In this document: in pieces, positions 1 through 64,000 of the stretch | Layout: each line of letters begins with the position of its first letter | How positions within the stretch are numbered: position 1 is the first letter of the stretch | From: Rhizobium sp. C1 | GTDB lineage: Bacteria; Pseudomonadota; Alphaproteobacteria; Rhizobiales; Rhizobiaceae | Direction: 5' to 3' | Length of the DNA: 64,000 nt | Assembly: GCF_021026335.1 (NCBI RefSeq) | Contig: NZ_JAJNCY010000004.1 | Coordinates: 248,001-312,000, forward strand | Made by a program: the position numbers and the translations under genes | Notes under the pieces: model-generated | The model's input: only the letters and a program-made list of their open reading frames with translations | Told to the model about the DNA's origin: nothing | The model's database searches: none

Positions 1-2
1 AT

Positions 3-479
3 TTCCTCGGTGCCCATATGCTGCCCGCTGTCATCGGCCCCAAGGAACGATACTGGATCGTCGATCATCACCATCTGGCGCTGGCCCTGCACAAGGAAGG
101 AGTCAAGCGCGTGCTGGTCTCCGCCATTGCCGATCTGAGCGCTCTGAGCAAGGACGAGTTCATGACCTTCATGGACAATCGCAACTGGCTGCATCCCTTC
201 GACGGCGAAGGCGAGCGACAGCCTTTGAAGGCACTGCCGAAGCGGATCTGGGACCTCAAGGACGACCCGTTCCGCTCGCTTGCCGGCGCCGTGCGCGAGG
301 CCGGCGGCTATGCCAAGGTCGCAACACCCTATACCGAATTCCTCTGGGCCGATTTCTATCGCCGCCGCATGAAACGGCCGGAAACCGACGACGAGTTCGA
401 CGATGCGGCCGAAAAAGCGCTGAAACTGTCGCGCAGCAAGGATGCCAAGCATCTGCCCGGTTGGGTCGAGGGTGGCTAG
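3..479 (+). CDS. ParB-like nuclease domain protein, 5'-truncated by window edge
   Basis: The reading frame is open from the first in-frame codon of the window (position 3) to a TAG at 477-479, so the true start lies upstream. An internal ATG at 18 exists but nothing marks it as the start. The visible part carries a DHHHLALAL stretch, typical of the putative ParB-like nuclease family (ParBc_2), which is distinct from the chromosome-segregation ParB. No function beyond family membership can be claimed. A hairpin repeat begins on the last base of its stop codon. The gene converges on gabD. Confidence 0.7.
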   Translation, partial: FLGAHMLPAVIGPKERYWIVDHHHLALALHKEGVKRVLVSAIADLSALSKDEFMTFMDNRNWLHPFDGEGERQPLKALPKRIWDLKDDPFRSLAGAVREAGGYAKVATPYTEFLWADFYRRRMKRPETDDEFDDAAEKALKLSRSKDAKHLPGWVEGG

Positions 480-540
480 AGCACGTCCAGCAAAAGTGCT
501 TAAGCGGTTTTGCGTCCGGACTGCGAAAAACAAATAGATA
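479..540 (+). repeat. Dispersed hairpin repeat, copy 1
   Basis: This copy begins with GAGC on the last base of the upstream stop codon. Its core contains inner arms GCAAAA and TTTTGC around a short loop, with flanking GTCC and GGAC. It is tandem with copy 2 and related to copies at 8129, 16246, 33905 and 38530. Confidence 0.7.
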
Positions 541-600
541 GAGCACGTCCAGCGAAAGTGGAAACCGGTTTCGCGTCTGGAACTGCGCAAGACAAGGACA
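541..600 (+). repeat. Dispersed hairpin repeat, copy 2 (tandem)
   Basis: This is the second tandem copy of the same family. The inner arms have changed together to GCGAAA and TTTCGC, so pairing is kept while sequence differs from copy 1. It abuts the gabD terminator. Confidence 0.7.
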
Positions 601-630
601 AAAAACCGGCCCGCATCGCTGCGAGCCGGC
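600..630 (-). terminator. Rho-independent terminator of gabTD
   Basis: Read on the minus strand, a GC-rich stem (arms at 606-615 and 620-629, one mismatch, loop 616-619) is followed by a run of six T (600-605). It lies 24 bp beyond the gabD stop. Confidence 0.8.
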
Positions 631-653
631 CTCTTTCATTCATATAGCCTGCA

Positions 654-2132
654 TTAGATGCTGAGGCAGAGATACTTGATCTCGGTATAGTCGTCGATGC
701 CGTACTTGGAGCCTTCGCGGCCCTGACCCGACTGCTTGACGCCGCCGAACGGTGCGACTTCCGTGGAAATCAGGCCGGTATTGATGCCGACCATGCCATA
801 TTCCAGCGCTTCGGCCACGCGGAAGATCTTCGAGACATCCTTCGAGTAGAAATAGGAAGCAAGACCGAACTCGGTATTGTTCGCCATTTCGATCACGTCG
901 TCTTCCGTCTCGAACTTGAAGAGCGGCGCGACGGGACCGAAGGTCTCCTCGCGGGCGATCTTCATGTCGGTCGTGACACCGGTCAGAACCGTCGGCTGGA
1001 AGAAGAGGCCGCCACGTGCATCCGGCTTGCCGCCGAGCTTGACGGAGGCACCCTTGGACAGCGCGTCGGAGATATGATCCTCGACCTTTTCCATCGCCTT
1101 CGCCGTGATCAGCGGACCGGCATTGACGCCTTCTTCAAAGCCGTCGCCGACCTTGATCTGCGAGACGCGTGCAGCAAGTTTTTCGGCAAAGGCATCATAA
1201 ACGCCCGACTGGACATAGAGCCGGTTGGCGCAGACGCAGGTCTGGCCGTTGTTGCGATACTTCGATACGATCGCGCCTTCGACGGCGGCGTCGAGATCCG
1301 CATCGTCGAACACGATGAACGGCGCATTGCCACCAAGCTCGAGGCCGAGCTTCATGATCTGGTCGGCCGCCTGACGCATCAAGATGCGCCCGACATTGGT
1401 CGAGCCGGTGAAGGTGAGCTTGCGGACCTTGTCGTTCTCGGTGAATTCCTTGCCGATGGAGGAGGAATCCGTGCCTGTGACGACGTTGAAGATGCCGGCC
1501 GGAACGCCTGCGCGTTCGGCAAGGATCGCCAGCGACAGCGCCGAAAGCGGCGTTTCGGCAGCCGGCTTCGAGACCATGGCGCAACCGACGGCAATGGCAG
1601 GGGCCATCTTGCGGGCGAGCATGGCGTTCGGGAAGTTCCACGGCGTGATGGAGGCCACGACGCCGACCGGCTGCTTGATGATGATGATCCGCTTGTCGCC
1701 CTGGTGGCCGGGGATCGTGTCGCCATAAACGCGCTTGGCCTCTTCGCCGAACCATTCGACATAGGACGCGCCATAGAGGATTTCGCCGCGCGCTTCCGGC
1801 CAGGGCTTACCCATTTCCATGGTCAGGATCGTCGCCAGATCGTCGGCATTGGCGACCATCAGGTCGAAGAGCTTGCGAAGAACGGCAGCGCGCTCCTTGC
1901 CCGTCTTCTTGGCCCACGCCTTCTGCGCCTTGTAGGCGGCGTCGACGGCGCGGGCGGCTTCCGCACGGCCCATGTCGGGCAGCGTGGCGACATGTTCGCC
2001 GGTCGACGGGTTGGTCACGTCGAAGGTCTTGCCGCTATCGCTCTTCGCCAGCCATTCGCCGCCGATGACGGCCTTGTCGGTGACAAGGCTCGCATCTTTC
2101 AGCTTGGCAATCAGCTTGTCTGAAATCGCCAT
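654..2132 (-). CDS. gabD: Succinate-semialdehyde dehydrogenase (NAD(P)+)
   Basis: GabD oxidises succinate semialdehyde to succinate, the last step of GABA catabolism. The protein is 492 residues, normal for this aldehyde dehydrogenase family. It has the SITPWNFP motif near 161-168, general base Glu265 in LELGGNAPF and catalytic Cys299 in NNGQTCVCANR. The frame is open further upstream into gabT, but ATG at 2132 is chosen because a GGAGG ribosome site lies about 8 bases before it. The gene starts 4 bp after the gabT stop, so the two form an operon read toward the terminator at 600-630. Confidence 0.95.
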   Translation of the reverse strand: MAISDKLIAKLKDASLVTDKAVIGGEWLAKSDSGKTFDVTNPSTGEHVATLPDMGRAEAARAVDAAYKAQKAWAKKTGKERAAVLRKLFDLMVANADDLATILTMEMGKPWPEARGEILYGASYVEWFGEEAKRVYGDTIPGHQGDKRIIIIKQPVGVVASITPWNFPNAMLARKMAPAIAVGCAMVSKPAAETPLSALSLAILAERAGVPAGIFNVVTGTDSSSIGKEFTENDKVRKLTFTGSTNVGRILMRQAADQIMKLGLELGGNAPFIVFDDADLDAAVEGAIVSKYRNNGQTCVCANRLYVQSGVYDAFAEKLAARVSQIKVGDGFEEGVNAGPLITAKAMEKVEDHISDALSKGASVKLGGKPDARGGLFFQPTVLTGVTTDMKIAREETFGPVAPLFKFETEDDVIEMANNTEFGLASYFYSKDVSKIFRVAEALEYGMVGINTGLISTEVAPFGGVKQSGQGREGSKYGIDDYTEIKYLCLSI

Positions 2133-2136
2133 AAAT

Positions 2137-3417
2137 TCACGCCTCCTTCGCGCATTCGACGAGAGTGGTTTCCAGAATGTCGAGCGCTTCGGCGAAGACA
2201 TCGTCCGGAATGGTGATCGGCGCCAGGAAACGGATGACATTGCCGTAGACGCCGCAGGTGAGCAGGATCAGGCCCTTTTCGAGCGCCTTTTCACGCACCT
2301 TGTTGGTGAACTCCGGGCTCGGGGTCTTCGTTCCGGCGACGTTGAATTCGACGGCATTCATGAAGCCCGGACCGCGAATATCCGCGATCTGCGGAACTGA
2401 CGACGACAGCGACGACAGGCGCTGCTTGAGGCGATTGCCGAGCTGGGTGGCGCGCTCGCAGAGGTTCTCGTCCTTGATGACATCGAGAACGGCAAGACCG
2501 GCAGCGACACCGATCGGGTTGCCGCCATAGGTGCCGCCGAGGCCGCCGGGGCCGGGCGCATCCATGAGATCGGCGCGGCCGGTGACGGCTGCAATCGGGA
2601 AACCGCCGCCAAGGCCCTTGGCCATGGTGGTGATGTCGGCCACGACGCCATGATGCTCCATGGCGAACAGCGCGCCGGTGCGGGCAAAACCGGTCTGGAC
2701 TTCGTCGGCGATCAGCACAATGCCGTATTTGTCGGCGATTTCGCGCAGCTTGACCATGAACGCGCGCGGAACCTCATAGAAACCGCCCTCGCCCTGAACC
2801 GGCTCGACGATGAAGGCGGCAACGCGGCTCGGATCGACATCAGCCTTGAACAGCTTTTCCAGAACGCCGAGCGAATCCTCGACCGTCGTGCCATGCAGCT
2901 CGACCGGGAAGGGAACGTGGAAGACATCCGGCATCATCGCGCCGAAGCCGACCTTGTAGGGCTGGACCTTGCCGGTCAGCGTCATGCCCATGAAGGTGCG
3001 GCCGTGGAAGGCGCCCGTGAAGGCAATGATGGCGGAGCGGTTGGTGGCGGCGCGCGCGATCTTCACGGCGTTTTCGACCGCTTCCGCACCCGTCGTCACG
3101 AAAATCGTCTTCTTCTTGAAATTGCCCGGAACGGCATCGTTCAGGCGCTCGGCCAGTTCGACATAGTTCTCGTAAGGCACGACCTGGTGGCAGGTATGCG
3201 TGAAGCTGTCGAGCTGCGCCTTGACGGCCTCGATGACGCGCGGGTGGCGATGGCCGGTGTTGACGACGGCGATCCCGGCCGCGAAGTCGATGAAGCGGCG
3301 GCCCTCGATATCCCAGATCTCGGCATTCTCTGCCTTCTGGGCATAGACCTGCGTGGTCACGCCCACGCCGCGCGAAATGGCATCAGCCCGGCGGGCCGCA
3401 ACTTCGGTATTCTGCAT
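2137..3417 (-). CDS. gabT: 4-aminobutyrate aminotransferase (PLP, class III)
   Basis: GabT transfers the amino group of GABA to 2-oxoglutarate, giving succinate semialdehyde for GabD. The protein is 426 residues with the class-III features LIADEVQTGFARTG and the PLP-lysine segment TTMAKGLGGGFP. ATG at 3417 is preferred over an in-frame TTG at 3429, because GGAG lies 7 bases before the ATG and the TTG would overlap that site. It is first gene of the gabTD operon and is transcribed divergently from a regulator at 3553, which is the obvious candidate to control it. Confidence 0.95.
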   Translation of the reverse strand: MQNTEVAARRADAISRGVGVTTQVYAQKAENAEIWDIEGRRFIDFAAGIAVVNTGHRHPRVIEAVKAQLDSFTHTCHQVVPYENYVELAERLNDAVPGNFKKKTIFVTTGAEAVENAVKIARAATNRSAIIAFTGAFHGRTFMGMTLTGKVQPYKVGFGAMMPDVFHVPFPVELHGTTVEDSLGVLEKLFKADVDPSRVAAFIVEPVQGEGGFYEVPRAFMVKLREIADKYGIVLIADEVQTGFARTGALFAMEHHGVVADITTMAKGLGGGFPIAAVTGRADLMDAPGPGGLGGTYGGNPIGVAAGLAVLDVIKDENLCERATQLGNRLKQRLSSLSSSVPQIADIRGPGFMNAVEFNVAGTKTPSPEFTNKVREKALEKGLILLTCGVYGNVIRFLAPITIPDDVFAEALDILETTLVECAKEA

Positions 3418-3460
3418 CGTCGTCTCCAAACGGATGGGGAAATCTCGTCGCCTCCTCGGC

Positions 3461-3531
3461 GCGACAAAAATTTTGCATTTTTTCTGTAGACTTGCAATAT
3501 GGTCCGATCGATATTTTTCCCGTAGAGGGTA
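3461..3531. promoter_or_regulatory. Shared divergent control region, gabT / MerR-XRE-cupin regulator
   Basis: This A/T-rich stretch separates gabT from the regulator. TTGCA occurs twice in direct orientation (3473 and 3492), and TTGCAT (3473-3478) with CAATAT (3495-3500) at 16 bp resembles a forward sigma-70 promoter. Operator assignment is inference from position. Confidence 0.4.
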
Positions 3532-3552
3532 GTGGGCAACCAGGGCGACGAA

Positions 3553-4371
3553 ATGACGGAAACGGTGCGATTCAAGATTGCCGAGGCGGCCCGCATGGCC
3601 GGCGTTTCAGCGTCCACGCTACGCCTTTGGGAGAGCCAGGGCCTGATCGACCCGGTTCGCACCGAAACCGGCCAGCGCCTTTACGAACAAACGCATATCG
3701 ACCGGCTGAAGAAGATCAGCTGGCTGAGATCGGAGAAAGGCATCAACCCAGCGGCCATCCGCGACAATCTCGCCGCAGAGGAACCGCAGCCGGCAAAGCC
3801 GAAGAAGTCCACCCGCCGCGCACCAACCCAGCAGATGGGTGCCAAGATCCGCAAGCTGCGCCGCGACGCCGGCGAAACGCTGGACAAGGTCTCGCAGGAA
3901 ACGGGCATTTCCGCCTCTCTTCTCTCGACCTTCGAACGCACGTCGCAGGGCCTGTCGCTGAAATCCCTGCATGACCTCGCCCACCATTTCGGCACGTCCT
4001 TTTCGGCGCTCAGCGGCACCGGCGGCACGCGCACGAGCGAATCGCTCATCCGCAACGGCCGCTGGACCTCATGGCCGGCCACAACCACCGGCGTCAGCGT
4101 GCAGGTTCTGGCCGAAGGCCGCAACATGATGGACTGCCACCGCTTCGTGCTCGCCCCCGGCGCCACCAGCGAAGGCGCCTATGCCCACGAAGGCGAGGAA
4201 TTCATGCATGTCCTGACCGGCTCCATGGAAATCGTCCTCGACGACGACCGATTTTTCATCCTCTCCGAGGGCGACAGTTTCTACTTTGAGAGCAGGCGAC
4301 CGCATTCATGGCGGAATTTGAGCGAGGGCGAGACGGTGCTTCTGTGGATCAACACGCCGGCTTCGTTCTGA
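3553..4371 (+). CDS. Transcriptional regulator with MerR-type HTH, XRE-type HTH and cupin
   Basis: The 272-residue protein has three parts: a MerR-like winged helix (about 8-75, with STLRLWESQGLI), a basic Pro-rich linker, an XRE/Cro helix-turn-helix (about 96-152, with ETLDKVSQETGISASLLSTFE) and a C-terminal cupin (about 175-270, with a HEGEEFMHVL metal/ligand-type motif). XRE-cupin regulators commonly sense small metabolites; an added MerR-type domain is less usual. ATG at 3553 is preferred over GTG at 3532 since the domain begins just after it; neither has a strong ribosome site. Its divergent position suggests control of gabTD. The ligand is unknown. Confidence 0.85.
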   Translation: MTETVRFKIAEAARMAGVSASTLRLWESQGLIDPVRTETGQRLYEQTHIDRLKKISWLRSEKGINPAAIRDNLAAEEPQPAKPKKSTRRAPTQQMGAKIRKLRRDAGETLDKVSQETGISASLLSTFERTSQGLSLKSLHDLAHHFGTSFSALSGTGGTRTSESLIRNGRWTSWPATTTGVSVQVLAEGRNMMDCHRFVLAPGATSEGAYAHEGEEFMHVLTGSMEIVLDDDRFFILSEGDSFYFESRRPHSWRNLSEGETVLLWINTPASF

Positions 4372-4541
4372 GGGTTGGAACGTAAACGATCTTTCTATAG
4401 GAGCCTAGCCGCCGAATTTCGCCACAATGTCGCTTAAGCTGATATACAAATTGGTTTGTTGATGTGGCGGGTACAGTCGCGGACAAGCTTCCTTAACCAT
4501 TTTGTGTGTGCATAATGGAGTGTGGGGAAGTTACTTACGCT

Positions 4542-5711
4542 ATGGCGAAAGCACTGATCAACTACCGTATTTTGGAATGGGCAAGCGATCGCGCTGGCGT
4601 GGATGCTGACGGCCTTGGCGCGAAGCTGAATACAAGTGTTGATCGTGTCGCCTCTTGGCTTTCTGGAGCAGAAAAGCCGACATTTCGTCAGGCTCAGAAA
4701 CTCGCCGCTGCACTCAATATACCGTTCGGCTTCCTCTTCCTAAACAATCCGCCAGTCGATGAAGTCTCCATTCCCGACCTTCGAACGGTGGGCAGCGACC
4801 CAACGCAGAAGCTCGATCTGAACTTTCGCGACCTTCTCAAGGACGTGATGTTCAAACGGGACTGGTATCGGGACTTCATGATCGAGGTGGACGGGAAGCC
4901 ACGACCATTTGTCGGAAGGTTTGCATTGTCTGATGACGCGAAAGTCATTGCTAGGGATATGCGCCGAACACTCCTCCCGCCCGACGGCGATATGCCACAC
5001 GCCGCCAACTCGGAAGCATTACTTTCGGAGTTGATGAAGGCAGCTGAAGCCGCCGGGGTTTGGGTGATGCGGAACGGCGTTGTTGGCAACAACACTCGCC
5101 GCCCCTTATCCGTTCGGCAATTTCGGGGATTCGCGATCAGCGACCCGCATGTACCGTTAATCTTCATCAATGGAAAAGATGCAAAAGCTGCTCAGCTTTT
5201 CACGCTTGCCCACGAGCTTACCCACATATGGCTTGGCGAGAGCGGAGTTTCGAATGTTCAGATTGGTGAGCGTGACTTTGGGGCGAAGCGCACAGTCGAG
5301 CAGAAATGCAACGAAGTCGCCGCTGAATTCCTTGTGCCGGAAGCCTCTATTCGGGGAAGTTGGAGAACGGACTACACGTTCTCGAATAATTTGGACAACA
5401 ACGTTCTACTGTACCGTGTTAGCCGAATCGTGATCGCACGCCGAGCGTTTGACCTCGGATTGTGCAAGGAAGATGAATACCGTCGCCTTTATGCGTTTGA
5501 GCAAGCCCAATGGGACCGCGACGCAGCCGAAGACGGCGGCGGCGGCGGCAACTTCTATCTCAACTTGCCTATCCGAAACGGCAGCAGGTTCACAAATTCG
5601 GTCGTGAGTCAGGCAATCTCGGGCCAGTTGTTGCTTCGACAGGCCGCTTTACTCCTGAATACTCAGCCTGCATCCTTGGTGAAGTTTCATCAGAAACGGC
5701 TGGCCGCTTAA
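4542..5711 (+). CDS. XRE-HTH / ImmA-IrrE family metallo-endopeptidase
   Basis: The protein is about 389 residues. An N-terminal XRE-like helix-turn-helix (about 20-60) is followed by a linker and an ImmA/IrrE-type zinc peptidase domain with the HExxH motif HELTH at 224-228 and the downstream EQKCNEVAAEFLVP segment that supplies the third ligand in this family. Such proteins cleave partner repressors or act with toxins. ATG 4542 is used; ATG 4515 is an alternative with a GGAG-like context nearby. The stop codon overlaps the next gene's start (TAATG), implying translational coupling. Base composition is visibly more A/T-rich than the neighbours, suggesting acquisition by transfer. Confidence 0.85.
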   Translation: MAKALINYRILEWASDRAGVDADGLGAKLNTSVDRVASWLSGAEKPTFRQAQKLAAALNIPFGFLFLNNPPVDEVSIPDLRTVGSDPTQKLDLNFRDLLKDVMFKRDWYRDFMIEVDGKPRPFVGRFALSDDAKVIARDMRRTLLPPDGDMPHAANSEALLSELMKAAEAAGVWVMRNGVVGNNTRRPLSVRQFRGFAISDPHVPLIFINGKDAKAAQLFTLAHELTHIWLGESGVSNVQIGERDFGAKRTVEQKCNEVAAEFLVPEASIRGSWRTDYTFSNNLDNNVLLYRVSRIVIARRAFDLGLCKEDEYRRLYAFEQAQWDRDAAEDGGGGGNFYLNLPIRNGSRFTNSVVSQAISGQLLLRQAALLLNTQPASLVKFHQKRLAA

Positions 5712-6199
5712 TGAAGTTTCTGCTCGATACAAATATCTTCATTGAGGCAAAGAACCGGTATTATGGCTTCGACATCTGTCCAGGTTTTTGGGATTGGATG
5801 GACGCGGTTTGCGGTCGAGAAGTTGGCTCCATCGAGACTGTTTGTGACGAGTTGATGGACGGTGGCGACGAACTCGCGGCTTGGGCGAAAGACAGGAAGG
5901 ACGCGGCTTGGCTCTTGAAAGTTGATGACGAAGCGACCCAACTGAATTTCGCTTCGGTCGCCAACTATGTTTCAAGTCAGCAATATACTCAGCCAGCTAT
6001 AGATAAGTTCCTTGCCAAGGCAGATCCTTGGCTAATAGCCAAAGCGATCACCATAGGTGCAAGAATTATCACACACGAGTTGCCAGAACACGCTTCAAAG
6101 AAACGTGTTCCTATACCCAACGTCTGCGACAACTTCGGAATACAGTGCGTTAACACTTTCGACGCTCTGAGACACTTTTCAGCGTCTTTTCGCCTGTGA
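5711..6199 (+). CDS. DUF4411 family PIN-like protein, probable toxin partner
   Basis: The 162-residue protein begins MKFLLDTNIFIEAKN, a PIN-domain opening with Asp6. Further acidic residues sit where PIN nucleases have theirs: Glu42/Glu47 (IETVCDEL) and Asp105 (ADPWLIAKA), with Glu123 in the usual fourth region. PIN domains are metal-dependent RNases. Start ATG at 5711 shares its A with the stop of the upstream XRE-ImmA gene. The pair resembles predicted toxin-antitoxin modules linking DUF4411 proteins with XRE-ImmA proteins. RNase activity is inferred from motifs only. It ends 25 bp from the 3' end of tRNA-Gly, facing it. Confidence 0.8.
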   Translation: MKFLLDTNIFIEAKNRYYGFDICPGFWDWMDAVCGREVGSIETVCDELMDGGDELAAWAKDRKDAAWLLKVDDEATQLNFASVANYVSSQQYTQPAIDKFLAKADPWLIAKAITIGARIITHELPEHASKKRVPIPNVCDNFGIQCVNTFDALRHFSASFRL

Positions 6200-6224
6200 T
6201 TAAATGCACGCAATCTAAGAAAAT

Positions 6225-6299
6225 TGGAGCGGGCGAAGGGATTCGAACCCTCGACCCCAACCTTGGCAAGGTTGTGCTCTACCCCTGAGCTACACCCGC
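6225..6299 (-). tRNA. tRNA-Gly (anticodon GCC)
   Basis: The minus strand folds as a 75-nt tRNA including encoded CCA. The acceptor arms GCGGGTG and CGCCCGC pair, the T arm contains GGTTCGAATCC, and the anticodon loop context TTGCCAA gives GCC for glycine. Confidence 0.95.
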
Positions 6300-6363
6300 T
6301 CAACCAAACGGCCTGGGTAAGTAAGTGGCCGTGGAAGCGTCCCCGTCTTGCGGCGACGGGCGG

Positions 6364-6392
6364 TATATGGCCCAAGCCCTTTTCAAATGCAA
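6364..6392 (-). promoter_or_regulatory. Putative promoter of tRNA-Gly
   Basis: On the minus strand TTGCAT (6387-6392) and CATATA (6364-6369) are separated by 17 bp, about 65 bp upstream of the mature tRNA 5' end. Nothing else was seen between the tRNA and the next gene at 6548. Confidence 0.5.
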
Positions 6393-6547
6393 CAGGGAAA
6401 ATTGCATTCGGTGAAGTTTTTTTGACGCGCGCGATTTGTGAAGGAAGATCAAGGGCAACCGGGCGGATGCGGGAACGATTGCATCAAAGGGCGTTGCGGC
6501 CTATTGGGGATGCTTCCATTCCAAACCTCATGCGCGGGACTTCATTG

Positions 6548-7054
6548 ATGAGCGGCACGCCGAAAACCGACAAGGACCTCTTCGACTTTCTCGACGGCCT
6601 TGGCATCAACTATGTCAACCACGAGCACCGGCCGGTCTTTACCGTGGCGGAGGGCCAGGACCTGCGCGACGCGATCCCCGGCGGGCATACGAAGAACCTG
6701 TTCATCAAGGACAAGAAGAGCCGGTATTTCCTGCTGACCGTCGAGGAACATGCGACCGTGGACCTGAAATCGGTCCATAACCTGATCGGCGGTTCGGGGC
6801 GCGTCTCCTTTGGTTCCGCGGAAAAGCTGATGGAATATCTTGGCGTCGTGCCGGGCTCAGTGACGGCGCTGGGTGCCATCAACGACACTGATCATCAGGT
6901 GACGTTCATTCTCGATGCCGACCTGATGCAGAGCGAGATCATCAACTGCCATCCGCTGCGCAACAGCGCCACGACCTCGATCAAGCGGGACGATTTGCTG
7001 CGATTCATGGAAGCGACGGGTCATGAAGCCATTGTCTTGAAAGTCACCGAGTGA
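6548..7054 (+). CDS. Prolyl-tRNA editing / YbaK-family aminoacyl-tRNA deacylase
   Basis: The 168-residue protein is a stand-alone YbaK/ProX-type trans-editing domain, which hydrolyses mischarged tRNA, usually Ala-tRNA(Pro). Family features are the HTKNLFIKDKKSRYFLL segment with the conserved lysine, and the GGSGRVSFGSAEKL and PGSVTALGAIND motifs. ATG 6548 has GGGA seven bases before it; an upstream in-frame ATG at 6530 lacks a good ribosome site. The substrate (Ala-tRNA(Pro), PrdX/ProXp-ala type) is family inference. Confidence 0.85.
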   Translation: MSGTPKTDKDLFDFLDGLGINYVNHEHRPVFTVAEGQDLRDAIPGGHTKNLFIKDKKSRYFLLTVEEHATVDLKSVHNLIGGSGRVSFGSAEKLMEYLGVVPGSVTALGAINDTDHQVTFILDADLMQSEIINCHPLRNSATTSIKRDDLLRFMEATGHEAIVLKVTE

Positions 7055-7111
7055 CATACGATTTGTAGGATGAAAAAAGGTCCGTGCCAACGGCGCGGCG
7101 GGAGCACTTCG

Positions 7112-8095
7112 ATGAGCGGCGATTACAATCCTTACGGTTCTTCTTACGGCAGCACGATGAGCGGCTCTGCCTCGTTTGGCGGCAGGCCCGCAAGCCCGAC
7201 AGCGGGCGGCGGCGCGGACCTTATCAAGGAGACGACGACGTCGGCCTTCCCGCGCGACGTGCTGGAAGAATCGAAGAAGCAGCCGGTTCTGGTCGATTTC
7301 TGGGCCCCCTGGTGCGGCCCCTGCCGCCAGCTCACCCCGATCATCGAGAAGGTCGTCAAGGAAGCCGGCGGACGCGTCAAGCTCGTCAAGATGAACATCG
7401 ACGATCATCCGGAATATGCCGGCCAGATGGGCATCCAGTCCATCCCGGCCGTCGTCGCCTTCGTCAACGGCCGCCCGGCCGATGGCTTCATGGGCGCGAT
7501 CCCGGAAAGCCAGATCCGCCAGTTCATCGACAAGATCGCTGGCGCTGCGCCCGGCGACGATCAGGCCGAAGCGATTGCCGATACGCTCGCGCAGGCCGGC
7601 GAGCTGCTCGCCGCCCGGGACGCCAGCGGTGCTGCCTCGCTTTATGCCGCAGTCCTGCAGGCTGATCCGGAAAACATCGCAGCGCTTGCCGGAATGGCAC
7701 AATGCATGATCCTTGCCGGCCAGCACGACCGCGCGCTCGGCCTCATCGACAGTCTCGACGACGAGAAGAAGGCCGATCCGGCGATCGTTGCCGTGCGCAA
7801 GTCGCTGGAACAGTATGAGGAAGCGCGCAAGCTTGGCGATCCGGCCGCACTGGAGCACGAGTTATCGCTGAACCCGGACAATCACGAGGCGCGCATGAAG
7901 CTCGCCAAGATCGCCAACGTGCAGGGCAACCGTCAGGACGCCGCCGACCACCTTCTCTATATCATGAAGAAGGACCGCACTTACGACGACGACGGCGCGC
8001 GACGGGAACTGCTGAATTTCTTTGAGGTTTGGGGTGCGAAGGAACCTGCGACGGCTTATGCGCGACGCAAGATGTCCTCGATCCTGTTTTCGTGA
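7112..8095 (+). CDS. Thioredoxin-TPR fusion protein, CnoX/YbbN-like chaperedoxin
   Basis: The 327-residue protein has a low-complexity Gly/Ser-rich N-terminus (1-35), a thioredoxin domain with the active site WAPWCGPC and cis-Pro segment IQSIPAVVAF, and a C-terminal helical TPR-like region of roughly 170 residues. This matches the YbbN/CnoX family, redox-linked holdases that protect proteins from oxidative damage. Start ATG 7112 is preceded by GGGAG at a good distance; an upstream in-frame ATG at 7070 is less likely. Unlike E. coli YbbN, whose site is SXXC, this one keeps both cysteines, so thiol-disulfide exchange is likely. It is followed by the lon-N and trm112-like genes. Confidence 0.9.
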   Translation: MSGDYNPYGSSYGSTMSGSASFGGRPASPTAGGGADLIKETTTSAFPRDVLEESKKQPVLVDFWAPWCGPCRQLTPIIEKVVKEAGGRVKLVKMNIDDHPEYAGQMGIQSIPAVVAFVNGRPADGFMGAIPESQIRQFIDKIAGAAPGDDQAEAIADTLAQAGELLAARDASGAASLYAAVLQADPENIAALAGMAQCMILAGQHDRALGLIDSLDDEKKADPAIVAVRKSLEQYEEARKLGDPAALEHELSLNPDNHEARMKLAKIANVQGNRQDAADHLLYIMKKDRTYDDDGARRELLNFFEVWGAKEPATAYARRKMSSILFS

Positions 8096-8096
8096 C

Positions 8097-8115
8097 GGCC
8101 TTCGGCCGGAAGGCC
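8097..8115 (+). other. Hairpin just after the chaperedoxin stop codon
   Basis: Perfect 7-bp arms GGCCTTC (8097-8103) and GAAGGCC (8109-8115) begin two bases after the stop. No T-run follows directly, so termination is uncertain; mRNA 3' protection is an alternative. Confidence 0.5.
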
Positions 8116-8128
8116 GGACCGCTACGAG

Positions 8129-8191
8129 AGCTTTTTGTTTGACGCAGTCCCGACGCAAAACCGCTGAAGCGCTTTTGGCTCGGACATGCTC
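8129..8191 (-). repeat. Dispersed hairpin repeat, inverted copy
   Basis: Read on the minus strand this begins GAGCATGTCC and contains inner arms CAAAA and TTTTG and outer GTCC and GGAC, matching the copies at 479 and 541. It lies between the chaperedoxin and Lon-N genes and ends just before the ribosome site of the latter. Confidence 0.65.
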
Positions 8192-8202
8192 AAGGAGTGA
8201 CG

Positions 8203-8871
8203 ATGCAAGTCGGTAACGCACGCTATCTGACCGAAAACGATCTTCCGAAAACGCTTGCCGTGTTTCCGCTCACCGGCGCGCTGCTTCTCCCCGGCGCGCA
8301 ATTGCCACTCAACATTTTCGAGCCGCGTTATCTCGCCATGTTCGACGATGCACTGGCCGGACACCGGCTGATCGGCATGATCCAGCCGGCGCTGGATGCG
8401 TCCGAGGCCGATCCGAAACCGGAACTCGCCAAGGTCGGCTGCATCGGTCGCATCACCTCCTTCGGCGAGACGGGCGACGGACGATACATCCTGTCGCTGA
8501 CCGGCGTGACGCGCTTCCGTGTGCTGGAGGAACTCGCCGTCACCACGCCTTACCGCCAGGTCAAGCTTGCGCCCTTCCTCACCGATCTCGAACCGGTGGA
8601 TGAGGAGAGTGTAGACCGCAAGGGCCTGCTGCAGGCTTTCCGTGACTATCTCGATGCCAATAGTCTCGAAGCAGACTGGGACAACATCTCCCGCGCCAGC
8701 AATGCGACGCTGGTTAATTCCATGTCGATGATGTCGCCCTATGGTCCGGCGGAGAAGCAGGCGCTGCTGGAAGCGCCCGACCTCAAGACTCGCGCCGAAA
8801 CGCTGATCGCCATCACCGAGATTGCGCTGGCCAAGGCCGCCCCGGACGGCGGCGGTGGAATCCTGCAGTGA
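8203..8871 (+). CDS. Lon N-terminal substrate-binding domain protein
   Basis: The 222-residue protein consists of a LON-type substrate-binding domain alone ([25 protein letters not shown] near the N-terminus, then GCIGRITSF and the beta-rich region), with no AAA+ or protease domain. ATG 8203 is preceded by AAGGAG with 6-base spacing; the GTG two codons earlier overlaps that site. Stand-alone proteins of this type are widespread in alphaproteobacteria, and their role is unknown. The next gene begins 8 bp after its stop, so the two are probably co-transcribed with the chaperedoxin gene. Confidence 0.85.
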
Positions 8872-8879
8872 GGCCGCCC

Positions 8880-9068
8880 ATGAGCGCGCGCACCAGTGGC
8901 ATCGATCCAAAAATGCTGGAACTGCTGGTCTGCCCGCTGACCAAGGGCCGGCTGAGCTTCGATGCCGAGCGCAACGAGCTCATCTCGGAAAAGGCGAAAC
9001 TGGCCTATCCCGTGCGCGATGGCATTCCGATCATGCTGATGTCGGAAGCCCGCAAGATTCTGGACTGA
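8880..9068 (+). CDS. Trm112-like / UPF0434 small protein
   Basis: This 62-residue protein has the Trm112-like signature [14 protein letters not shown] and the [11 protein letters not shown] end motif. Only one cysteine of the usual zinc-ribbon pair is visible, as is common in the bacterial UPF0434 branch. Related eukaryotic Trm112 activates methyltransferases; the bacterial role is unclear. ATG 8880 follows the upstream stop by 8 bp. It converges on the UbiH-type gene with a 10-bp gap. Confidence 0.85.
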
Positions 9069-9078
9069 TGTTCGCCGA

Positions 9079-10293
9079 TCAGATCGGTTGGCCGCCGAGC
9101 AGGCGCGGGTCCCCCGCCCCGCCGACACTGGACGCCTGGCGGATGAAGAAGTTCTTCAAACCCGGCAGCCGGTCGACGACGCTCAACCCGAAATCGCGCG
9201 CCATGCGCATCGGGGTGAAATCGTTGGAGAACATGCGGTTGAGCACATCGGTCGTGACACCCATGCGGAACGTGTCGAACCGCCGCCATTCCTGATAGCG
9301 TTCCAATATGTTGAGCTGGCCGAAATCGAGCCCCAGCCGATCCGCCTCGACAATCGTTTCGGCAAGTGCGGCCACATCCTTGAAGCCGAGATTGAGGCCC
9401 TGGCCGGAAATCGGGTGGATGCCATGCGCCGCATCACCGGCCAGCGCGAATCGGGGCGCCACGAAGTCCCGCGCCAGCGTCAGCGCAAACGGGAAGGCGC
9501 GCTTGCCGCCAACCACCTTGATCGCACCGAGCTTGTGGCCGAAGCGGCGCTCCAGCTCCTCCTCGAACACCAGATCGTCCGCCTTCAGCAGCGCCTCGGC
9601 ATCGGCTGTCCGCTCGTTCCAGACGAGCGACGAGCGGTTGTTCTTGAGCGGCAGCGTCGCAAACGGACCGGCGGGGAGGAAATGCTCCTCCGCGATGCCC
9701 TCATGCGGCCGCTCATGCTCGATGGTCGTCACGATGCCGGACTGGCCATAATCGAATCGCACCGTCTTGATGCCGGCAATGTCACGGAGCTTGGAGCGTA
9801 CGCCATCGCAGGCCACCAGCAGACGCGCGTCGATGGTCTCACCATTCGAGAGCGTCACCGTCTGCCACGCATCGCCCGTCTTGAAATCGACGGCCGAAAC
9901 GCCTTGGCGGATTTCGACGCCCAGCACTTCGGCGCGCTTCCTGAGCGAGCGCACCATCGCCGGGTTCGGCACCATATAGGCAAACGGCTCACCCGCTTCC
10001 GCCTCGCCATCGAACGTCAGGAAAACCGGCCGAACCGGGTCGGCCGTTTTCGAATCGGTGATGATCATCTTGCGGATCGGCTCGGACTCGGGCGCGATCT
10101 CGTCCCACGCCCCCAGCACGGTCAGCAATCGCTTGGCCCCCGCGGCAATGGCCGAGGCGCGCTCGTCCTTCTCCCAGACGCCGTCAGGTGCGGCATCATA
10201 GACGCGCACATCGAGATGCGGCGCCGCCGACTTCACCGCCACCGCCAGCGAAATTCCGACATAGCCACCACCCGCAATAAAGACATCAAGCAT
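9079..10293 (-). CDS. UbiH/UbiF/VisC-family FAD-dependent hydroxylase
   Basis: The 404-residue flavoprotein monooxygenase has the N-terminal Rossmann motif FIAGGGYVGISLAVA, the middle LLVACDGVRSKLRD motif and the C-terminal GDAAHGIHPISGQGLNLGFKD FAD-ribose site. The combination is typical of ubiquinone-ring hydroxylases. Which ring position it acts on cannot be read from sequence. ATG 10293 is chosen because GAGG lies 8 bases before it; the frame extends 12 codons further without support. The gene is divergent from tesB. Confidence 0.9.
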   Translation of the reverse strand: MLDVFIAGGGYVGISLAVAVKSAAPHLDVRVYDAAPDGVWEKDERASAIAAGAKRLLTVLGAWDEIAPESEPIRKMIITDSKTADPVRPVFLTFDGEAEAGEPFAYMVPNPAMVRSLRKRAEVLGVEIRQGVSAVDFKTGDAWQTVTLSNGETIDARLLVACDGVRSKLRDIAGIKTVRFDYGQSGIVTTIEHERPHEGIAEEHFLPAGPFATLPLKNNRSSLVWNERTADAEALLKADDLVFEEELERRFGHKLGAIKVVGGKRAFPFALTLARDFVAPRFALAGDAAHGIHPISGQGLNLGFKDVAALAETIVEADRLGLDFGQLNILERYQEWRRFDTFRMGVTTDVLNRMFSNDFTPMRMARDFGLSVVDRLPGLKNFFIRQASSVGGAGDPRLLGGQPI

Positions 10294-10386
10294 CGCGCCA
10301 ACCTCGCTGGTATTCCTGCCCTTGAGCAAACTTCGTGACCTATATAGAGGATGGAGTACGCCATTCCTACTTGAGAAGGATCAAAC

Positions 10387-11271
10387 ATGTCGGCTGAAGC
10401 AGGCAATTTTTCGCCCATGCAGGAACTGATCGCGACGCTCGATCTCGAAAAGCTGGAAGAAAACCTGTTTCGTGGCACGAGCCCGCAGGTCGGCTGGCAG
10501 CGCGTCTTCGGCGGGCAGGTGATCGCGCAGGCACTGGTCGCCGCGCAACGCACCGTCGATGAGGGCCGTTTCGTCCACTCGCTGCATGCCTATTTCATGC
10601 GCCCCGGCGACCCGTCGATCCCGATTGTCTACGAGGTCGACCGCATCCGTGACGGCAAGAGCTTCACGACGCGCCGCGTCGTCGCCGTTCAGCACGGCAA
10701 GGCGATCTTCTCGCTTTCGGCCTCCTTCCAGGAAGACGAGGACGGCTTCGAGCACCAGCAGGCGATGCCGCCCGTCCCCACACCGGAAGAACTGGGCGGC
10801 GAGGGCGACATCGTGTCGCGCTATGTCGAAAACGCCCCCGAAGCCATCCGCCGCTACTGGCTGCGTCCCCGCCCGATCGAATTCTGCCCGGCCTATCCGG
10901 AAGACTATTTCAATCGTCAGCAGCTCGAGCCTGTACAGAACGTCTGGGTCCGCACCACCGGCCCCTCTCCCGACGATCGTCGCCTGCGCGCAGCCATTCT
11001 GGCCTATCTCTCCGACATGACCCTGCTCGATACCTCGCTTTATGCGCACGGAACCTCCGTCTTCGACAGCGACCTTCAGGTCGCGAGCCTTGATCACGCC
11101 ATGTGGTTTCATCGGGACTTCTCACTGGACGACTGGCTGCTCTACGGTCAGGACAGCCCCAGCGCATCCGGCGCGCGCGGCATGACGCGCGGCAGCCTTT
11201 ACAGCCGCTCCGGCGTGTTGATCGCCTCGGTGGCCCAGGAAGGTTTGATTCGGAAACGTGCATCTGCATAA
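10387..11271 (+). CDS. tesB: Acyl-CoA thioesterase II
   Basis: TesB hydrolyses medium- and long-chain acyl-CoA. The 294-residue protein, of normal length, forms the double hot-dog fold, with GTSPQVGWQRVFGGQVIAQAL near the N-terminus and the catalytic-region residues LDHAMWFHRDFSLDDWLLY and a Gln/Thr-rich segment near the C-terminus. ATG 10387 follows an AAGGA ribosome site. It stands alone between the divergent UbiH-type gene and the glnK promoter region. Confidence 0.93.
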   Translation: MSAEAGNFSPMQELIATLDLEKLEENLFRGTSPQVGWQRVFGGQVIAQALVAAQRTVDEGRFVHSLHAYFMRPGDPSIPIVYEVDRIRDGKSFTTRRVVAVQHGKAIFSLSASFQEDEDGFEHQQAMPPVPTPEELGGEGDIVSRYVENAPEAIRRYWLRPRPIEFCPAYPEDYFNRQQLEPVQNVWVRTTGPSPDDRRLRAAILAYLSDMTLLDTSLYAHGTSVFDSDLQVASLDHAMWFHRDFSLDDWLLYGQDSPSASGARGMTRGSLYSRSGVLIASVAQEGLIRKRASA

Positions 11272-11404
11272 ATAATTCGCTATTTTTCAAAAATGCACAA
11301 AATTTATGCAGACATGCGCTCCACATTTTTGCCGATTTTTGGCCAAGAATTGAGCGTGTCATTTTTTATTAATAAAATCAGTAAGTTCATCTTAATTTCG
11401 AATC

Positions 11405-11420
11405 TGGCACGGACCTTGAA
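11405..11420 (+). promoter_or_regulatory. Sigma-54 (RpoN) type promoter of glnK-amtB
   Basis: TGGCACGGACCTTGAA matches the -24/-12 consensus TGGCACG-N4-TTGC, with A in place of the C of the -12 GC. It lies about 90 bp upstream of glnK. A/T-rich DNA with TGCA half-sites (about 11292-11311) lies upstream, where NtrC enhancers would be expected; I cannot define exact NtrC sites. Confidence 0.75.
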
Positions 11421-11495
11421 TGTGTAAGAGCGGTCCCGGACGGATTACCGGCCGGCGGCATGACGCTTTGCCCCTCCTTAGGGGCGTACACATGA

Positions 11496-11849
<354 letters not shown>

Positions 11850-11875
11850 GCGTTGCGTTCAGGGAGTTAATATCT

Positions 11876-13306
11876 ATGTCCTCTTCGAAACTTTCCATTC
11901 TCGGCCGGGCAGGCCTGGCAACGGCAGCGCTTCTCGCGCCAGTCGTTGCTTTTGCGCAGGACGCGGCTGCTCCTGCAGCGACGGCCGCTGCGGCTGCTGC
12001 ACCGGCCATGACCATGAACAAGGGCGACAATGCCTGGATGCTGGTCTCGTCGGCTCTCGTTCTCTTCATGACGGTTCCGGGCCTCGCCCTGTTCTATGGC
12101 GGCCTCGTTCGCTCCAAGAACATGCTCTCCGTTCTCATGCAGGTGCTCGTCATCACCTGCGTCGTGGCGCTGATCTGGATCGTCTATGGCTACTCGCTGG
12201 CCTTCACGCCGGGCGGCGGCCTGAACAGCTTTGTCGGCGGCTTCTCCAAGGTCTTCCTGAAGGGTGTCACGACCGATTCGCTGGCCGAAACCTTCACCAA
12301 GGGCGTCGCCATTCCTGAGCTGACGTACATCGTCTTCCAGATGACCTTCGCCTGCATCACGCCGGCCCTGATTGTCGGCGCCATAGCTGAGCGCGTGAAG
12401 TTCTCGGCCGTGATCCTGTTCACGATCCTCTGGGTCACCTTCATCTACTTCCCGATTGCGCACATGGTCTGGTTCTGGGGCGGCCCGAGCGCCTATGCTG
12501 ATCCCGGCGGTCTGATCTTCGGCTTCGGCGCGATCGACTTCGCAGGCGGCACCGTCGTTCACATCAATGCTGGTATCGCAGGTCTCGTCGGCGCCATCAT
12601 GCTCGGCAAGCGTATCGGCTACGGCAAGGAAATCATGGCTCCGCATTCCATGACGCTCACGATGGTCGGTGCATCCATGCTCTGGGTCGGCTGGTTCGGC
12701 TTCAACGCCGGCTCCAACCTGGAAGCCAGCGCAGGTGCTTCGCTTGCCTTCATCAACACCTTCGTGGCAACGGCTGCTGCCGGCATGTCCTGGAGCCTTG
12801 TTGAAGCTCTGACCCGCGGCAAGGCCTCTATGCTCGGCGCTGCTTCGGGCGTCGTTGCCGGTCTCGTTGCCGTCACCCCGGCTGCTGGCTTTGCCGGCCC
12901 GGTCGGCTCGATCGTCCTCGGCCTTCTCGTTTCGCCGATCTGCTACTTCTTCGTCTCCGTGGTGAAGAACAAGTTCGGCTATGACGATAGCCTCGACGTC
13001 TTCGGCGTACACTGCGTCGGTGGTATCTTCGGCGCGATCATGACCGGCATTCTCGTCAACCCGGCGCTGGGCGGCGCTGGCATCGTCGATTACTCGACCG
13101 CCAACTTCGCAGCCAGCTATCCGGGCACAGGCGTTCAGGTCCTGGCTCAGCTGAAGGGCGTTCTCGTCACGCTGCTGTGGTCCGGTATCGGCTCGGCGAT
13201 CCTCTACAAGATCACCGACCTGATCGTTGGCCTGCGCGTACCGCAGGAAGCTGAGCGCGAAGGTCTCGACCTCTCGTCCCACGGCGAAGCGGCCTACCAC
13301 AACTAA
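11876..13306 (+). CDS. amtB: Ammonium transporter
   Basis: The 476-residue membrane protein has an N-terminal signal peptide (about 1-25, cleaved after AFA) and an Ala-rich linker, then eleven predicted membrane segments. The conserved pore histidines lie in GGTVVHINAG and in DVFGVHCVGGIFGA. AmtB conducts ammonium and is gated by GlnK, whose gene ends 26 bp upstream, the usual operon. Nitrogen limitation presumably induces both from the promoter at 11405. The C-terminal tail ends in a charged region as in other AmtB proteins that bind PII. Confidence 0.95.
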   Translation: MSSSKLSILGRAGLATAALLAPVVAFAQDAAAPAATAAAAAAPAMTMNKGDNAWMLVSSALVLFMTVPGLALFYGGLVRSKNMLSVLMQVLVITCVVALIWIVYGYSLAFTPGGGLNSFVGGFSKVFLKGVTTDSLAETFTKGVAIPELTYIVFQMTFACITPALIVGAIAERVKFSAVILFTILWVTFIYFPIAHMVWFWGGPSAYADPGGLIFGFGAIDFAGGTVVHINAGIAGLVGAIMLGKRIGYGKEIMAPHSMTLTMVGASMLWVGWFGFNAGSNLEASAGASLAFINTFVATAAAGMSWSLVEALTRGKASMLGAASGVVAGLVAVTPAAGFAGPVGSIVLGLLVSPICYFFVSVVKNKFGYDDSLDVFGVHCVGGIFGAIMTGILVNPALGGAGIVDYSTANFAASYPGTGVQVLAQLKGVLVTLLWSGIGSAILYKITDLIVGLRVPQEAEREGLDLSSHGEAAYHN

Positions 13307-13373
13307 GATGATCGGCGGCGCGGCAGAGCCCGCGCCCCACCCATCCCGTCGCAATCTCGCGATTGCACGTTTT

Positions 13374-13401
13374 GCCCGGGCCTCACGGTCCGGGCTTTTT
13401 T
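13374..13401 (+). terminator. Rho-independent terminator of glnK-amtB
   Basis: Arms GCCCGG (13374-13379) and CCGGGC (13390-13395) are followed by a run of six T. It lies about 70 bp after the amtB stop. Confidence 0.9.
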
Positions 13402-13460
13402 ATGCCGGACACAGCGTTCGAGACGATTTCGAAAGGAAAACACTTTCTGAAGGGGGATGG

Positions 13461-13502
13461 TTAAAGGGGCTTTAACTCTCCGCCTGTTAACGTTCGCTCA
13501 AC
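13461..13502 (+). promoter_or_regulatory. Two CtrA-type binding sites upstream of ftsK
   Basis: TTAA-N7-TTAAC (13461-13476) is a full match to the CtrA consensus. A second copy TTAA-N7-TCAAC (13487-13502) has one mismatch and the same spacing. A GANTC site for CcrM lies at 13556-13560. Use as cell-cycle control is inference from the motifs. Confidence 0.6.
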
Positions 13503-13561
13503 ATGGCATCGTTGTGACCGGCGATGCGTGGATCGTAATGTGAGTAGACGAGCTGGATTCC

Positions 13562-16243
13562 ATGGCACGGACGACGGTAGCGCTGGACGGCAGGCCGCAG
13601 GGCTTTGCACTTTCAACCTTTATCATCAGGCAGGCAGGCCTTGCCGCAGGCATTGCGATTTTCGCATTGCTGGCGCTTGGCGTCGCCGCCATGTCGACCT
13701 GGAATGTCACCGATCCGAGCCTCAGCTTCGCCACCGGCAAGCCGGCGACCAATATTCTCGGCTATCCGGGTGCGGTCTTTGCCGACATCATCATGCAGTT
13801 CTTCGGACTTGCAAGCGTGATTTCCTTGCTGCCGCCGCTTTCGCTCGCCATTGCGCTGATGTTCCATCGCCGTATCAACCGTGTACCGCAGCGCTTTGCC
13901 GCCTGGTTCGGCGGTTCGGTTCTGGCCGCCGCCGCCGTCGGCTGCGTACCGCCGCCGATCACCTGGCCGCTGCCCAACGGCGCTGGCGGCGTTGCCGGCG
14001 ATCTCGTGCTGCGCCTCCCGGCGCTTTTTGCCGGAGCCTATCCGAGCGGCACGTCCGGCCTTGTTCTCGGAAGCCTCATCGCTATCCCCGCCGGCTGGCT
14101 GCTGCTGATCGCCTGCGGCTTGCTGCTGCGCAATCCGCCCGAGCGCGCGCCCAAGGCATCGACGGCTTCCAACGCCCGCACCGTTGCCCAGGGGCAGGCG
14201 GACGCCCGCGATGACGGCGAGGATGACGAAAGCTATTCGCCGATCGCCGTCCTGTTCGGCGGCGTCGCCCATCATTGGTTCAACGTGAAGGCTCGCTTCC
14301 GCCGGATCTTCGGCATGCACGGAACGAATCGCGGCGGCGGCCAGATCGAGGAACCCTACGACTTCAATGAGGACGAATATGCCATCGTCGATCCGGCAGC
14401 GGCCGAAATCGATGAAGCACCCTATTCGGCCGCGCATGAGGAACGCCCGGCGCATCATACGCCTGCTGCGGTCCAGCGCCGCGTTATCGCAGCGCCCTCC
14501 GCCGACCCCTATTTCGACGAAGACGACGACGCGCCCTTCGATATCGACGTCCCGCAGAGCCGTCCGGCAGCGGTGAGCCCGCGCGTCTCCATGCCGCCGC
14601 AGCCGCAGCGCGCCGCAGCACCGCAGCAACCGCCCGCAGCGGAAGCACCACGCCCGGCACCGATGCGCACCACCATGCGCGCACCGGCACCCACGCCGCG
14701 CGTCAACAATGACGGTTTCACTCTTCCCTCGACCGAGCTGCTCGCCGAGCCGAAATCGACCGGCCGCGATTCGACACTGTCGCCTGAAGCGCTGGAGCAC
14801 AATGCCCGCCTGCTGGAAGGCGTACTCGACGACTTCGGCGTCAAGGGCGAGATCATCCATGTTCGTCCCGGCCCGGTCGTCACGCTCTACGAACTGGAGC
14901 CGGCCCCCGGCATCAAGTCGTCGCGCGTCATCGGCCTGGCGGACGATATCGCCCGCTCGATGAGCGCGATCGCCGCCCGCGTTGCGGTGGTGCAGGGCCG
15001 CAACGCCATCGGCATCGAGCTTCCCAACCAGAAGCGTGAGATGGTCTATCTGCGCGAACTGATCGAAAACCAGGAATTCCACGACGCCAAGGGCAAGCTC
15101 GCCCTGACGCTTGGCAAGACGATCGGCGGCGAACCGGTCATTGCCGACCTCGCCAAGATGCCCCACCTGCTCGTGGCCGGTACGACGGGCTCGGGTAAGT
15201 CGGTCGCCATCAACACCATGATCCTGTCGCTGCTCTATCGGCTCTCGCCGGAAAAGTGCCGTCTGATCATGATCGACCCGAAGATGCTCGAACTCTCCGT
15301 CTATGACGGCATCCCGCATCTGCTCTCGCCGGTCGTGACGGACCCCAAGAAGGCCGTCGTCGCGCTGAAATGGACCGTGCGCGAAATGGAAGACCGCTAC
15401 AAGAAGATGTCAAAGATCGGCGTCCGCAATATCGACGGCTTCAACACCCGTGTCGAACAGGCGCTGGCCTCCGGCGAAGCCATCACCCGCACGGTGCAGA
15501 CCGGCTTCGACCGCGAAACCGGCGAGGCCGTCTACGAGACGGAAGAATTTGCACTCAAGCCGCTGCCCTATATCGTCGTCATCATCGACGAAATGGCCGA
15601 CCTGATGATGGTCGCCGGCAAGGACATCGAAGGCGCCGTCCAGCGCCTCGCCCAGATGGCGCGTGCCGCCGGCATTCACGTCATCATGGCCACGCAGCGC
15701 CCGTCGGTGGACGTCATCACCGGTACGATCAAGGCGAACTTCCCGACCCGCATCTCCTTCCAGGTGACGTCGAAGATCGACAGCCGCACCATTCTGGGCG
15801 AACAGGGTGCAGAACAGCTGCTCGGCCAGGGCGACATGCTCTACATGGCCGGTGGTGGGCGTATCCAGCGCGTCCATGGTCCGTTCGTGTCGGACCATGA
15901 AGTGGAAGACATTGTCGCCTATCTGAAGACGCAAGGCGTACCGCAATATCTCGATGCCATCACGGCGGACGACGAGGATGGCGACGGCGAAGGTGGCGGC
16001 GGTCCGGCCGGCACGTCCAACCTCGCGGACTCAGACGATCCATACGATCAGGCCGTGGCGGTTGTTCTTCGCGACGGCAAGGCCTCGACCTCCTACATCC
16101 AGCGCCGCCTCGGCATCGGCTACAACCGTGCCGCCTCGATCATAGAGCGCATGGAACAGGAAGGCATCGTCGGCCCGGCCAACCACGCCGGCAAGCGCGA
16201 GATCCTCGTCCCGACCGAATCGGATATCACCGGCGGGGTCTGA
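13562..16243 (+). CDS. ftsK: DNA translocase FtsK
   Basis: FtsK couples division to chromosome segregation by pumping DNA at the septum. The 893-residue protein has an N-terminal region with four to five membrane segments (about 20-200), a long acidic and Pro-rich linker (about 220-400), the RecA-like motor with Walker [10 protein letters not shown] near 541 and Walker [12 protein letters not shown] near 670, and a C-terminal gamma winged-helix (about 828-880, [17 protein letters not shown]) that reads KOPS sequences. The ATG at 13562 is used. It is probably cell-cycle regulated (see CtrA sites). A hairpin repeat begins 3 bp after the stop. Confidence 0.95.
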
Positions 16244-16245
16244 CA

Positions 16246-16293
16246 CGGCATGCCGCGCAAAAACGTGCAGCGGTTTTGCGATAACGGCATGCC
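16246..16293 (+). repeat. Dispersed hairpin repeat, copy after ftsK
   Basis: Outer arms GGCATGCC (16247-16254 and 16286-16293) and inner arms CGCAAAA and TTTTGCG form a long imperfect hairpin. It belongs to the same family as the copies at 479, 541, 8129, 33905 and 38530. Confidence 0.65.
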
Positions 16294-16368
16294 CCAGCAC
16301 GTGTGTGGAACTCGCCTTGAAGACGCCGCGTTTGCCTGCGAGATAAAGGACGATTCGAGGAGACGAGA

Positions 16369-17025
16369 ATGAAATTCCTGAAAGTTTTTGCGGGCTTGGC
16401 TGAATTGAAGCGTCCGCTTGCGACGATGATGGCCGCACTCGCATTGGCTTTTGCCGTTTCGGTCGCGCCGGCCGGCGCGCAGCAGGCCAATACGAAGGCG
16501 CAGGAAATCGCCAACCACTTTTCCGGCATCAAGACGATGATGGGCGATTTCGTGCAGTTCGGCCCGCGCGGCGACCAGACGGGCGGCAAGTTCTACATTT
16601 CGCGTCCCGGTAAGGTGCGTTTCAACTATGACGCCCCCTCGCCGATGCGCGTGATCTCTGACGGCCGCACCCTCGTCGTCGGCAACATGAAGCTCGGCAC
16701 CTGGGACCAGTATCCCCTCTCCAAGACGCCGCTGGCGCTGCTGCTCGACGACAAGATCGACCTGACCGGCAAGATGGTCCGCAGCGTCAAGCAGGACCCG
16801 GATCTCGTGACCATCGTACTGGGCGACAAATCCGTCTTCGGCGATTCTACCATCACCATGATGTTCGACCCCGCGACCAACGACCTGCGCCAGTGGACGA
16901 TCACCGATGCGCAGGGCAAGGAAACCTCGGTCATGATCTACAACGTCAAGGCCGGCGTGGATTTCGCCGACAGCGTCTTCGCCCTGCCTTACGACCAGAT
17001 GAAGGGCGTTGCGCCCGGCAAGTAA
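16369..17025 (+). CDS. lolA: LolA-family outer-membrane lipoprotein carrier
   Basis: The 218-residue protein has a signal peptide (hydrophobic 20-34, cleavage near AGAQ) and a LolA-type beta fold including GGKFYISRPGKVRFNYDAPSP-like and TLVVGNMKLGTWDQYPLSKTPLALLL-like regions. LolA carries lipoproteins across the periplasm to the outer membrane. Alphaproteobacteria often encode it next to ftsK, which supports the call. ATG 16369 follows GAGGAGACGAGA. A strong terminator lies 40 bp after the stop. Confidence 0.88.
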   Translation: MKFLKVFAGLAELKRPLATMMAALALAFAVSVAPAGAQQANTKAQEIANHFSGIKTMMGDFVQFGPRGDQTGGKFYISRPGKVRFNYDAPSPMRVISDGRTLVVGNMKLGTWDQYPLSKTPLALLLDDKIDLTGKMVRSVKQDPDLVTIVLGDKSVFGDSTITMMFDPATNDLRQWTITDAQGKETSVMIYNVKAGVDFADSVFALPYDQMKGVAPGK

Positions 17026-17065
17026 GGGCTGCGGAATTCAGTGGACATTGACGCCGTCACACAAT

Positions 17066-17101
17066 AGGTCCTGCGGGAGAGACGCCCGCAGGACCTTTTT
17101 C
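17066..17101 (+). terminator. Terminator of lolA whose arm holds the xthA ribosome site
   Basis: A perfect 12-bp stem (arms 17066-17077 and 17085-17096, 7-nt loop) is followed by five T. The right arm contains AGGA (17090-17093), 8 bases before the ATG of the next gene at 17102, so the same hairpin could mask that ribosome site. Confidence 0.9.
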
Positions 17102-17905
17102 ATGACTTTCACGCTTGCCACCTGGAACATCAACTCCGTGCGGCTGAGAATGCCGATCGTCGGGGAGTTCCTGACCCGTTTCCAGCCCGACATCCTGTGC
17201 CTGCAGGAAATCAAGTGCCGCGACGAGGAGTTTCCCTACGAGGCGTTCCGGGCGCTTGGTTATGTCCACATGTGTGTCAGCGGCCAGAAAGGCTACCACG
17301 GCGTCGCAACCGTTTCGAAGGCGAAGATCGACATTGACGAGACCCGCGACTTCTGCGGCGTCGGCGACAAGCGGCATCTGTCGGTCGACTTTGAACATGC
17401 CGGCCGTAACATTCGCCTGCACAATTTCTACGTTCCTGCCGGCGGCGACGAGCCGGACCGCACGATCAATCCGAAATTCGGCCACAAGCTCGATTTCATC
17501 GCGGAAATGCGGGCGATGCGCGCCCTCGACGGCTCCGGCCGCTCCTCGATCCTCGTCGGCGACCTCAACATCGCACCGCTGGAACACGACGTCTGGTCGC
17601 ACAAGCAGCTCTTGAAGATCGTCAGCCACACGCCTGTCGAGACCGATGGTCTGAAGGCCGTGATCGCCGAAGGCGGTTGGTCGGACCTGATGCGGGAAAA
17701 GTTTCCCGAGCCGCAAAAGCTCTACACCTGGTGGAGCTATCGCGCCAAGGACTGGGACGCTGCCGACAAAGGCCGCCGCCTCGACCATATCTGGTCATCG
17801 CCCGACCTCGCCCCACACGTCACCGACATCGAAATCCTGCGCGAAGCACGCGGCTGGACGCAGCCTTCGGACCATGTTCCGGTCATCGCGCGCTTCGCAT
17901 TTTAG
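17102..17905 (+). CDS. xth: Exodeoxyribonuclease III family protein (AP endonuclease)
   Basis: The 267-residue protein of the exonuclease III/APE1 fold acts in base excision repair, cutting at abasic sites and trimming 3' ends. Visible motifs are ATWNINSVR at the start, the metal-binding LCLQEIKC, GDLNIAPLEHDVW and the terminal SDHVPV. Start ATG 17102 sits right after the T-run of a terminator, with its only purine-rich ribosome site inside the hairpin. Either translation is restricted on read-through mRNA or a promoter within the lolA end starts transcription inside the hairpin. Confidence 0.9.
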   Translation: MTFTLATWNINSVRLRMPIVGEFLTRFQPDILCLQEIKCRDEEFPYEAFRALGYVHMCVSGQKGYHGVATVSKAKIDIDETRDFCGVGDKRHLSVDFEHAGRNIRLHNFYVPAGGDEPDRTINPKFGHKLDFIAEMRAMRALDGSGRSSILVGDLNIAPLEHDVWSHKQLLKIVSHTPVETDGLKAVIAEGGWSDLMREKFPEPQKLYTWWSYRAKDWDAADKGRRLDHIWSSPDLAPHVTDIEILREARGWTQPSDHVPVIARFAF

Positions 17906-17928
17906 TCGCATCCGCGCCCCTGGAAATA

Positions 17929-17956
17929 TTGACTCTTGCCCAAAAGAGCGTATGAG
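17929..17956 (+). promoter_or_regulatory. Putative promoter of the asd leader
   Basis: TTGACT (17929-17934) and TATGAG (17951-17956) are separated by 16 bp. Initiation about 7 bp downstream would give a short 5' leader just before the ribosome site of the leader ORF at 17981. Confidence 0.55.
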
Positions 17957-17980
17957 CAGCAGCGGAAAAGGACGGGCCCT

Positions 17981-18097
17981 ATGCTTTCGTGTGACAATCA
18001 CATGTCCGGCATGATCGACGCAGCGCTTTGCGACTGCGGTGCTTTCCGTTCTTTCGTTTCCAAAACCAAGGCCAAAACGACGACGAAAACCGTCTGA
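17981..18097 (+). CDS. 38-codon Lys/Thr-rich leader peptide, putative asd attenuator
   Basis: The ORF starts with ATG 17981, preceded by AAAAGGA with an 8-base gap, a strong ribosome site. It ends at TGA 18095-18097. Residues 27-37 read SKTKAKTTTKT, so nine of eleven codons are Lys or Thr (four Lys, five Thr), placed right at the end. Asd makes the common precursor of lysine and threonine, so ribosome stalling on these codons when Lys- or Thr-tRNA is short would fit attenuation as in thrL-type leaders. It is too short for ordinary gene calls. Expression and function are inferred, not known. Confidence 0.7.
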   Translation: MLSCDNHMSGMIDAALCDCGAFRSFVSKTKAKTTTKTV

Positions 18098-18205
18098 CGT
18101 CTCTGGCCTGCCGCTCTCTCCCCGGCCCGGCCGGGGACAGGATACCTGATGCCAATCAGGTTCCCCCCTCACCGGACGAGGAGAGAAAAGAAAGAGAGCG
18201 AAGAC
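18098..18205 (+). promoter_or_regulatory. asd: Structured region between leader ORF and asd
   Basis: Two hairpins follow the leader ORF: CCCCGG (18120-18125) with CCGGGG (18131-18136), and ACCTGAT (18144-18150) with ATCAGGT (18155-18161). They are bracketed by CGCTCTCT (18112-18119) and its perfect complement AGAGAGCG (18193-18200), which contains the purine-rich ribosome site of asd. No T-run follows, so control of translation initiation is more likely than transcription termination. Confidence 0.55.
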
Positions 18206-19240
18206 ATGGGTTTCAAGATTGCAATCGCGGGCGCAACCGGCAACGTAGGCCGGGAAATGCTCAACATTCTGTCCGAACGCGGCTTTCCGGCCGATGAGGT
18301 CGTGGCGCTGGCGTCCAGCCGTTCCGTCGGCACGGAAGTCTCCTTTGGCGACAAGACGCTGAGGGTTTCCAATCTTGAGAATTATGATTTCTCCGACACC
18401 GATATCTGCCTGATGTCGGCCGGTGGCGATGTCTCCAAGCGCATGTCCCCCAAGATCGGCGCACAGGGATGCGTCGTCATCGACAACTCCTCGGCCTGGC
18501 GCTACGATTCCGAAGTTCCGCTGATCGTGCCGGAAGTGAACCCCGACGCCGTCGAGGGCTTCACCAAGAAGAACATCATTGCCAACCCGAACTGCTCGAC
18601 CGCCCAGCTCGTCGTGGCTCTGAAGCCGTTGCATGACTATGCCAAGATCAAGCGCGTCGTCGTCTCGACCTACCAATCGGTCTCCGGCGCCGGCAAGGAC
18701 GGCATGGACGAGCTCTTCAACCAGACCCGCGCCGTCTTCGTCGCCGATCCGATCGAGAACAAGAAGTTCACCAAGCGCATCGCCTTCAACGTCATCCCCC
18801 ACATCGACGTCTTCATGGAAGACGGCTACACGAAGGAAGAGTGGAAGGTTCTCGCCGAAACCAAGAAGATGCTCGACCCGAAGATCAAGGTGACGTGCAC
18901 GGCCGTGCGCGTCCCGGTCTTCATCGGCCATTCGGAATCGGTCAACATCGAGTTCGAAAACGAGATCACCGCCGATCAGGCCCGCGAAATCCTGCGCGAA
19001 GCGCCGGGCTGCCTCGTCATCGACAAGCATGAAAACGGCGGCTACATCACGCCGCTCGAATGCGCCGGCGAAGACGCGACCTATATCTCGCGCATCCGCG
19101 AAGACGCCACGGTTGAAAACGGCCTCAACCTGTGGGTCGTCTCCGACAACCTGCGCAAGGGTGCGGCCCTCAACGCCGTTCAGATTGCCGAGCTTCTTGT
19201 CAATCGCGGCCTGATCAAGGCCAAGAAGAAGGCTGCCTGA
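18206..19240 (+). CDS. asd: Aspartate-semialdehyde dehydrogenase
   Basis: Asd reduces aspartyl phosphate to aspartate semialdehyde, the branch point to lysine, diaminopimelate, threonine and methionine. The 344-residue protein has the NADP-binding GATGNVGREML motif, the catalytic cysteine in IANPNCSTAQLV and the VSGAGKDGMDEL segment. ATG 18206 is chosen over an upstream in-frame ATG at 18149, which lies within the structured leader. The AGAGAG before the ATG could be masked by pairing with 18112-18119. It is probably controlled by the leader ORF at 17981. Confidence 0.95.
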   Translation: MGFKIAIAGATGNVGREMLNILSERGFPADEVVALASSRSVGTEVSFGDKTLRVSNLENYDFSDTDICLMSAGGDVSKRMSPKIGAQGCVVIDNSSAWRYDSEVPLIVPEVNPDAVEGFTKKNIIANPNCSTAQLVVALKPLHDYAKIKRVVVSTYQSVSGAGKDGMDELFNQTRAVFVADPIENKKFTKRIAFNVIPHIDVFMEDGYTKEEWKVLAETKKMLDPKIKVTCTAVRVPVFIGHSESVNIEFENEITADQAREILREAPGCLVIDKHENGGYITPLECAGEDATYISRIREDATVENGLNLWVVSDNLRKGAALNAVQIAELLVNRGLIKAKKKAA

Positions 19241-19254
19241 TCGGCGCTCTTACT

Positions 19255-19287
19255 CTCCGCCCGGCCGCAACTGACGGCCGGGCGGAG
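19255..19287 (+). terminator. Strong 13-bp hairpin after asd
   Basis: Perfect arms at 19255-19267 and 19275-19287 with a 7-nt loop begin 14 bp after the asd stop. No T-run follows, so it may be a 3' stabiliser or a weak terminator. Confidence 0.6.
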
Positions 19288-19457
19288 CACGGTCACCGAA
19301 ATTTGATGACCGCCACCGACGGGTCAGGTTGCGAAAAGCCACCACTTTCGCTCAATGAAGGTGAAGCATTCTCCATGCGGACCTTGAGTCGGGTTAAACG
19401 ACAGGCATTGCGAATATCAAGGCGCGTCTGCGCCAATCTTCCAAACGGGGGCGTTGT

Positions 19458-20276
19458 ATGAAATTGACGAAATGGTTGGGCTTGTCTGCGGCGCTTGCTG
19501 TAGCGGCCACCTTTGCCAATCCGGCCTATGCGGCCAAGTGCGGCAATAACGGTGCCGGCTTCGAAGCCTGGGTGCAGGAGTTCAAGGCGGAAGCGGCGAA
19601 GAACGGTATCAAGCAATCGGTTCTCGACAACGTCTTCGACAATGTCCACTACAACGTTCCCACGATCCGCGCCGACCGCGGCCAGCACAGCTTCAAGCTG
19701 TCGCTCGATGCCTTCATGAAAAAGCGTGGAGCTGCCACTATCGTCTCGCGCGGTCGCAGCATGCTGAAATCCAATGCCGCCCTCTTCAACAGCATACAGC
19801 AGCGTTTCGGCGTTTCGCCCGGTCCGCTGATTGCCATCTGGGGTATGGAGACTGGCTTCGGCAGCTACATGGGCGACCAGAACACGCTTTCGGCCGTCTC
19901 GACGCTGGCCTATGACTGCCGCCGCCAGGACTATTTCACCGATCAGCTCTACGCGGCACTGAAGCTCGTGCAGGCCGGTACGCTCTCGGTCAATTCCACG
20001 GGCGCTGCGCATGGTGAAGTGGGCCAGACCCAGTTCCTGCCGAAAAACGTCCTGCTTTACGGCGTCGACGGCGATGGCGACGGCCGTATCAACCTCGCCA
20101 CATCCAAGGCCGACGCGCTTGCCTCGACCGCGAACTTCCTCAAGGGCCATGGCTGGCGCCCCGGCGCAGGCTATCAGCCGGGCGAACCGAACTTTGCGGC
20201 CATCCAGGGCTGGAACGCCGCAACCGTCTACCAGCAGGCGATTGCCATCATGGGCAAGCAGATCGAAGGCAAGTAA
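19458..20276 (+). CDS. Lytic murein transglycosylase, MltB-like (SLT_2)
   Basis: The 272-residue exported protein has a signal peptide (1-25, AYAA cleavage region) and an MltB-type catalytic domain: IWGMETGFGSYMG carries the catalytic glutamate and VGQTQFLPKN is the family's second hallmark. Such enzymes cleave peptidoglycan with formation of anhydro-muropeptides. It is shorter than many rhizobial paralogues because it has no C-terminal peptidoglycan-binding domain. The signal peptide lacks a lipobox, so it should be soluble in the periplasm. ATG 19458 follows a GGGGGCG ribosome site. Confidence 0.9.
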   Translation: MKLTKWLGLSAALAVAATFANPAYAAKCGNNGAGFEAWVQEFKAEAAKNGIKQSVLDNVFDNVHYNVPTIRADRGQHSFKLSLDAFMKKRGAATIVSRGRSMLKSNAALFNSIQQRFGVSPGPLIAIWGMETGFGSYMGDQNTLSAVSTLAYDCRRQDYFTDQLYAALKLVQAGTLSVNSTGAAHGEVGQTQFLPKNVLLYGVDGDGDGRINLATSKADALASTANFLKGHGWRPGAGYQPGEPNFAAIQGWNAATVYQQAIAIMGKQIEGK

Positions 20277-20312
20277 AGGGGCGTCTCTGTTCTCCGCATG
20301 AAGCCCCAATGT

Positions 20313-20347
20313 AAAAAGCCCGGCGAAGATGCTTCGCCGGGCTTTTT
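20313..20347. terminator. Bidirectional terminator
   Basis: A perfect 11-bp stem (20318-20328 with 20332-20342) is flanked by five A and five T. It serves the transglycosylase gene on the plus strand and carbonic anhydrase on the minus strand. Confidence 0.93.
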
Positions 20348-20373
20348 CAATGCAGGCTATATATCGCTGGCGA

Positions 20374-21015
20374 TCAAAGCTCGGGACGAACGAAATCGCC
20401 GCTCACGGGATCCATGATCCAGAGTTCGCCGGTCGAGATATCGAACCAGGCGCCGTGAAGACGCATCTTGCCGGCATCCTCGAGGATCTTCACACACGGG
20501 AAGGATCGCAGATTTTGCAGCGAGTTGCGAATCGAAACGCGCTCCAGCGCACGCTGACGCTCCGCGGCCGTCAGGATGCCAGCCTTGCGGATCTGTTCTG
20601 CCGGCCCGTCAAGGAGCCCCATCCATTTGCCAATGAAATCGCCGGGCGAGAGCGGCTCGGCAGAGGGCGACAGCGCCGCACCGATACCGCCGCAGCGACC
20701 GTGACCCATAACGATGATATCGCGAACCTTCAGCGACTGGACGGCAAATTCCAGCGCCGCCGAGGTGGAGTGATAATTCCCGTCCGGCTCATAGGGCGGA
20801 ACGAGATTGGCGACGTTGCGCACCACAAAGAGTTCACCCGGGCCGCAGTCGAAAATGGTCTCGGGCGCCGAACGCGAGTCGCAGCAGGCGACGATCATCG
20901 CCTTGGGCTTCTGCCCCTCCTTGGCCAGACGCTGATATCGCTCGCTCTCATCGGCATAGCGGCCGCTCATGAAATTGCGATAGCCGTTGAGAAGTTCGTC
21001 AGGAAACTGAGCCAT
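20374..21015 (-). CDS. Beta-class carbonic anhydrase
   Basis: The enzyme interconverts CO2 and bicarbonate. The 213-residue protein has the zinc ligands in ACCDSRSAPE (Cys, with the Asp-Arg dyad) and GHGRCGG (His and Cys). VVRNVANLVPPYEPDG is the usual intermediate motif. Supply of bicarbonate to carboxylases such as the pyruvate carboxylase at 51564 is plausible but not shown. The gene ends at a bidirectional terminator and lies 59 bp downstream of pdxY on the same strand. Confidence 0.94.
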   Translation of the reverse strand: MAQFPDELLNGYRNFMSGRYADESERYQRLAKEGQKPKAMIVACCDSRSAPETIFDCGPGELFVVRNVANLVPPYEPDGNYHSTSAALEFAVQSLKVRDIIVMGHGRCGGIGAALSPSAEPLSPGDFIGKWMGLLDGPAEQIRKAGILTAAERQRALERVSIRNSLQNLRSFPCVKILEDAGKMRLHGAWFDISTGELWIMDPVSGDFVRPEL

Positions 21016-21074
21016 GATACCCCACTTGTGCTGGACAAAAACTGAAGAGTATTAGCACCCGCAGCAAACGCCGA

Positions 21075-21989
21075 TCAACCCGCCTGCTCTTTATCAAGAG
21101 GCACGGGTAAGACCGCACGTTTGCGAGCCGATACGGAGCTGACAAGGCTGCGGATTGCGACACTGGCCATCGGCGTTTTCAGGGCCGCGGCTTCGGTCTG
21201 CAGCAGAAGTTCATCAGACCCGGCCCGGATGGAGCGCGCGGCGATTTCAAAGACGCTGGAGGACGAGAGCCGAAGCGCCTCTTCCGCCGGAAGGCCGCCC
21301 AGCACATGCGATAGAAAAAGTGCGGAAAACAGATCGCCAAGACCGTTAGGCGCGCGCTCCAGCGCCTGATGCTCGGCCAGAACCTGCCGGCCGGCCTCGA
21401 TCAGGAGATTGGCGATCGCGCCCCGCATCATCGCATGCGCCGAGGTGACAACCACCCTGGTAACGCCGGTTCTGGCCGCTGCGGCGGCAATAGCCACATT
21501 GTCATCCACCGGCGCGCCGGCAAGCCAGCCGAGCTCGAACCGGTTGGGGGTCGCCAGATCGGCAAGCGGCAAAAGCGCGTCCCGAATGGCAACGGCAACG
21601 GCCTCGGCCACATATAGCCCGCCCGCATCGCCAATGACGGGATCGCAGAGATAGAGGAAATCGGGGTCGCTTTGCTTGAAGCTGGCGATGAGATCCGCCG
21701 CCGCATGCACTTGCCCGGCATCGGCGAAATAGCCGGTCATGGCGGCGCGAACCTCGCCGCGCCATTTTGCCCCCTTAAGATCTGACAAAGCACCTGCAAA
21801 AGCCTCCGTCTCGACAGCAATCCGTGTCGAGCGGCCGTGGCCGGGATGCCACGGCAGGATGACGGTCGGCACCGACCAGACGGAATGCCCCCGCGTTTCC
21901 AGTGCAAAGACGGCGGCGCGGTTGCCGACGGCCCCGCGCATGACATGGCTCGAAATCGACAGGATGCTCTTCTGCTGGTCCAAACGCAT
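21075..21989 (-). CDS. pdxY: Pyridoxal kinase
   Basis: PdxY phosphorylates pyridoxal to pyridoxal 5'-phosphate in the salvage route. The 304-residue ribokinase-fold protein has SISSHVMRGAVGNRAAVFALE at the start, typical of PdxY/PdxK, the DPVIGDAGGLYV segment and the catalytic GLGDLFSALFLSH motif. ATG 21989 matches the family start. Its ribosome site GGAG is unusually close (2 bases), so initiation may be weak. It may be co-transcribed with carbonic anhydrase. Confidence 0.9.
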   Translation of the reverse strand: MRLDQQKSILSISSHVMRGAVGNRAAVFALETRGHSVWSVPTVILPWHPGHGRSTRIAVETEAFAGALSDLKGAKWRGEVRAAMTGYFADAGQVHAAADLIASFKQSDPDFLYLCDPVIGDAGGLYVAEAVAVAIRDALLPLADLATPNRFELGWLAGAPVDDNVAIAAAAARTGVTRVVVTSAHAMMRGAIANLLIEAGRQVLAEHQALERAPNGLGDLFSALFLSHVLGGLPAEEALRLSSSSVFEIAARSIRAGSDELLLQTEAAALKTPMASVAIRSLVSSVSARKRAVLPVPLDKEQAG

Positions 21990-22192
21990 AACTCCGCTTC
22001 GAGCTTTCGTGATCGCCCGCCTGCCGTCGCATGTCAACGTTTCCGCTTTATTGCACTTTGCGCAAAAAACGGCGCCACCGATGCGAAAATGCTGAATACG
22101 GCTTCGAATTCGTCAAAAATGTCATGAAATTCGCGTAAAAATCGCTGGAAAATTACAAAATGGCCCTATTTTCACATTCGGCTCAAAAAAAT

Positions 22193-22209
22193 CAATATTT
22201 CTGATATTG
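22193..22209. promoter_or_regulatory. 17-bp inverted repeat upstream of NAD-GDH
   Basis: CAATAT (22193-22198) and ATATTG (22204-22209) form a perfect dyad around a 5-bp centre, 30 bp before the ATG, in a notably A/T-rich leader. It may be an operator; no regulator can be named. Confidence 0.45.
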
Positions 22210-22238
22210 TTCCGCGCAAATCACCGGGAGGACGTTTC

Positions 22239-25200
22239 ATGGCAGGCCGCAGCAACCCAAAACGCGACAAGGTTCTGGAGGCGGCCCGGCAAGCTGCCAA
22301 GTCGTCCGGCAAGCCGACAATCGATCCCATTCTCCTCTATGGTCGCGCCAGCGCGGACGATATCGAGGCTTACAATGCCGAAATGCTCGCGGCGGGCAGC
22401 GCCCATGCGGCGGCCGAAATCGCCGCTTGGTACGGCAAAGATGCGCGGGTCACGGTTGCCCAGATCGACGCTATAACGCCGGATGGCACTGCCTGCTCGG
22501 TGCTATCGGTCACCGACCGCAACATGCCTTTCCTTTTCGATTCCGTCATGGGCGAGCTGACCAGCACCCACCGCGACATTTACATGGTCGTTCATCCGAT
22601 CCTGATCCTCGAGGAAGAAAAGAAGCCGCGACTGCATGTGAGCGACGATGGCAGCGCGCCTGAGAGCCGCGTCAGCCACATACAGATCCATTTCGCGCGC
22701 GTGACGCCTGAAACGGCCAAGGATCTGATCAAGCGGATCGAAACCGTTCTGGAGCAGGTTCACCTGTCCGTCCGCGACTGGGGCAAGATGGTCGCGACCC
22801 TCAATCAGACGGTAGAAGGCATTCGCGCGCAGGACGCGCGCCGCCGCGAAAAGGAAGAATCGCTCGCCTTCCTCGACTGGCTGCGCGCCGATAACTTCAC
22901 CTTCCTCGGCATGCGCGAATATACCTATTCCGGCAAGGGTGCGGATGCGACCGTCGAGCGCGGCAAGGGTGCGGGGCTCGGCATTCTCTCCGACCCGGAG
23001 GTGCGCGTTCTGCGTCTTGGCAAGGACGCCGTGACGACGACCCCGGAAATCATCGAATTTCTCGAAGGCCCGGACTATCTCATCGTCACCAAGGCGAATG
23101 TAAAATCGGTCATCCACCGCCGCGCCTATATGGATTACGTCGGCATCAAGCGCTTCGACAAGCATGGCAACGTCATCGGCGAGCTGCGCATCGTCGGGCT
23201 CTTTACCTCCACCGCCTATACGCAGGGCGCCTCGCAGATCCCGCTTCTGCGCTCCAAGGTCGAGAAGGTCGTGCGCCATTTCGGCTATGCGCCGGACAGC
23301 CATTCCGGCAAGACGCTGATGAATGTGCTGGAATCCTATCCGCGCGACGATCTCTTCCAGATCGACAGTACCCTGCTCGCGAGCTTCTGCGAGCAGATCA
23401 TGGATCTCTCCGACCGGCCGCGGGTGCGGGTGCTCGCGCGTATCGACCATTTCGACCGCTTCGTCTCGCTCCTCGTCTACGTCCCGCGCGAGCAATATGA
23501 TTCCGACGTGCGCGAGAAAATCGGCAACTATCTCAAGACCGTCTATGACGGCCGCGTTTCGGCCTATTATCCCGCCTTCCCGGAAGGTGGCGTTGCCCGC
23601 GTCCATTTCATCATCGGTCGCTCCGGCGGCAAGACGCCGCGCATCTCGCAGGCAGAACTCGAGCGGGAAGTCCGCAACATCGCGACCTCCTGGGAGGAGC
23701 GCTTCAGCGCGCTTGCCGGTAGCCACGATTGCGCCCTTGCGACCGGTCCGGATTTCCAGGCTGCCTTCGACCCGAAGGAGGCCTTTGCCGATCTTGCGAA
23801 GATCAAGCAGGCCGTCACCCACGACGTGTCGGTGGAGTTCTACCGCGCCGGAGGCGAAGCCTCGGAGGTCAGCCTCAAGATCTTCCATGCCGGCGAGCCG
23901 CTTTCGCTGTCCCGTCGCGTGCCGCTTCTGGAAAATCTCGGGTTTCAGGTGATTGCCGAAAGCACCTACGAATTCATGCTGCGCAATGGCGCGGAAACCT
24001 CGCCGGTTGTCCTGCATGACATGGAACTGGCGCATGCCAATGGCCGCGCGATTGATCTCAAGGCTGAACGCAAGCCGCTGGAAGACGCGCTTCTCGCCGC
24101 CTTCAGCGGCGCCATCGATAATGACAGCTTCAACCGGCTCGTCCTGACGAGTGGCCTGACGGCGCGCGAAGTCACGGTGATGCGCGCCTATGCGCGTTAT
24201 CTCCGCCAGACACGGATTGCCTATTCGCAGGGCTATATCGCCGATACGCTCGTCCGTTATCCGGAAATTGCCGCAAAGCTCTTCGCGCTCTTCGTGACGC
24301 GGCTCGACCCGGCAGGCTCCAACAAGCAGCGTGGCAAGCGCGAGGACGAGATCGTCGCCGATATCGAGGAACGGCTTTCCTCCGTTCCCAGCCTCGACGA
24401 CGACCGGATTCTGCGTCGCTACATGAACGTGATCCGCGCAACACTGCGCACCAATTATTTCCAGAAGGGGCCGTTCGGCCTGCCGCGCGCCACGCTCGCC
24501 TTCAAGCTCAACCCGCACGAGATTGAAGGCCTGCCCGAACCCAAACCCTTCCGCGAGATCTTCGTCTATGGCGCGGAGGTCGAGGGCATTCATCTCCGCT
24601 TCGGCAAGGTCGCCCGCGGCGGCATCCGCTGGTCCGACCGCGCCGAAGACTACCGCACCGAAGTTCTGGGCCTCGTGAAGGCACAGCAGGTCAAGAATGC
24701 CGTCATCGTGCCGGTGGGCGCCAAGGGCGGCTTCTATCCGAAACGACTGCCGGCAGGCGGCAGCCGCGATGCCATCTTCGCCGCCGGCACGGAAGCCTAC
24801 AAGACCTATATCCGCACGCTGCTTTCCGTCACCGACAACCTGCAAGGCGCCGATATCGTGCCGCCGGAAAAGACCGTCCGCCATGACGGCGACGATCCGT
24901 ATTTCGTCGTCGCCGCAGACAAGGGCACGGCGACCTTCTCCGACACCGCCAACGGTCTTGCGCAGGAGGCCGGCTTCTGGCTCGACGACGCTTTCGCGTC
25001 GGGCGGCTCGGCCGGTTACGACCACAAGAAGATGGGCATCACCGCGCGCGGCGCCTGGGAAACCGTCAAGCGGCACTTCCGCGAGATGGATATCGACATC
25101 CAGTCGACCCCTTTCACCGTCGCCGGCGTCGGCGACATGTCGGGCGACGTCTTCGGCAACGGCATGCTGCTCTCGCGCAAGATCCGTCTCGTCGCCGTGT

Positions 25201-27011
25201 TCGACCATCGCGACATCTTCATCGATCCCGATCCGGACATGGCAGCCTCATTTGCCGAACGCCAGCGGCTCTTCAACCTGCCCCGTTCGAGCTGGCAGGA
25301 CTATGACCGCTCGAAGATTTCCAAGGGCGGCATGATCGTCTCACGCAACGAGAAATCGGTCAGCCTGACGGCGGAAGCGGCCAGGGTCATCGGCCTGCCC
25401 AAAGGACCCGCGACCCCGTACGAGATCATGACCGCGATCCTCAAGGCCGAAGTCGATCTTCTGTGGTTCGGCGGCATCGGCACCTATATCCGGGCCGCAT
25501 CGGAAACGGATGCCGATGTCGGCGACCGCGCCAACGATCCGATCCGCGTCGCCGCCGCAGAAGTGCGCGCCAAGGTGATCGGCGAAGGCGCCAATCTCGG
25601 CGTCACGCAGAAGGGCCGTATCGCCTTCGGGCTCAAGGGCGGACGCTGCAACTCGGACGCAATCGACAATTCGGCCGGCGTCAACACCTCCGACGTCGAA
25701 GTCAATATCAAGATCGCGCTCGCCAGCGCCATGCACGACGAGCGCCTGACGCGACCCAAGCGCGACAAGCTGCTCGCTTCGATGACGGATGAAGTCGCCG
25801 AACTGGTCCTGCGCAACAACTATCTGCAATCGCTGGCCATTTCACTGACTGGCCGGCGTGGCCTTGGCAATGGCCGCGAACTCGGTCGCTTCATGAACCG
25901 GTTGGAAGCCGACGGCAGGCTTGACCGCAAGGTGGAAAACCTCCCCGACGAACAGACGATGACGGAACGCTATGCCTCCGGCCATCCGCTGACACGCGCG
26001 GAAATCGGCGTGTTGCTCTCCTATGCCAAGATCGTGCTCTTCGACGCTCTGGTGGCGAGCAACCTGCCCGACGACCCGTGGCTGGGCAGTCTGCTGTCGG
26101 ATTATTTCCCGGCCGGCATGCGCAAGACCTATGCCGATGACATTGCCAAGCACCGCCTTCGCCGCGAGATCATCGCCACGGTACTCGCCAACCATGTGAT
26201 CAACCGCGGCGGCCCCGCCTTCATCACGACGCTCACGGATGCGACGGGGGCAAGCCCGGCGGAGATCGTCAAGGCGGCCATCATCGTGCGCGACGGTTTC
26301 GGCTTGCCGGCGATCTGGCGCGAGATCGACGCACTCGACACGATCATTCCCGGCAATCGCCAGAACGAACTCTATGCGCTGACGGAAGAAGTCTACCGCG
26401 CGGCAACGCGCCTCGTACTGAAGGCCGGCATGATCTCCGGTTCGCTGGAGGAGGCTGCAAGCCGCTTGCAGAAGACGATGAAGGCGCTGAAGGGAAAGGC
26501 CCTGGCGCTTCTTTCGCCCGCCGCCCGCCGCGATGCGGAAGACAGCAAGGCGCGGCTGATGGAGATCGGCGTTCCGGAACAGCTGGCCGGCGACCTGACC
26601 GGCCTGAGAGCCCTCGTTCTCGTGCCGGAGATCGCTCTGGTGGCCGAAGCCTCTGGCGACAGCCTCGACAGGGCCGCCGACACCTTTACCGGTGTCACCG
26701 AGACGCTTCGCATCGGTCGTCTTCTCTCACCGGCAAACCCGGTCACTACGGCCGATATGTATGAGGAACAGGCACTTGCCCGCAGCCTCGACGACATTTC
26801 GGCAGCACGCCGGGCCATTACCGTGCAGGTTCTGACCGATGGCAAGAGTGGCAAGGCACCGCTCAATCAATGGCTCATGACGCATGAGGCGACGCTTGCC
26901 CGCATCACCGGGCAGCTTTCGGCCATCACCGAAAGCGGCGACCTGACGCTGGCCCGTTATGTGCTTGCGGCAAGCCTCCTCAACGACCTTGCGGTCGGCA
27001 AGGCGGCATGA
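22239..27011 (+). CDS. NAD-specific glutamate dehydrogenase, large (about 180 kDa) type
   Basis: This 1590-residue protein matches the L_180 class of NAD-dependent glutamate dehydrogenases, which deaminate glutamate to 2-oxoglutarate and ammonium in catabolism. A long N-terminal regulatory region (about 1-700, with ACT-like parts) precedes the catalytic core, where GGIRWSDRAEDYRTEVLGLV and KNAVIVPVGAKGGF hold the substrate-binding lysines and GVGDMSGDVFGNGML the NAD fold. A C-terminal helical extension completes the usual length. ATG 22239 follows GGGAGGACG. Together with GlnK-AmtB and GabTD it makes this window rich in nitrogen functions. Confidence 0.95.
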   Translation: MAGRSNPKRDKVLEAARQAAKSSGKPTIDPILLYGRASADDIEAYNAEMLAAGSAHAAAEIAAWYGKDARVTVAQIDAITPDGTACSVLSVTDRNMPFLFDSVMGELTSTHRDIYMVVHPILILEEEKKPRLHVSDDGSAPESRVSHIQIHFARVTPETAKDLIKRIETVLEQVHLSVRDWGKMVATLNQTVEGIRAQDARRREKEESLAFLDWLRADNFTFLGMREYTYSGKGADATVERGKGAGLGILSDPEVRVLRLGKDAVTTTPEIIEFLEGPDYLIVTKANVKSVIHRRAYMDYVGIKRFDKHGNVIGELRIVGLFTSTAYTQGASQIPLLRSKVEKVVRHFGYAPDSHSGKTLMNVLESYPRDDLFQIDSTLLASFCEQIMDLSDRPRVRVLARIDHFDRFVSLLVYVPREQYDSDVREKIGNYLKTVYDGRVSAYYPAFPEGGVARVHFIIGRSGGKTPRISQAELEREVRNIATSWEERFSALAGSHDCALATGPDFQAAFDPKEAFADLAKIKQAVTHDVSVEFYRAGGEASEVSLKIFHAGEPLSLSRRVPLLENLGFQVIAESTYEFMLRNGAETSPVVLHDMELAHANGRAIDLKAERKPLEDALLAAFSGAIDNDSFNRLVLTSGLTAREVTVMRAYARYLRQTRIAYSQGYIADTLVRYPEIAAKLFALFVTRLDPAGSNKQRGKREDEIVADIEERLSSVPSLDDDRILRRYMNVIRATLRTNYFQKGPFGLPRATLAFKLNPHEIEGLPEPKPFREIFVYGAEVEGIHLRFGKVARGGIRWSDRAEDYRTEVLGLVKAQQVKNAVIVPVGAKGGFYPKRLPAGGSRDAIFAAGTEAYKTYIRTLLSVTDNLQGADIVPPEKTVRHDGDDPYFVVAADKGTATFSDTANGLAQEAGFWLDDAFASGGSAGYDHKKMGITARGAWETVKRHFREMDIDIQSTPFTVAGVGDMSGDVFGNGMLLSRKIRLVAVFDHRDIFIDPDPDMAASFAERQRLFNLPRSSWQDYDRSKISKGGMIVSRNEKSVSLTAEAARVIGLPKGPATPYEIMTAILKAEVDLLWFGGIGTYIRAASETDADVGDRANDPIRVAAAEVRAKVIGEGANLGVTQKGRIAFGLKGGRCNSDAIDNSAGVNTSDVEVNIKIALASAMHDERLTRPKRDKLLASMTDEVAELVLRNNYLQSLAISLTGRRGLGNGRELGRFMNRLEADGRLDRKVENLPDEQTMTERYASGHPLTRAEIGVLLSYAKIVLFDALVASNLPDDPWLGSLLSDYFPAGMRKTYADDIAKHRLRREIIATVLANHVINRGGPAFITTLTDATGASPAEIVKAAIIVRDGFGLPAIWREIDALDTIIPGNRQNELYALTEEVYRAATRLVLKAGMISGSLEEAASRLQKTMKALKGKALALLSPAARRDAEDSKARLMEIGVPEQLAGDLTGLRALVLVPEIALVAEASGDSLDRAADTFTGVTETLRIGRLLSPANPVTTADMYEEQALARSLDDISAARRAITVQVLTDGKSGKAPLNQWLMTHEATLARITGQLSAITESGDLTLARYVLAASLLNDLAVGKAA

Positions 27012-27051
27012 CACAGTCCCCGCAAACTCCAGAGGGGAATGCGGGGAAAAG

Positions 27052-28443
27052 ATGGTCAGCGAGGCGGTGAAAGTCATTGAGGATGCGCCGAAAACAACCC
27101 GCCGGGGCATTCTCGGCTGGATGTTTTTCGACTGGGCGGCCCAGCCCTATTTCACAGTGGTCACCACCTTCATCTTCGGCCCCTATTTCGTCTCGCGGCT
27201 GACCGACGATCCGATTTCGGCCCAGACGCACTGGAGCAATGCGGCCACGATCGCGAGCTTCATCATCGCAATCTTCTCGCCCATTCTCGGCTCGATTGCC
27301 GATTCCACAGGCGCCAAGAAGAAATGGATCGGCTTTTTCGCTGTGATCCAGATCATCTCGCTGACCATGCTCTGGTTTGCAGCACCCGGCTCGCCGATCG
27401 TTTACCCCATGATCTTCTGGATTCTCGCCACGCTGGCCGCCGAATTCTCGATCGTCTTCAACGATTCCATGATGCCGCGCCTGATCCCGGAGAAGGATGT
27501 CGGAAAGATTTCCAACCTCGCCTGGGGCCTCGGCTATCTCGGCGGCATGATCGCGCTTTTTGCCGTCATTCTGTTTCTCGCCGGCGACCCCGCCACCGAC
27601 AGAACGCTGATAGGCATCAAGCCGCTCTTCGGCCTCGATCCGAAGCTCGGTGAAGACGCCCGCATCACCGGTCCGCTCTCCGCGCTCTGGTATTTCATCT
27701 TCATCCTGCCGATGTTCTTCTTCACGCCCGACGTGAAAAGCACCGGTGTCAGCATGGCCAAAGCCGTGAAGGAAGGACTTTCCGATCTAAAGCAATCGCT
27801 AGGCGAACTGATGCGCACGCGACGCCATCTCGCCCGCTTCCTCATCGGCCGGATGATCTATCAGGATGGCGTCAACGCACTGATCGTGCTGGGCGGCGCA
27901 TTCGCCGCCGGCATGTTCCATTGGGCAACGATCGAGATCGGCATCTACGGGATCATCCTCAACGTCGTCGCCATCGCCAGCAATGTCGTCGCCGGCTGGC
28001 TGGATGGGAAGCTCGGTTCGAAACGCGTCGTTGTGATGAGCCTCATCAGCCTGCTTCTCGCCACAATGGGCATTATCTCGACCGACAAGGGCTCCACCCT
28101 CTTCGGCCTCGTCACGCTATCGGCAGTCGATGCCGGTGGCCTCTTTGGCACCGCCGCCGAAAAGGTTTTCATCCTCTATGGCCTGCTCATCGGCATCGCC
28201 TTCGGCCCCGTGCAAGCCTCCTCACGCTCCTTCATGTCGCGCAGTATCAAGCCGGAGGAAGCAGGCCGCTATTTCGGCATCTATGCGCTCTCCGGACGCG
28301 CCACGAGCTTCATGGCCACGCTGGCCTTCTCTGTCGTGACAGCGTCTACCGGCTCGGCGCATCTCGGCATGGCGACAATCATCGTCTTCCTCGTGGTCGG
28401 GCTTGGCTTCCTGCTGGCGACGCCTTATCCGGCAAAGGACTGA
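27052..28443 (+). CDS. MFS transporter, UMF1/Atg22-like
   Basis: The 463-residue membrane protein has about twelve hydrophobic segments and the UMF1/Atg22-like opening RGILGWMFFDWAAQPYFTVVTTFIFGPYF. Yeast Atg22 exports amino acids from vacuoles, but bacterial substrates are unknown. ATG 27052 follows GCGGGGAAAAG. It lies 40 bp after NAD-GDH on the same strand with no terminator between, so co-transcription is likely and an amino-acid related substrate is a reasonable guess only. Confidence 0.85.
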   Translation: MVSEAVKVIEDAPKTTRRGILGWMFFDWAAQPYFTVVTTFIFGPYFVSRLTDDPISAQTHWSNAATIASFIIAIFSPILGSIADSTGAKKKWIGFFAVIQIISLTMLWFAAPGSPIVYPMIFWILATLAAEFSIVFNDSMMPRLIPEKDVGKISNLAWGLGYLGGMIALFAVILFLAGDPATDRTLIGIKPLFGLDPKLGEDARITGPLSALWYFIFILPMFFFTPDVKSTGVSMAKAVKEGLSDLKQSLGELMRTRRHLARFLIGRMIYQDGVNALIVLGGAFAAGMFHWATIEIGIYGIILNVVAIASNVVAGWLDGKLGSKRVVVMSLISLLLATMGIISTDKGSTLFGLVTLSAVDAGGLFGTAAEKVFILYGLLIGIAFGPVQASSRSFMSRSIKPEEAGRYFGIYALSGRATSFMATLAFSVVTASTGSAHLGMATIIVFLVVGLGFLLATPYPAKD

Positions 28444-28447
28444 CACG

Positions 28448-28473
28448 AAAAAGGCGACCCGAGGGCCGCCTTT
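28448..28473. terminator. Hairpin terminator after the UMF1-type gene
   Basis: Arms AAGGCG (28451-28456) and CGCCTT (28467-28472) extend past one mismatch, with flanking A-run and short T-run. The T-run is longer when read on the minus strand. Confidence 0.6.
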
Positions 28474-28527
28474 CCAGAGAGAAGATCTAATCATTGCGCT
28501 GATAACGCAACGCTTTAGGACTTGGCG

Positions 28528-28658
28528 CCCCCTCATCCGACCCTTCGGGCCACCTTCTCCCCGACGGGGAGAAGAAGGAATGTGCCGCAGCCTCGCGGAC
28601 ATCCTCGCCCCATCGGGGAGAGGTCCGCCGAGCGTTAAGCGGAGGCGGGGTGAGGGGG
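28528..28658. repeat. RIME-like rhizobial intergenic palindromic element
   Basis: This 131-bp element has inverted ends CCCCCTCA (28528-28535) and TGAGGGGG (28651-28658). Inside are the palindromes CCCTTCGGG and TTCTCCCC-GACGGGGAGAA and a second GGGGAGAGG block. The layout resembles rhizobium-specific intergenic mosaic elements (RIME). It lies between the convergent UMF1-type and ispG genes. Confidence 0.75.
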
Positions 28659-28701
28659 AAACCGGATGCAGGGCGAACGGGAAGCCAAGCAGCCGAGCGG
28701 C

Positions 28702-29949
28702 TTATTCCGCCGCTTCCGTCTTCCGCCCGAAGCGCTTCTCGATGTAATCCGCTACAAGTCCCTCGAACTCGGCCGCGATGTTCGGCCCGCGCAGAGTCAT
28801 CGCCTTCTGGCCGTCGATGAAGACGGGGGCGGCGGGCGTTTCGCCAGTGCCGGGAAGCGAGATGCCGATGTCGGCATGCTTGGACTCGCCCGGTCCGTTG
28901 ACGATACAGCCCATGACGGCGACGTTGAGCGCTTCGACGCCCGGATATTTCTCGCGCCAGACCGGCATGTTCTTGCGGAGATCCCCTTCGATCTTCTGGG
29001 CAAGCTCCTGGAACACGGTGGAGGTGGTGCGGCCGCAGCCGGGGCAAGCGGCCACCACGGGCAGGAACTGGCGGAAGCCCATAACCTGCAGCAGCTCCTG
29101 CGCGACAATGACTTCCCGCGTTCGGTCGCCGCCGGGCTCAGGCGTCAGCGAAACACGGACCGTGTCGCCGATCCCCTGCTGCAGCAGATAACCCATGGAG
29201 GCAGACGAAGCGACGATACCCTTGGAGCCCATGCCAGCTTCCGTCAGCCCGAGATGCAGCGCATGGTCGGACCGCTCGGCAAGCATCGAATAGACGGCAA
29301 TGAGGTCCTGCACCTGGCTGACCTTGGCCGAGAGAATGATCTTGTTGCGCGGCAGGCCGATCTCTTCCGCCAATTCGGCAGACAGCAGCGCCGACTGTAC
29401 GATCGCCTCGCGCGTCACCTCGCGCGCCGTCAGCGGCGAGCCGTTGGCGGCGTTTTCGTCCATGAGGCGCGTCAGCAGTTCCTGATCGAGCGAGCCCCAG
29501 TTGACGCCGATGCGGACGGGCTTCTGGTAGGTGATCGCCTTCTCGACGATCTCGGCGAACTGCTTGTCCTTCTTGTCCTTGAAGCCGACATTGCCCGGGT
29601 TGATGCGATACTTCGCCAGTGCTTCCGCGCAGGCCGGGTGATCGGCGAGCAGCTTGTGGCCGATATAATGGAAATCGCCGACCAGTGGCACATTGAGGCC
29701 GAGACGCTCCAGCCGTTCGCGGATCTTCGGAACGGCGGCGGCACTCTCGTCGCGATCGACCGTGATGCGCACGATTTCCGAGCCGGCGCGATGCAGCGCT
29801 GCGACCTGCGCCACAGTGCCGTCGATATCGGCCGTGTCGGTATTGGTCATCGACTGCACGACAACCGGCGCGCCGCCGCCCACGATGACGCCGCCGACTT
29901 CAACGGCAACGGAGGCGCGGCGCGGTTTCGGATCGTAGGAATGGCTCAT
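28702..29949 (-). CDS. ispG: 4-hydroxy-3-methylbut-2-enyl diphosphate synthase (flavodoxin)
   Basis: IspG catalyses the sixth step of the MEP isoprenoid pathway with a [4Fe-4S] cluster. The 415-residue protein begins near [30 protein letters not shown]-type sequence and has the cluster ligands in [11 protein letters not shown] and [13 protein letters not shown] 29949 is preferred over an in-frame ATG at 29997 because it matches the family start, although no strong ribosome site is visible. It lies 84 bp downstream of the TetR gene, on the same strand. Confidence 0.93.
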
Positions 29950-30033
29950 GGTGCGGGCTTTCAACGGAATTGGATGCTGTTCAGGTGGATCAAACATGGG
30001 CCGATGTCAACATCGTGACAGATGGGGCTATCC

Positions 30034-30633
30034 CTATGCCGCCACAAGCGGGCCGATCATCAGCCGCACGAAGGTCTCGAGCCGACGCGCCAGTTCTTCA
30101 GCCGACGTCATGCGCAGCTTGAACCCCTCCGCGCCATCCGTGATCATGGCAGCAATTTCGGAAGCGCTCACCCCCGCACCTTCGAGCGTAACCCGCCCGG
30201 CCGACGCCTCCTGTTCGAGAATGTCGGCAATCGTCACCTCGATCAGCTTCATCCAGTCGCGAAAGAGATCGGCCCCAATCTCGGATTTCAACGCGAAAAG
30301 TTCCTCGGCATGGGCAGAGGCCCCGATGGTCTCATGCGGTTCGACGATGCCGGCCCGCACCACCTGCATGATCCGCTTTTCCGCCGAACCCGTAGACGAG
30401 GCAATCCCCGCAAGCCTGTCGCGAAGCTCGTCCATCATGGACAGGACGCAGGCACGGAAGATGTCGGTCTTGTTCTTGTAGACGAGATAAAGCGCCGGCC
30501 GCGACATGCCGGCCGCGCGCGCAATATCGTCCATCGTGGCGCGCTTCACGCCATATTGGAAGAAGGTTTGGAACGCGGCCTCAAGGATCGCCGCAGCCTT
30601 GGGATCGCGGTCTCTGGCTTGCATGATTGACAT
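30034..30633 (-). CDS. TetR/AcrR-family transcriptional regulator
   Basis: The protein is about 199 residues. Its N-terminal helix-turn-helix has [43 protein letters not shown]-type sequence typical of TetR; the C-terminal ligand domain is not assignable. Starts at 30633 and 30624 are both possible and neither has a clear ribosome site. It is divergent from the iorA-like gene, and a TGACA-N13-TGTCA dyad in the shared region suggests that it represses that operon and perhaps itself. Confidence 0.85.
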
Positions 30634-30658
30634 ACTGACATTTTTCGTTATTTTGTCA
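30627..30658 (+). promoter_or_regulatory. Promoter of oxidoreductase operon with overlapping TetR-type operator
   Basis: TTGACA (30627-30632) and TATTTT (30649-30654) with a 16-bp spacer form a good forward promoter. The dyad TGACA (30636-30640) and TGTCA (30654-30658) covers its spacer and -10, the right place for repression by the divergent TetR protein. Confidence 0.6.
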
Positions 30659-30703
30659 AGAACTGACTGCTTCGGCGCCAGACTACAGGGAGGTCGCGCA
30701 AAA

Positions 30704-31165
30704 ATGAAACTGCAAGTGAACGGAACCGTCCATGAGCTCGATATAGAGCCGGAGATGCCGCTGCTCTGGGCGCTGCGCGACGAACTCAACATCAAGGGCC
30801 CGAAATTCGGTTGCGGCGCGGGTCTCTGCGGCGCCTGCACGGTGATCATCGACGGTCAGGCAACGCGGTCCTGCCAGACGGCGGTCGGCGATGTGAGATC
30901 CAATATCCGCACCATCGACGGTCTCGGCAAGCCGGATGCGCTGCACCGGGTGCAGCAGGCCTGGCTCGACGAACAGGTCGTGCAATGCGGCTATTGTCAG
31001 GCCGGGCAGATCATGAATGCGGTCGCGCTTCTCGAAGCCAATCCGACGCCTTCAGACAAGGATATTGATGAGGCCATGAGCGGCAATCTCTGTCGCTGCG
31101 GCACCTATCCGCGCATCCGCGCCGCCATCAAGCGTGCCGCGGCCGGCCAGCAGACGGGGGCTTGA
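30704..31165 (+). CDS. (2Fe-2S)-binding small subunit of a molybdenum oxidoreductase (IorA-like)
   Basis: The 153-residue protein binds two [2Fe-2S] clusters: a plant-ferredoxin type set in [15 protein letters not shown] plus a later Cys, and a second set in [11 protein letters not shown] and [13 protein letters not shown]. Such subunits pass electrons from the molybdenum subunit. It resembles isoquinoline 1-oxidoreductase and periplasmic aldehyde oxidoreductase alpha subunits. ATG 30704 follows AGGGAGG. The partner gene starts 5 bp after its stop. Confidence 0.92.
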
Positions 31166-31170
31166 AGACC

Positions 31171-33447
31171 ATGGCATCCATCGGAAAAATCGCCCGCCGC
31201 ACCTTTCTTGTCGGCGCTGCCGCCGTCGCCGGCGGCGTGGCCTTCGGCTATTACAAATACAGGCAGCCGCTCGAAAACCCGCTGAAGAAGGATCTCGCCA
31301 ATGGCGAGGCGACCCTCAACCCCTATATCAAGATCGCCAGCGACAATCGCATCACCGTGATCGTTCCCCGCGCCGAAATGGGCCAGGGTGCGTTCACGAC
31401 GCTCGCCGCCCTCGTCGCCGAAGAACTGGACGTCACGCTCGACCAGATCGTGATCGAACACGGCCCAGCCGCCCCCGCCTATTACAATGATGCCGCCCTG
31501 CGCGAAGGCGCGCCCTTCCCCGCCTTCGATCATTCCATGGTCGCCGAAACGGTGCGCAATGCCATGGGCGTCGTCGGCAAGTTCCTGGCGCTCCAGATGA
31601 CTGGCGGCTCCTCCTCGCTGGCCGACGGTTACGAAAAGATGCGGCTGGCCGGTGCCACGGCCCGCGAGACCCTGAAGTCCGCCGCAGCCCAGAAGCTCGG
31701 CGTGTCCGTGGGATCGCTGAAGACCGAAGCGGGCAAGGTAATCGACGCGAAATCCGGCAGGAGCCTGACCTATGGCGAACTGGCGCTCGACGCCGCAAAA
31801 ATCGATCCGCCTTCCGATGTCGCGCTGAAGCCACGGAGTCAGTGGAAGCTCCTCGGCAAGCCGCAACCGCGCAAGGACATGCCGGCCAAGGTCACCGGCC
31901 AGCCGATCTTCGGCATCGACGTGCAATTGCCCGACATGCTCTATGCAACGGTGCGCATGAACCCGCAGCCGGGCGGCGCGATGAAGAGTTTTGACGCCTC
32001 AGAGGCGCTCAAGATGCGCGGCGTGAAGAAGGTCATTGCCATCGACAGCCTCTACGGCAAGGGCTTTGCGGTCATTGCCGACAACACCTGGCGCGCCTTC
32101 AAGGCGGCCGATGCCGTGAAGGTCGTCTGGGCCGACGGTCCCGGCCATCGCGACGATGCGGAGGCGAAGAAGATCCTCGCCAGCACGATTGCCGGCGGCG
32201 GCGGCTTCTCGCTTCGCTCGGCCGGCGATCCGGAAAAGGCCTTCGCCGATGCGCCGCGCGAAAAGCTGGTCGAGGCGGAATATTATGCGCCCTTCCTGTC
32301 GCATGCGACGATGGAGCCGATGAACGCCACCGCGCGCCTGAAGGACGGCGTGCTGGATGTCTGGTCGCCCAATCAGGCTCCGAGCGTCATCAAGATCATC
32401 GGCGCGCGGCTGACCAAGCTCGCGGACGAGAAGATCAATGTCCACACGACCTTCCTCGGCGGTGGCTTCGGCCGGCGCATCGAGCCGGACTTCTCCGACT
32501 ATGCGATCCGCGTTGCCATGGAAACCGAAGGCCGGCCGGTGAAAGTCACCTGGACCCGCGAGGAGGACATGAGCCACGGGCCTTACCGCCCGGCGGCTCT
32601 GGCCAAATATCGCGCGCGCATCGGCAATGACGGCCTGCCGGTCGCCATTCATGGCTCGGTCGCCTCGCCTTCCGTCATGGCCGGCATGGTCGGGCGCATC
32701 ATGCCGGGCCTGCCCACAGCCGGGCCGGACAACCTGATCCTCGACGGCACCTATAACCAGCCTTACACGATCCCGAACTATCGCATCGACGGCTACAAGG
32801 CGCCGCTGACGACGCCGGTCGCCTCTTGGCGTTCGGTCGGCAACTCGTTCAATGCCTTCATGAACGAGAGCTTCATGGACGAGCTGGCCCATGCGGGAAA
32901 GATCGATCCGCTCGAATTCCGCCGGAAGCTGATGGTCGACTATCCGACCGCGATTGCCATCCTCGACAAGCTCAAGACGTTGTCCGACTGGGGCAAGCCC
33001 ATCGACCAGACCCGCGCGCAGGGGATCGCCTTCACCCTGTCCTTTGGGACCTGGGTCGGCGAGGTCGTACAGGTGAAGGACGAGAACGGGTCGATCCGTG
33101 TCGAAAAGGTCTGGATCGTCGCCGATCCTGGAATGGTGCTCGACCCGCTGAACTTCAAGGCGCAGATGATGTCGGGGGCGATCTACGGCCTCTCCGCCGC
33201 CATCGGCCAGCAGATCAGCTTTGCAGACGGTGCGCCACAACAGTCGAATTTCAGCGACTATGACGCCATGCGCATGAACCAGTGCCCGGATATCGTGATT
33301 GAGATCCTCGAAAATTCCGGCCATCTCGGCGGCGCGGGCGAACCGGCGACCCCGCCGGTCATGGCGGCATTGGCGAACGCGATTTTCGCGCTCAACGGGA
33401 AACGGATACGGTCGATGCCGCTGAACGGGGAAGTCAGCTTCGTCTGA
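31171..33447 (+). CDS. Molybdopterin-binding large subunit (IorB-like)
   Basis: The 758-residue protein of the xanthine oxidase family binds the molybdopterin cofactor and hydroxylates an aldehyde or N-heterocycle. A Tat signal with RRTFLVG (about 9-15) and a hydrophobic segment points to periplasmic export, with the small subunit hitch-hiking. Family motifs include AEMGQGAFTTLAALVAEEL, FLGGGFGRRIEPDF and the C-terminal GGAGEPATPPVMAAL with the active-site glutamate. No xdhC-type maturation gene or cytochrome acceptor is in the operon. The true substrate is unknown; isoquinoline is only the name of the reference enzyme. Confidence 0.9.
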   Translation: MASIGKIARRTFLVGAAAVAGGVAFGYYKYRQPLENPLKKDLANGEATLNPYIKIASDNRITVIVPRAEMGQGAFTTLAALVAEELDVTLDQIVIEHGPAAPAYYNDAALREGAPFPAFDHSMVAETVRNAMGVVGKFLALQMTGGSSSLADGYEKMRLAGATARETLKSAAAQKLGVSVGSLKTEAGKVIDAKSGRSLTYGELALDAAKIDPPSDVALKPRSQWKLLGKPQPRKDMPAKVTGQPIFGIDVQLPDMLYATVRMNPQPGGAMKSFDASEALKMRGVKKVIAIDSLYGKGFAVIADNTWRAFKAADAVKVVWADGPGHRDDAEAKKILASTIAGGGGFSLRSAGDPEKAFADAPREKLVEAEYYAPFLSHATMEPMNATARLKDGVLDVWSPNQAPSVIKIIGARLTKLADEKINVHTTFLGGGFGRRIEPDFSDYAIRVAMETEGRPVKVTWTREEDMSHGPYRPAALAKYRARIGNDGLPVAIHGSVASPSVMAGMVGRIMPGLPTAGPDNLILDGTYNQPYTIPNYRIDGYKAPLTTPVASWRSVGNSFNAFMNESFMDELAHAGKIDPLEFRRKLMVDYPTAIAILDKLKTLSDWGKPIDQTRAQGIAFTLSFGTWVGEVVQVKDENGSIRVEKVWIVADPGMVLDPLNFKAQMMSGAIYGLSAAIGQQISFADGAPQQSNFSDYDAMRMNQCPDIVIEILENSGHLGGAGEPATPPVMAALANAIFALNGKRIRSMPLNGEVSFV

Positions 33448-33528
33448 CCTCTCATTTCACGTGCGCAACCGCTCGACAAGTTGTGAGCCAGGCGCTAGGA
33501 GGCGGTCATCCCATTGAAATTTGCCGCG

Positions 33529-33552
33529 CCTCCGGGGCCTCCCGGAGGTTTT
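33529..33552 (+). terminator. Terminator of the iorAB-like operon
   Basis: Perfect 8-bp arms CCTCCGGG (33529-33536) and CCCGGAGG (33541-33548) are followed by four T. It ends only 18 bp before the yjdM start. Confidence 0.8.
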
Positions 33553-33570
33553 GGCATTGAAAGGACCGCC

Positions 33571-33906
33571 ATGAGCGAGAACCCGCCCTGCCCGAAATGC
33601 CAGTCCGCCTTTGCCTATGAGGATGGCGGACTGATGATCTGTCCCGAATGCGGCCATGAATGGTCGCCGGGCGCGGAAGCCCAGGCCGAGGAAACGACCT
33701 ACCGCGACGCCAACGGCGCCCTTCTGGTCGACGGCGACACCGTCACCGTCATCAAGGACCTGAAACTCAAGGGCTCTTCGCAGGTCCTGAAAGTCGGCAC
33801 CAAGGTCAAGAACATCCGCCTCGTCGAGGGCGATCACAACATCGACTGCAAGATCGATGGCTTTGGCGCGATGAAGCTGAAGTCGGAATTCGTGCGGAAG
33901 TCCTGA
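33571..33906 (+). CDS. yjdM: YjdM (PhnA-like) zinc-ribbon protein
   Basis: The 111-residue protein has an N-terminal zinc ribbon (CPKC at about 7-10 and CPECGHEW at about 26-33) and a C-terminal SH3-like domain with [17 protein letters not shown], matching YjdM, formerly called PhnA. It is not a phosphonoacetate hydrolase and its role is unknown. ATG 33571 follows AAGGACC. A hairpin repeat begins inside the stop codon. It converges on the SDR gene. Confidence 0.92.
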
Positions 33907-33960
33907 GCATTTCCAGGAAAAGTGGAAACCGGTTTTCCGTCCGGAAATGAGTCAGAACAA
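33905..33960 (+). repeat. Dispersed hairpin repeat, copy after yjdM
   Basis: It begins within the TGA stop. Outer arms CATTTCC (33908-33914) and GGAAATG (33943-33949) and inner arms GGAAAA and TTTTCC form a hairpin. Both pairs differ from the other copies while keeping complementarity. It ends next to the convergent SDR stop at 33968. Confidence 0.7.
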
Positions 33961-33967
33961 AGGGAAG

Positions 33968-34921
33968 TCACGCCGCCTTGGCGAGGGGCCGGCTCACGAA
34001 ACCGTGGTCGGCCAGCGCCTGAGCAATCGCCTCGTCGGCAGGCGTTGTTGCGACGGAGCCGAGAAAGGCTTCGAGCTTCTGGCCCGAGAGCGAATGCGGC
34101 GTGAACCAGAGATAGTTCATCTTCACCAGTTCACGCACGATCGGTGAAAACACGCCGACGACATTGAGTAGCGCCCAGGACACCTTTTTGCGCGCCAGCT
34201 TGCGCCCCGACGCCTGCTCCGCGGCGCGCGCGAAATCCTCGCCCGTCAGCGTATGTCCCTCGAAACTGAACTGCGAGAACATCGGCAACTCGCCCGCCCG
34301 TTCCGCCAGCCGCACGAAGGCGTCGGCGAGATCCGGAAGATAGGCGAAGGCGTGGGGCAGATCGTAGGGACCCGGCCAGGAGAAGGAGCCCTTCGAAATC
34401 TTCGTGGCCATCATCAGGTCGAGCCAGGTGCCCGCCTTGTCCGTGCCATAAAAGTCGCCGGCGCGCAGAATGACCGTCTTGACGCCCTCGCTTGTGGCCG
34501 CCTTGAACAGCGCCTCCATCTCGATGCGGATGCGCGCCTTTTCTGTCGTCGCGGAAAAGGGCGCGTCGTCGGTCATCTCGAGACCGATCTCCTTGCCGTA
34601 GTTGTAGACGTTGCCGATGAAGAGATGCACTGCGCGGTTTTCCTTCGCCGCCGCCGTGACATTGCGCGCCATGGCAAGTACGGTACCCTCCCACTTGTCA
34701 TAGGGCGGGTTGAGCCCGTTGAAGATCATGTCCACGCCCATCGTGGCGGCAATGACCTGCGCGCGGTCCATGGCATCGGCCGCACGATATTCGACGCGGC
34801 CCGATAGACCATCGCAGCGCCCGCTGCGGGTGACGGCCACGACCTCATGGCCATGCGCCAAGAAGGCAACGGCGACGGCATGGGCGAGACGGCCGTTTGC
34901 GCCCAGAACTGCGATTTTCAT
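33968..34921 (-). CDS. Atypical short-chain dehydrogenase / NAD(P)-binding epimerase-like protein
   Basis: The 317-residue protein begins MKIAVLGANGRLAHAVAVAF, an NAD(P)-binding GxxGxxA-type Rossmann motif. It has LFIGNVYNYG and VILRAGDFYG of atypical extended SDR proteins. The normal Tyr-x3-Lys is not clearly placed, so catalytic activity is uncertain. ATG 34921 is used because it opens the Rossmann motif. Divergent LysR gene and a 19-bp dyad midway between them suggest that the LysR protein controls it. Confidence 0.8.
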   Translation of the reverse strand: MKIAVLGANGRLAHAVAVAFLAHGHEVVAVTRSGRCDGLSGRVEYRAADAMDRAQVIAATMGVDMIFNGLNPPYDKWEGTVLAMARNVTAAAKENRAVHLFIGNVYNYGKEIGLEMTDDAPFSATTEKARIRIEMEALFKAATSEGVKTVILRAGDFYGTDKAGTWLDLMMATKISKGSFSWPGPYDLPHAFAYLPDLADAFVRLAERAGELPMFSQFSFEGHTLTGEDFARAAEQASGRKLARKKVSWALLNVVGVFSPIVRELVKMNYLWFTPHSLSGQKLEAFLGSVATTPADEAIAQALADHGFVSRPLAKAA

Positions 34922-34978
34922 GGGATTGTCCCTTTCACTTTGGGAGCCGCCACTTGGGGGCCGTTCGCTCCGTTTCGA

Positions 34979-34997
34979 TGAGAAAAAGCTATTCTCA
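34979..34997. promoter_or_regulatory. 19-bp perfect dyad, putative LysR operator
   Basis: TGAGAA (34979-34984) and TTCTCA (34992-34997) flank a 7-bp centre. The site lies nearly midway between the two divergent starts (34921 and 35054), the usual place of LysR-type sites. Confidence 0.6.
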
Positions 34998-35053
34998 AAT
35001 TTTCTTCGTGAATATGGACGAGATCGAGGGATAATTATACGAATTTGAATATC

Positions 35054-35935
35054 ATGGACTGGAACCTCATCAAGACATTCCTCGCCGTCGCCGAGACGGG
35101 CACGCTGCTCGCCGCGGCTGAGGCGTTGCGCCTGAGCCAGCCGACGGTGGGCCGCCATATCGACGAACTGGAGGCGGCGACAGGGCTCACACTCTTCATC
35201 CGCGGACGCCGCGGCATGGCGCTGACCGAAGCCGGCCTTTCTCTTCTGGATGATGCACGCAGCATGGCGAAGGAGGCGGATCATTTCCTGCTCCGCGCCT
35301 CCGGCCGCGCCAGCGAAGCCTCAGGCCCGGTGCGCATCACCGCCAGCGATATCGTCGCCAACTACCTGCTGCCTCCGATCCTCGTCGCCCTGAAAGACGC
35401 CGAGCCGGGCATCGATATCGAGCTTGCCCCATCGAATGCGGTGGCCAACCTGCTTGCCCGCGACGCCGATATCGCCATCCGCATGACGCGCCCCATCCAG
35501 AACGATCTGATCGCGGTGAAGGTCAACGATTTGGCCATGGGCACCTATGCGCATGAGCGCTATCTCGCCAAAACCGGTGTGCCGGAAACGGTCCAGGATC
35601 TGGCGGGCCACCGTCTCGTCGGTTACGACCGCGATATGCTGATCCTCAACGGCATGAAGGCGCTCGGGATCGAAGGCGACCGCTCGCTTTTCACCTTCCG
35701 CACCGACGATCAGGTGGCCTATTGGGAACTGGTGAAAGCCGGGGCCGGTGTCGGCTTCGGCGCCCGCTGGCTCGCACGGCAGACGCCGGAACTGCGGCGC
35801 GTCCTGCCTGATCTCAACATCCCGCCGCTCCCGATGTGGCTGGCCTCGCATCAGGAACTGCGCACCTCGCTCAAAATCCGCCGGGTGATGGATTTCCTGC
35901 GCGAGGCGATCAGCGCCATGCCGCTCGCCGACTGA
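35054..35935 (+). CDS. LysR-family transcriptional regulator
   Basis: The 293-residue protein has the LysR N-terminal winged helix (MDWNLIKTFLAVAETGTLLAAAEAL, then RLSQPTVGRHIDELEAATGLTLF) and a periplasmic-binding-protein-like effector domain. ATG 35054 is chosen over TTG 35045. It probably controls the divergent SDR gene and itself through the dyad at 34979. The stop TGA abuts the complementary stop of the convergent MFS gene with no gap. Confidence 0.92.
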   Translation: MDWNLIKTFLAVAETGTLLAAAEALRLSQPTVGRHIDELEAATGLTLFIRGRRGMALTEAGLSLLDDARSMAKEADHFLLRASGRASEASGPVRITASDIVANYLLPPILVALKDAEPGIDIELAPSNAVANLLARDADIAIRMTRPIQNDLIAVKVNDLAMGTYAHERYLAKTGVPETVQDLAGHRLVGYDRDMLILNGMKALGIEGDRSLFTFRTDDQVAYWELVKAGAGVGFGARWLARQTPELRRVLPDLNIPPLPMWLASHQELRTSLKIRRVMDFLREAISAMPLAD

Positions 35936-37117
35936 TCAGTTCTTGGCGGCGTCTGCGTAACGGGCAAGCCCCGACAGCGCCAGAACCGCAAGCAGAAACA
36001 CCGGCAACGTCAGGAACACGGTCGAAAAGCTCGTATGTTCGGCGGCAAATCCGATTGCCGACGGGGCAAACAGCATGCCGGAATAACCGAGGAAGGTCGT
36101 GACCGAGAGCGCCACGCCCTGCGCAAAGCCCGGCAGATTGCCAGCCGCCGAAAAGGCGATCGGCACCATGTTGGAAATGCCGATCCCGCAGATGGCAAAG
36201 CCGATGAAGGCGACGACCATGTTCGGCGCGGACCCTGCCGTCACCAGCCCGATGATCGCCATGACGGTGCAGAAACGGAAGGTCTTCACGGCTCCGAAAC
36301 GGTCGCGCACCAGATCGCCGGCAAAGCGCATGATCGTCATCGTAAAGGCGAAGGCCCCGAAGGCAAAGCCGGAAAAGGCCAGTGACGCCCCGAGCTCGCG
36401 GCGGATATAGAGCGCTCCCCAGTCCAGCACCGAGCCTTCCGGCACCATCGAGAACAGCGCCATGATGCCGAGCAGCCACGGCAGCGGGCTCAAGGGAAGC
36501 TTTGCCTTCTCCCGCGCCTCGCTCGCATGCGGCACGTCGTGGAACAGATGAGGCCACACCGCTGCCAGGAGCCCGAAGCCGACAACCGTCAGCACGACGG
36601 AATGGCCGACGGTTCCAAGCCTTTCGATCAGGAACCCGCCCGTCATCGTGCCGACAAAGGTGCCGAGGCTCCAGAAGGCATGGCAGGAGGACATGATCGA
36701 ACGGCGCATGGACTTTTCGGTCTCAACCGCATTGGCGTTCATCGAAACGTCCATCGCGCCGGTCAATCCGCCGAACAGAAAGATGGCGATGGCACCCAGC
36801 CAGATGCTGGGGGCAAGGCTGAGAAGAAGAATGGTCGGCAGGAAGAGGATCGTCGCCGTCTTAGCCACCTTGGTCGATCCGAAACGGGCAATCTGCGTGC
36901 CTGTCACCGGCATCAGCATCAACGATCCCACGCCCATGACGAGGATCATGATACCGAGTGCGCCCGGATCGAGCCCGAGGCGGCTTGCAAATTCGGGTAT
37001 TTTCGGCGCCCAGGCGCCCATCATGAGGCCGTTGATGAAGAAGAGGGCGGAGACGGCCAGCCGCTCGCGCGTGAAATAACCGGACCGGCCGGCGCGCGCC
37101 TCCCCATTGCGGTTCAT
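35936..37117 (-). CDS. Major facilitator superfamily transporter
   Basis: The 393-residue protein has twelve hydrophobic segments and the MFS loop motif in GTQIARFGSTKVAK. It resembles the YbjJ-like branch, inner-membrane transporters of unknown substrate. Its start follows a GGGAGGATCGGG ribosome site. It is convergent with the LysR gene, end to end. Confidence 0.85.
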   Translation of the reverse strand: MNRNGEARAGRSGYFTRERLAVSALFFINGLMMGAWAPKIPEFASRLGLDPGALGIMILVMGVGSLMLMPVTGTQIARFGSTKVAKTATILFLPTILLLSLAPSIWLGAIAIFLFGGLTGAMDVSMNANAVETEKSMRRSIMSSCHAFWSLGTFVGTMTGGFLIERLGTVGHSVVLTVVGFGLLAAVWPHLFHDVPHASEAREKAKLPLSPLPWLLGIMALFSMVPEGSVLDWGALYIRRELGASLAFSGFAFGAFAFTMTIMRFAGDLVRDRFGAVKTFRFCTVMAIIGLVTAGSAPNMVVAFIGFAICGIGISNMVPIAFSAAGNLPGFAQGVALSVTTFLGYSGMLFAPSAIGFAAEHTSFSTVFLTLPVFLLAVLALSGLARYADAAKN

Positions 37118-37187
37118 CCCGATCCTCCCTCGTTTAAACCGATTCGATTGCGAAGATTAACCGTCTCGGACAACGAGAGGAACCCCG

Positions 37188-37703
37188 TCATTTCACGTGA
37201 ATCACGGCCCGGTTGCCGGCAATGGCCAGCAGACGCCGCATGTCGCGCGCCGTCACGGCAATGCAGCCTTCTGTGGGCTGGTAGCCCGGACGGGCGAGAT
37301 GCAGGAAGATCGCCGAACCTGCCCCGCGCCGGCGCGATGAGACATTCCAGTCCATGACGATAACGATGTCGTAGAGCGCGTCCGCGCGGCACATCGTTTC
37401 GTGGCTCTCCTTGAGCGGCAGACGTGAGAGCCGGTTATAAGCCGGGCTTTTCGGATCGTCGCACCAGACCATCACCTTGCGCGACGGGAACATCGGCAGC
37501 CGCGTGACGGGCCGCGCGACCCGATCACTGCGCCAGAAGCCGTAAAGCAGACGAAGAGGTGCGCGCGGCGTGTGCCCGTCCCCCTCGCGCTTCAGCATGC
37601 CGATCCCCGAGCGGCCAAGCGCGCAATTCAGCGTCAGCGGGCCAACCTTGAGATAGCCCTGGCGATGATCGCGCGCCGACGGCCGGACTTCGAATGATTG
37701 CAT
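37188..37703 (-). CDS. L,D-transpeptidase catalytic-domain protein (YkuD family)
   Basis: The protein of about 171 residues is little more than a YkuD fold. The catalytic signature appears as IFLHLARPGYQPTEGCIAVTARD, with the histidine and nucleophilic cysteine of L,D-transpeptidases, which make 3-3 peptidoglycan cross-links or attach proteins. No signal peptide is visible from ATG 37703, nor from GTG 37715, although such enzymes act in the periplasm. Export by another route or a start further upstream cannot be excluded. A parS-like half-palindrome TTTCACGTGAA lies over the last codons. Confidence 0.85.
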   Translation of the reverse strand: MQSFEVRPSARDHRQGYLKVGPLTLNCALGRSGIGMLKREGDGHTPRAPLRLLYGFWRSDRVARPVTRLPMFPSRKVMVWCDDPKSPAYNRLSRLPLKESHETMCRADALYDIVIVMDWNVSSRRRGAGSAIFLHLARPGYQPTEGCIAVTARDMRRLLAIAGNRAVIHVK

Positions 37704-37846
37704 CGCGCTCTTCACGACCTCTTGCCTTGTCCGTGATCGACAACCTGCCTATTCGGGCGGCATTGGAAATCGATTGGGCAATTGTTTTCATTTCTGCGCC
37801 GATGATTTAGAAACCTGTTCATGTTTGATGCAAGGGCTTTTGGCTG

Positions 37847-38530
37847 ATGGGCACCCGGACGATTTTGCTGGTGGACGACGACGACGACCTGCGCGAGATG
37901 CTGGTCGACCAACTGGGGCTTTATGAGGAGTTCCACGTCCTGCAGGAAAAAACCGCAACGAAGGGGGTGCAGGCAGCCCGCAACAACCCTGTCGATCTGC
38001 TGATCATGGATGTCGGTCTCCCTGACATGGACGGCCGCGAGGCCGTGAAATTGCTGCGCCGCGGCGGTTTCAAGGCCCCGATCATCATGCTGACCGGACA
38101 CGACACGGATTCCGACACCATTCTCGGACTGGAAGCCGGCGCCAACGACTATGTGACCAAGCCCTTCCGGTTCGCCGTGCTTCTCGCCCGCATGCGCGCG
38201 CAGTTACGCCAGCATGAGCAGAGCGAGGACGCGACCTTCACGGTCGGTCCCTACACGTTCAAGCCCAGCCAGAAACTGCTGGTCGACCAGTCGGGCCAGA
38301 AAATCCGCCTGACGGAAAAGGAAGCGGCCATCATCCGCTACCTTTATCGCGCCGGCCAGAAGGTCGTAACCCGCGACGTGCTGCTGGAAGAGGTCTGGGG
38401 TTATAACTCCGGCGTCACCACGCATACGCTGGAAACCCATGTCTACCGCCTGCGCCAGAAGATCGAGCGCGACCCGTCCAACGCTGAAATCCTGGTCACC
38501 GAAAACGGCGGCTACAAGATCATTCCGTAG
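37847..38530 (+). CDS. OmpR/PhoB-family response regulator
   Basis: The 227-residue protein has a receiver domain with the acidic pocket DDDDD (10-14), phospho-acceptor Asp55, Thr83 and Lys105, and an OmpR-type winged helix (about 130-227) with HTLETHVYRLRQKIE. No histidine kinase is adjacent, so it is an orphan in this window. Orphan-like regulators of this kind in alphaproteobacteria include the envelope regulator CenR, but identity cannot be fixed here. ATG 37847 opens the receiver. A hairpin repeat begins on the last base of its stop codon. Confidence 0.92.
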   Translation: MGTRTILLVDDDDDLREMLVDQLGLYEEFHVLQEKTATKGVQAARNNPVDLLIMDVGLPDMDGREAVKLLRRGGFKAPIIMLTGHDTDSDTILGLEAGANDYVTKPFRFAVLLARMRAQLRQHEQSEDATFTVGPYTFKPSQKLLVDQSGQKIRLTEKEAAIIRYLYRAGQKVVTRDVLLEEVWGYNSGVTTHTLETHVYRLRQKIERDPSNAEILVTENGGYKIIP

Positions 38531-38580
38531 AGTTTGTCAGGGAAAAGTGGGCGCCGGTTTTCCCGAAAAGACAAACGAGA
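38530..38580 (+). repeat. Dispersed hairpin repeat, copy after the response regulator
   Basis: It begins on the last base of the TAG stop. Outer arms TTTGTC and GACAAA and inner arms GGGAAAA and TTTTCCC pair fully and differ from the other copies. Confidence 0.7.
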
Positions 38581-38626
38581 AACAAAGAAGCCAGAACCCG
38601 AGAGGTTCTATAATCCGAGACACTCC

Positions 38627-39079
38627 ATGTCGCTGAAGTCCGATATAGACCTCTTGTCGCGTGTGCCGCTCTTTCGCGGCATGAATGACGAGCAATTGCG
38701 CCTTCTCGCCTTCGGTGCCGACAAGCGGCAGCTGACGCGCGGACATACGCTCTTCACGCCCGGAACCCGCGTCTCCACCGCCTTCGTCGTCTCTTCGGGA
38801 ATGATTGGTCTTGCCGTTCCGACCCGGCAGGGCAATCGCCGCATCGAGGATGCCGGTCCCGGCTCGCTGCTGTGTGAACTGGCGCTGATCAGCGAGCACG
38901 AATGCAGCCTGACAGCGGTCGCTGTCGAAGACAGTGAGGTCCTGCATGTCACCCGCTCGCTTTTCTCGCGGTTGATGGAAGAATTTCCGCAGGTTGCAGT
39001 CGTTCTGGACCAACGCATCCGCGACAACCTCAATCGGATGATCGGCGAGCTGAGCCGGATCGAGCAGAAATTCTCCTAA
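38627..39079 (+). CDS. Cyclic-nucleotide-binding domain protein (Crp-type effector domain only)
   Basis: The 150-residue protein is a single cNMP-binding beta-roll (LSRVPLFRGMNDEQLRLLAFGADKR, then GPGSLLCELALI and SLTAVAVEDSEVLHV) followed by a helix, with no DNA-binding domain. It might bind a nucleotide and a protein partner. ATG 38627 is preferred over an ATG at 38534 that lies within the repeat. A consensus -10 TATAAT (38609-38614) lies only 12 bp before the ATG, with no clear -35, hinting at a very short or absent 5' leader. Confidence 0.85.
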   Translation: MSLKSDIDLLSRVPLFRGMNDEQLRLLAFGADKRQLTRGHTLFTPGTRVSTAFVVSSGMIGLAVPTRQGNRRIEDAGPGSLLCELALISEHECSLTAVAVEDSEVLHVTRSLFSRLMEEFPQVAVVLDQRIRDNLNRMIGELSRIEQKFS

Positions 39080-39505
39080 GACAAGGGAAGTCCTGCAGCA
39101 GGGCAGCGCAGAAGAAAAACCACCCGTCAGGATTCAGCGTGTCACGGTAATTGCAACTCTCTATATTTGCCTAGACTCTACCCAGCGAAGCTTAGCGCTT
39201 AACCATTTTTAAACGTTTAAAGTCTCCTTGCCTTTTAGGCGCAAAATTGCCATTTTTCTACATCACGGCAAAACTGCATACCCTTGCGGGTGGCTGCGGA
39301 ATCGGGGGAGCCTGCATGTCAGGCAAGAATGACCGGAGGGTGATGTGACCGCCTGACCGGCATAAGATGTTGTTTCTATACGTCGTCCTGCTTTTCTTCA
39401 TCCATCATTCAGATTCGCTCGATTAGGGGTATCCCTCGCGATGCCCTATTTCGGACGGCTGCAGACGGTAAGGGCTTGCGGGCAAATGAGCGGCAATGCC
39501 GCAAA
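39080..39505 (+). promoter_or_regulatory. Long A/T-rich leader of chvB with a 14-bp palindrome
   Basis: This 426-bp stretch holds no supportable gene. It contains the perfect palindrome TTTAAACGTTTAAA (39208-39221), next to TTAACCATTTTTAAAC, a near-match to a CtrA site with wrong spacing. A small hairpin GCGGC-AAT-GCCGC (39490-39502) ends three bases before the chvB ATG. No convincing sigma-70 promoter was identified. Confidence 0.5.
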
Positions 39506-42500
39506 ATGACGGAAGCTATCTTGGACACGACAACTCTTCAGAACACGCCGCGCCGGATCAAATCGGAAACCGAGACCCGGCGGATCGAGCACAACAACGC
39601 CATTCGCGCGGAATATCTGCCGATGGACGGGCTTGCCAAGGTTGGCGAGCGGCTCGCAACCGGCGAGATCAACACGCTTCCTGTCTTCGAGCCCTTCGAC
39701 TTCTTCGCGCGCAACAAGGAAAACGAGCGCGAAATCCTCCGCGTCTACCGTTCCGCCGCGCGCGACGTCGAAAACGGCGCTTCGATCACGCCGGCAGCCG
39801 AATGGCTGCTCGACAACCACTACATCATCGAAGAAGCCATCCAGGAAGTCCGCCGCGACTTCCCCAAGCGCTACTATCGCGAACTGACACTGATGCGTCT
39901 TGCCGGCAACGTGGAGATCCCGCGTACACTGGCACTCGCCTGGCTCTATGTCGCCCACACGCATTCCACAGTCTCCCGCGAAACGCTGACCGCTCTCGTC
40001 CAGGGCTTCCAGACGTTCGAAACTTTCTCCATCGGCGAACTGTGGGCCATTCCGTCGATGGTGCGTTTCGTCCTGGTCGAAAACCTCGCCCGCATTTCGA
40101 CACGCGTCGAAAACTCCCGCCGCATGCGCAAGTGGGCCAATGACGAGGCTGACCAGCTTCTCCGCATCAAGGACCCCGCACGTCTCGCCGAAAAGCTGAA
40201 GACCCTGGAAGAGCCGGCGCGCGACAACACGTTCGCAGCCCAGTTCCTCTATCGCCTGCGCGACGGCAGCCACACCTCCGGCATGGCCATCGCCTGGCTA
40301 GAAGCCGAGCTCGAAAAGCGCGGCAGCGACGGCGAGGAAGTGATCGTCAACGAGCACAATCGCCTCTCCTCCGGCAATGCGACGATGAGCAGCATCATCC
40401 GGTCGCTGCGCGAGATCGATGACGGCGAATGGCCGGTCTGGGTGGAAAGCGTCAGCAAGGTGGACAGCCTGCTGGGCGAAGGCACCGATTATCACGATCT
40501 CGATTTCGGCTCGCGCAACCAGTATCGCGACACGATCGAGGAACTTGCCAAACGCTCGAGCTTCTCGGAAATCGACATCGCCTCGAAAGCGATGGAGCTG
40601 GCCGCCAATCGCAACGCCAATGTGGGCGAATTCCTCGCCGGCAAGCGGATTGGCGAATTGAAGGAGGCCATCGGCTACAGCAATTCGCTGCTGGATTATG
40701 GCCGCATCTGGCTGCGCAAGCTCGACTGGCTGGCGATTGCCGCGCCGGTCAGTGTCCTGACGCTGCTGGTCATGGGCTTCATGGCTTGGTTCCTGACGCA
40801 TGCAGGTGTTCCTTACGAACATATCCTGCCGCTCGCCGTGCTTTTCGCTCTTCCCTCCTCGGAAGGCGCCATCGGCCTCTTCAATACCCTCTCGTCGTTC
40901 GTCCTGACCCCGTCGCGCCTGACGGGTTACGAATACAAGGACGGCATCCCGGCCGAGGAGCGCACGCTGCTCGTCGTCCCCTGCATGATCACGAGCCGTG
41001 ACACGGTGGACGAACTCGTCCGCAATCTCGAGGTTCACTATCTCGCCAACCCGCATGGCGAGATCTATTTCGCGCTTCTCTCCGACTGGGCCGATGCCCA
41101 GAAGGAAGAAACGCAGGCCGATATCGACGTTCTGAACTATGCCAAGAGCGAAGTGGCCAAGCTCGCCGCGCGCTATGCCTATGACGGCCGAAACCGTTTC
41201 ATGCTGCTGCATCGCCGCCGCCAATACAATCCGGCCGAAGGATGCTGGATGGGCTGGGAACGCAAGCGCGGCAAGCTGCACGAGCTGAACCTGCTGCTCC
41301 GCGGCGACCACGATACCAGCTTCATGACCGGCGCCAACCAGGTTCCGGAAGGTGTGCAATATGTCGTGACGCTCGACGCCGACACGCGCCTGATGCGCGA
41401 CGCGGTCACCAAGCTGGTCGGCAAGATCGCCCATCCGATCAACAAGCCCGTGATCGATCCGAAGACCCGCCGCGTCACGCAAGGCTACGGCATTCTGCAG
41501 CCGCGCGTGACACCGTCGCTCACGACCGGCAAGGAAGCCTCCGCCTTCCAGCGTATCTTCTCCGCCAATCGCGGCATCGATCCTTACGTCTTCACCGTCT
41601 CCGACGTCTATCAGGACCTGACCGGCGAAGGCACGTTCACCGGCAAGGGCCTCTATCACGTCGATGCCTTTGAGGCCGCCATCAAGGGCCGTATCGAGGA
41701 AAACCGCGTTCTCAGCCACGACCTTCTCGAAGGTTCGCTGTCGCGCTGCGCGCTGGTGACCGATGTCGAACTCGTCGAAGACTTTCCGACCCGCTACGAG
41801 GTCGAAAGCTCGCGCCAGCATCGCTGGGCGCGCGGCGACTGGCAGCTCCTGCCCTATATTTTCGACCCGCGCTCGGGGGTCAACGGCCTTGCCCGCTGGA
41901 AGATGCTCGACAACCTGCGCCGCTCGCTGACGCCGGCGGCCTGGACGCTGGCCGCCGTCTGGGGCTGGCTCCTGATGACGCCGATGTATGCCGTGCTCTG
42001 GCAGATCGCACTCATCCTGACGCTGACCATCTCGCCGACGTTGTCGCTGCTTTCCATCGTCATGCCGCGTCGCACGGACATCGTCATGCGGGGGCATTTC
42101 CAGCGCCTGCAGGACGAAATCCGCTCGGCTTCCGCCATGGTGGCGCTGCGCGCAACCTTCATCGCGCACAATGCCTATCTGATGACGGACGCGATCATCC
42201 GCGCCCTCTATCGCTCCATCGTCTCGGGCAAGCTGCTTCTGGAATGGCGCACCGCAGCCCAGGTGCAGAGCGGCGCACAGGGCGACGTGCACGCCTATTA
42301 TCGCTCGATGTGGCAGGCGCCGGTACTGGCAGCGCTCGCGCTCGGCTTTGCAGGCACCAAGGGCATCTACCACGTCTATGCCGGCCTGCCGCTCGGCATC
42401 GCCTGGATGCTCTCCCCCTATATCGCCTGGCGCGTCAGCCAGTCGGCCGAGACCGAAGACCGTCTCGAAACGCCGGCCGACGTGGTGCAGGGCCTGCGTC

Positions 42501-45500
42501 TGATCGCGCGCCGCACGTGGCGCTATTTCGAGACCTTCGTGACCCCGCAGCAGAACTTCCTGCCGCCGGACAACTTCCAGGAAACGCCGAACCCGGTCAT
42601 CGCGGCACGCACCTCGCCGACCAATATCGGCGTCTATCTTCTCTCCGTCGTCTCCGCCCGCGACTTCGGCTGGATCGGCTTCGAAGACACCGTGAGCCGT
42701 CTCGAACAGACGGTCGCGACTGTCGAACGGATGCAGAAATACCGCGGCCATCTGTTCAATTGGTATTACACGGAAACGCTGGAAACGCTGGGCCCGCAAT
42801 ATATCTCGGCGGTGGACAGCGGCAACCTCGCCGGCCACCTCATCGCGATCTCCTCGCAATGCCGCGACTGGGCGGAAGCACCCTCTGCGCATCTGCAGTC
42901 GAGCCTCGACGGCATAGCCGACGCCGTGATGATCTTCCAGGAGGCGATGGCCGAGCTGCCGGACGACCGCAAGACAGTTCGCCCGTTGCGCAAGCGCATC
43001 AAGGAACTGACCGCCGGCTTCCTGAAGACGCTCAACGAAGCCCGTAGTGAAAACGAGCCGGCCACGATCCATATCACGGGTCTCGCCGAGCTCGCCGAAG
43101 ACCTGGAAAAGCTCTCCGCCAATCTCGACCACGAGATCGGCAGCGAAAAGAGCGGCGAGGTTGCGTGGTGGGCTACTGCGCTGTCGCGCACCTGTCAGGC
43201 GCATGTCGCTGACAGCGAATTCGACTTCGCCATGATTGACGCGTTGCGCAAGCGCCTCGAAGTGCTGCGCGATACGACGCGTTCGCTCGCCTTCGCCATG
43301 GACTTCCGCTTCCTGTTCCGTCCGGAACGCCGGCTGCTGTCCATCGGCTACCGCGTCTCCTCCAACGAACTCGACGAAGCCTGCTACGACCTTCTGGCCT
43401 CCGAAGCCCGCCTCACCAGCCTCTTCGCAGTCGCCAAGGGCGACCTGCCGACGGAACACTGGTTCAAGCTCGGCCGTCAGGTCGTGCCGGTCGGCTCGCG
43501 CGGCGCGCTGGTCTCCTGGTCCGGCTCGATGTTCGAATATCTGATGCCGCCGCTCGTCATGCAGGAGCGTCAGGGCGGTGTGCTGAATCAGACCTCGAAC
43601 CTCGTCGTCAAGGAGCAGATGAACCACGCCCGCCGTCTGGGCGGCATTCCGTGGGGCATTTCGGAAGCGGCCTTCAACGCCCGCGACCACGAACTGACCT
43701 ACCAGTACACCAACTTCGGTGTGCCGACGCTCGGCCTCAAGCGCGGTCTCGGCCAGAACGCCGTGATTGCGCCCTATGCCTCGCTGCTCGCCAGCCAGTA
43801 TGCACCGGTCGAGGCGTTCGAAAACCTCCAGCGCCTGCGCAAGCTCGGCGCGCTCGGCCGTTACGGCTTCCACGATGCGGTCGACTTCACGCCGACCCGT
43901 GTCCCGGAAGGACAGACCTGTGCGGTGGTCTATAACTACATGGCCCACCACCACGGCATGTCGATCGCGGCTGTCGCAAACGTCGCCTTCAACGGCCACC
44001 TGCGCGAACTCTTCCACTCCGATCCGGTGATCGAAGCGGCCGAACTCCTGCTGCAGGAAAAGGCGCCGCGCGAAATCCCGGTCATGAGCGCCAAGCACGA
44101 GGCCAACCAGCCCGGCAACAAGGTCGGCGACAACCTGCCGCGTCCGGAAATCCGCACCATCGACAACCCGGAAGTGAAGGATCGCCAGACCGTTTTCCTG
44201 TCGAACGGCCATTACTCTGTCATGCTGACGACGGGCGGCGCGGGCTATTCACGCTGGAACGGCCAGACGGTTGCCCGCTGGAAGCCCGATCCGACCGAAG
44301 ACCGCCACGGCACGTTCATCTTCCTGCGCGACATGGAATCGGGCGAGTGGTGGTCCTCCACCGTCGAGCCCCGCCGCGCAAAGGGCGAAGTCAACAAAGT
44401 CATCTTCGGTGACGACCGTGCCGAATTCTACAAGACTGTCGGCACGTTGATGAGCCATGTCGAGGTGATTACCGGCACCGAGCACGATGCCGAAGGCCGC
44501 CGCATCACCATCACCAATCTCGGCCACGAAGATCGCCATATCGAGCTGACCTCCTATCTCGAGCCGGTGATTTCGACGGACGAGGCGGATATTGCCCATC
44601 CGCTCTTTTCGAAAATGTTCATCCGCACGGAAATCGGCCGCCGCGGCGATGTGATCCGCGCGTGGCGCAACAAGCGTTCGCCGAGCGATCCGGGTACGCA
44701 TATCGCGCACCTGATCGCCGATCCGACGGGCGAAACCCGTCCGACGGAATTCGAGACCAGCCGCCGGAACTTTATCGGCCGCGGCCGTTCGATCGCCGAT
44801 GCCGCCGCTTTCGATCCGGGCACAACGCTTTCGGGCACGGACGGCTACACGCTCGACCCGATCCTGTCGCTGCGCCGCGTCGTGCGCATCCCGGCCGGCA
44901 AGAAGGTCAGCGCCATCTTCTGGACGATTGCCGCACCGAACCGCGATATGATCGACCAGGCCATCGAGCGTTACCGTCACCCGGACGCCTTCGGCCACGA
45001 ATACATCCATTCTTGGACCCGCAGCCAGGTGCAGATGCGCCATGTCGGCGCCTCGCCGCAGGAGGCAACCGCCTTCCAGATCCTCGGCCGCTATCTGGTC
45101 TATCCGGAAACGCTCCTGCGCGCCGATGCCGGTTCGGCGGAAGCGATGGCCGCGTCGCAGACGGCATTGTGGCCGCTGGCGATCTCCGGGGACTTCCCGA
45201 TCTTCATGCTGCGCATCAACGACGACGTTGACCTCAACGTCGCCTGGGGCGCGCTGCGCGCACAGGAATATCTGCGCTCGCGCGGCGTCACCGCCGATCT
45301 GGTCATCGTGAACGAACGCGCCACGTCTTATGCGCAGGACATGCAGCACACGCTGGATTCCATGTGCGAGAATGCGCGCCTGCGCGGCCAGTCCGACGGT
45401 CCGCGCCAGCACATCTTCGCGGTACGCCGCGACCTGATGGACGATGCCACCTGGGCCTCCCTGCTCGCCTCCTCCCGCGCGGTCTTCCATGCCCGCAACG

Positions 45501-47983
45501 GCGCGATTTCCGAACAGATCGCCCGCACCGTGTCGCTCTTCGAAAACCGCGTTCTCGAAGCCCCGCCGGAAGCCCCCCGCTATCGGTCCAGATCGATCAA
45601 GGAGGCAGGTACGCTCTCCGGCGACGGCCTGGAATTCTGGAACGGCTATGGCGGCTTCTCCACCCAGGGCGACGAATATGTCATTCGCCTGCGCGGCGGC
45701 GAATCGACGCCGCATCCGTGGATCAACGTGATCGCCGAAAACGACTTCGGCTTCCACGTCGCGGCCGAAGGCGGCGGCTTCACCTGGAGCAAGAATTCGC
45801 GCGATTACCCGCTGACCCCGTGGTCGAACGACCCGGTGAGCGACCGTCCCGGCGAAACCTTCTATATCGCCGATCTCAACAGCGGTGCGGTCCTGACGCC
45901 CTTTGCGGGCTTAAGCGAACGCGAATCGGTGGAATTCGAAACCCGCCATGGTTTCGGCTATTCAACCTTCCGTAGCGTTCAGGAACAGGTCGGCATCGAG
46001 CTCAGCCAGACGCTGCTCCCCGGCAAGCCGGTGAAGCTCTCGCGTCTGACGCTCTCCAACAAGGGTTCGATCTCGCGCAGCTTCCGCATCTACGGCTATG
46101 TCGAATGGATGCTGGGCAACAACCCGAACCGGACCGCGCCCTTCGTGGCCTGCCGCGCGACGGAGAACAAGCAGGTTCTGTTTGCCTCCAACCCGTACAG
46201 CATCACGCATTCCGGCCGCACGGCCTTCTTCGCGGTGAACGCCGATGTCTCGAGCGCGACGGCCTCGCGCGGCGAGTTCATCGGACGCTGGGGCGACATC
46301 CGCCGCCCGGCTTCCGTGACGGGTGCGCACGCGCTATCCGGCCAGATGAACCACGACGGCGACCCTTGCGGGGCGCTCGCCATCGACATCATCCTCCAGC
46401 CGGGCGACACGCGCGAATTCGTCTTTGCGCTGGGCGATGGCGACAATGATGCGGCAGCTGAAGCCTTGTCGGCAGCGGCGATTTCTGCGGACTTCGCAAG
46501 TGCGCTTGACGCCAACAAGGCGCGCTGGAACACCCTTCTCGGCAAGGTCCGCATCGATACGCCGGATCGCGCCCTGAACCATATGCTGAACGGCTGGCTG
46601 CCCTATCAGATGCTCGCCTGCCGCATCACGGCCCGCGCCGCCTTCTATCAGGCAAGCGGCGCCTACGGCTTCCGTGATCAGCTGCAGGATTCGCTGGCGC
46701 TGATGCTCCACGATCCGTCAATCGCGCGTCGCCAGATCGTGACGGCGGCCGGACGCCAGTTCGCGGAAGGCGATGTGCAGCATTGGTGGCTCGCCGAGAA
46801 CGGTGCGGGCGTCCGCACCCATATCTCGGACGACGTCGTCTGGCTGGCCTATGCACTCGACCAGTATGTGACCGCGACGGGCGACACGACGATCCTCGAC
46901 GAGACCGTGCCCTTCATCACCGGACCGCTTCTGGCGCAAGACGTGCATGACTCCTTCTTCCGTCCGGAAACCTCGGAACAGACGGCGAGCGTCTACGAAC
47001 ACGCCGCTCTCGGCCTTGATCTCGCCCTTGCAAGGACGGGTCCGAACGGCCTTCCGCTGATCCTCGGCGGCGACTGGAACGACGGGATGAACCGCGTCGG
47101 CGTGGCCGGCCGCGGCGAAAGCGTGTGGCTTGCCTGGATTCTCGCCGGTACGCTGTCCCGTTTCATCCCCGTGGCGGAAAGCCGTGGCGACCAGGCGCGC
47201 GCCAACAACTGGCGTACGCATCTGGAGCGTCTACGCGACGCCATCGAAACCGCCGGCTGGGACGGTCATTACTATCGTCGCGCCTATTATGACGACGGTA
47301 CGCCGCTTGGTGCGGCAACGAGCGATGAGAACCGCATCGATTCGATTGCCCAGTCCTGGAGCGTACTCTCGGGCCAGGGCAATCCCGACCGCAGCAAGCA
47401 GGCGCTCGACGCAGCGCTTGCAAACCTGCTGGAGCACGACGCGGGCATCCTGCGCCTGTTCAACCCGCCCTATGCCACCACGGACAAAGACCCCGGCTAT
47501 ATCCGCGCCTATCCGCCCGGCATTCGCGAAAACGGCGGGCAATATACCCATGCCGGCGCATGGCTGGCGCTGGCGCTGGCCAAGTCGGGCCGCCCGGAAG
47601 AGGCCATGCAGTGCCTCGACTGCCTCTTGCCGATCCGCCATTCCACGGATCGCGAGGCGGCCGAACGCTACCGCACGGAACCCTATGCCGTCGCTGCCGA
47701 TATCTATAGCGAAGGTGGGTTGCGCGGTCAGGGCGGCTGGAGCTGGTACACGGGCTCGGCCGGCTGGATCTACCGCGCCATCGTCGAAGGCCTGCTCGGC
47801 ATCGAACGCAAGGGCGCCGATGTCATCGCCAATCCGACGCTGCCGGCCGAATGGAGCGGCTTCACCGCGCGGATCGAACTGGCCGGCAAGACGGTCGAGA
47901 TCAAGGCAAGCCGCAGCGCGGCGGGTGAGATCGAGACCAGCGTGAACGGCGCGAAGGAACAGGCTTCGATCAAGCCGAAGTAA
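39506..47983 (+). CDS. chvB: Cyclic beta-1,2-glucan synthase
   Basis: ChvB (NdvB) makes the cyclic osmoregulated glucan needed for attachment, hypo-osmotic growth and plant infection. The 2825-residue inner-membrane protein matches the family's length. Membrane segments lie near 408-460 and 810-855 and again near 950-970. Between them is the GT84 glycosyltransferase with VVTLDADTRL (about 620) and QHRWARGDW (about 771, the QxxRW motif). The C-terminal GH94-like phosphorylase domain, which sets ring size, has GGDWNDGMN near 2520. ATG 39506 is chosen over TTG 39476; no clear ribosome site precedes it. It converges on its export partner chvA. Confidence 0.96.
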   Translation: MTEAILDTTTLQNTPRRIKSETETRRIEHNNAIRAEYLPMDGLAKVGERLATGEINTLPVFEPFDFFARNKENEREILRVYRSAARDVENGASITPAAEWLLDNHYIIEEAIQEVRRDFPKRYYRELTLMRLAGNVEIPRTLALAWLYVAHTHSTVSRETLTALVQGFQTFETFSIGELWAIPSMVRFVLVENLARISTRVENSRRMRKWANDEADQLLRIKDPARLAEKLKTLEEPARDNTFAAQFLYRLRDGSHTSGMAIAWLEAELEKRGSDGEEVIVNEHNRLSSGNATMSSIIRSLREIDDGEWPVWVESVSKVDSLLGEGTDYHDLDFGSRNQYRDTIEELAKRSSFSEIDIASKAMELAANRNANVGEFLAGKRIGELKEAIGYSNSLLDYGRIWLRKLDWLAIAAPVSVLTLLVMGFMAWFLTHAGVPYEHILPLAVLFALPSSEGAIGLFNTLSSFVLTPSRLTGYEYKDGIPAEERTLLVVPCMITSRDTVDELVRNLEVHYLANPHGEIYFALLSDWADAQKEETQADIDVLNYAKSEVAKLAARYAYDGRNRFMLLHRRRQYNPAEGCWMGWERKRGKLHELNLLLRGDHDTSFMTGANQVPEGVQYVVTLDADTRLMRDAVTKLVGKIAHPINKPVIDPKTRRVTQGYGILQPRVTPSLTTGKEASAFQRIFSANRGIDPYVFTVSDVYQDLTGEGTFTGKGLYHVDAFEAAIKGRIEENRVLSHDLLEGSLSRCALVTDVELVEDFPTRYEVESSRQHRWARGDWQLLPYIFDPRSGVNGLARWKMLDNLRRSLTPAAWTLAAVWGWLLMTPMYAVLWQIALILTLTISPTLSLLSIVMPRRTDIVMRGHFQRLQDEIRSASAMVALRATFIAHNAYLMTDAIIRALYRSIVSGKLLLEWRTAAQVQSGAQGDVHAYYRSMWQAPVLAALALGFAGTKGIYHVYAGLPLGIAWMLSPYIAWRVSQSAETEDRLETPADVVQGLRLIARRTWRYFETFVTPQQNFLPPDNFQETPNPVIAARTSPTNIGVYLLSVVSARDFGWIGFEDTVSRLEQTVATVERMQKYRGHLFNWYYTETLETLGPQYISAVDSGNLAGHLIAISSQCRDWAEAPSAHLQSSLDGIADAVMIFQEAMAELPDDRKTVRPLRKRIKELTAGFLKTLNEARSENEPATIHITGLAELAEDLEKLSANLDHEIGSEKSGEVAWWATALSRTCQAHVADSEFDFAMIDALRKRLEVLRDTTRSLAFAMDFRFLFRPERRLLSIGYRVSSNELDEACYDLLASEARLTSLFAVAKGDLPTEHWFKLGRQVVPVGSRGALVSWSGSMFEYLMPPLVMQERQGGVLNQTSNLVVKEQMNHARRLGGIPWGISEAAFNARDHELTYQYTNFGVPTLGLKRGLGQNAVIAPYASLLASQYAPVEAFENLQRLRKLGALGRYGFHDAVDFTPTRVPEGQTCAVVYNYMAHHHGMSIAAVANVAFNGHLRELFHSDPVIEAAELLLQEKAPREIPVMSAKHEANQPGNKVGDNLPRPEIRTIDNPEVKDRQTVFLSNGHYSVMLTTGGAGYSRWNGQTVARWKPDPTEDRHGTFIFLRDMESGEWWSSTVEPRRAKGEVNKVIFGDDRAEFYKTVGTLMSHVEVITGTEHDAEGRRITITNLGHEDRHIELTSYLEPVISTDEADIAHPLFSKMFIRTEIGRRGDVIRAWRNKRSPSDPGTHIAHLIADPTGETRPTEFETSRRNFIGRGRSIADAAAFDPGTTLSGTDGYTLDPILSLRRVVRIPAGKKVSAIFWTIAAPNRDMIDQAIERYRHPDAFGHEYIHSWTRSQVQMRHVGASPQEATAFQILGRYLVYPETLLRADAGSAEAMAASQTALWPLAISGDFPIFMLRINDDVDLNVAWGALRAQEYLRSRGVTADLVIVNERATSYAQDMQHTLDSMCENARLRGQSDGPRQHIFAVRRDLMDDATWASLLASSRAVFHARNGAISEQIARTVSLFENRVLEAPPEAPRYRSRSIKEAGTLSGDGLEFWNGYGGFSTQGDEYVIRLRGGESTPHPWINVIAENDFGFHVAAEGGGFTWSKNSRDYPLTPWSNDPVSDRPGETFYIADLNSGAVLTPFAGLSERESVEFETRHGFGYSTFRSVQEQVGIELSQTLLPGKPVKLSRLTLSNKGSISRSFRIYGYVEWMLGNNPNRTAPFVACRATENKQVLFASNPYSITHSGRTAFFAVNADVSSATASRGEFIGRWGDIRRPASVTGAHALSGQMNHDGDPCGALAIDIILQPGDTREFVFALGDGDNDAAAEALSAAAISADFASALDANKARWNTLLGKVRIDTPDRALNHMLNGWLPYQMLACRITARAAFYQASGAYGFRDQLQDSLALMLHDPSIARRQIVTAAGRQFAEGDVQHWWLAENGAGVRTHISDDVVWLAYALDQYVTATGDTTILDETVPFITGPLLAQDVHDSFFRPETSEQTASVYEHAALGLDLALARTGPNGLPLILGGDWNDGMNRVGVAGRGESVWLAWILAGTLSRFIPVAESRGDQARANNWRTHLERLRDAIETAGWDGHYYRRAYYDDGTPLGAATSDENRIDSIAQSWSVLSGQGNPDRSKQALDAALANLLEHDAGILRLFNPPYATTDKDPGYIRAYPPGIRENGGQYTHAGAWLALALAKSGRPEEAMQCLDCLLPIRHSTDREAAERYRTEPYAVAADIYSEGGLRGQGGWSWYTGSAGWIYRAIVEGLLGIERKGADVIANPTLPAEWSGFTARIELAGKTVEIKASRSAAGEIETSVNGAKEQASIKPK

Positions 47984-48040
47984 CAGGGGCGAGCGCATTA
48001 AGCGCCCTCCCTCCCCCAATTCCTTGGGTGAGCAGAACAG

Positions 48041-48077
48041 AAAAAGCCGCCGCATCGATCCGATGCGGCGGCTTTTT
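48041..48077. terminator. Bidirectional terminator between chvB and chvA
   Basis: A perfect 12-bp stem (48046-48057 with 48061-48072) is flanked by five A and five T. Confidence 0.93.
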
Positions 48078-48338
48078 GACGTCTGGCAAAAGCGGTCAGG
48101 GAGGATAACATCAACTGGCCGGCCATGCTTCTGCCGACCCCCCTTTCACGAAAGATCGGCCAGCGCGCCCAAGCCGGTGAACCCGGGTTTGCAGGAGACG
48201 GTCCAGCTTGCAAAAGAACCGTCAAAGCCTAAAGCCAGGTGCCGGTGCCACCTCTGGAACGACGCGAAGACAACAAGAAAGACCGTTCCGGGCGCCTTCC
48301 ATTCACCCGAGACGCTCCGACGATAAGTCGGCCGCCCC
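48078..48338. other. Gene-free stretch between the chvB-side terminator and chvA
   Basis: No ORF is supportable here. Weak hairpins are visible (GACGGT with ACCGTC near 48199-48224, and CCAG with CTGG near 48236-48258), but nothing marks a promoter or a small RNA. Confidence 0.4.
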
Positions 48339-50099
48339 TTATTCGGCGGCCGGATGCGCGCTCTTCACCAGATCGTCGGTGAGAATGCCGGAAGCCCGCA
48401 GCAGGGCGGCAAAGCGGCCGTTGCTGTGGCTGAGATGATCGAAGGTGCCCTGCTCGGCAATACGGCCATGATCGAGGAAGATGACCAGATCGGCATCGCG
48501 AACCGTGGAGAGACGGTGGGCGATGATGAAGGTCGTGCGGTTGGCGCGCAGACGGTCGATTGCCGTCTTGATGCGGGCTTCCGTCTCGACGTCGAGTGCA
48601 GAGGTCGCCTCGTCCAGCACCAGAATCGGCGCATCCTTGAGGATGGCACGCGCCAGCGCGATACGCTGGCGCTCGCCGCCCGAAAGCCGGTTTCCGCGAT
48701 CGCCGACCACCGTGTCATAGCCCGCGACGCGGCTTTCGATGAAATCATCCGCCGAAGCGGCGCGCGCCGCCTCGATCACATCATCGGTCGTGGCATCTTC
48801 GCGTCCGATACGGATATTGTCCGAAATCGACCGGTTGAGCAGGCCGGAATCCTGAAAGACGGTGGCGATGGCGCGGCGCAGCGATTTGCGCGTGACCTTG
48901 GTGATGTTCGCGCCGTCGATCAGGATCTCGCCCTGCTGGGGATCGTAGACGCGCTGCAACAGGTTGATCAGCGTGGTCTTGCCCGCGCCCGTCGGCCCGA
49001 CGATAGCGACCGTCTGCCCGGCTTCAACCGTGAAGGACACGTCACGGACGCCCTGCGTCGTATTGGCGAAATCGAACGAGACGTTGCGGAATTCCACCTT
49101 GCCAGAGACCTGGCCGAGATCTTCCGCCTCGGTCGATTCCTCACGCTCGCGCACGGAATCCTCGAGCTTGTAGAATTCCTCGAGCTTGGCCCGCGCCTCG
49201 AAGATCTGGCTTGCAAAGCCCTTGATCTGGTCGAGACGGGAAATCAGCAGGTTGGCAAAGCCGATAAAGGCAATGACATCGCCAACCTTGATCTCACCGC
49301 TCTTCACCATGATCGAACCGAGAATGAGGATCGCCATCATGGAAATCGTGGAGGCGATGCGGTTGAGCGCGCTGGCAAGCGCCCACCAGTCCAGAACCGG
49401 AAACTGCGCCGACAGGAGCCGGCCGGTATATTCCCTCAGCGCCTGCGTCTCGCGCTCGATGCGGTTATAGCTGTGCAGCACCGGCACATTGCTGATTGTG
49501 TCGCTGACATGCGAGAAGACCTGATGGTAATGCTCCTCGACAGCCGCCTGGCCTTCGCGTGTGCGGTTCATGACGACCTGCCCGGTCAACCAGTAGAGAA
49601 TACCCAGCAGCAGCAGCACGATCGAAAGCCGCACGTCCATGGAGAGCGCCGCCGGTACCAGCAGCACCAGGGCTACAGCGGTCGAAAGATGCGTTCGCAT
49701 GAATTCGAGCCAGAGGCCGAACAGCGTCTCGCAGGCGCGCAGCAACGTGTGCAGCACGTTGGATGTTCCGCGCTGGCTATGCCAGGCAAGCGGCATGGAG
49801 ATGATGCGCGCAAACGCTTCCGCAAGAAGCCCCGAGCGGCGGGAATGCGCCAGCCTGTCGGCCTCACGGGCAACCAGGACGAAGGCCACCGTGTTGAAAA
49901 TGCCGAGCCCTGCCCATGCCATCAGCACCGGCAGCGAATTGGCGCCCGACGACATCGCATCGATGATCCGGCCGAAAAGAATCGGCTCGGCAATGGCGAC
50001 AAGCGCCAGCACGATATTGCTGATGATGACGATCGACACCCTCAGCCGCTCTTCGGCGAGGTAGCGAAGCGCCCTGAGATAGACCTTGGTAAGTGACAC
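48339..50099 (-). CDS. chvA: Cyclic beta-1,2-glucan ABC exporter
   Basis: ChvA (NdvA) exports the glucan made by ChvB to the periplasm. The 586-residue half-transporter has a six-helix membrane domain (about 1-300) and an ATPase domain with Walker A GPTGAGKTT, the signature LSGGERQR, Walker B ILVLDEATSALD and H-loop IIAHRLSTV. The length matches ChvA/NdvA (588). It probably works as a homodimer. The gene is convergent with chvB and so has its own promoter in the region upstream of 50099. Confidence 0.96.
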   Translation of the reverse strand: MSLTKVYLRALRYLAEERLRVSIVIISNIVLALVAIAEPILFGRIIDAMSSGANSLPVLMAWAGLGIFNTVAFVLVAREADRLAHSRRSGLLAEAFARIISMPLAWHSQRGTSNVLHTLLRACETLFGLWLEFMRTHLSTAVALVLLVPAALSMDVRLSIVLLLLGILYWLTGQVVMNRTREGQAAVEEHYHQVFSHVSDTISNVPVLHSYNRIERETQALREYTGRLLSAQFPVLDWWALASALNRIASTISMMAILILGSIMVKSGEIKVGDVIAFIGFANLLISRLDQIKGFASQIFEARAKLEEFYKLEDSVREREESTEAEDLGQVSGKVEFRNVSFDFANTTQGVRDVSFTVEAGQTVAIVGPTGAGKTTLINLLQRVYDPQQGEILIDGANITKVTRKSLRRAIATVFQDSGLLNRSISDNIRIGREDATTDDVIEAARAASADDFIESRVAGYDTVVGDRGNRLSGGERQRIALARAILKDAPILVLDEATSALDVETEARIKTAIDRLRANRTTFIIAHRLSTVRDADLVIFLDHGRIAEQGTFDHLSHSNGRFAALLRASGILTDDLVKSAHPAAE

Positions 50100-50704
50100 T
50101 TGGCGTTTGCCTTTCCATGTATTTCAAGGCCGTGCGGCATCCGGCGAGATCCGGGACAGCAACGGCAACATATCACGGCGCAGTCTTACAGGAACATCCG
50201 TCGCAGCGCTTGGCGATTCGCTGTTCGCAGCGATTTACGAACACATCGCACTTCAGCGCTCAAGCAATGACTGCGCACCATATGAAGATAGCCAGCGCAG
50301 ATGAACAGAACCTGAGCGGTGCCTCGCTCCACACATGAGCGCTTGGACAGCGCGAAAATTAGAGTATCGGGAAGCGCTTTAAGACGCGGAATTCGTTTTT
50401 TCTTTGTCTATAGCGCCCACCTGCGGGAGGCCATGGGTCCGGGGTGGCAACGCGCGCAATTCGGGCCGGCAGAACCTGAAATTGCATGGAAATCGTAAGC
50501 TCGCCTTCTTGACAGAGCGAAGCTTTGCCGTCCATATACATCTAAGATATTGAGTTTATATATGTTTCCATATATCAGACGAGGTGGCGGTACGCGGCGA
50601 AGCCGCGCGTGGCCATCTTCTTCTGCGTCTTTTGGTGGAAGCTGAATTCGTGCCTCACGCTCGATATCGCGGGCTTGCCGATTTCGATGTTTCGGGTCGG
50701 GCGA
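50100..50704. other. 605-bp intergenic region between chvA and the LuxR-type gene
   Basis: No convincing ORF was seen. It must hold the chvA promoter (minus strand) and the LuxR-type promoter (plus strand). The visible signal is an A/T-rich dyad at 50558-50575 near the LuxR side. Confidence 0.5.
50558..50575. promoter_or_regulatory. 18-bp A/T-rich dyad, possible lux-type box
   Basis: ATATATG (50558-50564) and CATATAT (50569-50575) are perfect inverted arms around TTTC, 130 bp upstream of the LuxR-type ATG. The length of 18 bp is that of tra/lux boxes, but the sequence is not a consensus box. Confidence 0.35.
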
Positions 50705-51460
50705 ATGGGTGACGAAATGAGCATCAATGCAATCGTCCAGTTTCTCGTCATGGGGCGGGAGCATGAAAATCCGAAGACATTGATTGCCGATTTCGAGCAT
50801 CTTATCCGACAGTATCGGTTCGAATATTATGGCATTCTGATGCAGCCGCGCCCGCATCAGGACCCGATGACGCTGGTTCTTGCCGGCAAGTGGCCGCCGA
50901 AATGGCCCGAAACCTATATCGCCAACCGCTTCGTTCTGGTCGATCCGACCGTGCGGTATCTCGGGCGGGCGGCCGGCGCCTTTCGCTGGAAAGAGGCGCG
51001 AAAAGCCTTCAAGACGGACCCTCAGAAGCGCCGTATAGACCAGATGTTCAAGGAAGCGGCAAAGCTCGGCCTGGAAGACGGCTATATTTTTCCGGTGCAC
51101 GGACGCCAAGGGCTTATCGGCAATGTGACACTCGGCGGCATGCCGGTGGACATGACACCCGTGGAGATTTCACTTTTCGAGCAGGTGGCGAAGCTGATGT
51201 TCCTGGAACTCCTGCGGTTCCGCGTTGCCGGGCAGGGCGACCAGCCACAGCCGCTACCGCCGGAGATCAAATTGACGCGGCGCGAGTTGGAAGTGCTTCA
51301 CTTTCTGGCCGATGGAATGACATCGCAGGAAATCGGCAAGGCGCTGAACCTCTCCAGCCACACCGTCGACTGGTACATGAACGGCATCCAGGAGAAGCTG
51401 GAGGCGCGAAATCGCCAGCATGTTGTCGCATTGGCATTCCGCCAGGGCCTGGTCTCCTGA
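50705..51460 (+). CDS. LuxR-family regulator with AHL-type ligand domain
   Basis: The protein of about 251 residues has an autoinducer-binding domain (about 10-165) and a LuxR helix-turn-helix (about 188-245). The five classic ligand-pocket residues of TraR are all present at a constant offset: Trp67, Tyr71, Asp80, Pro81 and Trp95, in KWPETY, VDPT and FRWKEA. The DNA-binding invariants Glu194, Leu198 and Gly204 are also present. No luxI-type synthase is in the window, so it may be a solo receptor. The start is uncertain: ATG 50705, 50717 or an upstream codon, none with a strong ribosome site. Confidence 0.88.
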   Translation: MGDEMSINAIVQFLVMGREHENPKTLIADFEHLIRQYRFEYYGILMQPRPHQDPMTLVLAGKWPPKWPETYIANRFVLVDPTVRYLGRAAGAFRWKEARKAFKTDPQKRRIDQMFKEAAKLGLEDGYIFPVHGRQGLIGNVTLGGMPVDMTPVEISLFEQVAKLMFLELLRFRVAGQGDQPQPLPPEIKLTRRELEVLHFLADGMTSQEIGKALNLSSHTVDWYMNGIQEKLEARNRQHVVALAFRQGLVS

Positions 51461-51507
51461 GTTAAGATCCCTCTGCAAAGAGTCTCGTTGAACTTCGTGT
51501 CGCGAGG

Positions 51508-51526
51508 CGCTAACAATTTGTTAGCG
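51508..51526. promoter_or_regulatory. 19-bp perfect inverted repeat upstream of pyc
   Basis: CGCTAAC (51508-51514) and GTTAGCG (51520-51526) flank AATTT, 38 bp before the TTG start of pyc. It could be an operator or a hairpin in the 5' leader. Confidence 0.5.
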
Positions 51527-51563
51527 GGTGCAGCATGGGAGCTGCCAATCATGGGGGAAGACC

Positions 51564-55025
<3,462 letters not shown>

Positions 55026-55049
55026 GCCGCTTACGCTGGAGAACAAATA

Positions 55050-55081
55050 GCCGCGCATCTTCGGGATGCGCGGCTTTTTTT
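55050..55081 (+). terminator. Terminator of pyc
   Basis: Perfect 10-bp arms (55050-55059 and 55065-55074) close a TTCG-type loop and are followed by seven T. Confidence 0.93.
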
Positions 55082-55105
55082 GTCTTAACCTGTCTTCAGG
55101 ACAAC

Positions 55106-55131
55106 AAAAAAGCCGGCTCGAAAGCCGGCTT
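55106..55131 (-). terminator. Terminator of rpmF
   Basis: Read on the minus strand, arms AAGCCGGCT and AGCCGGCTT (55110-55118, 55123-55131) with a 4-nt loop are followed by six T. It lies 26 bp after the rpmF stop. Confidence 0.9.
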
Positions 55132-55156
55132 CCTAATCCTCAGCAGAGAGAAGCGC

Positions 55157-55342
55157 TTATGCGCTTTCCTTCGGCGTCAGAACCTGACGACCACGGTACA
55201 TGCCGGTCTTCAGGTCGATGTGGTGCGGACGGCGAAGTTCGCCGGAATTCTTGTCTTCAACGTAGGTCGCAGCCTTCAGCGCATCGGCCGAACGACGCAT
55301 GCCGCGCTTGGACGGGGAAGTTTTTCTTTTCGGAACAGCCAT
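55157..55342 (-). CDS. rpmF: 50S ribosomal protein L32
   Basis: The 61-residue basic protein begins [18 protein letters not shown] and has the [15 protein letters not shown] segment of alphaproteobacterial L32. The zinc-binding cysteines of some L32 proteins are absent, as is usual in this group. It lies downstream of mtgA on the same strand with a 172-bp gap and its own terminator. Confidence 0.96.
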
Positions 55343-55514
55343 TTAACGTACTCCAATGTGTCAGGCAAAGCTCTGTCACAGGCCGGTTTGAATGGCCGGA
55401 TGGACATTGCCGATGTCGGAAATTGGCGCGCTTATACATAAAGCTGTGGACTTTGGCTAGACCCCGCAGCAATTTTTGTCGCGATACGGTCACATGACGC
55501 TTTCATGCCGCCAA

Positions 55515-56300
55515 TCAGGGATAGATGCAGCGCACATAATCCGCTGAGCGGGCTGCGCGACGGGCAACAATCCCGGCAATAGCCCGCATAGCCCGCGACG
55601 GCCTGTCCGGCACCCGAACATACGGGTTGGGCAACGCCGCGGCGAGAAGTGCGGACTGGCTCGCCGTGAGCCTGGAAGCCGGCACCTTGAAATAGGTCTG
55701 CGCCGCGGCCTCGATCCCGTAAATGCCGGGTCCCCATTCGGCTATATTGAGATAGACCTCCATGATCCGCGCCTTCGACCAGACGAAATCGGTGGCAAAG
55801 GCCAGCGGCAGCTCCAGTCCCTTGCGGATGAAGGAGCGGCCATTGAACAGATAAAGGTTCTTCACCGTCTGCATGGGGATGGTGCTCGCGCCGCGCGTTT
55901 CCTCGCCCTTCAGCGTATCGTCGATTACGCCCTTCAGCTGCACGAAATCAACGCCGTAATGCCGGCAAAACTGCCCGTCCTCCGACATCATCACCGATTT
56001 GACGAGCACCGGTGCGATCTCATCGAGATCGACCCAGCGCCGGTCATAGCCCTTGAATAGAACGAGATCGGTCAGCATCAGCGTCGAGACAGGGTGAATG
56101 AAGGGCGGCCAATAGACAAGGATCAGCGCATAGGGCAGCAGCAGCAACACGAAAAGCAGCCGCAGCGCGCGGAGCCAGAGCGGTCCGCGCGGCCAGATCC
56201 AGTCGATCAGTCGCTTGCGGGGTCTCACCTCTGCCTCTTCCGTGACCCGCTCGGGCGGCGTCGGGATGTCGTCTTCCATCATCGCCATGAAGGAATGCAT
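55515..56300 (-). CDS. mtgA: Monofunctional biosynthetic peptidoglycan transglycosylase
   Basis: MtgA polymerises lipid II into glycan strands. The 261-residue protein has one N-terminal membrane segment (about 42-62) and a GT51 domain with the catalytic glutamate in [15 protein letters not shown] and the later [21 protein letters not shown] and [15 protein letters not shown] motifs. No transpeptidase domain follows. Several ATG codons lie at the start (56300, 56288, 56282, 56279), so the exact N-terminus is uncertain. It is divergent from ispA. Confidence 0.93.
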
Positions 56301-56399
56301 AAAGGCTCGGGGCCACCAAGACCAGTGGCGGCCAAATTTTTAACGAAAAGCCCCTGTCCCGCCATTGCCACGACGAAACCGAAGTGCAAATGAAAAATC

Positions 56400-57314
56400 A
56401 TGACCGGAACCGATGCGATCTTTGATGAAAGGCTGCAAGGCGCAGCACAGGCCGTACAGGCCCTTCTCTCCGCGCTTTTGGGCGTGGCTCCCTTGCCGGG
56501 CGAAACCGCCCGCCCCGAACGCCTGATGGCAGCGATGCGGCACGGCGTGTTGAATGGCGGCAAACGGATGCGGCCCTTCCTCGTCCTGGAGACGGCCCGA
56601 CTGTTCGGCGGCCCGGAAGAGGCCGCGCTGCGCGTTGCTGCGGCACTTGAATGCATCCACTGCTATTCGCTGGTTCATGACGACCTGCCCGCCATGGACG
56701 ATGACGACATGCGCCGCGGCCAGCCGACGGTCCACAAGGCCTTTGACGAGGCGACCGCGATCCTTGCCGGCGATGCGTTGCTGACCTACGCCTTCGATAT
56801 CCTCGCCGATGGCGAGACGAAGCTCGCCGCGGAAGCCAAGGTCGCCCTGACGCTGAAACTTGCCCGCGCCTCCGGTCTCGGTGGCATGGCCGGCGGCCAG
56901 ATGCTGGACCTGCAGGCAGAAACGCGGACACCGGATGAAATTGGCATCGTCACGCTGCAGGCGATGAAGACCGGTGCGCTGATCCGCTTTGCCTGCGAAG
57001 CCGGTCCGATTCTCTCCGGCGCATCGAAAGAAGATGCAGCACGGCTCTCCGAATTCGGCCGCAAGATCGGCCTCGCCTTCCAGCTTGCCGACGATCTTCT
57101 CGATCTCACCGCAGACAGCGCAACGCTTGGCAAGGCCGCCGGCAAGGATGCCGCCAAAGGCAAGGGCACACTGCCTGCCCTTCACGGTATCGACTGGACG
57201 CGCAAGCGGCTGGTTGAGCTTGTCGAAGAGGCCGAGACCCTGCTTTCATACTATGGCGAAAAGGCAGACGTGCTGAAGGCCGCCGCCCGCTTTGTCGCGA
57301 ACCGGAAAAACTGA
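56400..57314 (+). CDS. ispA: Polyprenyl synthetase, farnesyl-diphosphate synthase type
   Basis: The 304-residue protein has both aspartate-rich motifs, [14 protein letters not shown] and [11 protein letters not shown], which bind Mg-diphosphate, and the [10 protein letters not shown] segment. It should extend DMAPP/IPP to farnesyl diphosphate. The two residues inserted in the first motif (DDxxxxD) mark the type II bacterial FPP synthase; geranylgeranyl product cannot be fully excluded. It uses products of the pathway that includes ispG in this window. hisC begins 19 bp after its stop. Confidence 0.9.
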
Positions 57315-57333
57315 TCCCGGGAAAACGGAACCC

Positions 57334-58395
57334 ATGAGCAAATACTGGTCCCCTATCGTCTCGACGCTGAAGCCTTATGTTGCTGGCGAACAACCGCGCA
57401 TCGCCAACCTGGTGAAGCTGAATACCAACGAGAACCCCTATGGTCCCTCGCCCAGGGCGCTGGAAGCCATCCGCCACGCCGCCGACGACCGCCTGCGGCT
57501 CTATCCTGATCCTTCCGCTCTGGAGTTACGCCAAGCCATCGCCAGCCTTCACGGGGTGAATGCCGACGACGTGTTCGTGGGTAACGGCTCGGACGAGGTT
57601 CTCGCCCACACCTTCATGGGCCTGCTGAACCACGAGGCGCCGCTTCTCTATCCGGACATCACCTACAGCTTCTATCCCGTCTACAGCCAGCTTTATGGCA
57701 TCGAGACGCAGCAGGTGCCGCTGGACGAGAACTTCGGAATCCGGCTATCGGATTACGATCAGCACTGCGGCGCCATCATCCTGCCCAACCCGAATGCCCC
57801 GACCGGCATCGGCCTGCCGCTTTCCGAGATCGAGGCGCTGGTGGCCGCCCATCCGGACCAGCCGGTGGTGATCGACGAGGCCTATATCGACTTCGGCGGC
57901 GACAGCGCCATTGCCCTGACGCGCAAATATCCGAACCTTCTGGTGGTTCAGACCTTTTCCAAGTCGCGCTCGCTTGCCGGCATGCGCGTCGGCTTCGCCA
58001 TTGGCCAGCGCCCGCTGATAGACGCGCTGGAACGGGTGAAGGACAGTTTTAACTCCTATCCGCTCGACAAGCTGGCGCAGGTTTCTGCCAAGGCTGCGAT
58101 CGAGGATGTGGAATGGTTCAAGACATGCTGCGACCGCATCATCGCGAGCCGAACTCGCGTGGTTTCAGGCCTCGAGCAACGCGGTTTCCGCGTCCTGCCG
58201 TCGCTCGCCAATTTCGTCTTCGCCACCCACCCGGATTTCGCTGGGGCCGACCTCGCGGCGAAGCTCCGCGAACGGGCAGTTCTCGTTCGCCACTTCGCCA
58301 AGCCGCGCATAGACGCCTATCTGCGCATCTCCATCGGCACGGAGGAGGAATGCGACCGGTTAATCGAAGCGCTGGATGACATTCTGGCGGACTGA
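57334..58395 (+). CDS. hisC: Histidinol-phosphate aminotransferase
   Basis: HisC transaminates imidazole acetol phosphate in histidine synthesis. The 353-residue class-I/II PLP enzyme has [16 protein letters not shown] at the start, the PLP-binding lysine in [15 protein letters not shown] and [11 protein letters not shown] near the end. Related enzymes can also act on aromatic amino acids. ATG 57334 is chosen over an upstream in-frame start inside ispA. Its distance to ispA suggests co-transcription, ending at the terminator at 58444. Confidence 0.92.
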
Positions 58396-58408
58396 CCAAG
58401 ATAGCTGT

Positions 58409-58424
58409 GGTTTCACGTGAATCA
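58409..58424. other. parS-like 16-mer
   Basis: GGTTTCACGTGAATCA matches the canonical parS TGTTTCACGTGAAACA at 14 of 16 positions, including the whole TTTCACGTGAA core. It is intergenic, between the hisC stop and its terminator. Confidence 0.45.
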
Positions 58425-58443
58425 CGCTTGACAGCAATTCATG

Positions 58444-58470
58444 AAAAAGGGGCCGAGAGGCCCCTTTTTT
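58444..58470. terminator. Bidirectional terminator between hisC and purH
   Basis: Arms GGGGCC (58449-58454) and GGCCCC (58459-58464) with a GAGA loop are flanked by five A and six T. It serves convergent hisC and purH. Confidence 0.93.
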
Positions 58471-58500
58471 GTAGATTACGTCTGTAGGGGGCAACCGGCG

Positions 58501-60117
58501 TTAATGCCGGAAATGCCGCATTCCTGTGAAGACCATGGCCACGCCCGCCTCGTCGGCTGCGGCAATCACATCCGCATCCTTGATCGAGCCGCCCGGCTGG
58601 ATCAGCGCCGTGGCGCCGGCGGCGATCATGGAAAGCAGGCTGTCCGGGAAGGGCAGGAAGGCCTCGGACGCCACGGCAGAGCCCTTGGTCATCGGCTCGG
58701 CCCAGCCGGCAGCCTTGGCTGCCTCTTCGGCCTTGATGGCGGCGATGCGGGCGGAGTCGATGCGGCTCATCTGGCCGGCGCCGATGCCCGCCGTCTGGCC
58801 GTCCTTGGCGTAAACAACGGCATTCGACTTCACATGCTTGGCGACGCGGAAGGCGAACTTCATGTCTTCCAGTTCCTGCGCCGTCGGCGCGCGTTTGGTC
58901 ACCACCTTCAACGCCATGTCCTCGACCATGGCATTGTCGCGCGACTGGACGAGCAGACCGCCTGAGACGGTCTTGGCCATGATACCGCCCTTGCGCGGAT
59001 CGGGAAGGCCGCCGGCGGCCAGAAGACGCAGGTTTGGCTTTGCGGCAATGAGCGCCTTGGCCTCATCGGTTACAGACGGGGCAATGATCACCTCGGTGAA
59101 GAGCTTGACGATTTCTGCAGCGGTTTCCGCATCCAGTTCCTGGTTCAGCGCAATAATGCCGCCAAAGGCAGACGTCGAGTCGCAGGCCAGCGCCCGGCGG
59201 TAGGCATCCGCAAGGCTCGAACCCGTGGCAACGCCGCACGGATTGGCATGCTTGATGATCGCGCAGGCAGGGCCCTGCTCAGGCCGGAACTCGGCGACCA
59301 GCTCGTAAGCCGCATCCGTGTCGTTGATGTTGTTGTAGGAAAGCTGCTTGCCCTGCAGCAGCGCCGCCGTGGCAACGCCGGGGCGGTTTTCGCCGGTGAT
59401 GTAGAAGCCGGCCGCTTGGTGCGGGTTTTCGCCATAGCGCATTTCTTCCTTGAGCACGCCGCCGATGGCGCGATGGCGCATCATGCCGAGGTTCAGTTCG
59501 TCGGCAAACCAGTTGGAAATTGCCGCATCGTAAGCAGCCGTGCGCGCGTAGGCGGCAGCCGCCATCTTGCGTCGGAAATCATAGGAGGTCGAACCGGCAT
59601 TCGACTTCAATTCGCCGATCAGGGTTTCGTAGTCCGCCGGATTGGTGATGATGGTGACATAGGCGTGGTTCTTGGCCGAAGCGCGGATCATGGCCGGGCC
59701 GCCGATGTCGATATTCTCGACCGTGGTCGGATAATCGCCGCCCTTGGAGCGAACCTCTTCGAACGGATAGAGGTTGATGACGGCGAGATCGATATCGATG
59801 ATACCGTGGGCCGCCATGGCCGCCTTGTGCTCTTCGTCGTCGCGAATGGCGAGCAGGCCGCCATGAACGGTCGGATGCAGCGTCTTGACGCGGCCATCCA
59901 TGATTTCCGGAAAGCCGGTGAGCTCCGAAACGTCCTTCACAGCGAGCCCCGCATCGGCAATCGCCTTGTGCGTACCACCGGTGGACAAAAGCGTAACACC
60001 TTGCTCCACAAGCGCCCTGGCAACCTCGACAATGCCTGTCTTGTCGGAGACCGAGAGAAGCGCGGTCTTGATGCGAACCTTGTCGGGAGCGGGAATTTTC
60101 TTGGAAACGACAGCCAT
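58501..60117 (-). CDS. purH: Bifunctional AICAR formyltransferase / IMP cyclohydrolase
   Basis: PurH performs the last two steps of IMP synthesis. The 538-residue protein has the N-terminal MGS-like cyclohydrolase domain ([44 protein letters not shown]) and the C-terminal formyltransferase domain ([23 protein letters not shown] and the terminal [11 protein letters not shown]-like region). ATG 60117 has an AAGAGG ribosome site upstream; the frame extends 32 codons further without support. It ends the htpX-rsmB-heparinase-purH block. Confidence 0.96.
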
Positions 60118-60222
60118 GGGCTCAACCTCTTGCCTCAGCGGAAAACGTGGCTCCTGCCGGGCGGAGCCTGTTGCTCGCGCCCTAGCACAGTTGCGCCTTC
60201 CGGAAAACCGCAAGATGCCAAT

Positions 60223-61923
60223 TTATCGGGCTTTTAAGCGGCCCTTTTGCTCCAGCCGCCAGCCGATTTCCGGCAGTTTGCCGACATCGAACACGATCTC
60301 AAGCTGGCGGGAGCCGCGAATGCCGGACGAGTCGGCAAAGAACACGTCTTCGCCCACCTCGATCTTGGCATCTATACAGGTGAAAGACCAGGTCTGCGCA
60401 TCGGGCGCGACCAGCAGAACCTCGTTGTCATCCACCGGCCGGATCTGGATCGAGGGATGGATGTGGAAGCGGGCCGAGGCCTGAAAGCCGCAATTCTCCG
60501 GCGGTTCCACGCCGCCCTTGCCCATGAAGCGATCACCGCCGCGGATAATCGTGCCGCTGGGATGAAGCTGAAGGCTGCGCTCGTGATAAAGACCGAACTT
60601 CTCCAGATAGCCATCGTGGCTCGCCACCAGAATTTCGCCCTGCGGATCTTCCTTGCGCGTCGCTTCCACGCGCTTGACTCCGCCGGTGACCACCGTTCCG
60701 AGGTCGGAAAGCCGCCCGAAACTATGCGAGGAAGTATCGTTCAGCGTCACCGTCGAATGGGCGGCCGTCGAACGGGCCAATTGTCGATACTCCTCCGGCC
60801 CGTAAAGCGGGGACCCCGAATTGACGATCAACCGGTGACCACCGGAGGAGAGTTCGAAGGAGAGGCAGCCCGCATGGGCATGCGTCGACGTTTCCTGCGT
60901 GATCGGATAGCCGGTATCGACGATGATGGCCGTGCTGCTCGTGCCGATGCGCTGGTAGCGCATATAGGGCATGGCTCGGAAGGGCTGGCCTGCGGATTCA
61001 TCATAGCGCAGCACAGCCACAAGTTCGGTCGCCAGTGTCGCGGTCGCGCCGTTGAAAAGGCTCAGTTCCCCGCTCTGGTGACGAAAGAAGCGCAGCGCCG
61101 GGAACATCCGATCGATTGCCGGAATCAGCCGCGAAGGCATTTCATGGCCGAGATTCACATAGGTCTGGCGAAGCGGCAGCAACTCCATGAGAAGATCGAG
61201 AATGGCGCGCGGATTGCGCGAAATATGCCCGCCGTCAGGCAGGATCTGGCGGTCCAGTTCGCGATCGAGGCTGGCACCCGCGCGCTGTACAACGGCGAGC
61301 GTCGTGGGCAGCGAGAGGCTGGCCATTGCAAGCGCGATGCGAATGCGCATGACTTCCAGTCCGTCGCCGGCTGTGGGAGCCACCGAGCGCAGGTAATCGA
61401 CATGCATGCCGATGCTTTTCAAGAACCGGCGATAGAAACCGAGCTGCGCCGACTTCAGAATGACGGGGGAATGTGACAGCCACGACATGAGGCGAAGCGC
61501 CGCCGTCTGCGGCCGCCAGACCGGACTATCATCGGGCCAGCGATGACGCGCGATCCAGTCCTGAGCAATCTCCTGAGCGCGCTGATAATGCTTGTCGCTC
61601 TTCGTGGCCCGAAAATCCCGCAGCCAGACGAAGGAATGCAGCCGAGTTTCGAACTCGGGCGAGGGCGGGTCGAGATCGAAGACCGATTCGTCGCTGGCAT
61701 CGAGCGTGCGGCCCGCCAGCGTAAAGCGTCCGTTGAAGATTTCTTCGGCGATGAAAGGATCAGACGCGCGCAGATCCGTCGGCGCGACAAGAAGCTTTTC
61801 CGGTGCTTTTCTGAAGGTTTGGCGGAAACGAAAAACGCCACCATTTGCCGCCTGATGGACTTGGCGGATGCCGCTCCTCATGTAGAGGGTAGACAGTATC
61901 TTGCGGCCGAAAGGCGCCATCAT
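60223..61923 (-). CDS. Heparinase II/III family protein
   Basis: The 566-residue protein has an alpha-helical N-terminal domain and a heparinase II/III-like beta-sandwich C-terminal domain with ETSTHAHAGCLSFELSSGGHRLIVNSG, holding the conserved histidines. Family members are polysaccharide lyases, but this alphaproteobacterial group has no proven substrate. No signal peptide is visible. Two adjacent ATG codons (61923 and 61920) can start it, and a 7-bp dyad covers the region just upstream. It lies between rsmB and purH, a conserved rhizobial neighbourhood as I recall it. Confidence 0.85.
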   Translation of the reverse strand: MMAPFGRKILSTLYMRSGIRQVHQAANGGVFRFRQTFRKAPEKLLVAPTDLRASDPFIAEEIFNGRFTLAGRTLDASDESVFDLDPPSPEFETRLHSFVWLRDFRATKSDKHYQRAQEIAQDWIARHRWPDDSPVWRPQTAALRLMSWLSHSPVILKSAQLGFYRRFLKSIGMHVDYLRSVAPTAGDGLEVMRIRIALAMASLSLPTTLAVVQRAGASLDRELDRQILPDGGHISRNPRAILDLLMELLPLRQTYVNLGHEMPSRLIPAIDRMFPALRFFRHQSGELSLFNGATATLATELVAVLRYDESAGQPFRAMPYMRYQRIGTSSTAIIVDTGYPITQETSTHAHAGCLSFELSSGGHRLIVNSGSPLYGPEEYRQLARSTAAHSTVTLNDTSSHSFGRLSDLGTVVTGGVKRVEATRKEDPQGEILVASHDGYLEKFGLYHERSLQLHPSGTIIRGGDRFMGKGGVEPPENCGFQASARFHIHPSIQIRPVDDNEVLLVAPDAQTWSFTCIDAKIEVGEDVFFADSSGIRGSRQLEIVFDVGKLPEIGWRLEQKGRLKAR

Positions 61924-61932
61924 GAGAAAACT

Positions 61933-61957
61933 CTAGGAAATCGAACAGGATTCCTAG
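61933..61957 (-). promoter_or_regulatory. Dyad just upstream of the heparinase-like start
   Basis: CTAGGAA (61933-61939) and TTCCTAG (61951-61957) are perfect inverted arms with an 11-bp loop, ending 10 bp before the ATG. In mRNA the hairpin would touch the ribosome-binding region. Confidence 0.45.
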
Positions 61958-62039
61958 GCATAATCTGCCATTGCGTCAATTCAGGACGCAGGGAAGAGCT
62001 GTTGATGGTAAATTCACCAAACCGGAACAGAGCCAAAGC

Positions 62040-63428
62040 TTAGCTGTCGCGCCTGAGCACACAGGCATAGAAACCATCCATGCCGCTGGCCGCAGCCGTT
62101 TCGCGTTCCAGCATCGCAGGCGTCGTCCGCACCTCACCCTTCGCCGTGATCGCGTCGGGAAGACCGGGCAGAACCGAAGCCGTAACGGGAACCCGGGTCA
62201 CTGAAGGCATGCTCGCCAGCAGACGCCCGATCATCTCCTCGCCCTCGATCGGATCGAGCGAGCAATTGGAGAAAACGACGATACCGCCCGGCTTGACCAG
62301 CGAAAGAGCGTGGCGCAGCAACCGCTCCTGCACGCCCGCGAGCTTGCGCACGTCGTCCAGGCCCTTGGTCCACGGAACGTCCGGATGACGGCGCGCCGTG
62401 CCGGTGGAGGAGCAGGGGGCATCCAACAAGGCCGCATCGTAGAGCGCGGCCGGCTTATGATCGCCGGCATTGCCCTCAATCAGTTCGGCTTCGAAACGCA
62501 AACGATCAAGATTTTCCTTCAACCGCTTCAGGCGGTTGGCAGACATGTCCAGCGCCGTCACCTTCGCGCCCGCCTGGATCAGCTGCGCCGTCTTGCCGCC
62601 GGGTGCGGCGCACAGATCCACAACACGCTTGTCCTGCAGGTTCCCAAAGAGCCGGGCAGGGATTGCAGCGGCAGCATCCTGCACCCACCACTCTCCATCG
62701 GCATAGCCCTCAAGATCGACGACAGAACCTTCATAATCGGCCAGCCTTACGCTGCCCGTGGGCAGCACGACGCCGCCAAGCCGCTGGGCCCAGCCTTCCG
62801 GATCGGATTTGACGGTGAGATCGATGGCCGCCGGCGCCAGGTGCGCCTCGGCAATCGCCAGCGCCGCCTCCGGGCCATAAACGGCGACCAAACGGCTTTG
62901 GAACCAGTCGGGCAGGGCGGGAACCGGGGCGCCGACCTCGTTGAGAAGCCGCTCTTTTTCGGAGGAAAGACGTCGTAGCAGCGCATTCACGAGGCTGGCA
63001 AATCGCTTGTTGCGCGGATCGTCATTCGCCTGTTCGACGGCAAGATCAACCGCAGCCCGATCCGGCACGTCGAGATAGAGGATCTGCGCGGCGGCGACCA
63101 TCAGAACATGCTGAAGTGCCCGCGCGCCGTCTGGCAGCGGCGTCTTGAGCAGCGATCCGATCATGGCCTCGATGCGGGGCAAATGCCGCAGAGCCGTATT
63201 GAGGATCGCCCGCACGAGACCGCGGTCAGCCGGCGAAAGCGCCATGTAGGCGGGGTTGCCGCCCGTCTGGTCGAGCATCCCGTCCAGCGAGGCTTTCTTG
63301 TCGATCACCGCTGCCAGCAGGCGGGACGCCGCCTGACGTGCGGCCAGGCCTGGTTTATCGGAAGTTTTGATGGCGCCACGAGAGGCGGAGCCCGGCTTTG
63401 GCCGGACCGGTTTTGACGTCAAGACCAC
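62040..63428 (-). CDS. rsmB: RsmB/Fmu-type rRNA (cytosine-5) methyltransferase
   Basis: The protein of about 462 residues has a NusB-like RNA-binding N-terminus ([22 protein letters not shown]) and a SAM-dependent methyltransferase domain with [13 protein letters not shown] and the two catalytic cysteines in [15 protein letters not shown] and [14 protein letters not shown]. coli RsmB methylates C967 of 16S rRNA. The start is probably GTG 63428, overlapping htpX by 10 bases, but TTG 63422 has the better distance to AAGGA. Overlap implies coupling to htpX. Confidence 0.9.
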
Positions 63429-64000
63429 GGTCCTTCGGATGAGTTGGGCCGGCCCGCACCCGAAGATACGCTCGGCACGGATCGCGCATTGCGGGTCGGA
63501 TTAGCAGCCGGGCGCGGCGGCGTCGATCCGAAATTGCCGGCAGAGGCCATTTTTTCAAGCTCCGAGACACGATTATCCGTGTTTGGATGGGTCGAAAACA
63601 GATTGTCCATCCGCTCACCCGACAGCGGGTTGATGATGAACATATGCGCCGTCGCGGGATTATGCTCGGCCTGCATGTTCGGCACCTGATGCGCATAGGC
63701 CTCGATCTTGCGCAGCGCCGAGGCAAGCCACAGCGGCTGGCCGCAAATCTCGGCACCGCGCCGGTCCGCCTCATATTCGCGCGTCCGGCTAATCGCCATC
63801 TGCACCAGCATGGCTGCAAAAGGCGCAACAATCATCGCAATCAGCGTGCCGACGATACCGAAACCGTTGTTTTCTCGACGATCACTGAAGAAGAAGGCGA
63901 AGTTGCCGAGCATGGAAATCGCACCGGCCAGCGTCGCGGTGATCGTCATGGTCAGCGTGTCGCGATGCTCGATATGGGCAAGCTCATGCGCCATGACGCC
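63419..64000 (-). CDS. htpX: Membrane protease HtpX, 5' part cut by window end
   Basis: HtpX is an inner-membrane zinc protease for quality control of membrane proteins. The visible C-terminal part of about 194 residues has the HELAH zinc site with the following IEHRDTLTM, two membrane segments, and [17 protein letters not shown] with the third zinc ligand. A low-complexity tail ends the protein. The frame is open through the end of the window, so the N-terminal membrane helices lie beyond it. rsmB overlaps its stop. Confidence 0.93.

Follow-up and report, generated by a model that had tools for sequence, protein, structure and literature searches.

In transcription attenuators of the thrL, trpL and ilv type, a short leader carries codons for the products of the pathway, the RNA can pair through segments 1:2, 2:3 or 3:4, and the position of the ribosome decides among them. 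In the rtpL leader of Bacillus subtilis and the ermC leaders, a stalled leader ribosome refolds the RNA and thereby frees the ribosome site of the next gene. The product of the enzyme encoded by asd, aspartate-semialdehyde dehydrogenase, is the common precursor for lysine (and cell-wall diaminopimelate), threonine, methionine and isoleucine. Leader-peptide transcription attenuators of the thrL, trpL and ilv type are reportedly covered by Vitreschak et al. 2004.

A small ORF of Sinorhizobium meliloti 2011, SEP5, carries six Thr and three Lys codons toward its 3′ end and lies in the 5′-UTR of a gene that the authors term aspartate dehydrogenase (Hadjeras et al. 2023, PMC10117765). Its translation was detected by Ribo-seq and Western blot, and the passages on SEP5 in that article call it "possibly a leader peptide" and "conserved only in Sinorhizobium". 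Its reported composition is identical to that of SKTTAKTTTKTV from Sinorhizobium americanum (L002), and from composition and place we infer that SEP5 is the counterpart of the asd leader ORF described here; unlike the present account, the same passages give neither RNA structure nor mechanism. A sequence-only reading of our locus knew of no such leader described in rhizobia, and in this it was mistaken, SEP5 having already been reported (PMC10117765). The peptide is not new; the RNA logic, a proposed switch through helix 2:3, is. Corbino et al. 2005 (PMC1273637) report other alphaproteobacterial elements, and asd is not mentioned in the sections of that paper drawn on here. No asd attenuator was found among the titles and abstract openings surveyed in an open-access library, and the subscription literature may hold an earlier description.

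The window is the whole 64,000-nucleotide stretch of Rhizobium sp. C1 DNA that was analysed, and all features below are on its + strand except where noted. It carries asd at 18206–19240 (NCBIfam NF011456, 4.7e-158, and TIGR01296, 6.3e-141, both above cut-off); 5′ of the leader region, a gene for exodeoxyribonuclease III ends at 17905. The asd frame also stays open over 18149–18205, back to an ATG at 18149, such that MPIRFPPHRTRREKKESED precedes MGFKI; the conserved start is 18206. The leader peptide ORF (17981–18097; MLSCDNHMSGMIDAALCDCGAFRSFVSKTKAKTTTKTV) runs for 38 codons from ATG 17981–17983 to TGA 18095–18097 and has the C-terminus SKTKAKTTTKTV; no NCBIfam model matched the 38-residue peptide. 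Its ribosome site, AAAAGGA (17966–17972), is separated from the ATG by 8 nt, and 5′ of the ORF is a promoter-like TTGACT-16-TATGAG (17929–17956), with boxes at 17929–17934 and 17951–17956 and a 16 nt spacer. The last eleven codons read K T K A K T T T K T V, nine of them Lys or Thr. All of this (the 38-codon ORF, AAAAGGA with its 8-base gap, a plausible promoter just 5′ of the ORF, and the count of nine in eleven) had been noted from the letters alone and is there in the sequence: the leader ORF is real. In 98 of 104 loci a TTGAC box occurs 38–65 nt 5′ of where the leader starts, compared with 3.6% of background 50-nt windows.

The Lys/Thr run, KTKAKTTTKT (18062–18091), occupies leader codons −11 to −2 and holds the putative stall codons, with a predicted stall window of codons −12 to −3. 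A GGCC at 18070–18073 (segment 1) sits inside the run. The only Ala codon of the run (18071–18073) belongs to this GGCC, whose predicted partner in helix 1:2 is a post-stop GGCC; it has been lost in L102, L108 and L110.

Rfam offers no known leader family for this region, with nothing near cut-off in 17900–18300, no match to a known aptamer (metabolite-binding riboswitch) in the leader region, and no leader match in 12 relatives. Searched at gathering scores, the window yields a single match, a tRNA gene at 6228–6299 (− strand). MH_s10 was rejected in the leader region, where it scores 14.3 bits against a cut-off of 81; it is also absent from the 12 relatives, and L186 has no matches at E values up to 1. 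A search of the genome for further Lys/Thr leaders gave 54 overlapping matches to a pattern of six Lys/Thr/Asn codons, no excess over a backward control. None of ten other pattern sites that were read ends a short ORF close before its stop as at asd (closest, 13 codons).

Conservation was followed in 110 near-relative loci, comprising 80 named loci (the best 80 of 589 by asd protein) and 30 further relatives, with our own locus counted. A leader was scored where at least six Lys/Thr fall in the 12 codons at an ORF end whose stop is 60–160 nt 5′ of asd. A Lys/Thr leader ending at a similar distance before asd is present in 104 of the 110 loci (own locus included). The sequence-only reading had placed a Lys/Thr leader upstream of asd, proposed testing whether the ORF and its run persist across relatives, and was to be given up if relatives lacked the ORF or its Lys/Thr codons; it survives, as ORF, tail and position are all kept in these 104. 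Four loci below the threshold have short forms such as SLTKTSIS (L097, L098, L101, L105), and two (L093, L106) have no Lys/Thr leader before asd. Across the same 110 loci, at least seven Lys/Thr in the last 12 codons are found at 96 of 128 stops in the interval upstream of asd and at none of 11,482 background stops, where the maximum is six (three cases).

Among near relatives the N-terminal half of the leader is divergent and the tail ...K/T-A-KTTTKTV is kept. The Agrobacterium leader is SIRITAKTTIKTV, and elsewhere the leader ends in TTIKTKTTI (Hoeflea types) or KTTTKTTKTTA (Roseibium). Agrobacterium-type leaders (L014, L016, L042, L043, L047, L053, L059) apparently start with TTG and have Ile codons in the run; among the 104 leaders the best-scoring start is TTG in eight and GTG in two. 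Over 99 unique tails the Thr codons are ACC (238), ACG (224), ACA (41) and ACT (17), and the Lys codons are AAA (191) and AAG (58). Lys usage in seven genes of the window is the opposite of that in the run (AAG 96, AAA 19). Ile and Met make up 54 of 320 tail residues other than Lys or Thr, as against 116 of 1,238 upstream (p 0.0003), a signal that stays weak because a single base change separates each of them from Thr.

Samples at the level of the order contain the leader in 55 of 95 distinct genomes (L190 and L197, which repeat genomes already sampled, are excluded) and, of 45 families, 24 have it; of 48 families sampled in other orders, four do. It is therefore common without being universal, and many families have no leader. 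Like L093 and L106, families f108, f120, f107, f104 and f106 of the order have asd without a Lys/Thr leader, which may reflect loss or another form of control.

Downstream of the leader, the sequence-only reading had seen two hairpins bracketed by CGCTCTCT (18112–18119) and its exact complement AGAGAGCG (18193–18200), with no T-run, and these are present. In this pairing (P1a) the sequestor 5′ arm (CGCUCUCU, 18112–18119) lies within the loop of helix 2:3, and the 3′ arm (AGAGAGCG, 18193–18200) overlaps the asd ribosome site, the asd ATG being at 18206. For alignment A1 we set aside near duplicates and divergent forms from the 110 loci, which left 72. In this alignment the inner seven pairs of P1a hardly vary within the Rhizobium type, and the outermost C-G is present in six of 68 loci. 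Covarying changes in the 8-bp pairing had been named as something to look for, and the alignment does not contain them: P1a yields no covariation evidence because no pair changed on both sides, and judged by alignment it is a Rhizobium-type feature. An alternative sequestor helix, P1b, pairs UCUCUCC (18115–18121) with GGAGAGA (18180–18186), just 5′ of the asd ribosome site; it is paired in 96.3% of cells over the 72 loci, with one compensatory change. In many families the sequestor 3′ arm stops short of the ribosome site, ending 13–30 nt 5′ of the ATG, and the case for full sequestration is therefore strongest in the lineage of the window itself.

Hairpin A (CCCCGGC:GCCGGGG, 18120–18136) is mutually exclusive with helix 2:3, and hairpin B (ACCUGAU:AUCAGGU, 18144–18161) is variable in sequence. 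Folding of the window predicts several pyrimidine:purine stems. Long perfect stems were tried as a mark of the sequestor and rejected, with means of 7.2 Watson-Crick pairs in cognate and 6.4 in non-cognate combinations over 64 loci, a slight difference; stems of at least nine pairs showed no clear enrichment.

The proposed anti-sequestor is helix 2:3, in which segment 2 (GUCUCUGGCC, 18099–18108) pairs with GGCCGGGGAC (18129–18138) through 10 bp including two G-U pairs; its loop contains the 5′ arm of the stem at the asd ribosome site. We used an alignment-free covariation test that compares cognate with permuted duplex energies between segments, within versus between loci. A screen of 68 segment pairs, for which 57 of 64 representative loci were used, gave as its strongest pairs hairpin B, 2:3 (positions 0–18 after the stop with +20–48) and 3:4 (+10–28 with −26 to −8 of asd). 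With one locus per family in 24 families, L126 and L220 included (a first version with 22 families omitted L126 and L218), 2:3 has z −6.7 (p 0.0001), 3:4 has z −3.8 (p 0.0003) and hairpin B has z −6.3 (p 0.0001; −5.4 to −6.3 across families), while three control pairings have z −1.6, −1.4 and 0.2. The asd start is misplaced in L218 and L231. Within the window's family, represented by 23 hand-chosen loci, the order is the same (2:3, z −5.0; 3:4, z −3.3).

In alignment A1, helix 2:3 is paired in 93.2% of cells and five of its ten pairs have changes on both sides; none of 500 shuffles is as high, and a shifted partner pairs in 18–52%. Examples of its strands in relatives are UCUCUGGCU:AGCCGGGGA (L096) and UUUCCCUUGGCC:GGCCCGAGGGAGA (L071), and in L111, L113 and L120 the strands are quite different in sequence. 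A shuffled post-stop sequence also forms a 2:3 of at least 4 bp in 69% of cases, and 2:3 beats 95% of its own shuffles in nine of 22 families. Ratings drawn from related sequences are, in general, not independent. The sequences compared show a conserved leader and covarying bases in 2:3, in the sequestor region and in hairpin B, and by their covariation two alternative helices, 2:3 and 3:4, are both under selection.

A further predicted helix, 1:2, would pair AGGCCA at 18069–18074 (segment 1) with UGGCCU at 18104–18109 (segment 2). Its covariation is weak in the window's family (p 0.023) and absent across the 24 families (z 0.4), and we have rejected it as a general part of the system; outside the near relatives, asd would consequently be on when no ribosome occupies the leader.

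Equilibrium folding of the full-length region does not give a switch. Masking by the ribosome barely alters the openness of the asd start in 100 loci, and 3:4 pairing falls, not rises, between a stalled ribosome and one at the stop codon in 68 of 104 loci; a thermodynamic switch was therefore rejected, since the asd start is unaffected and sequestor pairing shifts the wrong way in most loci. The switch would thus have to be kinetic. In a growing-transcript model the transcript ends 50 nt past the leader stop codon, at a point where the distal arm has yet to be made, and the fold at each ribosome position is a prediction. With the A site on codons −12 to −3, 2:3 is predicted to form in 85–94% of 104 loci; with the A site on earlier codons, 1:2 forms in 80–91% and 2:3 in 9–22%; on codon −2, 2:3 forms in 30%, and once the A site has reached the stop codon it forms in 0% of loci, with hairpin A in its place. 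For the window itself the model expects 0.1 pairs of 2:3 at codon −13, 12 at codons −12 to −3 and 0.1 at the stop codon. This stall window is robust, to within about one codon, to footprints of A+10 to A+14 (every second locus). The 104 loci are close relatives, so that the fit at codon level amounts to a single case observed repeatedly. In 22 representatives of other families (window included), 2:3 is predicted in 64–82% at codons −12 to −3 and in 0% at the stop, and helix 1:2 is mostly absent. Computed energies for the window are −36.2 kcal/mol for the closed stem, −26.5 for 2:3 plus hairpin B and −24.2 for hairpins A plus B; with the closed state favored by 10 kcal/mol over 2:3 plus B, only as a kinetic trap could 2:3 act. 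Helix 2:3 and the 8-bp sequestor have no bases in common in the window, and a pseudoknot may hold both.

From these folds we infer ribosome stalling, a kinetic trap and translation initiation as the output, in the following way. A ribosome would translate the 38-codon leader. When Lys- and Thr-tRNA are charged it would reach the stop codon and cover segment 2, hairpin A would form, the ribosome-site stem, P1a/P1b with hairpins A and B inside it, would shut, and asd would be poorly translated. When Lys or Thr is short it would stall on the Lys/Thr run, covering segment 1 and leaving segment 2 free to pair with 18129–18138 once that is transcribed; the sequestor 5′ arm would be looped out and asd translated. 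If the leader is not translated, in the Rhizobium type, 1:2 would take segment 2 and asd would be off. We consider it likely, with fairly good confidence, that this is a leader-peptide attenuator of asd acting mainly on translation initiation, and Asd is probably made when Lys or Thr runs short. The sequence-only reading, in which stalling controls the folding, is partly supported, being right in outline and incomplete in mechanism. Stalling is probable; the 8-bp CGCTCTCT:AGAGAGCG pairing on its own explains no switch, and its partner would be the competing helix (18099–18108 with 18129–18138), which was overlooked and has the stronger covariation.

A rival with the same leader and the same stalling places the output in transcription, the hairpins after the leader ending transcription early, by a weak intrinsic or a Rho-dependent route, unless 2:3 forms. 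Three families sampled in other orders have the leader in 9 of 14, 9 of 13 and 6 of 13 loci, and by a single rule a GC hairpin followed by a U-run is present in all 24 of these leader loci, which speaks for this output; terminator-bearing loci there include L271, L274, L275, L282–L284 and L297–L305, among others. In most of them the 5′ arm of the terminator can pair with the post-stop segment (GCGGCC, GCGGGCC or AGGCCCC, for example), a pairing that is weak in L276, L277 and L281. Transcription attenuators of the textbook kind have just this arrangement, and its presence in these three families supports attenuation as the function of the family as a whole; a fourth family in another order (one genome) has no U-run by the rule. 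In some Mesorhizobium-like loci (L099, L100, L186, L188) UUUUCU or UUCUUC comes directly after a GC hairpin, and the pyrimidine-rich post-stop segment could suit Rho. Against this, the same rule finds terminators in only seven of 160 leader loci of the order, the window has UUCCCCCC and no U-run after hairpin B, and no intrinsic terminator with a U-run precedes its asd. For the window, then, a transcriptional output seems improbable, though it is the strongest of the rivals. The sequence-only reading had favored control of initiation for lack of a T-run, and with no U-tract in the window initiation is still the better guess here. More broadly, we lean slightly toward a widespread alphaproteobacterial asd attenuator that senses Lys- and Thr-tRNA jointly, Ile and Met codons standing in now and then. 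In it one sensor (leader plus 2:3) would have had its output exchanged in evolution, so that some orders use a transcription terminator and the window's order uses a stem at the ribosome site.

It is very unlikely that the peptide has a function in trans, with the conserved RNA as an element apart from it. There is precedent in the S. meliloti trp leader peptide peTrpL, for which a role of its own is described (PMC7298713), but in the asd leader only the C-terminal run is kept, with a freely divergent N-terminal part, and the run matches the modelled RNA switch codon by codon. Least credible of all is a Lys/Thr-rich ORF that arose by chance or RNA constraint, its conserved nucleotides serving folding and its coding incidental, for although the Rhizobium-type tail is nearly invariant in DNA and helix 1:2 accounts for the Ala GCC through its GGCC, amino acids persist while codons change over the 99 unique tails, the differing tails of other families are still Thr and Lys, and SEP5 was seen by Ribo-seq and Western blot, as its published description states (PMC10117765).

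If attenuation of asd by its leader is correct, two end products are counted at one branch point, a feedback at the level of expression in many plant-associated and environmental bacteria, and the model makes codon-exact predictions. Two outputs on one sensor would offer a way to test how attenuators shift between transcription and translation control, and SEP5, filed as Sinorhizobium-only, could be re-read as a member of a family spread over at least 24 families of the order. The asd leader resembles the thrL, trpL and ilv type in its product codons, its segments 1:2, 2:3 and 3:4 and a decision that would depend on ribosome position. Unlike that type, the system in the window's lineage has no U-tract terminator and its 3:4 would close the asd ribosome-site region, and the leader would control a single branch-point gene by Lys and Thr jointly. 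With rtpL and ermC it would share the principle of initiation control, although the genes, the signals and the helices are different.
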